From Cloeon dipterum (Eukaryota > Arthropoda > Insecta > Ephemeroptera > Baetidae), in NCBI RefSeq assembly GCF_949628265.1, contig NC_088788.1, forward strand, positions 34,210,335 through 34,274,334: a DNA stretch of 64,000 nucleotides. The letters are read 5' to 3'. The position numbers were made by a program, and so were the translations under genes. Of this stretch, positions 1 through 64,000 are shown piece after piece; position 1 is the first letter of the stretch; every line of letters begins with the position of its first letter. The notes beneath the pieces are model-generated. The model saw only the letters and a program-made list of their open reading frames with translations. It searched no databases and was not told where the DNA came from.

Positions 1-1356
1 TCACTCAGATATTTCATGAATGTGTTAGTGCGGCGTGTGAAATAAATTAGTCAGTCAATATTTAGTTAAATTCTTATTTGTAGACAGATATTTTATTATT
101 ATTGCTTAACAATTAATATAAAATATTACATCAATCATAATCTCATAGATCAGTTTACTTTGAAATTTGATTCAAGCTTTTTGATTATCAATATTTACAG
201 TTTTTGGATTATGTACAGAATCAAACTTGAATGTCTTCTGTATTACAAAACTATATGAAATTGAGTTATAAGAGCCACTTGTTAGCTAAGATGTAATATG
301 ATTGAAAGATCGATACAAATACCAAGGCTCTTTTATTCACTGTTTGTTTTGAAGAGTTTTCGACATTATTTTTATCTTTTAAACCCTCACGAGAGATAAA
401 TGTGTTCAAAACAAAAATCAAAATGCATGTGAAGGTAATCCTTTCAATTTTTTACCTCTCTATATAGACAAAGCTGTCTCCACTTTACACTCTAACTTTT
501 GCATCTGTTTCTTTGCAAAGCGAATTCAAACAATCAAATTAATGGCCGCATTTTATCGCTCTGCAAACTTGCCGGCTGATCGTATACGCGGCCAACAGCT
601 TGCTCCTAATATGCAAATCGACTTTGGCACGTGAGGGTTCGATGTTATACTGATGAGCCAAATTGTGATATTTCTCTCTTGGTTTTGTAGAATTAAAATT
701 CGTTTTTATTCGCGAGCAAAATTTAATTGTCTCCTGTTACTCAACATCTTATCAATGCAATTTTTCGTCCTTTAACTCGATTGTAGGCTGTGACAGCAGG
801 CGCTTTGAAGCTGAAGTTTCGGTCTCATGTTATCACGTAAGAGGACACGCACGCCTTTTTCGGATATTATACATTATGATGGGTGCATCATGCTCCTGTT
901 GACTTCTTGTGCCACCACATATGCGCCCCATCTGCGTCTCACTCAGCCCATATGCATTATACGCTACTCCTGACGCATACCTTCCCCTGACCTAATAGTC
1001 TGTCTGCGCGCACGTATTAAAACGAGAACATATGCTCAAGATTATACACGCACGCTGCCAGCACAAGATCTTTCAATGCAGCGCCACACGTGTCGTGCAT
1101 TTACCCGGAAAATTTGTTATATTTTTTATTATCGCTCGACGAAACCTACCATATTAGTTCGGCTGATAACACTCGACGTTGGTCATTTTATCAAATGAAT
1201 AATTAAAACCAACGCTATACTGGCTCACTAAACGAACTTTTTTGCTGAATGCCAAGGTTCGGGTCTCTGCCCTTTGCGATAACTTTTATTTATTGCCTTG
1301 AATTGTTTTTATCACTCACACACGGTATTTGATTTTCTTTTCTCTGCGTGTTTCAG
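1..1356. other. Intron or upstream sequence of the pointed-like gene
   Basis: No coding exon is recognisable here. The first coding exon in the window opens at 1357 after a TTTCAG acceptor and needs one base from an upstream exon, so this stretch is probably intron and the gene starts left of the window. It is AT-rich with scattered CpG-rich patches. Confidence 0.5.
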
Positions 1357-4300
1357 ACATCCCAACTCAGGTGCCCCCGTTGACACCGGGCACCAACAAA
1401 AAGATGACAGAGGCCCTGAAGGCGTCGTTCGCTTCTTGGGAAAAGGAGCAGGTCCACTTGATGATTCCAAAGGGTACGTGTTCGAAAAAATTTCCATTTT
1501 TCTTAGCAAATCACACTACAGAGGAGCTTGGGCTACCTTTCCGCCTCCCCACATTAATGTCTTTGATTGAAACGCCAGACATTTTTTTAGAACCTCTGCA
1601 CAGCACTTCCCGTGGGCTATGAGCTCACTGGGTCCCAGGCCCCAATAAGACCGCGAGCGGATAACATGGTCCCTGAGTGGCCCGAGTGGCCGCAAAGGAG
1701 CTTGGGCCCAATTTGGCCATCTTTTCGCCTCCACGCACCGAGGTCTTTTATTTGAAACCCCAGACATTTATCCATAAAGCCGCTGGAAAGGTGCGCAAAC
1801 CAGCAATTGGCGAGTCGGCGCCGGTGCGCCTCCCAGCCCGTTGAGCTATATTTGAGTCACTAAACTAACCACTTTTTGCCATCTCTGACATTGGGTAGCC
1901 AGTATTAGATCTCGGAACTGCTCAAATACCTCCCATCGCTTTGACACTCCTGAGAATGTCTTAACAACGGATTTGTCCCTAGAGCCGCTGGAAATGTGTG
2001 AAAACCAGCTAGTGGCGCCTCCTACCAGCCTGTAATTTTACCATCTCTGACATCAGGCAGCTAGTAATAGGTCCCCTACCTTGACACTGCTAGCAATGTC
2101 TTTTAGAAATTGAAACCATTTAGTATACTGGTTAATCCCGGAAAATTAGCAAACTGATTGTGAGTTTCCTTTAACGTATCTCTAGCTAGTTTCTCTCTAG
2201 CAGACTTGGGAATGAAGTCAAAATCAATTAATTTATCGATTTAAATACCTTACCAAATTTATATTATTTCAAATTTAATCTCGTTGGTCGGATTTATTCA
2301 TCTATTCGTCAGGTTGTCTCCCAACTGACGATTTGCTAATTACGAGGACAAGTCCGTTAAATTTCCCCTCCTCGCGTGAAAACTCTTGAACGGAATTATT
2401 AAATTTTCAAGCCACTTGTTGCATACACATTGTGTGTTTATCGCTTGAGCGTATATGCATATATGCAGAGTGCTACGGCGCGCTAACAGGTTGGCGTCGG
2501 TGCGATGGAAACAACGGCAGCGGGGGGTTGGGGTTCCGAAGGGGAGCGCGCTAGATTAATCAAAGTCAAGTGCAATTAATTGCTCTCTGGAATTGGATTC
2601 AATTTACGGGCAAGTACGCAGTAGCTCAACTGTACTTCGTGGTGGATATAGATTCAATTCGCAATTTGGGGAGGAAGAAAGAGGAAGCAGTGCGTTTTGC
2701 ATATTAGTCATTTCGGACGCGCCGTCGAAATGCCTTTTGTGCGCGCGGGCGCGAGCTGACTGTCTGAGCGAGAGCTCAATATGAAATATTATACATTTCC
2801 TATAATATGTGACATCCATTAATTAATGCAGACCCTGATGTCATGCGAGGGGACGCGTCGTGCATGCCTAAAGTCGCGCCGACTAACTGCTGAATGCATT
2901 GAACGAGAGAGAGAAAGAGAGACGCGCCGTCGCACGTAACGCCGGGCAACCGTCAGCGATGCACTCGAAATGTACAATTAATATCGGAACGCTGTAAATT
3001 TAGCAACATTAATGTGCCGCTTATGCATAAAATATACTTCGAGTTTCGCAACACTTCAAACAAAGTAAAAAGTTAAAAATATGTGTTTGCCGCCGTGGTT
3101 ACACCCAAAAACTGGCTTTCATAATTTAAATGTCAGAGTAAGAGAGAGAGAGAGAGAGAGAGGAAAACAAACGGTGCGTTTTCAAGGTATATACACCATA
3201 TTATTTGCCCTGTCGCAATCTCGCGTCTGGCGGTTGATAAATTCCCGCGAGTCATCTTTGTCGCAACTCGGCCGCCGCACAATGCTCTCCGCGCGGCGGT
3301 ATTAGCAATTCGCTGCGTGGTGATGGCCGCGTCGGCGGCTTTGTGTGCCGTGAGCTGAGCACCAAAGCAAGGCCTGCTCTGGACCGCGCGTGGTTCGGCG
3401 CGAAAGGGTTGGGCGGCGCGCGTTCGGAGCCAATGCGCACAGGCCCCGCCTCCGGCGAGGTCAAGGGTCCAGCCGTGGGAAGACGCGCCTGACCCCCGCG
3501 CGCGATGCTCGCTCGCTGCACTGCACTTCTTCGCTCGCTGCTCGAAACAAAGAGAAGAGAAAGAAGCGAGCGCGCGCGATTTATTCATGATGGCAGTTTT
3601 AATGTTGGCCGTGCGCCGCCGAGCGGAACAGTAATGATACTAGGCAAGGACAAGACGTGCGAGCCGTCTGCCTGCCTGCCTGCTTTTTCCTTGAGACTCT
3701 TCGCCGAAATTAGCAATCAAGAACAGTCCTGACACGTGGTCGTTAATTGTAATTTGTTGCTCGGCGCAAGAAAGCGGATTTTGCAACATGCGCACCCACC
3801 ATTTGGATTTTTCCTCTGACGTCGAATTGCAAATTGATTTGGAGAATAGGCGCGGTTCAAGTTATTTATTCGGAAATAAACCAATTGTTTGTTAGTTTCC
3901 GCTGACGAGGAAGTTTTATTGTTATGGGAAATTTCTCCATCTTACTATTAGAAACGGCGATTTTTTTATTGTTCTTCGCCGTAAATAAATAATTTTCTTT
4001 CCTGCCAATTCAGCATCGAAAGTAGATTTTATCTTCAAAAAATATTATCTTTCCTTTGCGGATTGAGGTCGCTGAAAGACGCAAATCAATTAACGTCTTT
4101 TTATTTCCCTCTGTTCTTGGAAAGCACGTAAACTGCTATCAAAGGTGTGTGTTTAAAGCTATGGTTGAAAACACAAATCCATTTTATGACAAGTAAACGC
4201 CCTGCTTGAATAAACAGTAATGAGAAAGCCGCTAGAATGGTTGAAATTTTTTGGAATGAATATATTGCACACTCGTACTCGTGCGGTTTGGTACTCGTGA

Positions 4301-7300
4301 ACCCAATTGAGCATGCATTGCTATGCAGTCCCGTTATGGAAAAATTGGCATTTTCTTCTATAAAGAAAGGCCAATCATAACGAAAAATCAGCAGCCGCTC
4401 TCCATTCGAAAAACAACATTAGGCACTTGAATTTTTGCTGAGAAAACATATCGCGGCGTGATCGAGTTTGAAAAATGCATCGCATCTAATGGGCCTCTCA
4501 GCGTCGGTTTTTCCCCGTCCGACCCTTTGTTGGCGGAACACGTGTTGTGATATCTCGATCCTCTTGATGTCCCTTTCTCTCAAAACGAAAACCAGCATCG
4601 AGCGCACAATGTTGGATTGAAGGGGCTAGTTGATTGTTGCAACTACCCCAGCAGCGTTACGGGGCGGGACAGGCTTCTGGCAGAGACCCATTGATCTCGG
4701 CAGGGCCTGAATAGACCACTCGTCACATCAAGCACTCACTACATCATGTTATGGTATGCGTCCCCCATTCATGCGCGCCAGCCAAGAGGAGAGAGCGATG
4801 ATCATATTGCCTCCATTATGCATCCAAACCTACAGCGTTTTTATAAACTAACGAGTTTCTTTTATTCCTTTTTGATTGCAGATCCGCGGCTGTGGACCGA
4901 AGCCCAAGTGTCCCAGTGGCTGCACTGGGCCACCAGAGAGTTCTCCCTCGAAGGCATGGGCTTGCAGCAGTTTAACATGCGTGGCCGCGACATTTGCAGC
5001 ATGGGCAAAGAGGCGTTTCTCGGTCGGGCGCCACCTTTCATGGGTGATATCCTTTGGGAACACTTGGAGATTCTCCAAAAAGGTATATAAGTTTTTCTCT
5101 ATTAACTGTTGTTAAATCGGATATGAAATCACGAAGCCGCACCAGTTAGTCACCCTTTCCGCTGGAGTCCCCCCGTCAATTGACTCGGAACGACGCGTCT
5201 TCACAATAAATTCTCAATTCCCCCAATCCATTCATTTTGACACCCAGAATTTACTTACACCGGATTTACTCCCGGAGCGCGCTCTGTTGCTTGTAAACAT
5301 TAAATTGACCCTCGACCATGGGGGCCATAAAGTCACACTCATCTCGCCCACATGGTCTCCCCCAGGCGCAGCTTAATCGCTTTTTAATTCACGCCCCGAC
5401 TTGCTTTTATTCTTTTCCGCAGATGTCGAAAGGGACCGAATCATCTCGATGGAGCCCACTTTCGAGTCCTGCGTGCCTGATCTCACAGACATACTCCCCC
5501 AATACACTTCCTTGGGTCATGAGCCCCTCAAGGCCATCCACATAATGGGGAGCGCTCCGTCGGCGCCCTCGGGCTCCGTCGGCGGCGGCACCCCACCGCC
5601 CCACCCCACGCCCAACGGCCCCATGAGCGCGGCTTCCTCGTCCGGCTCTGGAAGAGGCCTCCACAGTTCACCCTCCTCGTACCTGGCCTCAGAAACAGGT
5701 GAGTTTCGAATTTTTCCTTAAATTGCGGTTCCGTATATTCTATTTTTGTTATCTTATTTTTCGTTTTCTTGAGGAAACCTCTTCTGGGAATCCCTTAGGA
5801 AATCCCACTGCACGCAATCAAAACGAGAAAACAAAATTAATGGACGCGTTGGCTCAACGCTGCGCGCAGAGCAACAAGTTGTTGAAATTTACTTTTAGCT
5901 GTACATTAGTGAATACATGCAAGCCGACTCCTCCATTTACTAGCTCGCGCGCCGCATTTGACGGACGAGTCCTGCTCCTCGGCTGGAAACAATGCCCTGA
6001 AATCCCTGCGACCAGTGAGCGACTCTCTCGACCTCTACCTGAATAATTGAGCACAAAATGGCGCCGCGCGGGGGAGGGAGCACCAAGCGTGGCGGCCTCG
6101 GCACCAGTGACGGTGCTCGCAGCTAGCCGGCCGTGACCAAAGCCTTTCCATTTTGTGCAGTAATTAAAACTAACGCGCGCACTGCTTCTTTTCGAAACTA
6201 AAAATAAAAATAAAATACCGCCGACAAATTATGCTTTTCGGGTAAGCGGTACATTTTTTGGGAAAGGACGGAAAAGGAAACAAGCTGCCTCGCGGAGGAA
6301 GTGCATTCAAATCACCGCTACTGCGCTATCTATGACACTTTGGTGCGAAACAGAAATCTACACAGAAGCTGATTATTGCACTGCAAAGACAAGGAGGAAA
6401 ATCTTTTGTCTTTTATTGTGTGAGCTGGATTTCGGCTTTAATCGCGGCGAGACACGCGAAATTTCACGCGAGCTGATTTATATTACTCACACTCTCGGAT
6501 TTACAAGCTGCTTACATCATTCGCCGCTCTCAAAATCTCCTGAATATTTATGAAAATAATTTACAACCCTCTCCGCAGGGTGAATGCCTGAAATTCCTCG
6601 AATTATGAACGCAATAAACTTTCAGTTTGATTCCAAATAATCCTCAGAAGTTGCGCACGTTCTGCTTTTTAAGTTGACGTAGACATATTTCTATTAAATT
6701 TGTTTTTCCTTGTTTAATCCTGCGCATTTGTTCCACTCTTGTGGCTGATTGTTGTGAGTCATGATGACAGATTTTCTTGGCCTTTTGCGGATATTCGGAG
6801 CTGTCTCCTTGAGTCATAATTTATTATCTCGTTATCACTGCGGGTTGCATCGCAGCTAGAGACGCTCGAGCGCGAAACAGAAACAATCGTCAAGCTGCAG
6901 TTCCATTTATTCGGCTGCTATCTCTCGAGCAGGAAGTTCTGAGACACAAAGATAATTCGTCGGCACCACTCAATAAATTTTCAGCGCGCGTGATTGTGAC
7001 GAGAGCTGCGGCTGCTTCGCGTGCGCCAGCGAAACCAAAAGTCGTGTGTGTGTGTGTATTATGTTGGCTCGTTACAGCATCACACACACAAAGAGACAAA
7101 AAGAGGCATTATTACATTTATTATACCCAGCGCGTTTAGGAGCATTATGTTGGTCCACATTATATGTATTTGTTTCAACTCGAGTGTGTCCGAACGCGCC
7201 TATTATTCTAACAATCCTCCGCGCCGCGAGTAGTGGGATGAGCCAGGCTGCTCCCTTTCTATCGGATTTCGGCGTCTTTAGTGTATCCTCCGCAGAGCCG

Positions 7301-10300
7301 CCAAGCAGCCGCAGCCGCATCGCAGCAGTACCTGGCACAAAGTTCTCGGTAGCGAGCGGCTCGGCTCTTTTGCGCGTAATTGCGGGGCAGTAAAAAGAGC
7401 GCCGCCGTGGTCCAATTTACGCGTGCCGATTTTGGCGGCCGCTGGATGCTGTGGAAAGGTGAGAGATACACATACACTTTTAATTCTCCTCGCGTGTCTC
7501 ATTACGATAATTTATCGCCTATTACTTAGAATAATATTTATTGCTCGGCGCACGAAAGCAAAGTGTGTGTGTGTGTGTATGTGTGCACTGGTTGCGGCCG
7601 CGGCTAGCTCCTCGGGCGATTTTGTGCACCGCGCGCGCTTGAAAGACGAGCCGAACCACAGGAAGCGGGAGACAAAAGAGTGAAAAGAGGAGCTTCCTGA
7701 CACGTGCGGCTGTGCCACCTGAGGAATGGTCGTCACATCCGCCGCGCGCACGTAGGGCAGGTCGGTGCGGGGGTAGCTTCGCGGCTCATTATTATTTCAG
7801 CACGCTTAGCACCGAAGCGAGCGATTATTTTGGATTTTTGTCATCTGGCGGCGCGCATATCGTGTTTCAAAAGTGCGTTTTCTAAGGGGGTGGGGTTTTT
7901 TCTTTCGCTTTTGCATTTTCTTCAAAATAACTGTGCAAGCAAGAAAGTATTGTTCACCTTCCTGGGGGCCGTGTCTCGTTTCAATTTTGCTCTGTTCACT
8001 CCAACAACAGAAATAAAAAATACAAAATTGAGAAATAGCGATTAAAGATGCATTAGACGCAGTATACGGAGAAATTTCATGTAAATTTATCTCGTGTGTA
8101 TACAATTAATTTACCATTTCGCGGATGAGTGAAACTGCTGCTCAGGAGCACTTACTTTCAAAAGTGTGATTTGCATTTTGGCACATCCACATGGCCAGCT
8201 ATCGACGCATATAAACACGCGGCATCGCGACGGCTGTTCATTGTTTGCATATTGCATCGGCTGAGCTGCTTTTTTTATCGCGGCAGCGTGAATATTTATA
8301 TCGCATTGTCAGGAACAGAAGTGGAGCGATCCAAAGAACTTCCCGTTCACTTCCCCCGCGCGATCAAAAGAAAACAATTCAGCCTTTCTTTCTTTCTTTT
8401 TTTTATGTATTTGAACGCATCTGACCCTTTCTTGAAGACAAGTCCAGGTGCGCGTCATGTCTCTTTCACTTGAGGGGTGGAGCCGCCCCTCGGCAGACAG
8501 GGAGGGAGCATTTTTAAGCGCACGAGACAAAACGCGCGCTTTGATTCGTTTTGATTGGCACACGCGATGAAAGGCCTAAACAAATATTTGGCTCGCGGCC
8601 TGTTAACATTTTTCTCCGTGTTAGCACGCATCATCGAGTTCATTGGGGGATGACCAGGCGGGTGGAAGTGCTCAAGTGGCTCCTTCCTCTATTATTTGAT
8701 CGCGAGAACAGGGAGAAAATATTGGTTTTATTGCTACTGACACGACATTGCTGATAAAGAGTTTAGATCGTGTTTTTTTAACTGTAAAGATTTTTTGTGT
8801 CACTATTTACCCTCAAGAGTGGCTGTGAAATGTAAACGGCTTTTCATTTGGAAAATGGCCGACTTTTTAGGTCAATATAGTCATTTTTAGATGGATGTTT
8901 TAGTTGATTTTTCCTTGAAAACTTTCCATGCTGCTGTTGAAGGGAGTTCTTTTTATTTTAAAGCAACAAATTAAGTAACTATGTGTCAATAAACTATTTT
9001 ATAAAACATTACTAGAAATCCCCCTCCAAGAAAAGCTTAAAACCCCTAAAAATTGCTATACTTAAAAAAACCATTAGGGCTTTTGTAAACTAACTAAAGA
9101 TTTTGTCTACTGAGAGCCTGTTAAAAAAACATATTTGAAACAATTTTTCGATTTTTTTGTTTAAATGGCTCCGATTCGTGCTCATTTGGTGCTATCATGA
9201 AGTTTGAAAGGTCAGACAAGTTATCAGCCGTCTAAATTTCGCATCCCTGTTGCAAATTAGCTCCCTCGAACTCTCCGCAAAGTCTCCCCCGGTGCGAGCG
9301 AAAGAACAAAAGTCGGCCGCGTGCAATATAAAACGCGCAACTTGTTTGCCAAAGCGCAAAGGGTTGCCGATTTCGCGCACCCCCGACCCGTTCGATGGCT
9401 TCAAAAGGCGCGCGCGGATCAAAGGATTATTACGCGCGGCGCTCACTTAATTAATTTGAGCGCGTGTATTGTTCCTCGGGTCACGCTTTCTCGCGGCGGC
9501 GGCACCGCATGCAGCAGCAGCAGCTCTTTCGGCTGACGTAACGATTGTGCCTGCCCGCCGGGTGTGTCCCCCCGCCGCCACCGCGCCGCAGGAAGTGCCG
9601 TGCGTGGCAGCTTCCGAGCCTCTGCCGATTTTCCACCGCGCCAGTGTAGTCTCCCATGGACCATGTACATTGACTACCTCGACTATTTCTTGCCCTTTTC
9701 CCGCGATGCAGGTAATTTAACGGGGCAATTATTGTTGAATGAACGGGGGTGGACGCTAACCTTTTTCCTCTCGTCACACACGCGTGGTTTGTTTCGTTTC
9801 TCCCCAGGAGTGTTTTTGTTCGCTCGCAGGAGGAAACGGAAAGTGCTTTCCTGATTGATTTCTACGCACTCTTTGTTGAATAACAGGACAATGAGTTGTC
9901 TGTCATGACCCAGTGCCGCGGTTTTCCTACATGAATCATAGGCAATTTATCAAACCCAATGAGATTAATTTGATTTGAAGTTAAAAGCAGCTTCGGTGTG
10001 TGATTTTTTTGCGTTTTGATGCTGATTTTTGTTTCATTCGTCGATAAATAAGAGCTAATGCACCTTTTTCTATTTCATTTGCTAAACCGAATGATATTTA
10101 AAAGTATTCCAAACACTTGTAAGATAAAATAACAGCTAACAATTTCAATTGGAAAAAATATGGTGAAAATATTGACTAGTTTGATGCAAAAATAATAATT
10201 TCACATCGTTTACTGCCTGATTTTTTACCTATAAATCGGGTTTTTAGCATTTAGAAATAAATTTAACAAGTCAAGTGATTTTTTTTTTATCTGCTAAATT

Positions 10301-13300
10301 AATCTCCATTATTTTATAAACTAGCCGCATTCGATTTCAAATTCGAATTTAACCATCAGCGATTCGCAACGAGGCGGCAGTTAATAAATTTCAATCCTCT
10401 TGGCAGTCACTTCCCGCAGAATTAAAATCATAGAGCGCAGTTTGAGCGACGTTCGTTTTAATGTTGTCCATGTGCAGACTCGCAATCTCGATTCTGCAGC
10501 GAGTGTCCTGATTTGAAAAATGATTTTTACAGTCCCTCCCGTGTGTCAGTCAGTGTATATCACATGCAGCCGCGTCGTAGGTGCTTGATATTGACCGGAA
10601 ATAAGAGACAGCAGCCGAGAGTTCATTTTCGTGCTTTGTGTGTGCGAAGCGCATCCGGTCTGCGGCTCGCTCGCTCACAACTCGAAAACGCTCCGCTCGC
10701 GCACGCTGTGCGCGGCATTGTTTTTCAGCATAAAAATGTGTCTCTCTGATACACATCGCGCTCTCGACCAGAAATTTTCAATTGTTCAGCCTCGTAAAAA
10801 AAATCAGGCAACCCAATTTGAAAAGTAGTCCGCGTCACGCAATAGATTTGAGAAATTTCGCTTTCATATTGCTTCATAATTTTCTTTAAGTTAATATGAA
10901 ATTAAAGTTTTATCGGTTCGCCTCTTTTGAGATGGGCTATTCTTTTTAAATTGAAAGTACAGAAAATTTGTGTAATTCATCTTTACTTAAAATATTATCT
11001 AGCGATTAAGGAAATGTTAAGTAAAATTTAAATATTTGAGAAAATCTGCTCAAAAGTGTGCATGCTAATCAAGGACTGTCTCCCCACTGCAAAGCCACGA
11101 TTTATTTTACAATTTAGGAAATTTTTCCTCATAATTCGCACACCTTTGGATAGATAGCCTCGAAAGGGATCGAAATCAAGCGAAAAATAATTAATTTTTC
11201 GTGAAATTTAGCAAAAATTGAAATTCAACTGTTGCTTAATCCTGATTTTAGAGATTTACAATTAACACAAAGAATTCTGTTGTTGCTATAGTCAAGAATA
11301 AAAATGCTCTTAAATGTTGTTCTGCATAAAGATCTACTTTAACTCACTTCAAAGAGGATTCCTTTTTTTTCGGTGGACGCTTTTCACTTAAAATCATTGC
11401 ATGACTGAAAACACCAAAGCCGGCATTAATTTGTTGCGCCACGCTATGCCTTGCCTCCTTTCTGCAGAGGTGTCTGAACAAACGAGACGGCGAAACGAAT
11501 GCAAATCAATTCGCACCCGACGCAATAAAATTCGGCGAAAAGCCGGCGTGATTTTTTTTATTGTAGTCGCGCCCCGAAGGCGACACCTTGGTCGGTCCCT
11601 TTTAGCAGGGCAATCAAACATTTTACTTTTTACGACAGGGTGATTTACGATATTTTCTCTATCCTTCGCAGGTGGTTACGGCGGTCTCCTCAGGTCGCCG
11701 GCGCAGATGCGAGCGGAGCAGGACGCCTCGAGTCCTCCACCGCCGAGCGGGGCGCCGCCTCCGCCGTCGTCTCAGCCGTACCTCCACCTCAGGAACACCC
11801 TGTACCACATGAAAGAAGGTGAGTCTGAGTCGCGGATCACGCAAATCCCTTCAATGATGCTCGCCCGTTGCGTGCCACCTGTGAAACAGAAGCCGCCGCC
11901 GCGTCTCTCTTTCATCACGTAAATTTCAAACTTTGAAACTGCCACGGCCGAGGAGTTATTTCACGATCGAGCTTTATTTGTCAGGCTGTGCTGAACTAGT
12001 AACAAATTAATAATTAATTTAGATTCAAATGCTTGCAGCAGATTTTTTTTTGTTCGGTAGTATATTTCTTCTGATGTTTTGCATTCCATTAAAACATCTC
12101 TATTAATTGCGGTGCGTCGTGTGCGGTTTCTAATGGAGCCCAATCATGATCCATTTTATATTTTTATTGCACTCGAAAAGTGAGAATGACGTAGATCGTA
12201 GTACGCTTCTAAGAAGGCCGTTTTTTTTTTTTTTTATTCTTTAATTGGCTTTTCGTAAATCAAAACGCGCGCTGGCTCGCTTTTCCTTGAAATTACACAT
12301 TCGCCGCGATTAGCTATCAGCCCTTGGGGCCCAGCTGCCGTGATTTTTCTCCTTCTGGCTCCTGCGGTCGAAAGATAAAGAACAGAAAATGTGGTTCTCT
12401 AGTGACCGCGCGCGACCTTAGGCCCCGTGCTATCAACTGACACTTTTATCGCGTTTTAATAGTATTTGTCACTCGTGCTTTATTTTGCACAGCTCAATTT
12501 CCGGACCGTAAGAAAATATTTTGCGTTCCCTTGTTGTTTCCCGAGTTTATCGCCCTTGCCTGGTTTTTCCTTCTCCCATATCTGCGCTGCATAATTTGTT
12601 TTCTGTATTTTATTATAAATTAATGATAACTGTCAACGGAGATTTAAAATATTTTTTTAATATTCATATTTTGTGTTTTTAAAACCATCTGCGAAAAAAT
12701 TGTACAAACGCCTTGAAACTTTGTTTTTGTCTTTAATTTTTTTCTATAAGAGTCGAACGAAGGAAATTTCATCAGCATTCAGAATATTTTCGGTTTTTAG
12801 CTGTACATTAATCAATAAAAGGCTTGGTGGAAAATTTATATTTTTTCTCAGAGCGTCAAAAACGAACCACCAATCGATTTGTCTCATTTAACTAAGTCTA
12901 CAAACCAAAATTCAGTTAAATTTAGCAAAAAGTGCATTTTTAAATTAATTTTAATATTTGTGTCCACTTTCTTAAAATCTCCAAAAATGCTAAAATTGAA
13001 AAATATGTTTGCACGTGGTTTGATTTTGGCTAAAACCAAATCGTTGAACACTCCTTGAAAGACTTAAAAAATTAGCAACTCAACGAATTTTCCAGAAGAA
13101 AAAATTCGCTAAAAGGCTTGGACAATTTTAATAATTATTTCCATTTTTTTCTGTGCAGAGACGGACCGTGAGGGAAGCTACACAAGCTCTCAGCTGGAGG
13201 CCCTTCCGTCGCCGCAGCACCTGGCTGACCTGGGCGCCGGCCACGAGGAGGGCTACGTGCCCCAGTACCACGACACAGACGCCGAGTACCACCCGATGGA

Positions 13301-15806
13301 GCACCCTGTTCAACACACCGCCTTCCACCACCCAATAGACAACTCGCCAGAGTTCTACCCAAGCGCGCAACCGCCGGCTCTGCTCGAGCAGAAGTTTTCT
13401 CAGCCGTTCAAGTCCTACAGCCGCACAAGTGAGTGTCTTTACTGTTTTTTCTAGGAAAGCAAATTCAAACACTTGAAAAAAATGTAACAATCCCGATTAT
13501 TTTCTCTCCAAACTCACCATTGGACAAACAAAATTTCAGTTCTGAATTTGACGACCTTTGATCTCAGTTTCTCAGGTAAAACGCGTGTGGTTTTCAAGAT
13601 TTTCTCTCACGAGTTTGCCAATGCACATTCAGCAAGTGAGCTTTTTGACTGACGTTTTGCCCAATTTTCAGGCCGATACGGTCCCGTGCACGACCAGTAC
13701 GCTGCTGAGGCCTACTCCAGCCAGTACGACAACGGCTCTCAATTCCACACGGTGCCCGGCAGCGAGCACTGGTCTCAGCAGGAGGCGCACTCGCCATTCA
13801 TGATGCACCACCCCCCACCCCTAGGGGTGGAGAACAAGCCGCCGCCTGCGCTCCAGATGATGTCGCAGCACATCACGGCCACACCAGGTACGCCCTTTCT
13901 TTCTAAAACATTGATGTGCTGTTGTTTCGGCCTCTCTGCCAACATAATAACAGGAAAAAACATACGACGTGTTGTGCAAAATTCTGAGAAATGACGATTT
14001 TACAGCAAATTAATTTTCATCTAAACAAAATGATTGAAAGCTTCATATAATAATTTTTTACTGTTAAATTTTTTGAGTAGTTGTCATGGATTGGAGGACA
14101 AAATTGGCAAGAGGTCAAGCAAACTCTACGAAATTTACAACAGAATTCAGTCCTGATATGGTTACAAATATTATTCACCAACAGGAATTTGATATCAAAC
14201 GTGACTTCTGTAAATTTTAGTTTCAAATTGACATTTTGGAGAGTTTTCCCATGACTTGTGTGAATATTCCAGGATGGAAAATATTTTGATTAAGAGAAAT
14301 TCCACTTCAAAACTCGATGAAACACAGAATTTTCGACTTTTTTGTTTTTTGCATTTATTTGCAACTCCAAATCTCAGGTTCTAACCATGAGAATTGCAAA
14401 AATTACCCACCGTTAAACTCGTATCAACCTCCCCTGACCAGCTGAAATTTTTTAGGGGAGCCCTCCCTTCTCCCTCAATCTGCTACACATTTCAACCCCC
14501 AAGTTAAAATAATTATACTTTTGCTTTTAATTTAAATGTAAAGTGTAGCGGTTCCCACCACTCTCTAGTTTGTATAATTCTCGCTCTGATAGATGTCATT
14601 ATTTACTGTATCATAAGCGCTGGTTAGAACCTGAGATTTGGAGTTGGCTATATTTGCAAAAACATAAGACAGTCAAAATAATCATGTTTCTTGATATTTT
14701 AAGTGCAATTCACCGAGAACCAAAGAAAACACCACTCTGGAATTGTCACAAAAGTTCACACATGTCATTTGAAAGCTTCTAAGCCCATTTTAAAAATACC
14801 AAAATCCTGGAATCGTTTTTAAAATTTTAATTAGAAACTAAAATTAGCATTAATAACTAACCTTTGGCCTAGGACCTAGGTGTCAGTTCGATCGTGCTCA
14901 ACTAGAGGAATCCAAAGCACACCTTATTTGTTTAAATCGCTCCAGGAGATGAGATACAAAAATTGTCCCTCTGGAAAACTTGAAAATTTTATAACGCAAT
15001 CTCCTTGTAAAGAATGATTTCTGGTGTGAATTTCGTGGAGTCTGCTTGACCAGTAGCATTTTTTCCCACTCAACTTGATAAAATTTTCAGTTAAATATCT
15101 TCTTGAAACCGAGTCAAAAAAGAAATGCATGCCACTCGCACGCGAGACGCGTGAGTAGATTCGGTAGCAAACCAAGCCTCAATTGCGTGATTTTCTGCAG
15201 GTGCTAACGGACCAGGACCCTGTTTCACTGGCTCAGGACCAATTCAACTGTGGCAATTCCTGCTTGAGCTGTTGACGGACAAAAACTGCCAGGCCTTCAT
15301 TTCGTGGACAGGCGACGGCTGGGAGTTCAAGCTGACCGACCCAGACGAGGTGGCCCGGCGGTGGGGCGTGCGCAAGAACAAACCAAAAATGAACTATGAG
15401 AAGCTGAGCCGTGGCCTCCGCTACTACTATGACAAAAACATCATACACAAGACTGCCGGCAAGCGCTACGTCTACCGATTTGTTTGCGATCTCCAGAACT
15501 TGTTGGGGTGAGTTGTCAACCACGCCGACCTCATGTCTACTCCTAATTATGACAATAAAATGCACTGTAGAAAGATATATTTTTATCAAATATATATTTT
15601 TTATTTATTTTCAAACGTCTCACTACCACAATAGAGATTCGTTCACCTTGCGCTGTTTGTTCACAAATCTAGGATCGCTTGCGTTTTCAAACAGACGATA
15701 TATCGCGTCTTTAAAATGTTTTTCCCATTTTGGTTTTAGGTACACACCAGAAGAGCTTCACCAAATGGTGGATGTCAAACCGTCTGACAAGGATAAAGAC
15801 GACTAA
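1357..15806 (+). CDS. pnt: Pointed/ETS1-like ETS transcription factor (5' end outside window)
   Basis: A sequence-specific transcription factor acting downstream of Ras/MAPK. Coding exons: 1357-1473, 4882-5082, 5423-5698, 11672-11818, 13159-13428, 13672-13887, 15201-15507, 15740-15806 (TAA); an optional exon may lie at 13540-13575. All junctions are GT-AG, phase 1 except the last (phase 2). The first two exons encode the PNT/SAM domain ([25 protein letters not shown]), preceded by PLTPGT, which aligns with the ERK-phosphorylated Thr of ETS1/PntP2. The middle is Pro/Ser/His/Tyr-rich. The ETS domain is in the last two exons ([42 protein letters not shown]) and the protein ends at [11 protein letters not shown], close to the ETS1/2 C-terminus. 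ETS1/2-type rather than another ETS class because PNT is N-terminal, ETS is terminal and the GYTPEELH tail is present. The N-terminal exons before PNT lie off the left edge. Confidence 0.95.
1596..2110 (-). mobile_element. SINE-like repeat, full unit plus partial second unit
   Basis: The unit is shared with 45040-45350 and 50130-50460 (CCGCTGGAAAGGTGCGCAAA, GGCGAGTCGGCGCCGG, TTTTGCCATC). Read on the minus strand it has TAGCTCAACGGG, resembling a pol III A box, and about 40 bp later GGTTTGCGCACC, a weak B-box-like match, suggesting tRNA ancestry. A truncated second unit follows at about 1978-2105. Confidence 0.6.
3140..3162. repeat. GA dinucleotide microsatellite
   Basis: About eleven GA units in a row within a pnt intron. 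Confidence 0.9.
7043..7058. repeat. TG dinucleotide run
   Basis: A short TG run in the large pnt intron. A similar run lies near 7562-7580. Confidence 0.8.
9200..9660 (+). promoter_or_regulatory. CpG-rich putative internal promoter of pnt
   Basis: A GC- and CpG-rich block (many GCGCGC, CGGCGGCGG) set in AT-rich intron, ending just before the candidate alternative first exon. It contains a short CAG run near 9510. A promoter role is inferred from composition and position. No TATA box was identified. Confidence 0.35.
9663..9711 (+). CDS. pnt: Candidate alternative first coding exon of pnt (PNT-less isoform)
   Basis: Inside the large intron, in a CpG-rich stretch (about 9200-9720), an ATG opens 16 codons reading [16 protein letters not shown] plus one base, then a GTAATT donor. 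That is phase 1, the phase needed to splice to the exon at 11672 (giving ...DAGGYGG). The product would skip the PNT domain but keep the ETS domain, as the constitutively active PntP1 isoform does in Drosophila. The isoform logic is known from the family. This particular exon is inferred from phase, frame and base composition only. A competing ATG just upstream (9657) runs into a stop after five codons. Confidence 0.55.
11819..13158 (+). other. pnt intron, no feature seen
   Basis: AT-rich intron with poly-T tracts. No repeat family or coding exon was recognised. Confidence 0.5.
13540..13575 (+). CDS. pnt: Candidate 36-nt micro-exon of pnt
   Basis: Between the exons ending at 13428 and starting at 13672, a TTTCAG acceptor is followed by 36 bases and a GTAAAA donor. 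Both flanking phases are 1, so inclusion would add 12 residues without a stop and without shifting the frame (reading about [12 protein letters not shown]). The downstream exon joins in frame with or without it, so it would be an optional cassette. Supported only by splice signals and frame. Confidence 0.4.
13888..15200 (+). other. pnt intron before the ETS exons, no feature seen
   Basis: AT-rich intron. No repeat family, coding exon or other feature was recognised. Confidence 0.5.
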
Positions 15807-16225
15807 GATACGCGGAAAGTGTGTGTGACAGTGCCTTTGTGTACATAATAATTATTTAAAAAAGCGGAAGCTGCAGAAAAAAAGAATAATATGCTGTCTG
15901 CAATCAGCGAGCCCTTTCTCTGTCTCTCTACAAGATTAAAAACTTTTGTGATCAAGGGACAGCTTTTGTTACAACTTAAATCTTCAATCCAAGAGAAGCA
16001 AACTTTTAAATAGTCCTCGTTGTAAAGAAATCGTATTGAAATCTGCGAGCATATTGAGACGGCGTGCGTGTTGAGCGTTCCAAAATTAATTCTACCTGAC
16101 GATGAACAACAGTTGAGAAGAAGAAAAATCAGTGTGCTGCAGAGCTTGTGAATACAAATGGAATTTGTTAATTTTTTATGTTTTAGTGAGTAACTCTTGA
16201 CGCTCGAATTTTTGGAGTTCGAGAA

Positions 16226-16231
16226 AATAAA
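16226..16231 (+). terminator. Poly(A) signal of pnt
   Basis: An AATAAA about 420 bp after the pnt stop codon, followed within 15 bp by a second AATAAA. The intervening sequence would be the 3' UTR. Confidence 0.6.
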
Positions 16232-16239
16232 TATTTGAA

Positions 16240-19152
16240 TAAAATAACTATGAAAAAAGAACTTGCAATGTGATTTACCTTCCCCCTTTTCTTAAATATG
16301 TTGCTGAACAGAGATCAAGGATTCATGAAAAGTCTTTGTGTTAAATCTAATCTAATCCAACGTGCAATTATTATTCATCGCGCTATTTTAGTCTTCAACC
16401 AGTTAATTACATCAGCATTGAATTTTTTGGTCCTTGTTTGCATGCGACAAAACCTTTATGATTGAGACCTTTAAATGAATTAAATGAGAAGGCTGAAGAA
16501 TGACACTTTTATTTACAAAAATAAATTATTCTATTTGGAATATTTTACGAGTCTAATCCAATCTCAGAAAAATAAACCAATACAACGTAACACTACACTA
16601 TAATATATATTAAGAACCAAAAATAAATCAGTAAAGCTTGTTGAATTTCTTATATTTATAAAGCTGGAGCATTTGGCTAAATCAAGTAAAGTGATAGTTA
16701 AAAATCCACAATCACGGATATCCATCTTAAATTCAGAGATTCCTGCTTCTACAACAATAATATGAAAAATTTCTACGTTTCTATTAGTGAAAAGAGTAAT
16801 AAAGCTCACCAAATCTTCTGCAAAATGTTCCATTTTTCTTTGGTTGTCTATAAAATGAGAAAGAATCCAGCTGTATAAAGCTCCGAAATGTTCGATAGAA
16901 TGGGAATTTTTTCATAGCTATAGAAAATGACAATATTACGATTTTCATAGAAGAAAAATTACAACACAAACCATTTCACAAGGATAATGTGTGATTGCGG
17001 CGATTAATAATTACTCAATAATTATGTGCATAGCAACAAACAACTTGAAAAAAGCACTTAAAAATAAAAACCTATAAATACGATGTGCATAAATATTATT
17101 AATCTACAACCTTACCGGATTTTAACCGTCTCTTTGGAAACCTTTAATAAATATTTTATTGTGAAATCATTACCAACAAATTATATTTTTTATAAACAAA
17201 CATAATGGTTTTATAAGTTGAAATTAGAAATTAAAGGCAGTTTCATTATGTAGTGTATATTTTAGATATAGTTTTGGTCACTCACGGGTTTGACCCAAAT
17301 TCATTTAGCGGAGCAGCTGTATATTTCTTTCGTGATGGATACGTTTCACGTTTGCTCAAAAAGTTTTAACCATGCATTTCTTCTTTTTGTCCTTTTTTGG
17401 CCTATTAATCAAAGTATTTTCTTTTTGAACCTTTCTTGCTCTGTGGCTTGAAATATAAATTTTTCATGCGTTAATCTGGCGGTCATGCTTTCTTTGTCTC
17501 TCTCCCCTCTCGTAGCTGGGTTATTGTGCTTTCTTCCTGGGTGGTCGCGTCCCTTAAAACATTTTCCCACACCCTTTTCTGATTTTTCCCAGTTGTAATT
17601 TATTTACACTGGGCTGGTAACCTCTGGAATAACAAAATGAAACTAAATATGACATTTCATCTGTTGCTATAATCGTTTCAGTTGGTTTTATTTGAGCTGT
17701 GTAGAAGGCACCGCTATAATTGATAAGTTTAGCCAAAATCGCCGAGTGTGTGTACATTTTACATACAAAATGATACACGTCATTATTTTGTTGAAAAAAC
17801 CTAGTTGCGGGGTGTTTCCACGATTCGCGAGTTTGACAATATGCTATTTCTGGAGAAACGAGCCTCTCAAAACGTTAAAAAATGAGAATATCTCGAGTTC
17901 TATAATGCTAGAACATTGAACGTAGTGATGAAATATGCCCATTTCACAACTTTTAAACTCAAATCATTTTAGCTTTGAGTAATATTTTAGTTCATTTTTT
18001 AACGTTCCATAGGAATAATTAGCTTTTGATGAAATGGACACGTAAACTATTCAAACAGACGAGAGGTAATTAATTTTAATTTTTGTAATTTTCCGTTGAA
18101 AATTACGCAACACATTTTCTTAAGTTGGTCAAAATTTTAAATCCAGTTCAGGAAAACGTGGAAGCAGCCAAAAAGAAAAACGCGCATTATTATAATTTAA
18201 TAAGACGTTATAATTTTTAATAACGCAAAAAGAGTAATTTTTATTTGTTTACAAAGTTTGGGACGAAATGTTGCCCCTAATGTGTGTAACATATAATAAT
18301 ATGCTTCGAAAAGTTCAAGACTATGAAATATTTATTTTGTGACATGCGGAGGCTCAGAGGTGGAAAACTCGGTATTTTTTAGCTTCGGTGAACATTAAGA
18401 AAAAATAAAAAATGCACGATTTTTGCCGGTACACCCCTGAGGTAAGAAAAGACCATTAGACAGGTAGAAAATTAAGCCCTCGAGGGATCGATATAATTAA
18501 ATTTACCTGTGCTTAGCCACTTTAACGACGCCTGAAAAGCTCTGTGTATGGATACGAACTGCACACCGTTTAAACGACCAAGTCAAGATAGAGCTTTCAG
18601 AATATTGTGCAATTCGACCCTTTGGAAATAATCAAGGCACTCAGGATACAGGACACGCTCAATTAATCTAGTTCCTGAGCACCCTTAGGTCGACGCATAC
18701 GCACCGGACTTTTAATTCGGTAATTAAAAAATTCAGGCTGTTAAAAATACAATTATTGATAAGAAAAAGATGTAATTTATTTGGGCAGTAAAAGAATTGA
18801 TTGAGAGGAACCTTCCATAGGCAAATAGAGGTGGCATTGCAATAGCTATCGTGAGAGGAGTGAAAGTTAATGAGCTCAAAAGCAATACGGCCTCTTCTTC
18901 CCTGCTCTTCTTCGAGCGAAAACACAAAAGAATAGGAGCCTGGCGGAAAAGACGAGGGAATTACGCCGCAAACCGCGCCGTCGATTTATCGCCAGCCGGC
19001 CCACCTTTTAATTGCTCCGAGACTGGTTCTCCAAGTCCAAGGAACAAAACGAAGAGCGCGTGATGTGTGCAGCAGCAGCAGCAGCATTGCCAGTACATTC
19101 AGTCGGCTTTCGACAGCGCAGCAGAAGAATGCACTGACTGCTGAGGAAAGAG
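16240..19152. other. Spacer between pnt and the MFS gene
   Basis: AT-rich, with no supported gene. The last 200-300 bp become more GC-rich and probably contain the promoter and 5' UTR of the MFS gene. The short open frames in it show no family motif. Confidence 0.5.
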
Positions 19153-22100
19153 ATGAACTCAGCCACATTGAGAAATGTCGCGATCATCTCCACGATCATT
19201 TTCTTCTTTTCGGTTGGCGTCGAATACGGTATTCTCAAAAAAATTCTTTTCTCCTTTTTAATAAGCAGTTTTTTACCTCTCATATCAGGCGCCTTCCTTC
19301 CTAACGTGATTGAGCATTTCCACAACATTGGAATCCAAAACGAAGCCCTACTTGGCATCGTTTTAGCATGTGAGTTTCAACGTGCTCTTAATTTTTGTCA
19401 AAATATTTTATGAAATATGATAGGGTAGTTATATATATGATTAAAAATAAATCATGTTGTTTGTTTAGTAAACTTTTAATCACAGCAATTACAATGAATA
19501 TCTGATTACAGGCTACTGGTTCGGCTGTTGCATTTCGAGCAATGTTTTGCTCTTGTTGATCGACACCAATTATCCGTTGCGACCGCTGCTGTTGGTGTGC
19601 TGCGTGCTTTACATTGCCAGCGGGCTCCTATACCTGTTTGCGCCTTCCCTCTGGGCGGTCGTCTTCAGCAAATTTTTTGCAGGTTTCTCACACTATTCAA
19701 ATTAAATTATTTATTTTTATTCTTTAAACGGGGACACATGGAGCAAAAAAATAACAACCAATTTTTTTCGTCACCTTTTTTAGTTAATTTATTAGAGAGA
19801 GATCAATGTTCACCACTCATATTTGCTTGAGACAGAGTTAATTTTGTCTTATCACAGTGTCTAGGAATTGGTAAGACTTAACTGGTTTATTCACGTCCTT
19901 TATTTACTAATCAAATAGTGTAACCCGTGACAAACGAGTAGTCTCGTGAACAAAAAAATGGTTCCCGATTTTAGTTGAACACAGTGGCGGTGTTGAAATA
20001 CTCTGGTTCGATTTCAGAGGCCTTAGTCATGAATTTTTAAATGCGTCAGCCTCTACCAGTGAAACATTTTTAGATATTTTTTAATTCCTCTACTCTAATA
20101 CAAAATGAGTAGTGTATAATATGCAACCTGTGCAGCGCCCAAGTTACGAAATTGCCTGCATTGAACATGTGTGTAGCTATACATAATGTGCCAAAAAATA
20201 TCCCAAATTTTTGTGAGTTAGCCAACTTCTTAAGTCAAAAGTGGTTAATTTTGATAGATATCTCTTTCCTATAAAATCTCCACGTTTTATTTTATATTAT
20301 TAAAACGTGGTGATAAATAATAATATAATTTTATATTTAACATGGTTTGAACGATTTATTTTAATTTATGAATATTTTTTCAAGGTTTGGGCGCTGGTTC
20401 GGTGCTCGCCATAGAAAAAGACCTTTCCGCCAGTACTAGCGCTGAGGAATTCGCCGCGCTGAGGCTGCGTCTGCACGTCAGCTTGGCCTGTGGCTGGCTG
20501 CTGTCGCCCATCTTCAGCGTGCTTGGCTTATTGGTTTCGCCGTCTTTGGCGTCCAGTGAGGTGGTCTCGAGTTCATTCTTCGTGCTCTGTGCCATTCTTA
20601 CTGTGCTCGGCTTCACGCACCTCGCGCGCAATCTGCGTCTCTGCCGCCTCAGGGACACCCTGGCGCTCGCGTATCAAAAGAGATCGTCGATGAACAAGAG
20701 CTACGGTGCTTTCAGTGTCAGCTATGGTACAAAATTTAATTTTTTATATTACTGATGTTCGGAGTGACATTTTTTTAATTTTGAAAGAAAAATAAAAATA
20801 AATGCGGCAGGTTAGAGTTATGTTTTAAATATATTTCAGATTCCCCTGATTTGGGAGAGGAAAGGTTTGATCAAACGTCTGAAAGTTGCTCCCTGATAAT
20901 TGCCAAGGACTTCTCGACGCCGCTCAAGATCAGTGACGATGTCAGTTCGCAAAACAAGCTCAATCGACAAAAGTCGGAGAAGCATGGCAGCCGAGACCCC
21001 ATGCTGACCAACTCGGACGAAATTCTCGAAACTGCCGAGTTCTTCATGGGCCCCCAAGCGCGGATGCCGCAGGAAATAATGCCCCCTGACGTCACCCACA
21101 ATTGCACAGACTTTTCGTCCACTCCGCCCTCCCCTAGCGAGCCACCGTTCGACGCGACTTGCTACCCCTCGTCAGCTCTCAATTTTAGCAGAAGTACATA
21201 TATATATATATATATAATATTATAACTAAATTTTCATAAACTTCTGCTTATTTTTGTAGGTGCGACTGCTGTGTGTCAGAAATATCGCACTAATTGGTTG
21301 TGCCCCCAGTTCCTGTCCGCGTTTCTCTTTGGCAGCTTGCAAGTGAGCAATAATTTGAGGCCTGTTCAGGGATTTTATTATTTCATTAAAATTCGCAGGC
21401 CATGCTGACCCCTCTGACTGAATATTACTTCCTATTTAGCACAATGGAAAACTCTGCAGCTCAAATTCTGGTTTCCATGTTCGGTTTGCTGCCATTGCTG
21501 GTCTTCTCAAACAACTCAAATTATCTGAGAATTCTCGTTGCGGTGGGCTGCTTCCTGGGTGTGATATCAACCACAGGACTCGTAGTCATAGGCCCTGGTA
21601 AGCCACACGCGAAAAATAATAACAAAGTTCAGTCTCGATACAGAACAACAAATTTCATCTACACAATTAACACTTCATTTAATAAATACAATACTGAATA
21701 ATTAAGGCAATAAAAATTGGCAAAATTAAACTTTCATGTCGCCCATCTTTAATAAACTTTTAAATTATGTGAAACTGTAAAATTAAATAGAATGAAAAAC
21801 AGCAAATGAAGAATTCCAGACTTTCCCACATTTGCGGGTTTTACGGGCACTTGAATTTTGATTTTTCTCCTATTCAATTTGGTCGTCGAACAATATTTTG
21901 GACACCGTTCAACTCGGCTTGTGAAGTGGAACAACTTTTCTGTTGTCTTCAAAGTGGCGCAGGTCAAATAAAACCAAATTTTCAAAATGGAACTCGATGT
22001 TGATTTTTTTTAATTTTAAGACTGCCATATTGCAAAGCGCAATAATTAAGTTGGTCAGGTCACAATCGTTCTTCACACCACTGCACCTTTGCTAGATTAA

Positions 22101-22550
22101 TTTTGTTAATAGTTTCTCTTATCCTACATTAAAATATTTTAATTATTTTTAAATTTTGGCCATATATTATTTTGGAAAAATGTCTTATTCCATCTTAAAA
22201 AATTCGGTAACGACCAGATTATTCCCTTGCAAATATTATTTATTTTAATATTCTTTAATAACTGTATGGATTTATCTCTTAATTTACTTTCAGGCTCAAA
22301 GGACAACATGGCCCTATTTTCCAGTTTCTTGCTAGGAATGGCAGTGTCCTGCGGCACGCTTTTCGCCCTCTCAGGGCCCAAACTGAAGGAGGAGTGCCAC
22401 CTGAGCGACAGAGAACTGAAATGGCTTTGGTGCGCGGGACTGGTGCTTGGTCCCCTGTGGACGAGCAGCACAGTCGGCCAGCCCAAGGTTATGCACTACG
22501 GACACTTGACGGTTTTGCTTTTCGGTCTGCTGAACTGCTTATTCATCTAG
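19153..22550 (+). CDS. Divergent major facilitator transporter, MFSD8/CLN7-like
   Basis: Predicted polytopic membrane protein of 540 aa; the known family acts at the lysosome/endosome membrane. Exons: 19153-19369, 19512-19682, 20385-20726, 20840-21193, 21260-21342, 21399-21597, 22294-22550 (TAG), all GT-AG and phase-consistent. The N-terminal hydrophobic segments begin after MNSATLRNVA. The third exon opens with GLGAGSVLAI followed by SASTSAEE, parallel to the CLN7 motif GIGAGNVAVVRSY...ATS.ER. The later segment QAMLTPLTEYY parallels the TM7 region ETIITPLTMD of CLN7. A roughly 120-residue hydrophilic loop, rich in Ser/Asp/Glu/Pro, separates the two halves. The basic residue of the CLN7 GxGAG helix is replaced by Glu-Lys, so this is a distant paralogue rather than a clear orthologue. 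The start was chosen because the upstream frame offers no better ATG and the helix begins directly after it. Confidence 0.75.
21197..21217. repeat. TA microsatellite at a splice donor
   Basis: A TA run immediately after the donor at 21194 in the MFS gene. Confidence 0.8.
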
Positions 22551-22895
22551 TGAGAATTTCGAAATGGCCAAACACGGTTGTTGTGTTTAATTAAATTTTA
22601 ATTGTATTATATAAAAAACATAATTTATAGAAATTCCTCCTGTCTTTAATTTTACTTCTTCCGGCGCAATCGAGGTTGCAAGAACCAAGTCCAGAGCTCA
22701 CCGCCAGTTGATTTCGTAACAGATTCGAGGACTAACCACCGAGGCGGGCTCTGGGCCGGTTCGCCTCGCATAAAGAGCAGGAATCAACAACATTAACAAG
22801 CATAATAATCGTAACCAAGAAGCTTTAAAATTGGACAGTAGTTAGCAGTAGTAATACAGTAGAAATCAGTTAATGTGATTCTCATGTGTGTCGTC

Positions 22896-22909
22896 GCACA
22901 CACACACAC
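22896..22909. repeat. CA dinucleotide run
   Basis: A short CA microsatellite in the spacer after the MFS gene. Confidence 0.8.
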
Positions 22910-24210
22910 GCGTTTCTCTTATCAAATTGGAAGAGATCATCAGCATCAAATTTACACACATGCTTTTCGGGAATGTGAAGAGAGCGATTAAATATAATGA
23001 CAAAATCAGAAATTGACAACACTTGAGACGGGTTTCGAGTGGTTGGTTGGCTACAGACAAAGACTAGATGTTTGCTGAAAACGATGTAGCACAGGGTTTG
23101 GGAGGGGGTTTGCTCGACAAGGCAAGAGCAGCACACAAGTTTGCTGGAAATTGATTGCTGATGACACCAGGTAATTTATTTCAATTTGTGCAGTAACTTA
23201 TTACAAAACGTCGTTAATTCAGTAGAAAATCAGTTAAAGAAAAACAAACAGTGATAGTTGCGGTATGTAGTGTATAAATTTTAGTATCTCTGGAGATTCC
23301 ATTCTCAACATGGTTATCTCGCGGGAACAGGTAGGGAAAATCATGTGTTCGCTTCTAACTGTTTCACGCGGTCACAAATGAACAAAATGACTCTCTTCCC
23401 TTCATTATGGTCTAACTCACTCGCCACTCTTTCTTCACACTCGCATTCAAAATTCCTGTACACCAAACATCCTCTTTTTTTTAAAACACTCGATTTTTTG
23501 TCGCATTAAATTTTAATTCCCTAACTCCCTCTAGTATTTTTGTTTTCTCGTTTTTTGCAGTAATAATTGAATGGCTCGCATTGTCTGCTGAAATCTTGCT
23601 ACAGATTACAGTAGTGGAAGTTTGCCTCTTTTTTTCTCGTTAAAACTCGATTTCTATGTAGGTCTTCATTCTTCATATTGCACACACTTTCGAGCCCAAT
23701 GTTTGTAAGAGGTAGTGGCTTTTGAATATATTAGCAAAAAGTATATCCAGGCTCCACTACGCAAACTCAACAACTCACAAGCAAATATTGCGTTTTTTAT
23801 ATACTTCTCCGTCTAGGATTCTACATGATCACAGGGAGATTAATTACAGTATTCACAAAAACAATGCTTGAACAACCTGATTGCTAAGCCCCGCCCAATT
23901 ATGCGTGTTGCCAATGTATAGACTTGACCGCGGCCCTTGTTCGGAGCCGAAGTGATTCATTTTCCTTTCTTACCTAGACTTTGACACAATGAAGACAGAA
24001 TTCGGATCATTCATAGAGTTCGTATTTTTTTCTAGTGGTGTGTGCTTGATTGAGGAGGGGCAAGGGACTCAGGCACTGAAGCTTGAGCCATTTTTTCTGC
24101 AGTTATTGAATGCTATCATTATTCCCGCCTGATGAAGGTCCGGCCCCTGAAACAAGAGGGAAAGAGTCAATGTGTGGCCACCTTAGTCGGAATTGGGAAA
24201 ATTGGATTCT

Positions 24211-24489
24211 AATTAGAGGTCTCAGCCAGCCGCGCTGCACCGCGCCAGCCGGCAATATTTGGGTCATGTGGGCAGCCGCCGTGAATCTGATTTAGCTGCG
24301 CCAGCCGCCAGAAAAAAGGGTGAGAATAAAAAAAAATGTCTTGCGGGTCTTCGAGCTGTTAAGCACTATCAAACTTCACGTTTAAAACATTGTCAGCCGC
24401 GCCAGCCGCCGGTGAAATGGCCAGCCGCCACCAGGCTAAGCCGGCCCCAACAGCCGCCGCCTCAAATTTCGCGGCTGAGACCTCTAATT
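24211..24489. mobile_element. MITE with 17-bp perfect terminal inverted repeats (GGTCTCAGCC family)
   Basis: The left end AATTAGAGGTCTCAGCC (24211-24227) is the exact reverse complement of the right end (24473-24489). The interior is rich in CAGCCGCC motifs. AATT on both sides may be part of the target duplication. There is no coding capacity, so it is non-autonomous. Confidence 0.8.
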
Positions 24490-24729
24490 CTTAACTGAAG
24501 AGTGAAATTTTACATACAACAAGTTAAAAAGTTCTACAATGCGTGTCACACAACAAGTCAATCGCACAATTGAAATCTTTTCTAAATGAATTTTATTTTA
24601 AATGGACAATTTTATCATATATCTAGAGTACGAGGATCACAGATTTGCTACAAAAAAAGAGACAGACTATTTTGAAACACTTATTGACTTGGTTTAGATT
24701 AAGTTCTTGAGACGATTTGGAGCTAAAGG

Positions 24730-24868
24730 AATCAGCCAAACTGTGCCGCCAGCCACGACAGCCGCTGATCAAAAATTGGCCCCCAAATTCCACTTTTCAT
24801 TATAATCAATCACCGGTAGAAAAAAAGAGACTGAAGCCGCCGCCTAAAATTAAGCGGCTGAGACCTCA
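24730..24868. mobile_element. Partial copy of the GGTCTCAGCC-type MITE
   Basis: It carries the right-end signature GCGGCTGAGACCTC and the CAGCCGCCGCCTAAAATT subterminal sequence. The left end is degraded. Confidence 0.6.
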
Positions 24869-25090
24869 ATTAAAACTTTTTTACTCGCATTTCAGAGCCA
24901 TTTCTTAAACAACAAAATCACGTCTATAGAGGTTAATTCAAAACTTTTTAGGTTTTTGCTTGAATAGGAGCTTGAAGATCAAAACCGGGTGATTCCCTTG
25001 AGGAAATCTCATGAAAAAATTAGTTCTGTTGCAAAACTATAATAATCTCTGGTTAACTTGAATTCATAGCCCCAGAAGAGCAACCAAATC

Positions 25091-25236
25091 TAGATGTCTC
25101 AGCTAGCTAATTATAGGTAATGTGGTCAGCAACCAGCCACCGTGACTCTGGCTAATTAAGCAGCGCCAACCACCAGTCAAAATACAGCCATGCCGGTTCA
25201 GCCAGCCGCCGCCTCAAAATTGTGCGGCTGAGATCT
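25091..25236. mobile_element. Short copy of the GGTCTCAGCC-type MITE
   Basis: Left end GTCTCAGC and right end GCGGCTGAGATC form a degraded inverted pair around a CAGCCGCC-rich core. Confidence 0.6.
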
Positions 25237-25549
25237 GCTTATATTGATTTAACTCTATATATTTAACTCTTTCTGGAGAAATAGAGAAAAACACAAATCA
25301 TGTTAGACTAAAATGAGAAGATTGTGATTAAGCTCTTCTGATTTTAGTGTGACTCATATTGAAAACTTAAGAGTTAGTTACCTTTCTAATCTACTAAGAT
25401 TTAAAAAATTGGACTATCTGATAACGTTGTTTTTTGGGTGCGGTTCTTTAAATTGAAATAATAACATGTGTATTTTGGAGGTCTTGCATGCGACTGAAGT
25501 GGTTATTGGTGGTTTTGGATAAAAAAAAGGGGGGGGCTATATGGACAGA

Positions 25550-25690
25550 TTTAAGTGTAGCTGTACTTTCCAGCGGCTTTAGGGACAAATGTATAGCGTT
25601 TCATTGAAAGACCTAGTTGCGGGGAGGCAAAAAGACTGCTCTCTGGTACCATGTTAACTGCTGGGCACTGTTATTGGGCTCATTGCCCAC
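25550..25690 (+). mobile_element. SINE-like repeat, partial copy
   Basis: It matches the block 'ctttccagcggctttagggacaaatgt ... gcggggaggc' shared in opposite orientation with 1596-1895, 45040-45350 and 50130-50460. It ends in the shared motif TTATTGGGCTCATTGCCC. Confidence 0.55.
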
Positions 25691-25777
25691 GAGAGGTTAG
25701 AAAAAAATTTGCAGCAGACTATCAAAGTGCAAAACTTAATTTTCAGCACCTAGTTACGACCAAATTTAAGACGACAC

Positions 25778-27379
25778 TTACGACATAGTTTTCTTTTCAA
25801 CCGTCTTTGGTTCAGGCCTGGCCCGGTTGAGCACTTTTAGGAAGTCGGACGCCTTGGCCCTCATCCTAGAATGGATGTACGCTTTTGAGCACTTGATGTG
25901 GTAGTGCAGGTAGTCCCTGAACATGTGAATCAAGTTGATGGTGTTTTCTCTAGTTTCTCTGTTCGTGTGACGAGGGAATAGAACTGCAAGAGAGATAAAT
26001 TATGCATTTGGTTCGGGGGCAGGCCGAGGCTGGTGCTCGTACCAAAGGTTATATAGCCAATATTTTCTCCAACTCTAGCGTCAGTGTTTTGGAGTTCTAA
26101 CGGCGGTTCTCTGTGACTAAAGAGAACTTGTGGTGCAGTGTGGCTAGCTCGGCGACCTTCCTTCAGTTCTTGCATGAACACTTTGCCGATAATGACGTCG
26201 TCTTCATCTTTGAAAATCGTCGAGAAGACTACTGTGACTCGGTCCGCTTTAGCCTCGACGTACCTGAAAAATTAAATCCAGCGTCAGTCTGAATCTAGCT
26301 GTTGCGCTGCAGACAACAACAAGTTGGGGGAAGTGCAACATGTCATGCTCGCGTCATGTTGATTTGAGGGGAACTTACAAGGTTTCATCATTGCGGTAGT
26401 TGATTACTGCTCTCTTGTGGCCCTCCTCTCCCCGCTCTTGGAAGTCAAAATATTTTTCAAAAACGGATGCGAAACAGTGTCGTTTCAGCAAGCCGACTTT
26501 CTTTGCTACCTCCTCCCAATTGGATGGAACATTTTCTAGGTCGATTAACACTGAAACATTAAAGCCTGCGACGAGAGACAAGTGTTAGAGCAATTTCGTG
26601 AGTAACCAACGAGCGCGTTTACCATCCTCGGGGTTGATCAGCAGGGATCCATACTCTCTTTTCAAAAGTTCGTCTGCACCATGCTGCTGGAGCTCTTTGT
26701 AAAACTTCAGGGAAATGCTAACCTGAAATAATATTTGCAGGATTAAAAAAAATGATTTAACTCTTAAAATTCCGCAAACTCACAATAATTTTCGTTTTGT
26801 CATTCTTCTGATTGGAAATATGAAATAAGACGCCGTCAAAGTCAGCTACTGTGATATCTATTGACTCAGGCTTGTTGCTGGAAAATAACTTTGATCAGTT
26901 ATTTATATTTTTATATATATATCCTTGATAAATATTTTCAACTTCCTTGAATACTCGAATGAACGACATTTAACGTGTTTATTTAAACCAAACGCCTTGC
27001 CGAGACGCTTATCAGGAAAAGCAGTTCCTTCTGATGATAAGAATTTAGAGCGTGAGCTTTCCTTCGTCAACCCTAGGGCCCAGCCCACATTGATTGCAAA
27101 ATATGCCGAACAACACGATTTCACCCTTGAAAGGGTCAATTTAGCAAGGGAGTGGTTATTCCTTATTGGTATTTGCAACGGGAGGATGAGTCACGAGCAA
27201 AAAAGGGAGTGTAATTGAGACAGCAGCGGTTATTGTCTCATATGATGATCCGCCCTACTCTCGCCGGTCGATGCACTTTATGCCTGTAAACCACCGTAAA
27301 CTTACCCTGCAAGCGCGTTTTTGAACTTTAACACTAGGGTCTCTTCCACTATCCTGTTGTGTATCTCAAGCAAGATCAT
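25778..27379 (-). CDS. Arpc2: Actin-related protein 2/3 complex subunit 2 (ARPC2, p34)
   Basis: A core structural subunit of the Arp2/3 complex, contacting the mother actin filament during branch nucleation in the cytoplasm. Exons in coding order: 27379-27306, 26877-26784, 26722-26623, 26565-26379, 26263-26043, 25983-25778, all phase-matched. The protein starts [15 protein letters not shown] and contains [49 protein letters not shown]-like GENIGYITF, and [17 protein letters not shown], the family signatures in order. It has 293 aa against about 300 in human. The C-terminus is ambiguous: the frame reads ATG TCG TAA, but the same bases form a strong GTAAGT donor after ATGTC, and relatives continue with a few residues (GKTF...), so a small last exon downstream may exist. 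Head to head with the mitochondrial RNA polymerase gene. Confidence 0.95.
26903..26924. repeat. TA-rich run in an Arpc2 intron
   Basis: A short TA-rich stretch in the first Arpc2 intron. Confidence 0.6.
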
Positions 27380-27969
27380 TTTCTTGAGATAGAAACGTCC
27401 TAATTTCACAAAAACATAAATAAAAATGACACTGTCACTGCTTCGTTCGCTGTAGGTGGGATGCGGCTGGACCGGAAGTGGAAGTCAAGACTCCAATATG
27501 GCGGCAAAGTCACTCGTCGTTGGCCAGGCAAGGGACTAGCAGCAGTGACGTCATTTATGTAGTGCCATCTAGGAATGAAATTTTGAAATAAAAAATTTAT
27601 TAATTTGTAATGAAAAGGGGAACGCTAAATAAATATAACAACCATCTCAATTAATTAGATCTTGTATTTCAGCTAAAAATGAACGTAACTTGATATTAAA
27701 TAGCCTAAAATTTAATTCGTAAAAGAGATTTTGGCTGCGAACAATTCCCATTCATTTCACCTTGACGTCATTGGCGCACAAGACCAAAAACAGGGTTTTG
27801 CGCAGTTTCACAGACCCAACATGTGTTGTGTTCTGCTCGCAGCTTGCGCTGGCAGCCGGCTGATTTGTTTTGAAAAGAAACATGGCAGTGGTCACCTAAG
27901 CGGGATGCACTTACTATTTCTATTTTATAACAGTTTACCGGCCTTGGACTGACACTTAACGGCATAACG
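27380..27969. promoter_or_regulatory. Shared upstream region of Arpc2 and mitochondrial RNA polymerase
   Basis: A 590-bp spacer between two divergent start codons. It must hold the 5' UTRs and promoters of both housekeeping genes, so a bidirectional promoter is plausible. No TATA box was assigned. Confidence 0.5.
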
Positions 27970-30900
27970 ATGTTTCGCTTGTTGAAAATAAGCAGTTTCA
28001 ATTATTCAAGACTTAAAACGTTAGAATCGTACGTACAAAATAGTGTGAGAAGTAGACTGTGCTCGCATTGCAACGCTGTTCACGTGCATTCGCAATTTTC
28101 TTGTAAGTTGCACAACTTGATTAATTAGATAATATTTATGTAATTTACATTTTACCTTTATTCACGATATATTTCAATAAATTAGATCGCTTCGTCCATA
28201 CTAATGCAGTTGACAAGCCGCCGACAGGAGCAAAAAATATTAAGGCGCACGTGGTAGTGAAAAAGAAGAGAGTTAGAAGAACAAATGCTGAAATGCTAGC
28301 TGGTAATTTTTAAATATTGACTTTCGAACTTACTTTCTAATAAAGATTTATTTTATCTAGCTGGTGGCTTTAGCAGCAATCAGATTAAAAAAGAAGCCTT
28401 GAATAAAGGAGCTCATCTGGCAACCAAAAATAATCCCGCTTCTCTAAAGAAACCCAAATCCAAGTTAACCGCATCGCAAACCAACTTGGAAGCACTGCAT
28501 GAGATCCCTGATGACCCTGATCTATTATTAGAACATGATATACAGTATGCAAACTCGGGACTAGAGACAGGATTGGAGTCAAGTTCGTTGGGAGCTGAAT
28601 CTGAGAAGTATAGTATTGTAAAAATCGTAATGCCATTATTAACAAAGTTCGTGCAGAAAAATGAGCAGAAGAGTCCTTAGTGAGGAACTGAAAAAGCAAC
28701 AGGAAGCATTGATTGAGCAGCAGGAAATCGCTAGAAGAACTGAAACTGTGACTAAAAATCTATTGTGCTACTTGGACGTTTGTGTAAGTGCAGAAGATTA
28801 AGAAAATTCAACGGAATTGAATTTTTACCATCTCGTTACAGGTTTCGTGTGGATTTATGAACAAAGGCTTTGCGGTGTTGATGCACTACACATCCAAACA
28901 GAACAAGCATCACAAAATAGGGAAGCTAACAAATGTTGCACTGTACAATACTCTCATCCATGGCTATGCAGCAATGGTACTTGGTTTTTATAATTTAGGC
29001 CTGAGTTAAAAATAAATTTTCCTTAGGGAAATATTCGTCAAGTTAGTGAACTGATGGACATTATGAAGTACAGTGATGTTACCCCCAATACTGCAAGCTT
29101 TGCTGGATGCTTTGAATGCGCAGGAAGGGTTGGCAAAACCTTCCAGAGTGAAATCCAACTGAAAGAGTGGTCGCGTCTGATGTCCAAAAATGTTAGTATT
29201 ATTTCTCTTTTTGAATTAGGCCAACAACGATTGATGGTTCAAAATTTTCCAGAATATATCTATGCAATCACTGTTCAGCTCAATGAAGTTGCTTAGGGAA
29301 CAAAAAGAAATGATATTAAAGGCGTGTTTGATGATTGATCCAAGATTTGAACCTCAGACTCCGGACGTAAAGTATGATTATCAGTGTTCACTTATCAAGA
29401 CCTTGAACCCTTTTGAGGTATATCATTAGCATTAGTTCTTTTTTCCATTTATTTCATACTCTCATTTTTAGCTGGCAAACACCAAGCGTGTTGAGCAAGT
29501 TATGGACGCTGCAGAGCTACAGGAAAAGGCAACTAAACAACTCCAGTTGGAAAAGGCTGGAAGTGTGATTGTGAGAAGTGTCGAGATAAGCAGTCAGCCT
29601 CCGGAAGCTACAAACTTCTATGTAAGGTGGCAGCTAATATTAACTTCATCTTTCTCATCTTTTTTTATTCATCTAGAGGGCAAAGCTAACTGATTTGCAA
29701 TCCAAGTGGAAGGAAGTCTTGGAAAAGTCTTTCTTTCGGAACTTACAAGCTCTGAAACATGTGCATTACAATAACTCCAAGGGAATGACGGCGTACCCCT
29801 TCTTAAAAGCACTGAACCCAGATGAATACGTTAATATTATGTTTAAGGTATGATTTTAATCTACGTAGTTGCTAGAAACTCATGCTTTAAATTTACAGGA
29901 AGTCCGGAAACTTGCTGAGGGTTCGGAGACATTCAGCCCCTCAATGCACTTGCTTTTTAAATCTATAGGGGAGCAAGTTCTATCCAGGTACCAATTTGTC
30001 CAATTTTTTCTTGCAAAATAACGTCATTGGTGCTAAAATTATATTTTTTTTCTTGTGGTTTCCAGGTATCAGGTGCACACTAAATTGAAAACTGGCGTTG
30101 TAGAAAATACAGAAAAAGTCTACAACAAGTACTGTGAATGGTTTGCTGACAATGAGTCTGCGCAAGTCAGCAATACGAGAATTAAGTGGCAACAGCTTCT
30201 TGCTGAACACGAAGACGGCTCTAGTGTGGTATGTGCATTGAAACTAGCCATTGGATTAACAATTATTAGAAAACTCATTTTGTACACGTTAAATTAAATT
30301 ATTGATTTTTTAATAGCATGTCGCGGACAAAACATGGTCGCAGCCCATTTTGATAGACATTGGCAAGTTTCTATACAACATCATCATGCAAGATATTCTA
30401 TTAGATGTGCACCTTCTCAACGAATCCTCTAAACAGGGGTATGACAATAAAAAAACCAGGTGTCCTCTTCTCTATTTGTTTCTCATTTTGTTTCAGGCAA
30501 GAAATTCCTGCATTTTACTCGTGTTTCCGATTTTCGGGGAAAATTATCAGGGAAGAAATAAAGCCACATCCGGTCCTCGCAAAACTGTTCAGATTGGCAG
30601 CACTGGAAACTTTGGAATTCCCCACCTCATTAGTTCCCATGGTGAGCCCACCTTTACCCTGGACGTCAATTCAGCATGGAGGTCATTTAATCACTAGCAC
30701 AGAGCTCGTTAGGTAACAGACTAATTAAGTCTTCTCATGCATTGCATTCTGAAACATCTTAAAATTGACAGGTTGCCGCACCAAGCCGTGACGCAATGGG
30801 AACGAATGGAAGCTTCTCCTGTCCATCAACTCTATCCTTCCTTTGATGCGTTGAACCAACTCGGTTCTATCCCATGGAAAATCAATGAACCGGTTGGTTT

Positions 30901-33733
30901 TTTGCCCTTCATGTGCTATGGTGAAGCTAATTTTCTTTATTTTCTGCAAGATGCTGGACTTAGTCACAGAGGTTTTTGTTTCTGGAGGCTCAGCTGAGCT
31001 GGACATCCCTCAAAGCCCTCCTGTGGATGGAGGCACTTCCGATCCTCTCCCCAGTGGCCAAGCCAAGGAAGAAAGAATGGATACCTTCAAGCAAAGACTC
31101 GCTCTGCGCCGGCATAGGGCTGAGCAGTACAGCATGTGGTGTGATACGCTCTACAGACTGTCATTAGCCAATCATGTAAGTGATAAGGGCATCAAATTTA
31201 GAAGCTTTACAATAATTCTAAATTCTTTTTTAATTATTAAAATGATTTAACTATGGCTACAAGAAGGAAAGGAAGGCTTAAAAGTTGAAAAATTGTACAA
31301 AGAAAAATGTAGAGTTCTCACAATCAGCCGTGAGAATTAAAGCAGCGGCTGGCGGAACCGGCGTTGCCAAATTTTTGCCCTGGCCATTTTCGCTGGCGGC
31401 TGGCGCGGCTGACAATATCTTTAACGTGAAGTTTGATAGTGCTTAACATGGAAGACATTTTTTCTCCTACACTTTTTAAAATTTGACCCTTTTTAACTGG
31501 AAACTGAAAAAGGGTCACGGCGGCTGCCCACGTGACCCAAAATTTGCCGGCTGGCGCAGTGCAGTGACTGACACCTCTATTTTAAATTCTAGAAATTGTT
31601 CAAAGAAAAGTGATATCAGATCAGCTGTTTAGGCTCCTTAGGCCTCGAAACAGCAGTATTTTACCTCCAAAACCAAATTCAGATCCACGGTATTAGCTGC
31701 AGAGAATTTTAAATCAGCGATTGTTGAAATCGTCCCACCGAAAGAGAACCTGGCAAGGAACTCGCTTAGAAATTCCTCTTCCAAAATTCAACTCAGCCAA
31801 AATATCCATCTTTTCTTAAGAAAAATTGCTCCTAACATAACTCAAATTTTGTGTACCTTCCTGAAAAGCTACCCAATCATTAGGATTTAAATTGCAAATT
31901 ACAATGAAATAAATTTTTTCTCTTTTTAATCTCAAACACAAGCAATTTTGAAATTTCATATTTTAAATGTTGCTCTTCAACATTTGTTTTCAGTATCGCA
32001 AAGAAGTCTTTTGGCTTCCGCACAACATGGACTTTCGCGGTCGAGTGTATCCATGCCCTCCACATCTGAGTCACCTGGGCAATGACATGGCTCGCAGCAT
32101 CTTGTGCTTCGCCAAAGGAGAGCCGCTGGGGAAAAAAGGCTTGGACTGGCTAAAAATCCACGTCATCAATTTGACTGGTCTGAAAAAGAGGGACGCAGTT
32201 GCTGATCGACTGCGATACGCCGATGAAATCATGTCCGATATCTTGGATTCAGCTGACAATCCCCTCAATGTAAAACTCTTGACCTAAAACCCTTGACTAA
32301 AAAGACTAATTCTCGATAATTCAGGGAAGAAAATGGTGGGTTAAGTCTGATGAACCCTGGCAAACGTTGGCAGGTTGCAAGGAAATTGCTAATGCCATCC
32401 GCTCTCCAAACCCAGAGGAATACGTCTGCTACATGCCAATCCATCAAGATGGTTCGTGTAATGGACTTCAGCACTATGCAGCTCTCGGACGGGATGCTGC
32501 CGGAGCGTTGAGTGTCAATTTGGCTCCTGCCGAGACACCTCAGGATGTGTATAGCTGCGTTGTTACTTTGGTAAATTTATCTTGATTGGCAGTGTTGGCT
32601 GAGATTTCTAAATGTTGCCAATTAGGTGGAGAACTGCCGGGCGAGAGATGCAGAAAACGGATTGAAAATTGCGCAGGTGTTGGATGGATTTATCAAGCGG
32701 AAAGTTATTAAGCAGACTGTGATGACCACTGTCTACGGTGTAACAAGATTTGGTGCTCGACTTCAAATTGCCAAACAGCTCAAAGGTCAGTTTTTTTTTC
32801 CAATTAGCAAAATGTATCTAATACCCATGAAATTTTAGACATTGACGGATTTCCTAAGGACTTGGTATTTCAAGCTTCCCAGTATCTGGTTGCCAAGACT
32901 TTTGAGAGTTTAGGTGAAATGTTCACGTCCACCAAAGAAATCCAAGTATGTTTCTAGATTTAACCTAAGTGCTTTAATTAACTTTTTTTAATTTTGAAGG
33001 ACTGGCTAACGGACAGTGCTCGAATGATTTCCCATATCAGAGGCAAAAAAGTTGAATGGGTTACTCCACTTGGTCTTCCTGTTGTCCAGCCATACATTAG
33101 AGACAACGTGACAACTATAGTAAATCCTAAGGCGACAAATCTCAAATACATCCAACCAAAGCAAGCCATGGATAGTCATGGGTAAGGACGCATCGCATAT
33201 TTATATTATTTAATTAAAAATTACTAATTAAATTAATCCTAGCCGGCCCAATGTGATGAAGCAAAAGAATGCATTCCCTCCCAATTTCATCCACTCACTG
33301 GATTCATCTCACATGATGCTCACCTCATTGCACTGCGAGCAAAAGGGAATTTCTTTTGTGTCAGTGCACGATTGCTTCTGGACTCACCCAAGCACAGTGG
33401 ACGCTATGAACTTGGTTCGTACTCAGATTCATTTCTCTCTTTGACCTTAAAATAATTTGTGGAAACAGATATGCAGACAGCAATTCGTGGCTCTTCACAG
33501 CCAGCCAATTCTTGAAGACCTCTCGAAGTCGCTGCTGAAGAGTTTCAGCTATGACGACATGTAAGAATGATTTTTTTTATGTTGTTAAGTTTTGTGTATT
33601 GATTTTTTCTTTTATCAGTGGATGGGCTTTGCCAGAAGATAATGAGAAGTTGAACAGCCTTCTGAGAAGTGTGCCTTCAAAAGGGGAATTTGACCTTTCA
33701 AAGGTGCTGGAATCCATTTACTTCTTCAGTTGA
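27970..33733 (+). CDS. PolrMT: DNA-directed RNA polymerase, mitochondrial (POLRMT)
   Basis: Single-subunit T7-type RNA polymerase that transcribes mitochondrial DNA and primes its replication. 23 exons: 27970-28102, 28186-28302, 28361-28607, 28657-28783, 28842-28976, 29027-29191, 29253-29417, 29472-29621, 29677-29847, 29899-29987, 30066-30228, 30317-30438, 30497-30712, 30772-30892, 30951-31175, 31994-32269, 32325-32570, 32626-32785, 32839-32945, 33000-33181, 33243-33414, 33469-33560, 33619-33733; 1231 aa. The N-terminus ([10 protein letters not shown]..) is basic and Ser-rich, fitting a mitochondrial presequence. A PPR-like region contains [12 protein letters not shown]. The catalytic palm has [18 protein letters not shown] (motif A Asp), [19 protein letters not shown] (fingers helix) and SVHDCFW (motif C Asp), and the protein ends in the family-typical YFFS. 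The 49-nt intron at 28608-28656 is needed to keep the frame. Confidence 0.96.
31315..31583. mobile_element. GGTCTCAGCC-type MITE inside a POLRMT intron
   Basis: It shares with the copy at 39486-39699 the core GGCGGAACCGGC.TTGCC..TTTTTGCCC and the segment reading AACGTGAAGTTTGATAGTGC. The ends are degraded (..GACACCTCTA at the right). Confidence 0.65.
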
Positions 33734-33774
33734 TCAAGTAGCAGATGGAATCGTTCTCTTATATGTGCCCTTGC

Positions 33775-33780
33775 AATAAA
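33775..33780 (+). terminator. Poly(A) signal of POLRMT
   Basis: An AATAAA 42 bp after the stop codon. Confidence 0.7.
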
Positions 33781-34461
33781 CTAAGTCTAGTCAGTTTAGA
33801 ACATTTTAGCTATATTTTTTAATTTACCAACAACTTAAATTGACGTCACTTTTAAAAGTTCAAATTAAAATCTCATTAATATATATGACCATGTGTGCCT
33901 TATTCGTAGTTCAATTTCAACTAAAGGAAATTTTGGCCAGATTATCCATATTAAATTTCCCAACCTGTAAGTATTTTGACCCAAGCAAATTCGTTAAAAA
34001 TTAAAATTTGATTGCATTTGGAAGTAGCCGATTCGCACCTTTCCACCGGATTTGGGGACGAATGTATAGCGTGTTAATCAAAGACATCAGTGCGGGGAGG
34101 CGAAAAGACGGGCCACATTGGGTTGTCATTTTATTTGTTATTTTCTCACGGCTGCTACTGCGTGGACCTGGTCATCGATGTTTTTTCGTTGTTTTTGTTG
34201 ACATTGCCACACCCCCTCTCTGCTCGTGCAGCTGTCTGAGCTGTCAGTTTACGCCCAACAATATTTTTACGTTCTGTACAGTTTAACATCAGTTAAAATT
34301 CTCATTAAAACCTGCAGAGAAGATTAGGCTGCCTTTTCAATTTTGATACGTTTGATACGCAGAGCCAATCAATTTTTTTCATGCTTCTACAGAATAGAAG
34401 ACCGGAACGGTTCAATTATTACATCATAAGTCTTTAAAGAAACGCCTTCGAAATTTCGACA
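33781..34461. other. Spacer between POLRMT and Vps18
   Basis: It contains a SINE-like partial copy (about 34015-34140) and must hold the Vps18 promoter and 5' UTR. Nothing else was recognised. Confidence 0.5.
34015..34140 (+). mobile_element. SINE-like repeat, partial copy
   Basis: It shares 'cgcacctttccaccggatttggggacgaatgtatagcgt' and 'gcggggaggcgaaaaga' with the copies at 25.56 kb and, in reverse orientation, 45.1 kb. Confidence 0.55.
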
Positions 34462-37400
34462 ATGTCTAGTTTGCTTGCCCAATACGAGCAAGAAGCTCAG
34501 CAAATCCAAAGATCAGGAATGGTATGTAAATAATTACCAGGCTACTGTGACAAACTACAATATATTCACTTCAAAACTTTTCAGGGCACAACTGGTTTTA
34601 TCAATATCCTGATGGAAGAGGAGCCAGCTATGTTCAGTAAATTAAGAGTTAACATTCCATCAAGAGCACCGGTTCAGCGACTGGTTGCCAGCAATGACAT
34701 TGCTCTGATTGCTCTGACTGATAATACAATTTACCGCATTAATCAAAAATATCCTGATAAATTTGAGGGTGAGCTTTAATTTTATTAATTTTGAGAAATG
34801 TGTAATGCAATATGTTTTCGAAACGTCAGAACTTGATCTAGGCAAACCTATGACGGTGCCGATGAGGATTGTAGGAATATTTCTCGATCCTTGGGGTCAG
34901 CATGCGTTAGTCAGTGTGGCCTCCAAACATGGAGACGCTCAGCCTGAGCTGCTCTTCTTATCTGGCAAGTCGACCAAGTTCCGTCTAAGCAGCCGAGCGA
35001 GGGGCTGCGAAATAACAGCTGTAGGCTGGAACCACATCAACAACACACCTGCCACGACAGGTCCCATACTCGCAGGTTCCTCCAAAGGGCTCCTGTTTGA
35101 GTGTGAGTTTTTGGCTGAAACAGACAGGATGTTCCTAATGAGCTGGGAAAAATGTTGGAAAGAGGCAAGCATTCAGATTATTCTCAAGATTAATTAATTA
35201 TTAATTTTTAACGCAGGCTTATGACATCGGGAAAGGCTCCATCATGCCAATCCTCGGTTTGGAGTTTCACAAGGCTTTAGCTGTCTCAGATCGCTATTAC
35301 GTTCTGGCGATCACTGCCAACCGCATCTATCAGTTCGCTGGCAGCACGAGCGGACCAGATGACAAACCAATTCTGCTACAGATATTCAACAGCAACCTCA
35401 ACTCTAGCATTCCAGGTATTTGAACCTTGTAGTTTATTATAATTTAATTATATTCAAAAAAAATTCTCCAGAACAATATTTGGAAATTTCGCCGCCACTA
35501 AAGAACTCGAGGCTCCAATTCTACTTCAACCAAATCAAAGAAGCGCCGAAAACATATGGCTGGCTGAATTCCAAAGGCTTGTTCCATTCTGATGTACGGA
35601 CTGAGTTTTTGCCAGAGAAATGCAGAATAACGTTGAAGTTTCCAGGTTGACAGCACAAGCCTCCCAGGACAAAATAGATTTGCAGCTTGCAAGGTGGTTA
35701 AGTTCGGTTCGGCAGATGGAGTAGCGCCTGATTTGCCAACTTCCTTCACCCTGACGCAATTCCACGCCGTTTTTCTTTACCCAGACAGAATTGAGGCTGT
35801 TTGTTTGCTCAATGAAGAGAAAATATTTGAAGATCAATTTCAGACTGAAGTGAGTTTTTAATTTTTCAATGACATTTTCTGATTAACTACAGCTGAAATC
35901 AAACAGTTGTCTGGAAAGCTGCTAGGAATATCAAAAGATTCGCTTAAAGGATACATCTGGGTGTATTCTGAGAAGTCAGTTTTCAAATACAAGGTGACCC
36001 AAGAGAACAGAAACATGTGGAAAGTATTTCTCGACGCTGGTGACTTTGAACGGGCCCTTGATTTCTCTAAAGACAATGTGAAGCACATGGAAACTGTTTT
36101 GGTTAGGAAAGCAGAGACGCTGTTCCAAAAGGAGAAGTAGGGCAATTAAATAAGGTTTCGGCCTTTTTAGTAATGTTTTCGGTTAGGTACTTGGAGAGCG
36201 CTCATGCCTTTGCTGAAACGCAGAGCTCATTTGAGGAAATCGCTCTGAAGTTTTTACAAAAATGGGAGATCGAAGCACTGAAGACCTTCCTGCGCTTGGT
36301 AGTCTAGTTTAATTTTAAAAACCGCAACAAATTTACGTTTAATTTGCAGAAACTAGAAAAAATCAAACCGCAAGACAAAACCCAAATTACCATGTTGTGC
36401 ATTTGGGTAATAGAGCTGTTCATGAATCAGCTTGGTGAGCTTAGAGACAGTGGGAAATCTGATTCTGCAGAGTACGCATTACTTCAAAATCATTTTGACA
36501 GCTTTATGAGCCATCGTCTTGTGCAGGTAAAACAAAGGCTGCAATTATTACTGCGAGCTATTAATTTAATTTATTTAGGAATGCGCGAGGAACAATTGTG
36601 ACACAATTTACGATCTGATGGCCAGCCATGGCGACAAAGACAATCTGGACAAATTCACCCTACTCAATAAAGACTACGAACGCGTGATTGCCCAGAACAT
36701 TCAGAAGAATTGCTTCGACGAAGGTGACAAATTCACAATTCCATATTGTGCACAAATACTCATGTTTGACCTCTCTCAATCAGCACTGAACGTTCTTAGG
36801 GAGCACGGGAGAAAGGACAGCTTCTATCAGTTCGCTCCAGCACTCATGCAGGCCATTCCCAAAAGAATGGTTCAAGCCCTGATAGGCCAGGGCAGGAGTT
36901 TGTCGCCAGCCAAACTAATCCCAGCACTGGTGTTGTGTGATAAGGGCTCCAGCGACTTGCAGGCGTGGGAAACAATCCGCTACCTGAAACATTGTGTTGA
37001 AGACCTGCAGTGCAAGGACCAGGCCATTCACAACTACTTACTTGCCCTCTACGCCAGGCTAGATCCAGGAAAACTCATGGACTACCTATCTAGGCAAGGT
37101 AATAATGAAAATTGTTGGTTTATACGAGATATTTATTATACCAGGGCTGTCAGTAACATTTCTTGAGTACCCTGAAGACATCTAAAGTCTAAAGGGTCAA
37201 ATTGCACTACTTATTCTTAAAGATCTCAATTTGGACGTTCCAAAAGTGTGCAGATCTTGCAAATTTAACCAATACAAAGTCCATAGGTGTCGGTTAATTT
37301 GCTACAGATTGGAATTGAATGGTGTCAATTGATCTAGGGCTACCCTGATGCCAGGGTTCAATTTAATACCTTTTTTGATGGTCTTGTTGGACTTCAGACA

Positions 37401-39265
37401 TTATCCGAGTCTAAAAATCAACTGGTAGTTCAATTTTTATTTTTTCTCGATTCACCTGAACTCTAAAACACCATTTTTCAACCTTTTGACCCTTTGTTTC
37501 TTGAAAACTGCTTGTTTTCTCATTCTTGGGGCAACATTTCAACCCATATTTATAAAAAATATTACAAATTTAACTCAAAAGACCGTCTATCTGGGCCTCT
37601 TTTGGCACATAGTTCTAGCATGATTAGAACTAGAGATATTCTCAAATTTGTTAACGCTGAGAGGCCAGTTGCTCCAGACTTAAATCTGATTTCCCAGGAA
37701 AATTTTTCTGGCCAACTTATTTTGTTATCTTTATGCCACCCTAACAATATACCAAAAATTCAGGTTGCTGCTTGAATAGAAACGTAAAAATTGCAGAAAT
37801 CTCGTCGAAATACCCTAAATTATAATTAAATAAGCTCCATCAGTGTCAAACTGCAGAGCCAAAATTCTTAGCTGGATTTTGTAATTTTTTACTTTCGGTT
37901 TTTTGACTAAAGTGATATCCACAAGTCATTTGGCCTTAAAATCAATTAAAGAACTGGACAATAAAGCTATCAGTCAATTTTAAAGCTCTGGGACCCTAAA
38001 ACCTTTTATGATAATTTGGATTGTTAAACATTGGTTTTTGAAACAATGAAAATAAGTTAATTACAGGATAATTTTAGGCTCATTCTAATGTTTTAAAATC
38101 TAGTCCTTGCTTTGAATCTTCTTGATCTCAATTAAATCTCTATGTGCAATTTTGTCTCTCCACTATTCTTTCAAATCTCATTTAAGTATATTTTCTACTG
38201 TGTCTCAACAGGAACCGAAATTTCGCTAGTCAATTACGATCCTCACTATGCGCTGAGAATATGTCAAGAGAGGGAAATAAAGGAAGCGTGCGTCCAATTG
38301 TCCTGTCTGCTGGGTCTGTGGGAGTCTGCTGTGGACTTGGCGTTGCTGGTCAATCTTGAATTGGCGAAACAAACTGCGTCCCAAACGCCTGACGACAATG
38401 AGCTCAGAAAAAGGCTTTGGCTCAAAATCGGTAAACATCCTTGATTTGAAGTCTAATTTTCACTGTAACCTTTTGGAAATCTAGCCCGTCATGTTGTGGA
38501 AGAAACCAAAGACGTGAAGCAAGCCATGGCGTTCATGGAGCAGTGCGAGTTGATCAAAATCGAAGACATTCTGCCATTCTTTTCTGATTTCGAGAAAATC
38601 GACCACTTTAAAGAATCTATTTGCAAGTCTCTGCAAGTAAATTTATAAAATTAAATAAACTAAGCACTTTTGTTTACTTAAAACTGTTCTAGGAATACAA
38701 TCAACACATCCAAGAACTGAAGGAAGAAATGGAGGAGGCGACAAAGTCTGCCGAAGTCATTAGAGAGGAGATAAACGCGTTTAAAAACAAGTCCGCCTTT
38801 GTGTCTGGTTACGACACTTGTCATTTGTGTGACCAGCAGCTGATGAGCAGAGCTTTCTTCCTTTTCCCCTGCTCGCACAGATTCCACATGGACTGCTTGC
38901 AAACGCAAGTTATCCCGATGCTATCAAGCAAACAGCTGGCACGATTGAAAGAATTGCAGGTTAGGGAATGACTAGACTTTACAAGCCTTTCTTTAACATT
39001 TTCATTCCAGCTTAAACTGGCCTCTATGACTGTCAAAGAGGATGCAGCTTCAATCGGCTCCTCTGCAATCAGCACCAGAGAGCAAGTTCGGTCAGAGGTT
39101 GATTCGTTGGTTGCGGGAGAATGCATTTACTGTGGTGAAAACATGATTAGGTATTTTTTAACTGAAGTTTTCATATAGACTCATAAAAATCCTCAATTCA
39201 GGTCTATCGATCGTCCATTCATCGATGAGGCTGATCATGATGATATAATGAAGGATTGGGAATAG
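34462..39265 (+). CDS. Vps18: Vacuolar protein sorting-associated protein 18 (Vps18, deep orange)
   Basis: Core subunit of the HOPS and CORVET tethering complexes, needed for endosome-lysosome and autophagosome-lysosome fusion. Exons: 34462-34521, 34585-34768, 34830-35164, 35217-35415, 35472-35593, 35646-35849, 35907-36136, 36187-36298, 36350-36526, 36579-37098, 37098 to 38212 being a long intron, then 38212-38430, 38485-38636, 38693-38959, 39011-39150, 39202-39265; 994 aa (human about 973). N-terminal half: beta-propeller region. Middle: clathrin-repeat alpha-solenoid (YLESAHAFAETQSSFEEIAL, AIHNYLLALYARLDP, LWLKIARHVV). C-terminus: coiled coil (EEMEEATKSAEVIREEI) and RING-H2 (CHLCDQQL, FPCSHRFHMDCL, CIYCGENMIRSIDRPFI). 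The intron at 35165-35216 uses a GC donor (GAG|GCAAGC). The 52-nt intron 35594-35645 was chosen because it is the only in-phase join into the frame that resumes family similarity. Confidence 0.96.
37099..38211 (+). other. Long Vps18 intron, no feature seen
   Basis: 1.1 kb of AT-rich intron, an order of magnitude longer than the other introns of this gene. No recognised repeat. Confidence 0.5.
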
Positions 39266-39418
39266 CTGCCAATATATTTGTGATGAAAAATCTTTTTTTC
39301 TGTAAACTATAAAGCAGAGTTTTCGTCCTATCAGCGTCAATATTTATATTCCATGCCTAGCGTTGTTTGACAAATTTATCTCATCTTGTGTTCTGAAAAT
39401 TTCTGAAAAATATCCTAA

Positions 39419-39424
39419 AATAAA
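39419..39424 (+). terminator. Poly(A) signal of Vps18
   Basis: An AATAAA about 155 bp after the stop codon. Confidence 0.6.
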
Positions 39425-39485
39425 AAATCATTTTTTTTCTTAATGAATTTTTCTCATTGTTGCTATTACAAAAGGATGCTGTTTT

Positions 39486-39699
39486 GAGGTCTCAGCCGCA
39501 ATATTTAAGGCGGCGGTTGGCGGGACCGGCTTAGCAAAGTTTTTTGCCCAGCGGCGGCAGCTGGCACGGCTGAATAGATTTTAAACGTGAATTTTGATAG
39601 TGCATTACAGCCGGAAGACATTTTTTCCTTCTGAACTTTTAAAATTTTAAACCTTTTCACCGGTGGCTGGCAAAAATTTGCTGGCTGGCTGCGACCTCT
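39486..39699. mobile_element. GGTCTCAGCC-type MITE between two convergent genes
   Basis: Left end GAGGTCTCAGCCGC and right end GGCTGCGACCTC are an imperfect inverted pair. The interior is GC-rich (GGCGGCGG, GGCGGCAGCTGG). It sits between the Vps18 poly(A) site and the 3' end of the minus-strand gene. Confidence 0.7.
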
Positions 39700-39787
39700 A
39701 ATGCTGTGTTTGACTTCTCTAAATTAATTTTTTTAGTCGATTAAAGTCTAGACAGCTCAAAAATCCAATAATATTATTAATAAAAAT

Positions 39788-40630
39788 TTATTTAAATTCA
39801 AGAAGCATTTCACTTTTGTCACGCAATGATTTTTTGGAGAGTAGAACTGATTTAGCATCGTAAGTGTCTATTGGCTGAAAGGAGATTGAAATTGGAGGAA
39901 ATTTTGGCCAGATTTTCGCAGCGCTTAAACTTTTTTGGATATAGTCCGCTAAATTTGGCACTGGGTCTGCTTTATCTCTTGGTTTAACTTGGTTGTTCAA
40001 TTTTCTTGGTCTTAGAGAGCTCTCGGAAACATCAACACTTACTAGATTATTGAATATTCGTTCAGTGGCCGGAACGTTCACGGCGATTTTAGAGACCTGA
40101 AATAATTTTGAATAAAATGAGATGACGGAGTTGTTAAGATGTCAATGTCGCACCTTTTGGATAATATCTTCTTGGCAAATTTCAAAGTCTTTGTTTTTGG
40201 AGGCAGCCGTTTGAAGCGTCATTTCAGATATGGTTTTCATTCTTCTGGCTGTGTCCAAGTTGCTGTTCATGGTTGGAATCGTTTGAGGTAGTCTATCAAC
40301 TGGCAGAGAAGACAAAACTCTTGTCGACTGTCTATTATTGAATTCATTGCTATGCTCGGAGCTTTCAGTTGGCTTTGTTATGCGCGCATTTTCAACTGGA
40401 CGGTCACAGTTTCTAACAAGAGATTTCTTGGCTTTCCGATGTCCAGTTAGAGAGGGTAATTTAGGAGGGTTGCAATTTTTGGATGAGGCGGCTGGAACCA
40501 TGACTGAGTCTCCATCTGAGCGTGTAGCAGTCGATTTCAGAGATGAAGGTTTGCGAGGGGGATCATTTTTCTTCTTAATAGGCTCTCCTTTTCTTTCAAA
40601 AGTGACTCGCTTGCTGGATGCTTCACTCAT
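39788..40630 (-). CDS. Uncharacterised protein with an N-terminal RVTF (PP1-docking) motif
   Basis: Two exons, 40630-40154 and 40096-39788, joined in phase 0 across a 57-bp intron, give 261 aa ending EMLLEFK. I do not recognise the family. The N-terminus MSEASSKRVTFERK contains a match to the RVxF docking motif for protein phosphatase 1. The next 120 residues are basic, Ser/Pro/Asn-rich and probably disordered. The C-terminal 70 residues look more ordered (LADYIQKSL, PKFPPISISFQP) and carry several Ser/Thr. The start was chosen because a 3' splice-like TTTTTACAG lies about 27 bp upstream, suggesting a short 5' UTR segment before it. A poly(A) signal overlaps the stop codon (AAATAAA). A PP1 regulatory subunit such as the PPP1R35 class is possible but unproven. 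Confidence 0.6.
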
Positions 40631-41220
40631 TATTGCTATGTCCGTTCCTGTACACCTGTAAAAACAATGATTTGAATACAATGAATTATATAGTAATAAA
40701 CACTCGCTTCTGATCGTTACTAAAAATATTATTTAAGACAAGAACAAAAAGCATTGGGAAACATCCTGAGGAGACAAAACATGCATAATAATCATCCAGG
40801 TAATATAACGATACAAACCACAAAAAGCAGCAACCTATAAGCCAGCAAATTAGATCTGATTCTTTGGTTGCTTTGTCGCTGTTTTGATTACTTTGGTTGT
40901 TGCCGCAGCTGTTGGCTGCGTTGCTCTTGCTTTTCTGGTCCTTTTTTATTTAGCGCTTCTTTGCGGTTTGGTACAGTTTTTTAGTGCTGGAATTTGTGAT
41001 CAACAAGACGCCATCTGTTGTTTTTCATATGAACATTAAGACTTCTTCATCTCTAATCCAATTAGAGTAGAGAGCTAAAATTGGCGCCGACTTGTGGAAT
41101 TAATTTTGTTTCTTTTGAAGGAATGTCGATCAATGAGAATTTTGCGTGATTATTTATTGTCATTGATAAATGGCAGATATTTTCAGTAAAAATATTTAAT
41201 TTAAATATATCCCTCCTATT
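40631..41220 (-). other. Probable 5' region of the RVTF gene
   Basis: On the minus strand, about 40860-41000 is CAG/CAA-rich and ends a GC-richer block that may be a non-coding first exon. Beyond it the sequence is AT-rich up to the duplicated segment. No coding exon was identified. Confidence 0.35.
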
Positions 41221-41980
41221 TTAATTGGTAAATTAGAATCTAGTTTATTATAAATCACTATTTTTATTTTTTATCACAAAAATTTTAACTATTAAGCTAA
41301 TATATGAAAGAGTTAAGAAATTCCTCTAAATTATTTAAAAGGCCGATATAATCTTACTTTCTATCTGAAGTAGTTGAAGACAATGTTGCGAAGTAAGTTC
41401 ATTTAGAGATAATGACTTCGTTTGGATCATATCAGTGAATTTCCCAGCTATTATATTATAATCAATTTTTTAGCATCAGAAAAAAATTATTGAAAAAATA
41501 ATCTCTGCTGATAAACCAATATTGATTTGTTTAATTCCAATAATTTACTAAAATATTTAATTGCAATGAAGGGAAAGTGGCCCCTCAGTGGGCTGGGCCC
41601 TGTGCGGCATATGGTGTTATCCGTTCGCTGTGTTATTGGGACCCGCGTGTCAGCATTCTTGCTATAGTGCAGTGCGCGCCCTTCCCAGTCCTCAGACAGG
41701 GATTAAAAAGAGCAAAAAAAGGTTGTAAATTAAATCACTTAATTGTTCACATTTAAACATTAAAATATAAGTGTGATATATAATTAAAATGAAGTATACA
41801 ATGTATACAAATGTACATTAAAATATATATATAGGTATAATATAAAACATTTGAAAATTTGTTGACAAAAATTGCTTTTTTCTATATACAGCAGTTACCG
41901 GGGAAAAAATCCTCGTCTCTATTTACAACTTCTAATTTGAGTACACGGATTATGTTGCAGCAGGTATATAGTGCTGGACT

Positions 41981-42067
41981 TCAACTCTGCTGGCTGCTGT
42001 CAAATCCGTGCTCTTGCTGTACCGCATCACACAAATGAACACCATAGCTTCCATTGTATTCCTCCAT
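41981..42067 (-). other. 28-codon open frame inside the near-identical 3' flank, copy A
   Basis: ATG to TGA on the minus strand, reading MEEYNGSYGVHL..SSQQS. The same frame is intact and identical at 48237-48323. An acceptor-like TTTAG lies about 18 bp upstream, so it could be a terminal coding exon. Unproven. Confidence 0.25.
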
Positions 42068-43184
42068 CGTCTGCCCTAACCTAAACACGTGCCAAAATAA
42101 AAACTTTTCAACTTGTATAAACAGTGTACCGCGTGAAGTGTTTTTTTCGATTCAAACAGTTGCATGCATATTAATTTAAGAGACTATAATATAATAGAAT
42201 AATTCCCGTAGTATCTCATTAAGACCTGATCGATTAATCAAGCCAGTAAAACATTCCCTTAAAATTACCTTTGCTTCCCGCCAATGAGCTCATGTGTGAA
42301 GAAGCTCGATAAACGCGCACCGGCTCCTCTCAGTCGTTATTGGCAGTTTTCCTTGTCCTCCGTCAAATCCAAAGTTCTCAACACTGAGATTAAAACCGGA
42401 TCTAAAAATAGGTAAACTGTTAAAATAAAGATGCTCATGACCATAATAAACTTTTCTGGGTTTAAAAAAAGAGAAACCAGCAAAAATTTTTAATCTTTGG
42501 ATATGGTATGCCTAGATAATTTACAATTTATTATATACAAATTTTGGTTTAGCTAGAAATCGCTCACCTTTTTTAGTTGCAGTTGCTGCGTGAGGACAGA
42601 TAAATTTAAGGCTTGGCTTACAATTAGCCGATCGTCCGTCGTGTGTCACTGTGGGTTCAGTAAATAATGCGTATAAATTGAATTCATTTGTTTGGGCCCC
42701 TTTTTCGTCTGACCTGCTTGGTCATTTCTCGTTCTTGATCTCCGCCTCAGCGCTGAGAATAAAAATTATATTATTTGATTTTGCTAGCAGAGAGGACGCT
42801 TGCAGATTGATATAGGAAAGGTGGAAATATCACTGAAAGAGCAGATGAAAAATTGTCAGTTATATAGCATTATTTATAATTAATTGTTAAGGGATGTGAT
42901 TTTCAGATGGATTTGTGAGCTAAGACATTTCTACCTGCCTTTAGGTTTGGACAGGGAAAATTTTTGATCAAATAAAGCACGTGCCATAAATACTGGAAAA
43001 GTCAGTTCCGCGTTGAACACGCAAATAAACACAATTCACTACAAAAATTTCCTTTTCAAGACATGGCAATCATAAAATATATTAAGGCGTTTCTCAGGAG
43101 TGTAAAAAATGGACGGGGTAGTATTTTAGAATTTAGGAGATTTGAAATAATGCTAAATTAAAAACTCAACAAGCCGGAATGAGA

Positions 43185-43330
43185 CGCCAATTCCTGGGTT
43201 TCGCACCTTTCCAGCAGCTTAAGGGTCAAATTAGGAGGCGAAAATATGGCCTCATATTTGGCCCAATCTCCTTTGCGACCACTTGGGCCGCGCATATATA
43301 TTAATCCGCTCTGCGGCGGTGAGCTCATAG
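43185..43330 (+). mobile_element. SINE-like repeat, partial copy
   Basis: It carries 'tttcgcacctttccagcagctt' and the tail motifs GGCCCAATCTCCTTTGCG and GAGCTCATAGCC of the family. It lies just 3' of the Pcf11-like exons and is absent from unit B. Confidence 0.6.
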
Positions 43331-43379
43331 CCAAGTGGCACTTTATTGAAATGTTCCTTTCAGAAATTTAATTACCTAA

Positions 43380-43901
43380 TTAGCTGCTTGGGCGGCACTG
43401 AGGGTGAAAGGCTTGAGGCACTTGAGGGTGAACGCCTTCCACCATTATGGCGTTCTGAAGCCGCCACTCCTCAGCATCTTGGTCGAAGGTTTGATCAAAC
43501 TCCTCGAAGCAGCCGCCGCACTTCTCCGGTTCTTCTGCCCTCGCGGGCAAGGTAGGCAACTCCTCTTTCTCCTCCTCCGCCACCTCTGTTTCAGTGGGCT
43601 GCACACGCACAGTAATCGCTGTGGAAAAAACAAAGGGTTGGTCAAATGATAACAGAACGTCAAGAATTATAAGGCGGGGTATTACTTACCAAATGTTTGT
43701 TCCCCGCCACACCATTCCTCTCGTTTGGCGAACCACCCACGACTGAAGGCGTTCTCTTTGAGTCGCCGGTTCTCGAGGAAGTGGGCGTCAAGGTGGAGTG
43801 CGTACTCCTTCTTCTGAGCCGCAGTGAACCTAATGGTGCAGTTGCTGCATGCTTTACCATGGTGCAAATCACGGATGGCCCATTTGGTGCAAGTGGAGCG
43901 C
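43380..43901 (-). CDS. Pcf11-type zinc-finger exons (partial gene or alternative 3' exons)
   Basis: Two exons, 43901-43690 and 43618-43380 (TAA), join in phase 1. The first has CSNCTIRF followed by HLDAHFLENRRLKENAFSRG, matching the Cys2-His2-type finger of the mRNA 3'-end processing factor Pcf11 (human CYSCGMRF...HLDWHYRQNR). The second has EKCGGCFEEFDQTF, then EEWRLQNAIMVEG and FHPQC, matching the second Pcf11 finger (CEICQEQFEQYW...EEWHLKNAIRVDGKIYHPSC). The CTD-interaction domain of Pcf11 is absent from the window. The exons follow the 283-aa gene on the same strand, but their incoming phase (2) does not match its last exon (phase 0), so the link is unresolved: separate decayed paralogue, alternative splice form, or a model error. 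Confidence 0.6.
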
Positions 43902-43974
43902 CTGCAAAAAAAAAAAAATAGGAGACTTGCAAAGCTTTCGCGATTTAAAATTTTATCACAAATTTGCGCTTAAT

Positions 43975-46900
43975 TTACACTTTAAGAAATCTGCGGTCTA
44001 GAGTGGCACTCCCAGGCACAGAAGCTGATGACGAGGATGCCAGCTGGGCGGCAGACGAAGCAGCAGATGAGGGAGCCGCTTGTGCAGATCGGACGGCAGT
44101 TGATGCCGACGAGGAAGCTGCCTGTGAAGCCCGGGCCGTATTTTTGCGACGACGACGTTTGGCAACTCCTGCCTGCGCCAATGAGCCTATTAGAAAATGC
44201 GAGCATATAAGATTAATAATAATTCGATAGCATAATATTTGAGCGGTGCTGCTTGCCATGATTTTGACGAGGCTGCCGAGGAGGGTGACTGCGCCTGGCT
44301 CCCATTCCGGACTCAATTATCGGCTTGTGGACAGTTGGGGGCCGGGATGGGCACTCAACAGGTGGCTTCACGCCGCTGGGGCCAGGAGACCGGTAGTCTG
44401 CTCTTGTCGTGTAGTATGACGGCACTGGACTTGCCGTCTGCTGACCCGATGGCTGGGGATAAAAGTCACCTTGGAAGTGGTGTGGCGCCTGACCAGAAAA
44501 AGATGGCTGGCCACTAAGCGCAATACGTTGGGACCACCAGGAACAAGCTGGAGGTGCCGTATCTGAAATTAGTTTAAGTGCAACATTGCTTTAAAATTTT
44601 AACTTTATTCAGATTTACACATCAAACCATATATTAACTGATTTGTAATATATATTATATTACTGTCAATTTATTTTCGATTCAAAATAAGTGCAGAAAA
44701 TTTCAATGCTTTTACATTTTACATACAAGCCAGCGAATTCGGATTAAAAGGCAGTTAGAATTTTTCATTCACATTTTTTGCAACTTTCAAACAAAAATAA
44801 AGCACGCATGGCCTATATCAGAACAATTGAAAATTCATCTCAAAATTCACTTCAGTTTATTCTATTCAAAGAATTAACCTGCAGATCGTAAACTGCTACG
44901 GGGAAAACTTAAAATAATATTTTCCTTTGAGAAAAACTATATAATTTTAAATAGTACATTCATCAATTTCACAACAAATAAGCTAATTGTTAATTTTCAA
45001 CCTGTGAATTAATTTCAACCTGTGAGCTATGAGCTCACTTGAGTAGATTATTATTAACATGTCGTGAGAGAGCGCAGAGGAGCGTTGGCCCAAATGTGGC
45101 CATCGTTTCGCCTCCCCCGCACCGAGGTTTTATTTTATTTAAAACACCATCCCTAAAGCCGCTGGAACGGTGCGCAAACCAGAAAGTGGCGAGTCGGCGC
45201 CGGTTGCGCCTCCCAGCCCATTGGCCGTTTCGAACTACTAAAATTAACCACCTTTTGCCATCCTAGACATAGGGCAGCTAGCCCGGAGCAATATTTAATC
45301 TCTGAACTGATTAAATGTATCTCTTTGTTTTTAAAATCCTGAAAACTATCTTAATGATCTTAATATTGCGTGTCAACGAGTTAGCTTTCCTATTAAATGC
45401 AAATTATAAGCTAATAATACACCATGCAGTTGCATGCTACTTTGACCGGTGTTTATAAAACAATATCCAGTGAGAAAATTATTAAAGATTTCATTTTTTG
45501 GTTATCTGACTTGTGGTAATAAAGGTTGAGCTTCCGCCTCAGTTAAAAATGATATGGCAGACACAGAATAAAAATATTATCCACATTGAAACGCGCTTTA
45601 AGTTTTTATTTTTGTAATTAGCAAAATAATTGACAGAGCTGCAATAAAAAATAATAATTTAAACACTAGCACGACCTGGGCATGACTCAAAAAATAAAAG
45701 GTTTTACCTCTGTAGTGATACCGCGAGGATTGCAGCTCCTCCGCATTTAGCACCGCAGGAAGGACACCCTGCAATCGCCGTGCGGCGCTGCGCTGCTGTG
45801 CATCTCGAAGGCTGTTGAACCAAATAAAAATTTGAGTCATAATACATCGGCACAGGGCATCTTGTATCCAAACACTTATTTTATCACACAGAAAAATGAG
45901 ACTAAAATAAATACAAATTTGCTTAGGGAAACTCTTAAACAACCATATGTGATAAATTCATTTTGTTGAATAAAAACTTAACTTCAAGAGAAACTTTTGC
46001 ACAGACTCTTGCAATGAAATTTAAAATAAGGGTTGAGAATTTGGGCTTTTTTACACTACTTACTTGTCCACGTTGCAACCATTAACTCTCCTGCTTTCAC
46101 CAGCCGCCCCTGGGTTTTGCTGGCGTTGAAGAGCCATGAACTGGTTTTGTGCTGCAATAATAGTTTAGATATATTATTTAAACCTATGTCTTGCTTTGAT
46201 TGCTTGAAATTTGTTTAATGTCAAAACAAATAATCTGATGTACACAACTTGTGTTTAAATAAATTGATAGAAAGAAAATTAATAAACATCATATGATGAA
46301 AATTTAAGCTTTTTATGTTTTCAGAGAAATTCTGTTTAGCAAAAGCAACTCTTTAAAACCATAGATGAGTTGAATGAGTTTTAAAAATTTATCTTAAATG
46401 AATTATTGTTGTTTTGATTCAATCCCAATTCCTTTTGATGGAAAAAAATTAGTAATTACCAGCGTTCACACATGGTCCTGCTCTTCCTGGGAAAGGAGGG
46501 CGTAGAGCAGCCATATTGGCGTATTGTCCCTGTACAATACGCGGATCCCTAACTGCTGGGGACGAGCCCTAAAATCATGACATTGTTTGTAGCTGTAAGT
46601 TTTATGATTAGAAATTAGTTAAAAAAAAAAGGGAAAAAGGAAAAGAGCTGACAAATTACAAAAACGACAAAAATTAAAAAAAAAACGAACGCCTGACTCT
46701 TGATATAAATTTTGCTAGCTTTGTTAAATAGCCATAATTGTGAAATTCGAGCAATAAAAAATCAGTGCAAGAGGATTTTTTCAAGGCAGAAATAAAATTT
46801 GAGTGGCAACTCATGAAGGAGAGTTCAAGCTTGCCATTTAACTATATTTATTTTAATTTAAAATGCAATATTTCCTGCGAATTTGAGTCACTTTCACCGT

Positions 46901-47184
46901 CCCTAAGTCGAGATAGAAAAATTCGAGTAAAACCCGGATTAAATTCCAAAGCGCAGCAGTGCTGATTCACGCTGTGTTGCGTGTTTTAGTGTTTGCACTC
47001 AATGTTGTGTCATTGACCTACCACAGCCCATTCATAATTGAGGCAGAGAAAATGGCGCATATTGAAGGCCGAACCTAAATCACAAATATTTTACAACATT
47101 TGAATGAATGAGAGGAAAAATATGGAAGTAATGCAAGCAACAATACCATACCTTGAAGTTTTGCTGCATACCTCGTCCAAACAT
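43975..47184 (-). CDS. Unknown 283-aa low-complexity protein (duplicated gene, copy A)
   Basis: Exons in coding order: 47184-47152, 46568-46460, 46151-46064, 45811-45708, 44562-44257, 44186-43975 (TAA), all phase-consistent. The protein starts MFGRGMQQNFKGSS and is rich in Gln, Arg, Pro and Ser, with a basic cluster KRRRRKN that could be a nuclear localisation signal and an Ala/Ser-rich tail ending FLKV. One donor is GC (CATG|GCAAGC at 44256). A possible extra exon at 47074-47022 does not keep the frame and was left out. It is homologous in exon order and phase to copy B. Function unknown. Pcf11-like zinc-finger exons lie directly downstream and may belong to another isoform. Confidence 0.5.
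45040..45350 (-). mobile_element. SINE-like repeat in unit A
   Basis: A near full-length family member in the intron between exons 45708 and 44562. The equivalent intron of unit B has one too, so the insertion predates the duplication. Confidence 0.65.
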
Positions 47185-48236
47185 TTTAGAAATTTCCTAA
47201 AAATGTACCAGCAAAACAGAACCAATTAAACGCGACACTCAACAGGTGCGCACAAACGAGAACGAATGGGAAATGTGAAGTTAGCCACTCTCAAAAGATA
47301 TCCGCTTTTTTAGCAATGCTGCCAACCTAAATTTTCAAATGCAAATAGGGGGGTTTGACTCAAGGGACGTGGGTGATTCAGTTCATGGCCATGGCAAAAT
47401 AATATGAAATGCATCTCTTAGAGAACAAATTAAAATTTCAGCATAATAAAGGATTAAATTAACCAACAGCTTCACCTTTAAAAGTTCAAATTAAAATCTC
47501 ATATATTTTATTTATTTATCTTGGGTTTTATTTATATCACAAAAATTTAGAACTATCAAGCTAATGTAAGAGTTTAGAAATTCCTCTAAATTATTGACTA
47601 GGATAATCTTATTTTCTATCCGAAGTAGTTGAAGACAATGTTGCGAAGTAAGTTCATTTAGAGATAATGACTTCGTTTGGATCATATCAGTGAATTTCCC
47701 AGCTATTATATTAGAATCAATTTTTTAGCATCAGAAAAAAATTATTGAAAAAACAATCTCTGCTGATAAACCAATATTGATTTGTTTAATTCCAATAATT
47801 TACTAAAATATTTAATTGCAATGAAGGGAAAGTGGCCCCTCAGTGGGCTGGGTCCCTGTGCGGCATATGGTGTTATCCGTTCGCTGTGTTATTGGGACCC
47901 GCGTGTCAGCATTCTTGCTATAGTGCAGTGCGCGCCCTTCCCAGTCCTCAGACAGGGATTAAAAAGAGCAAAAAAAGGTTGTAAATTAAATCACTTAATT
48001 GTTCACATTTAAACATTAAAATATAAGTGTGATATATAATTAAAATGAAGTATACAATGTATACAAATGTACATTAAAATATATATATAGGTATAATATA
48101 AAACATTTGAAAATTTGTTGACAAATATTGCTTTTTTCTATATACAGCAGTTACCGGGGAAAAAATCCTCGTCTCTATTTACAACTTCTAATTTGAGTAC
48201 ACGGATTATGTTGCAGCAGGTATATAGTGCTGGACT

Positions 48237-48323
48237 TCAACTCTGCTGGCTGCTGTCAAATCCGTGCTCTTGCTGTACCGCATCACACAAATGAACACCA
48301 TAGCTTCCATTGTATTCCTCCAT
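48237..48323 (-). other. 28-codon open frame inside the near-identical 3' flank, copy B
   Basis: Identical counterpart of 41981-42067 in unit B. Confidence 0.25.
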
Positions 48324-49213
48324 CGTCTGCCCTAACCTAAACACGTGCCAAAATAAAAACTTTTCAACTTGTATAAACAGTGTACCGCGTGAAGTGTTTT
48401 TTTCGATTCAAACAGTTGTATGCATATTAATTTAAGAGACTATAATAATAGAATAATTCCCGTAGTATCTCATAAAGACCTGATCGATTAATCAAGCCAG
48501 TAAAACATTCCCTTAAAATTACCTTTGCTTCCCGCCAATGAGCTCATGTGTGAAGAAGCTCGATAAAAGCGCACCGGCTCCTCAGTCGTTATTGGCAGTT
48601 TTCCTTGTCCTCCGTCAAATCCAAAGTTCTCAACACTGAGACCCAAACTGGATCTAAAAATAGGTAAAATGTTAATCTAAAAATGTTCATGACCATAAAA
48701 AAATTTATGGGTTTTCAAAAACGTGCAGCCAGCAAAGTTTTTTTTTTAATTTTCGGATTTGGTCTGCCTATAGAGATAATTTAAAAAATTTGTTACCAGT
48801 CAGAAATCTCTCACCTTTTTTAGTTGTAGTTCCTGCGTGAGGACAGAGAAATGAAGTCTTTGTTAGCCGCTCGTCTGTCGTGTGTCACTGTGTGCTCAGT
48901 AACAATGCATTTATTTTCCTTGGGCGTTTTTTGTCTGCTGGACCTGCTTGGTCACTCGTCTCTTTCCATCTCATCTAGCGTTGAGAATTAAAATTAAATT
49001 ATTTAATTTTGCTGGCAGAGGATGCATGCAGATTTTAGTATTGATTGAAAATGTGAATATCCCAGAAAGGGCTAATGACAAAGTGTCATATATATAACAT
49101 TATTTATAATTAATTGTTAAGGGATGTAATTTTCAGATGGATTTGTGATTTTTACCTGCCTTTCCCTTCATTTCAAAATTTAGCACAAATTTGCACCGAT
49201 TTACCTTTCCAGA

Positions 49214-51642
49214 CTACTGCGGTCTAGACTCGGAGGTTAATGAAGCCAACAACTGTTTCCACTGTTCGTGTTGGGTAGAGGAAACAGTTGAGGAAGCCGC
49301 CTGGCCCACATTTGGCTGCTCCGCGCTGTGCCGTTTGGCATCTCTTGACGAGTCTCCTTGAAAATACAAGCACAAGAAAATTTTATTTGAAAATTGTCTA
49401 GTGGATGATTAAAATTTATTCTTGCTGGACAAGAGGACCTTTTTGCTTTGGTACTAAAAGTTGAAATTTTACTTTTCTTCAAAATGTAATAAATATTAGA
49501 GCTCTAATCATATTTAATAAGACAGATTTAGATTTTTGGCATTGAGATTTATCAAATAAAATGTCATTTTTATGAAAAACCTTTCAGAAAAAAATTGTAA
49601 ATTTACAGCTTTACACCTTAAAAGTAGATAAATCATTTAAGACATTTGAATGATTTATTGAAATATATACAACAGAGTAGACTCATGAATAATAGTAATG
49701 TGAACGGTCATAATGATAATAATTATGTTTACATACTTTTCGAGCGCTTCCTCTTGCCCCGGTGCTGCTGAGGGGGGTCACTGCTGGGGCCAGGAGACCC
49801 CTCAGCATGAGGCGCCGTATCTGAAATTAGTTTAAGTCCAACATTGCTTTAAAATTTTAACTTTATTCATAAATACACATCAAACCACCAGATTTATAAT
49901 GTGATACTGACAATTCTTATGAAATTTTCAATTAAAAAAGGGTGCAGAAAATTTCAATGCTTTAATGTAAAAGTCAGCGAATTCGGATTAAAAGGCAATT
50001 AGATTAAAAAATCATGATTTTACATGATGTTTTTTCGTTTGGGTAAATCCAATTTAAATAGTACAACCATCAATTCAACACCAAATAAGCTAATAGTTTA
50101 TTTTTTATTACAACCTCTGCTCAGCATTATCCTGTTGGCTATGAGCTCAACGGGAGGATAAGCACGTGGCCCAAGTTGCCGCAGAGGAGCTTGGGTCCAA
50201 TTTGAAAATCTCGCCTTCCCGCACTGATTTCTCTGATTCCAACGTGAGACATTTGTCCCTAAAGCAGCTGGAAAGGTGCGCCAAGCAGCAAGTGGTGCGC
50301 CTCCCAACCCGTTGAGTATGTATTCCAGCATTTCGAGTCAACATAGGAAACCACCTTTTGCCATATAAGACATTGGGCAGACCGCAGTAATATAGATCCA
50401 AGAACCGCTCGAATATCTCTCATTGCTTTTAAATTCCTGACAAATGCCTTAATAGTGCAAGTCAACGGGTTTGGTTTTGGTTCTAATTAAATAAAAATTA
50501 AAAATTAACATGCAGCTGCGAGCAGCTATATATGACCGATGTTTTTACTATCGATCAGTGTCTAACAAGCCAGGGTAAAATCCTAATTATTTCAGTCTTT
50601 TTTATTATATTCGGCCCCAATCTAGCTCATGGCAAAGGTTGAGCTCATCCTGCCAGTTTTAAATAATATGGCAGAGAGAGAATAAAAATAAAATCAACAA
50701 AGTATCGCATTTAAAAAATTTATTTTTTTGTAAATTTGGTAAAATAAATATGAACTATTTTAGAATCCAATTCCTTGACAAAGCTAAATTGAAAATATCT
50801 TAAGAAATTAATAATAATAATAATATAAGCATGAGGCACGACTAGGACCAACATTCTTAAAATTTATAAGTATTACCTCTGCTGTGGCGCTTCTCCTCTG
50901 CTGGTTTTACCCGTTGCAAGTTAGCAAGGGCAGCTCTCAGATTTAAATTTCGAGATCTATTTATTCTGTGGGACAAAATAAATATATAAGTAATAATACA
51001 TCAAAGCAAACAGTTTTAGTACACAGGAAAATGAGACTAAAATAAATAAAATTTTTATTTCGTTATTTTTGGGGAATTTTAAGCCACGACCTTGCCATTT
51101 TGTTGAATAAAAACTAATCTTTTACAGACTGCTGCAATGAAAATGAAACATAAAAGAGCTGAGAATTTAGGCTTTTTTACTTACTTTCTCGAGATGGTCT
51201 CCGCAGCGTTCTGCGGGCTTTGAGCGAGCTGAGGTGGGGCACGATGAGGCATTGGCTGGGAAGCACTGCTGCTGCTTGCTAAAATAATATTTTTGATCTA
51301 TTAACTTTATTAATATATTATACTTTATTCATCTAAGTCCAAGAGAAAAATACATACATATAATGTACAGATTATCTCTTAATTTTTAGACTTCAAAAAA
51401 TTTAAGCATTTCACCTATCCGATATGGTTTCATAGAAATTAAGTTTTGAGGTCTTTTTTAAGAAAAACAACTCTTTAAATACAATAAAAAGAGAGCAGAC
51501 AGAGTTTGTAAAATGATCTTGAATGAATTATAATTGTCTAGATTTAAGCCGCATTCCTTTTTGACGAAAAATTAGTAATTGGCTTACCAGCGTTTCCATT
51601 ATTCCTTGACTGCCCTGGCGGGCGACTTCCCATGTTGTCCAT
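49214..51642 (-). CDS. Unknown 151-aa protein (duplicated gene, copy B)
   Basis: Exons in coding order: 51642-51588, 51278-51185, 50956-50877, 49820-49737, 49356-49214 (TAG), every junction in phase with the matching junction of copy A. The protein begins MDNMGSRPPGQSRNNG, is Ser/Gln/Pro-rich, contains the basic cluster HRGKRKRSK and ends in TSESRPQ. The exon at 51653 is preceded by a TTTGTAG acceptor, so an upstream exon may exist and the true start may lie outside the ATG chosen. Protein identity to copy A is low outside scattered motifs (AKR, DTAP, SPGPS), in contrast with the almost identical 3' flanks. Function unknown. Confidence 0.5.
50130..50460 (-). mobile_element. SINE-like repeat in unit B
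   Basis: The counterpart of the 45.1-kb copy. About 18 bp of the GGCGAGTCGGCGCCGG block are missing. Confidence 0.65.
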
Positions 51643-52063
51643 TACGCGGATTGCTACAAAAAAATGGTTTATACATTTTAAAAATACAATTATAACTGCA
51701 AGATGAGATGGTTAGAAATCGGTTAAATATAGGAAAGAGGAAAATTAAAAAAAATGAAATGTTACAAAAAATACAAAAATATTAAAAAAAAAAAACACCA
51801 GAAAATTTTTATTTAAAGATTTTTTTTGTGAATCATTCTTCAAGTTTCACGGTAAAAGTCCAAATATATATTATCTCAAATATTTTCTAATTGCTAATTT
51901 ATTTTCAAAATATTTCAGCATAAACAACTAAACCATAATTCAAGAAATACCCAATAGAGATAAAAAAGTAAAAAGAAATATAGAGTGTAATAAGATGTAA
52001 AACGTAGAAAAGTGTTAGAGAGCAAGAAAAAATGAAAAGCAAAAAAACAGCAACGATTATAAC

Positions 52064-52409
52064 TAGAGTGTATTTCAAGAACAAGACCGAAAAATAATAC
52101 CGGATTTCCGGTATTGTTCTTGTTTTGCCGGATTTTTTTCTAAATTCAATACTAGAACAATAACAAACAATACTGGAAAATGCAATACAAGAATAATGTT
52201 TTTTCCTGAATTCTTTATGGTGGTAGAGAAATTTTCATAGAAAAATTCATCTAATTTTTAGAAATCCCTATTTTTGGTCGTGTAAATTTGGGTTTCATTG
52301 GTGCCAAAAAATCGGCAAAAAAATCTAGTTTATTTTGGTTTAGTTATCTTGCTACCGATTTCGGCAAAAAACAAGTCCATACAAAAATTTGGTCTTGAAA
52401 TACACTCTA
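52064..52409. mobile_element. hAT-type MITE with 8-bp target duplication
   Basis: Ends TAGAGTGTATTTCAAG (52064) and CTTGAAATACACTCTA (to 52409) are perfect inverted repeats. The 8 bases ATTATAAC flank both sides (52056-52063 and 52410-52417). An 8-bp duplication and a TAGNG terminus are typical of hAT elements. The 346-bp interior has no transposase and includes a short palindrome around CCGGATTTCCGG. Confidence 0.8.
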
Positions 52410-52628
52410 ATTATAACTCCTAGAAAAGTAAGAAACAGTAGAGATTTTCATAGGGGGATTTTAATTGACTCTTGGTTTCCTCTCCTAGGAATAGTCCTGG
52501 ATTTTTTTATTTGCTTTTCATCCCTGTCAGAGGGCCGTGAAGGGCGCGCACTGTGATAGCATGAATGCTGATACCCGGTCGGGTCACAATAACACCGCCA
52601 AAATAACATATGGGCGCACCAGGCCGCA

Positions 52629-53200
52629 CAATCGGAGGTTAATGCTCGTGTCGGATTTGTACGAAGATGAGATTTTAACTCCATTGAAGATCGTCGATTG
52701 AAGACCGATTTGTATATTTGTTGAGTATGATTCTAAATGACTAACCATGGAACTGAGATTTATAATTTAGGTGCCACTTGTCATTTAGAATTAAATCTGA
52801 CGGTTTTTAATTGATTTTAAACAAAATAATCAACTTATTTCACCTCTCGCCTCAATTAAACTATTCGTGACATGGCTCCCCGGCGGGGATTCGAACCCCA
52901 ATCTCCCGCTAGAGAGGCGGGGATAATACCACTATACTACCGAGGATTTAATACACTGTCACGAATAGAAGTTTCATTGGGGCGAGAGGAGAAATAAATT
53001 GATTATTTTGTTTAAAATCAATTCAAAACCGTCCGATTTAATTCTATGTGACGAGTGGCAATTAAGTTATAAATTTCAGTTTCATGGTTAGTCATTTACA
53101 ATTATACTCAACAAATATACAAATTGGTCTTCAATCGACGATCTTCAATGGAGTTAATCTCATCGTCGTACAAATCCGAAACGAGCATAAACCTCCAATT
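52629..53200. repeat. Long inverted repeat with a tRNA gene in its loop
   Basis: The left arm 52629-52871 and right arm 52958-53200 are about 90% reverse-complementary over 243 bp (inner ends CTATTCGTGAC / GTCACGAATAG). The 86-bp spacer is almost entirely the tRNA gene. Transcribed as one unit it would fold into a long hairpin. No target-site duplication was seen at the outer ends. Confidence 0.9.
52876..52946 (-). tRNA. tRNA with CTC anticodon (Glu by anticodon) on an Asp-like body
   Basis: 71 nt fold as a cloverleaf: acceptor TCCTCGG/CCGGGGA, D arm GTAT..TTAT, anticodon stem CCCGC/GCGGG with loop CTCTCTA (anticodon CTC, decoding GAG), and T arm with loop TTCGAAT. An A box (TAGTATAGTGG) and a B box (GGTTCGAATCC) are present. 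The acceptor, anticodon stem and discriminator G closely resemble animal tRNA-Asp(GTC), not tRNA-Glu. CCA follows the discriminator in the genome. No T run lies directly downstream. It may be a functional tRNA, a reassigned Asp gene or a tRNA-derived pseudogene. Confidence 0.75.
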
Positions 53201-53245
53201 GGTTCGTCTTTCAGTTAAAAGTTTAGTAGCTGGTCCGTATCCACA

Positions 53246-53542
53246 CTACAGCCTCTCGGCCAGGTTGCCTTTATAAACATACATTTCGCCATAGTAAATA
53301 TACAAAGTCTCACAGGAATAACGATGATTTGGAAACAAATTCACAATAAGAAAATACACCCAAAAAATTGTTTTGAACATTAGTTCAAATCGAAAAGTAC
53401 GCAGCTTCGCATCGAAGCGTGCCAGGCTTGAGCATACGCTCTTGCCAGGCTCACAAATATTCTCAATAGTGAATATTCCAAATATATCTCTTATAGATGG
53501 CGAAACACAACAGTCACAAAAGAAATTTAACGAGTGATACAA
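53246..53542 (-). pseudogene. 98-codon open frame ending at a transposon boundary, unknown
   Basis: An open frame with one hydrophobic segment (FKTIFWVYFLIVNLF) and several Cys. It abuts the left end of the 2-kb TIR element. Not recognised; possibly the remnant of a gene cut by the element, together with 55556-55777. Confidence 0.2.
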
Positions 53543-53546
53543 TTAC

Positions 53547-55555
53547 TCCCCGCATAAAAAAATAAAACCCAGGAATATCCTGATTAATCCTAGATTAATC
53601 TAAATTTATCTGAAAAAATTAATCCAAAAAAATGTTCCAGGATTAATCCTGGATTAATCAAGATTAACCTAAGATAGTTTAAGATCAATCTAGAGATCAA
53701 TCTACAGGAAATATCCTCTGATTATTCTTTGGATCTATCTAAGATTAATCCAAAAAATTAATTTCTGGAATGTTCCTGGAATGAATCCTGATTAACCTTA
53801 AAATGTTCTTAAGTCAATCTAGAGATTAATCTACAAGAATATCCCTAGAATAATCCCAAAGTGGAAATTTGAATATAGCTAAAAGATTATCCCCAGATTA
53901 TTCTATGGATCATTCTGAGATTAATCCAAAAATATTTTTTTAATGTTCCTGGAATATTCGTTAAAAAACCCTAAAAGAGAAGAACTTAGATATTTTTCTT
54001 ACAATTTAAAACACAAAATTAAATATGAAACATAATTTAAACAAGAAAATTAACTGCCATACTGTTAAATATTTTGAAATCGTTATCACAAAAAAAAATT
54101 TTTCTCGCAAATATTTTTTTAATTAATGCAATGGATTAAATTTTTATATTAAAACCTAACAAATTTTTCATTATCTCAACAAAAAATATGATGCCTTTAT
54201 TTTTCAAAGAATCTGCTCAGATTAAAAAGGGTAAAAATCATTAATTCGATTAAATAAATTAATTTCTTAATACAAAGAGTCTTAAATTAATGCTACCGAC
54301 AAACGGGCAAATTTGAAAATAAAGGTCAGAAGGACAAAAAGGGTTAAAAGGGCGATTTTAGTGTGCGCGTGGTAGCGGCGGCTGCACATGCATGCACGCA
54401 CTTGCATGGAATGCCTGCTGCCTGCCTGCTTCTGTTGTGGAGTGGGGGAGGGGCGACGGGCGCTGGCAGCAGGACTGGCGAGCAGCAGCAGCAAGAGACA
54501 AAATCCTGCCTCGCTCTCTTTGTCTAACGCGTCAACGGTCAACCAATGTTCAAAGTTAAAGTTATTAACGGACGCAGGACGCCGGACGCCGCCAGTATGG
54601 GACATCACGGACGTCCCGCGGACTCCGACGGATGGCCTGGATCTTGCGGTTAACAGGGTATGTCTCATTTTATAGATTAGCGTCCAAAGAAATTAGTAAA
54701 GATCGCGCAACTTTCAAATCCAACGGTTTTATGGTAAAATTTAACTTTTTGCTGCTACTTACGCAGTTTTCGCCACCAATATTTTGATGTGGGATTCTCG
54801 CAAGTCCTTAAGTTATTAATTAGAACCCCATAAATAAGTTTGGGTGGCGGAAACTGTAAGTCGGTGATGAAAAATGTGTAATTTTTCTATGTAAATCGCG
54901 GTGGCATTTCTGGATCTGTTCTTGTCATGCTGCCTTTGCCTGAACCAAATCATTTTGTTGCACAGCCTGTCCTTCATTCTTGTTCTTATTGACATGAACT
55001 GTATGATTAATTTGTCAAAAGCAGTATTTTGATTTGTGTTTAATCTTAAATACTGATATTTGTGTAGTGCCCAAAATATTTGGATGTATATATATGCACT
55101 CTGTCATTGTGAAACCATAATTATTATGCTCTACTGCCTGTATGTGAAATGAAAAATAAAATAATTATTCTTGGAATAAATATATATGTTTAATTATTGT
55201 GTAAACCCCAATTAAAATTTAAGACAATAATAAATTAAATTTTATTAAAATAAAGAGCCAAGGAATAATTTTTTTCACGTTTGAAATTGATCCTGGATTA
55301 ATTTGAGGAAGTTCCTAAGAAAGACCGAAGAATGTTCCAGGAATATTCTTAGGAGGAACGCAAGAGTTTTCTGACATCCCCCTAAGAACATCCCTGGGAC
55401 ATTCTAGGATTATCTTTTTGGGATAATCCTCGGATTAATCTAAAAACACGAAAAAGCGTCACCAATATCAGCCCAGAATTGTTCCTGAGGATTGATCCTC
55501 GACCAAAGAGGTATATTCCTAGAACAATCCTGGACTAAATTTTTCTACGCGGGTC
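53547..55555. mobile_element. 2-kb terminal-inverted-repeat element with subterminal GGATTAATC repeats
   Basis: The ends CCCCGCATAAAAAAAT (left) and ATTTTTCTACGCGGG (right) are inverted, with similarity continuing about 30 bp inward. Both subterminal regions (about 53560-53960 and 55270-55545) are packed with variants of GGATTAATCC and TTCCTGGAAT. The interior includes a GC-rich block (54340-54675) and AT-rich DNA without a transposase. The superfamily is not assigned and the target duplication is unclear (perhaps GTAA). Confidence 0.65.
54340..54675. other. GC-rich block inside the TIR element
   Basis: About 330 bp of CpG-rich sequence in AT-rich surroundings, ending in AACAG|GTATGT like an exon-donor junction. 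Both strands are open for about 95-130 codons, but without recognisable protein character. It resembles a captured promoter/first exon. Confidence 0.3.
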
Positions 55556-55777
55556 GTTACAATGCATGCAAGATCCTGATAAATCTGCTTTAATTAATTC
55601 TTCAGTTATTAATCGGTATTTGTCTCGATTAGTCAGAAACACCAGAGAATACCTTTTAATTTTTACAGGTATTTCATTAATCACAATATTAATCACCTTG
55701 CTAAAAAGAAACATTACAAAGTGGCAGTGAAAAAAACCATATAAGCCATAAATGGTATAGAACAACCTCCCAACCAA
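55556..55777 (-). pseudogene. Open frame ending in the TIR element, unknown membrane-like fragment
   Basis: A roughly 75-codon open frame with a hydrophobic stretch (FFHCHFVMFLFSKVINIVI) followed by a polar segment. It runs into the right end of the TIR element. Not recognised; possibly a decayed receptor fragment. Confidence 0.2.
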
Positions 55778-55789
55778 ATTTTAAAGCAA

Positions 55790-58320
55790 AAACAGTATAA
55801 TATAATTTTAGTTTTGTTCAATATTTTAAAAGTAAAAGTTATTCAATTGGCAGTCAATGCTCTTTATTCAAGATCCAAGACTTTGTATAAACACACAAAT
55901 TTTATTATTTATTATTATTTTACATATCTCCCTTACTATTGCAAAATTTGAAAGGTTTGGAAAAATAACAAAAGAAATGTAACAATAATTTAACTGTCAT
56001 AGTTTTTTTCGAACAAATATGTCATTTTCTGGATTTTTTTAGCAAATTTCGACAGTGAAGGGATAGATTTTCTAATGCTCATCATGCTCTAAAAATAAAA
56101 TATTCAAGTAATGAAAAAATTAGCTACCTACTAAGTCTATCGAGACCAAAGTTATTTAACGTAATTGTTGACTATTTTGCGTCATTTTTCAAGCAGTAAC
56201 TTATACGCGCCATCAAAAGAGGCGTTGGCTGCAAAATAAAAATTAAGTTTATTTAAAAATCGGTAATCACTACAAATTTGATCTTTTTAAACTGTGGGTA
56301 CGTGGAGCCGTGACAGAAATGCGTCTTTTAGTATGTAAGTCTTTTATTCATGTCTCGTGGTTGAAGTGTTAGTAATCAAGACTGTGAAATTTCATAAATA
56401 ATCAAAATCACATTTAAAATAAATGATTATTATACTTGTTTATTTTCATCTAAGTCAAAAATACATATATAATGTACAGGTCAATATTTACAGATGAAAA
56501 AAGGCTACAACGCTAGCGGAAAACCGATAAAACAGACCGTAGTCATCGCGATGCGCCGGTTCGAATTAACTATGTATTGTACTATTAGACGATCACAGAC
56601 ACTTTAAAACTTACTACACAACTGTTGCTTGATTATAACAATAAAAACATAACATTCGAATAAAAACAATTATGACACTTCCCCGTAGTGCGGGTCTAAT
56701 AAGAAATAGTTTTTATGAAATTTTCTCGCATCAAGTAGTCTCATCCTAGCCAGAGAGAGAATATTGTGTTGCGACTGCTGTCGTGCGAGGCTTAAGGAGC
56801 AGTGGGGGAGAAGGTGCAGTAAGGCCGGCGAGCGAGTCATTGTTTTTTTTTTCACGGCCTCGCTTCCTCCCCTTCTCATTCAACCCTGGCAGAACACGTG
56901 TGCTCTGCCTCAATGCCTCAATTTTCCAAGGTCAGCTCCCTGATAAATAAACAGGCGATTTCTCCTAAACGACAACTGCGCCCCCTAGGTTTTTTTTTCT
57001 GTTTTGACTCAAATAAATACAAGGTATGACTGGAATTTGTGCAGCAGTAAACCCCAAAATGCAGCTCAGGTTGCTTTAAGTTCAATACTATTTGTTGCAC
57101 CCCAATTAATGAATCGAAAATACAAGGAAATCAACAGAGAGAATTATCAATTTTAAGAACATGCTTTGAAAATTGTAAAAAACAGTCCTAACAAAGGGCA
57201 TCTGGCATGTTAATTGAATAAAGTTTTAAGTGAGAAATTGAGAAAATTAACCAAAAAACCGCAAAAAAACATTGAAAATAATTTTAGTATGAGCAGAAAA
57301 GAATAGGCCTTAACAAAAGATTTGATTTTATTAGTTAACACAAACCCTTTTTTTGTTTGATCCTCAGCCCTTGAAATCTAATTTAAAAATCGAGCGTGAT
57401 CTTTGGCGGCGAGCAAAATCACTCTTAGAGGGACCGATAAATTGGATAATTTTAATCCCAAGTCACGGACTGAATTCCCGTTTGAACACCATATATTTCG
57501 GTCTGAAAATGGTCCGACCTGGTCCTCTGGCACTTTATGGACAGCTTTCGTCGATTAGACCGATTTTTTTCGGCAGGGATGTTCATTAGCGAATTGTCAA
57601 CCAGCTAATTGTAAGATGAGAGTGTCGTAACCTACCCCAAAGTAAATAATATTGACCACCAAATATCAAATTTTATTTAATTTCTAGTACATAATACAGC
57701 ATTGAAAATTGAATTGGTTAGAGAATTTATGCCAATTAAAAGTTAACTAATTTATTTATTTCCGAGCCGCAGAACAGACTGGTAGCTGGCAGCTATCTTA
57801 ATAAAAATATTTATCGAAATAATGCAGCTGTGTTGTTGGCAGTAGATGATATTTTTACGACCAATTATATAATCAGGGTTATCTTACAATAAATGACAGA
57901 AGGAGAGGGAAAAAATTAAAAGAATGAAAATTTATCATATTTACCCTCACGTTTAGCAGCTCATTGTGTCGAAAAATTACTGTACTGTGGCAAAAACTTT
58001 ACTACATTCACAAACAAGATTATCACTAACGTCTGAGCTACCTGCGTCCATTCCTCTAACAACACCCACGCCAAGCCAGGAAGCCAGACGCCAAACGCCA
58101 CTACTTGTCTTGCCACTTATAAGTTTCGCTGTTGCGCGCAGGGTAGCGCTGCCAGCGCTAGTATCCAGTCACATCCTTACACATATCCTTCTTGTGAAAA
58201 GAGAGGGCGTTCGCGTTTGTTGTTTGTTCCAACAGTGTCTTCTGCCTTCTGCGCAGTTGCTATCACGTGATATGCTCAACGTCACTTCCTGTCTCTCTTT
58301 CTCTCTCCTTCATCCGAGCT
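55790..58320. other. Spacer before the DEAD-box helicase gene
   Basis: About 2.5 kb with no supported gene. A short match to unit B (ATACATATATAATGTACAG near 56462, compare 51344-51362) hints at another fragment of the duplicated segment. The helicase promoter and 5' UTR lie near 58000-58382. A 183-codon frame there (57966-58517) crosses the helicase donor site and looks fortuitous. Confidence 0.45.
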
Positions 58321-58380
58321 CCGACATTTTGGAATCTGTTCTTGTTGAATTGCGTGTATTTTACTTGGATAATAGGAACC

Positions 58381-63361
<4,981 letters not shown>

Positions 63362-63644
63362 GAGGTGTAATTTACTTTCGATGATCAAGGAAATTGTCAC
63401 AGTTCAAACAGAGAAACAAACACTATATTTAAATGATGTACGGTATTTTTTAGTCGTCATCCTCTTTCTCTCTCTATCATTCCCATCTGTGTTTACTAAT
63501 ATATTGCGTGTGCTGCAAGATTAGTGCGTTCTCTCGGAAGTTCATCATAATCGTACATAATGAGATGTTTGGCCGTCACGTTGGTTGGTTGGCTCCTTTT
63601 TAGCCTTTGTCTTTATTTAAAATGCACAAAATTACTTACTGGAA

Positions 63645-63650
63645 AATAAA
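63645..63650 (+). terminator. Poly(A) signal of the helicase gene
   Basis: An AATAAA about 285 bp after the stop codon. The remaining 350 bp of the window are AT-rich with nothing recognised. Confidence 0.65.
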
Positions 63651-64000
63651 ACGTCTAGTATATCACCAAATTAATTCTTGATTTTGTCTTAACTCCCTTT
63701 CACAGGTTAACTAAAGGTTTGGCGAAATTATTATGAAGTATATAGAGCGCCAAGGATTATAAATAATCCTTTTGAAATATAACATGGGGCAATAGTTTAA
63801 AATCAAATTTGAAGCCATTTTTTACTCTATCGTATAAAATGATGTGTTGTAGGTAGACTATATCACAAGACAAATCAAACCAAGTTTTTCCTCTCCGGAG
63901 AAGACACTGATTTTTAGACCTTTGCCAGAAAACTGGCTAGTGACTCGTTATCAAAGATGTTATTAACTAAATTTATTACAACAAGTCTAAAAATACTTGT

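Follow-up and report, generated by a model that had tools for sequence, protein, structure and literature searches.

A palindrome with a tRNA loop in Cloeon dipterum: two head-to-head LTR ends around a probable copy of a primer tRNA

A palindrome in a 64,000-nucleotide stretch of the Cloeon dipterum genome (NC_088788.1, positions 34,210,335 to 34,274,334; hereafter the window) is built from two U5-side ends of one LTR-retrotransposon family (family 1), set head to head around a full copy of a tRNA that carries a CCA end and lies flush against an LTR terminus. The genome contains further head-to-head LTR palindromes of a similar kind. We propose that the window palindrome is what remains of an aberrant round of reverse transcription by an LTR retrotransposon, a reading that we consider to have a probability of about one half. 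Our comparisons establish the identity of the parts (arms, tRNA-Asp with CCA, flush junction), and we infer from these the steps by which the structure would have formed. The features of the locus, numbered from the first base of the window, are as follows.

52440 to 52500: left flank, diffuse repeat of the GGAATATTCCTGG/GATTAATCC type, related to the stretch 55336-55395
52501 to 52630, minus strand: SINE, 5'-truncated; it abuts the left arm at its truncation point, where the two overlap by 3 nt (CAA)
52629 to 52872, plus strand: left arm, corresponding in sense orientation to 439-683 of the LTR, with the U5 terminus ...CGTGACA at its end
52823 to 52826, minus strand: first T4 (pol III stop) beyond the tRNA copy, 46 nt from its end
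52873 to 52946, minus strand: full tRNA-Asp copy plus CCA (CCA at 52875-52873), from ARAGORN, Rfam and genome comparison
52947 to 52956: 10-nt spacer, TTTAATACAC, separating the right LTR terminus from the tRNA 5' end
52957 to 53201, minus strand: right arm, the U5-side portion of the right LTR, inverted (arm alignment)
52957 to 53548, minus strand: right LTR, inverted, aligned to LTR positions 7-683 with a single internal gap (about 142-222 missing)
53568 to 53960: right flank, a diffuse repeat of the left-flank type

Global alignment of the left arm (244 nt) with the inverted right arm (245 nt) gave 221 identities, 21 mismatches and 5 gap positions, or about 90% identity, and the arms were also recovered as inverted blocks of 188, 46 and 12 nt (91%, 91% and 100% identical, respectively). 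An earlier note on this DNA, made from the letters alone, had described arms of equal length and roughly 90% complementarity around a spacer that is essentially a tRNA, and both descriptions hold: the loop is 84 nt long (52873-52956), and the window's sole tRNA call (ARAGORN, 52873-52946; Rfam, 52876-52946) lies inside it on the minus strand, leaving only the 10-nt spacer. The right arm belongs to a longer repeat, of which it forms the inner portion and which extends to about 53548; the symmetry of the arms therefore reflects the point at which the left arm is truncated. The palindrome is oriented with U5 inward; the U3 part of the left LTR is lost, and the outermost ~6 nt of the right U3 end are altered or lost. 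Elsewhere in the window, open frames at 34718-37166 and 58952-59434 resemble, by eye, Vps18 and a DEAD-box helicase.

The earlier note had supposed that pol III, acting from the internal A and B boxes of the tRNA, could drive a long hairpin transcript. A locus of this kind, serving as an esiRNA source that silences family 1, would draw on the strong predicted fold of read-through RNA (-363.0 kcal/mol for the plus strand and -349.6 kcal/mol for the minus strand of the 573-nt stretch) and on a TATA-like word kept in the right LTR. The A- and B-box words are intact, but the first T4 lies 46 nt downstream of the tRNA, and a pol III transcript stopping there would include, besides the tRNA, no more than a portion of one arm. 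We rejected the pol III-driven long hairpin on the position of this T4 (52823-52826). Given also that the arms have diverged by ~10% and that the arrangement was found a single time, we regard a silencing hairpin locus as very improbable.

The arms match at least 39 other places in the genome (81 rows in total; the best 40 of 60 candidates were scored). Similarity continues beyond the right arm in all 39 of these copies, and the arm is therefore one end of a longer repeat. This repeat is an LTR of ~683 bp that starts with TGTAACG and ends with CGTTAGA or CGTGACA. Among the 32 copies with both ends located (7 of the 39 were left out), 17 are flanked by identical 4-bp target duplications, and 19 agree at 3 or 4 letters; four of these 32 copies precede a primer site, where no duplication is expected. 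One full-length copy (C5:935786-947536) spans 11.75 kb, with two LTRs that are 99.6% alike and ATGG on its flanks. It contains an integrase H2C2 match (PF17921, 74.2 bits, C5:942823-943002) within a 1423-aa open frame; a 246-aa gag piece of the same copy gave nothing over the Pfam cut-off. Directly 3' of the LTR, five of the 39 copies have a primer-binding site for tRNA-Arg(UCU) that is exact over 10-18 nt, and a search with the tRNA-Arg primer-site pattern gave five exact places. The full-length copy and a further LTR copy (C5:935600-953000) are located in an array of ~72-bp tandem units.

The earlier note had set against its reading the prospect of many dispersed copies that lack the tRNA and represent a plain foldback transposon. 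The first half of that description fits, since ARAGORN detected no tRNA in the ~500 bp on either side of any of the 39 other copies. The second half does not: the copies are LTRs, and paired inverted arms, as expected of a foldback or TIR DNA transposon, were found in the fetched stretch for just one copy (L025, 1 of 39). We also observed a second inverted pair of family-1 U5 ends, truncated, at C1:35054234-35054588, with a loop of ~36 nt that contains a primer site and leader; its inverted part measures 67 bp by BLAST and perhaps 90 bp by eye. No U3-outward pair of family 1 was found among the best 40 of 93 U3 candidates, a list in which the window's own U3 does not appear and which is therefore incomplete.

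In a tree of 40 rows (the two window arms and 38 of the 39 copies; L043, which has a short arm match, was omitted), the window arms group together with support of 96/79 and branches of 0.052 and 0.048. The branch uniting them is only 0.008 long, and another copy (L027) is equally near by path; by raw identity, the top match of each arm is a third copy, L019 (92% and 91%). The grouping of the arms, though weak, is what would be expected if both were made at one time. The same weak grouping, with near-equal branches, counts against two independent events, in which an older LTR-tRNA remnant acquired an LTR 10 bp away, whether at random or through targeting of the tRNA. Lone LTR copies of family 1 are common, and Ty3-like elements are known to insert at tRNA starts. 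Targeting of tRNAs by family 1 was nonetheless rejected, with a tRNA near none of the 39 other copies, and by a rough estimate the adjacency would arise by chance with a probability of about 1e-5. We consider two independent events improbable.

The simplest source of the loop looks like a mature primer tRNA that was reverse-transcribed. CCA is not encoded in eukaryotic nuclear tRNA genes, and the primer-binding site of an LTR element begins directly after the last LTR base. The 3' end of the window tRNA reads GGGGAG-CCA, and the CCA abuts the last LTR base with no base between; we favour a primer origin because the CCA, a post-transcriptional addition, sits flush against the LTR end. A genome search for the tRNA-Asp 3' end followed by CCA, allowing up to 3 mismatches, gave 12 places, of which only the window has the CCA. 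The window tRNA matches nine genomic tRNA-Asp genes at 89%; none of these has CCA, and each has a T-run within a few nucleotides of the 3' end; the window copy has no such T-run, its first T4 coming after 46 nt. A tRNA-derived SINE would be expected to have spread as a family headed by this tRNA, and we found no second copy of the tRNA together with the arms among the scored genome matches to either.

The anticodon of the window tRNA is CTC (Glu), and ARAGORN accordingly calls a tRNA-Glu; the body is that of tRNA-Asp, and tRNA-Glu is absent among the 11 genomic matches. Relative to the genomic tRNA-Asp genes it differs at 8 of 72 positions (7 substitutions and 1 deletion, anticodon included), and we rejected a functional tRNA-Glu on the basis of this altered Asp body. 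With arm branches of 0.05, the expected number of changes is about 3.6 (P about 0.03). The copy scores 52.1 bits in Rfam, compared with 60.4 for genuine tRNA-Asp, and has a pyrimidine at position 37, which we take to be atypical. The primer site of family 1 corresponds to tRNA-Arg and not to tRNA-Asp, which has 7 of the first 10 bases in common with it; for a tRNA-Asp to stand at a family-1 LTR, mispriming must therefore be assumed.

On its left side the palindrome meets a SINE whose A-run (as T) starts at about 52502 and whose truncated 5' side reaches the arm at 52630. This SINE occurs in at least 39 other places (39 scored of 178 candidates). A longer copy (L109) includes a 5S rRNA-like part that scores 40.6 bits with RF00001 (cut-off 38); two other copies (L110 and L103) score 29.2 and 20.1 bits, below the gathering score. 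A 1.7-kb direct duplication elsewhere in the window (41262-42942 and 47526-49163, 89% identical) has a 5S-type SINE in each copy. Immediately beside the composite, at 52057-52416, is a MITE-like stretch of ~360 bp with 28-bp inverted ends (93%).

Read along the minus strand, the order at the locus is tRNA-CCA, U5'-R', the 3' part of the SINE, and an A-run. Ohshima, Okada and colleagues reportedly proposed a strong-stop model for the origin of tRNA-derived SINEs that involves a similar structure. By analogy, a LINE reverse transcriptase working on a 5S-type SINE could have switched to a tRNA-linked minus-strand strong-stop cDNA, laying down tRNA-U5'-R'-SINE-A-run in one event beside an LTR. The available parts of two papers describe LINE chimeras with tRNA pieces (PMC13174262) and double template jumps (PMC2104539). 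Such an event leaves the inverted LTR of the same family, only 10 bp away, unaccounted for. Moreover, the left arm begins at LTR position 439, ~40 nt past the start expected from the TATA-like word at 368, and no amplified copies appeared among the scored genome matches. A possible target duplication enclosing the composite (52484-52503 and 53568-53585) was rejected: equally good scores were reached by 192 of 19282 random pairs, and because in addition both flanks belong to one diffuse repeat, the match decides nothing. Overall, we think it decidedly improbable that the structure arose as a nascent SINE.

Read-through into a primer tRNA, as our preferred reading of reverse transcription gone astray would require, has left traces elsewhere in this genome. 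A search for the tRNA-Arg 3' end followed by CCA gave three places: the gene, without CCA, and two loci with CCA (L020 and L111). At L020, 43 nt of tRNA-Arg come directly after a family-1 LTR end and contain two mismatches, one at position 56 and the other at position 58 (numbered by hand), which is presumably the m1A58 site. In the same region (L020/L097, C1:20343839-20343875), the tRNA-Arg sequence is followed by ~60 nt of other sequence and then by a second primer-site-like word. At L111, 42 nt of tRNA-Arg plus CCA form the loop of a 386-bp unit of inverted LTR ends from another family (family 2), in which the U5 border was set from the position of the CCA rather than from other copies. The best block of its arms is 68 bp at 91%, and ATAT flanks the unit on both sides. 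The tRNA piece differs from the gene at two positions that form a compensatory pair in the T stem, with A58 unchanged; because the two differences are compensatory, the piece may derive from another tRNA-Arg isodecoder rather than from copying errors.

Family 2 also consists of LTRs: three direct pairs have a spacing of ~6.45 kb, each with an integrase match. Besides L111, we found nine inverted pairs no more than 1 kb apart among 55 merged places, numbers that are lower bounds in that each underlying search scored the best 40 candidates. All nine are oriented with U3 outward, and none with U3 inward. One of the two queries was itself a palindrome and may favour palindrome finds; six of the nine pairs were also recovered with a single-LTR query, one of these being the query's own locus. 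One pair (C4:34841584/34841676) joins different LTR parts. Five palindromes were fetched, of which L116 is without ends and the other four can be assessed for a target duplication, with outer ends set by hand from the LTR start word. The four besides L111 are as follows.

L114: 956-bp head-to-head pair flanked by AACG at each end; 414-bp arms 99.8% alike; loop with a primer-site word
L115: 227 bp, flanked by AAAG at each end; arms 69% alike
L116: arms 78% alike; ends missing
L117: 140 bp; flanks ACGT and GCGT (3 of 4 letters)

Identical 4-bp flanks are thus present in three of the four assessable palindromes (AACG, AAAG, and ATAT in L111). These three have U3 ends on both outer sides together with a 4-bp duplication, and L117 matches at three of four letters. 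The window contains a family-2 LTR fragment at 18000-18093 (83%), for which no inverted partner was found within 17700-18700. The earlier note had raised the possibility of a palindromic mobile element that uses a tRNA as its core. Part of this survives: the arms are mobile-element ends, and L111 is a palindrome with primer-tRNA sequence in its loop and identical 4-bp flanks. However, we read the tRNA as a probable by-product of reverse transcription and not as a functional core, and the window palindrome itself was found once.

Plus-strand DNA of LTR elements has a fixed 5' end at U3. We suggest that at the window locus such a strand would have started at the U3 end and copied U3-R-U5, and would then have run past the stop about 18 nt into the attached primer tRNA and copied that tRNA in full. 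At or near the tRNA 5' end, the strand would have jumped to another plus strand, or folded back on itself, and copied an LTR backwards, giving the product U3-R-U5-tRNA-U5'-R'-U3'. Because this product has two U3 ends, the element's integrase could have inserted it with a 4-bp duplication, as the family-2 palindromes with 4-bp flanks suggest. Insertion of the 5'-truncated SINE would, we think, later have deleted the left U3 half. The loop would then be a record of how far the plus strand had extended: a few nucleotides in L117, the leader in L114, 42 nt of tRNA in L111, and the whole tRNA in the window. Several of these steps have precedents in the portions of the literature available to us. 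Dead-end plus-strand strong-stop products accumulate in Ty3 particles (PMC5371799), and A58 is described as a leaky stop (PMC1785368; PMC13191261), with reverse transcriptase able to reach A37 (PMC1785368).

Some features of the locus weigh against this proposal. With the left U3 absent and the right U3 altered, the two-U3 form and its target duplication are not demonstrable here; there is no intact U3-outward pair in family 1 among the scored candidates, and the model is hence partly an analogy from family 2. The spacer TTTAATACAC is not accounted for by the model, and the window tRNA has no copying error at A58, which is unchanged. Ragged outer ends on both sides, a filler-like spacer and the 3-nt overlap at the SINE joint would instead suit the capture of separate family-1 cDNA pieces at a chromosome break, where non-homologous repair would have joined an R-U5-tRNA end to an LTR; on this view the 10 nt of spacer would be filler, and the SINE would be one more captured fragment. 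Yeast breaks take up Ty1 cDNA, with a hotspot in the 3' LTR and inserts of 1 to 4 pieces, according to the accessible portion of one study (PMC10802722). The U3-outward order and 4-bp duplications of the family-2 palindromes, which admittedly belong to another family, would not be predicted by break capture, and we judge it an unlikely origin for the window palindrome, if one to be taken seriously.

A wider claim, which we put forward only tentatively, is that the LTR retrotransposons of this genome repeatedly make palindromic two-U3 cDNAs, by snap-back or template switching of the plus strand, and that integrase inserts these as small MITE-like elements whose loop reflects the extent of the plus strand, up to a complete primer tRNA. 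If so, there is a route from LTR elements to MITE-like palindromes, giving the latter a concrete LTR-retrotransposon origin, and the window would be the most extreme record of tRNA read-through. Likewise, if our reading of the window is correct, the chromosome preserves a transient step of reverse transcription, namely the read-in to the primer tRNA and the point of the template switch. There is also a practical consequence: tRNA finders may report primer copies as genes (here a tRNA-Glu, by its anticodon), and such copies can be recognized by a CCA in the genome that directly adjoins an LTR end.

Among titles and the openings of abstracts, a body of text that subscription papers largely lie outside, we found no published integrated full-length copy of a primer tRNA and no U3-outward LTR palindromes. 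Related systems nonetheless share individual features with the window, as far as the accessible parts of the papers cited here describe them. DIRS-1 has inverted LTRs (PMC5633606), but it uses a tyrosine recombinase and circular DNA, whereas here full-length relatives contain an integrase domain and 4-bp duplications are found. Capture of Ty1 cDNA at double-strand breaks likewise places LTR-end cDNA within composite insertions (PMC10802722); neither a U3-outward order nor a target duplication is expected there. Chimeras of tRNA and LINE-1, and the strong-stop SINE model, resemble the window in fusing tRNA sequence to other retro-sequence, but these are typically tRNA halves on LINE-1, with no LTR palindrome in the part of the source available (PMC13174262). 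In repair-deficient cells, 2, 4, 11 or 15 nt of primer-site sequence have been reported at HIV-1 provirus junctions; these HIV and MLV junctions are much shorter than the window structure, and the available descriptions include no palindrome (PMC2797772). Plus-strand strong-stop synthesis of HIV-1 with tRNA-Lys3 likewise copies part of the attached tRNA at the U5 end (PMC1785368; PMC13191261). The available text of one of these papers reports that the integrated proviruses it studied contained no extra tRNA sequence (PMC1785368), whereas the window palindrome contains the whole tRNA, fixed in the chromosome.
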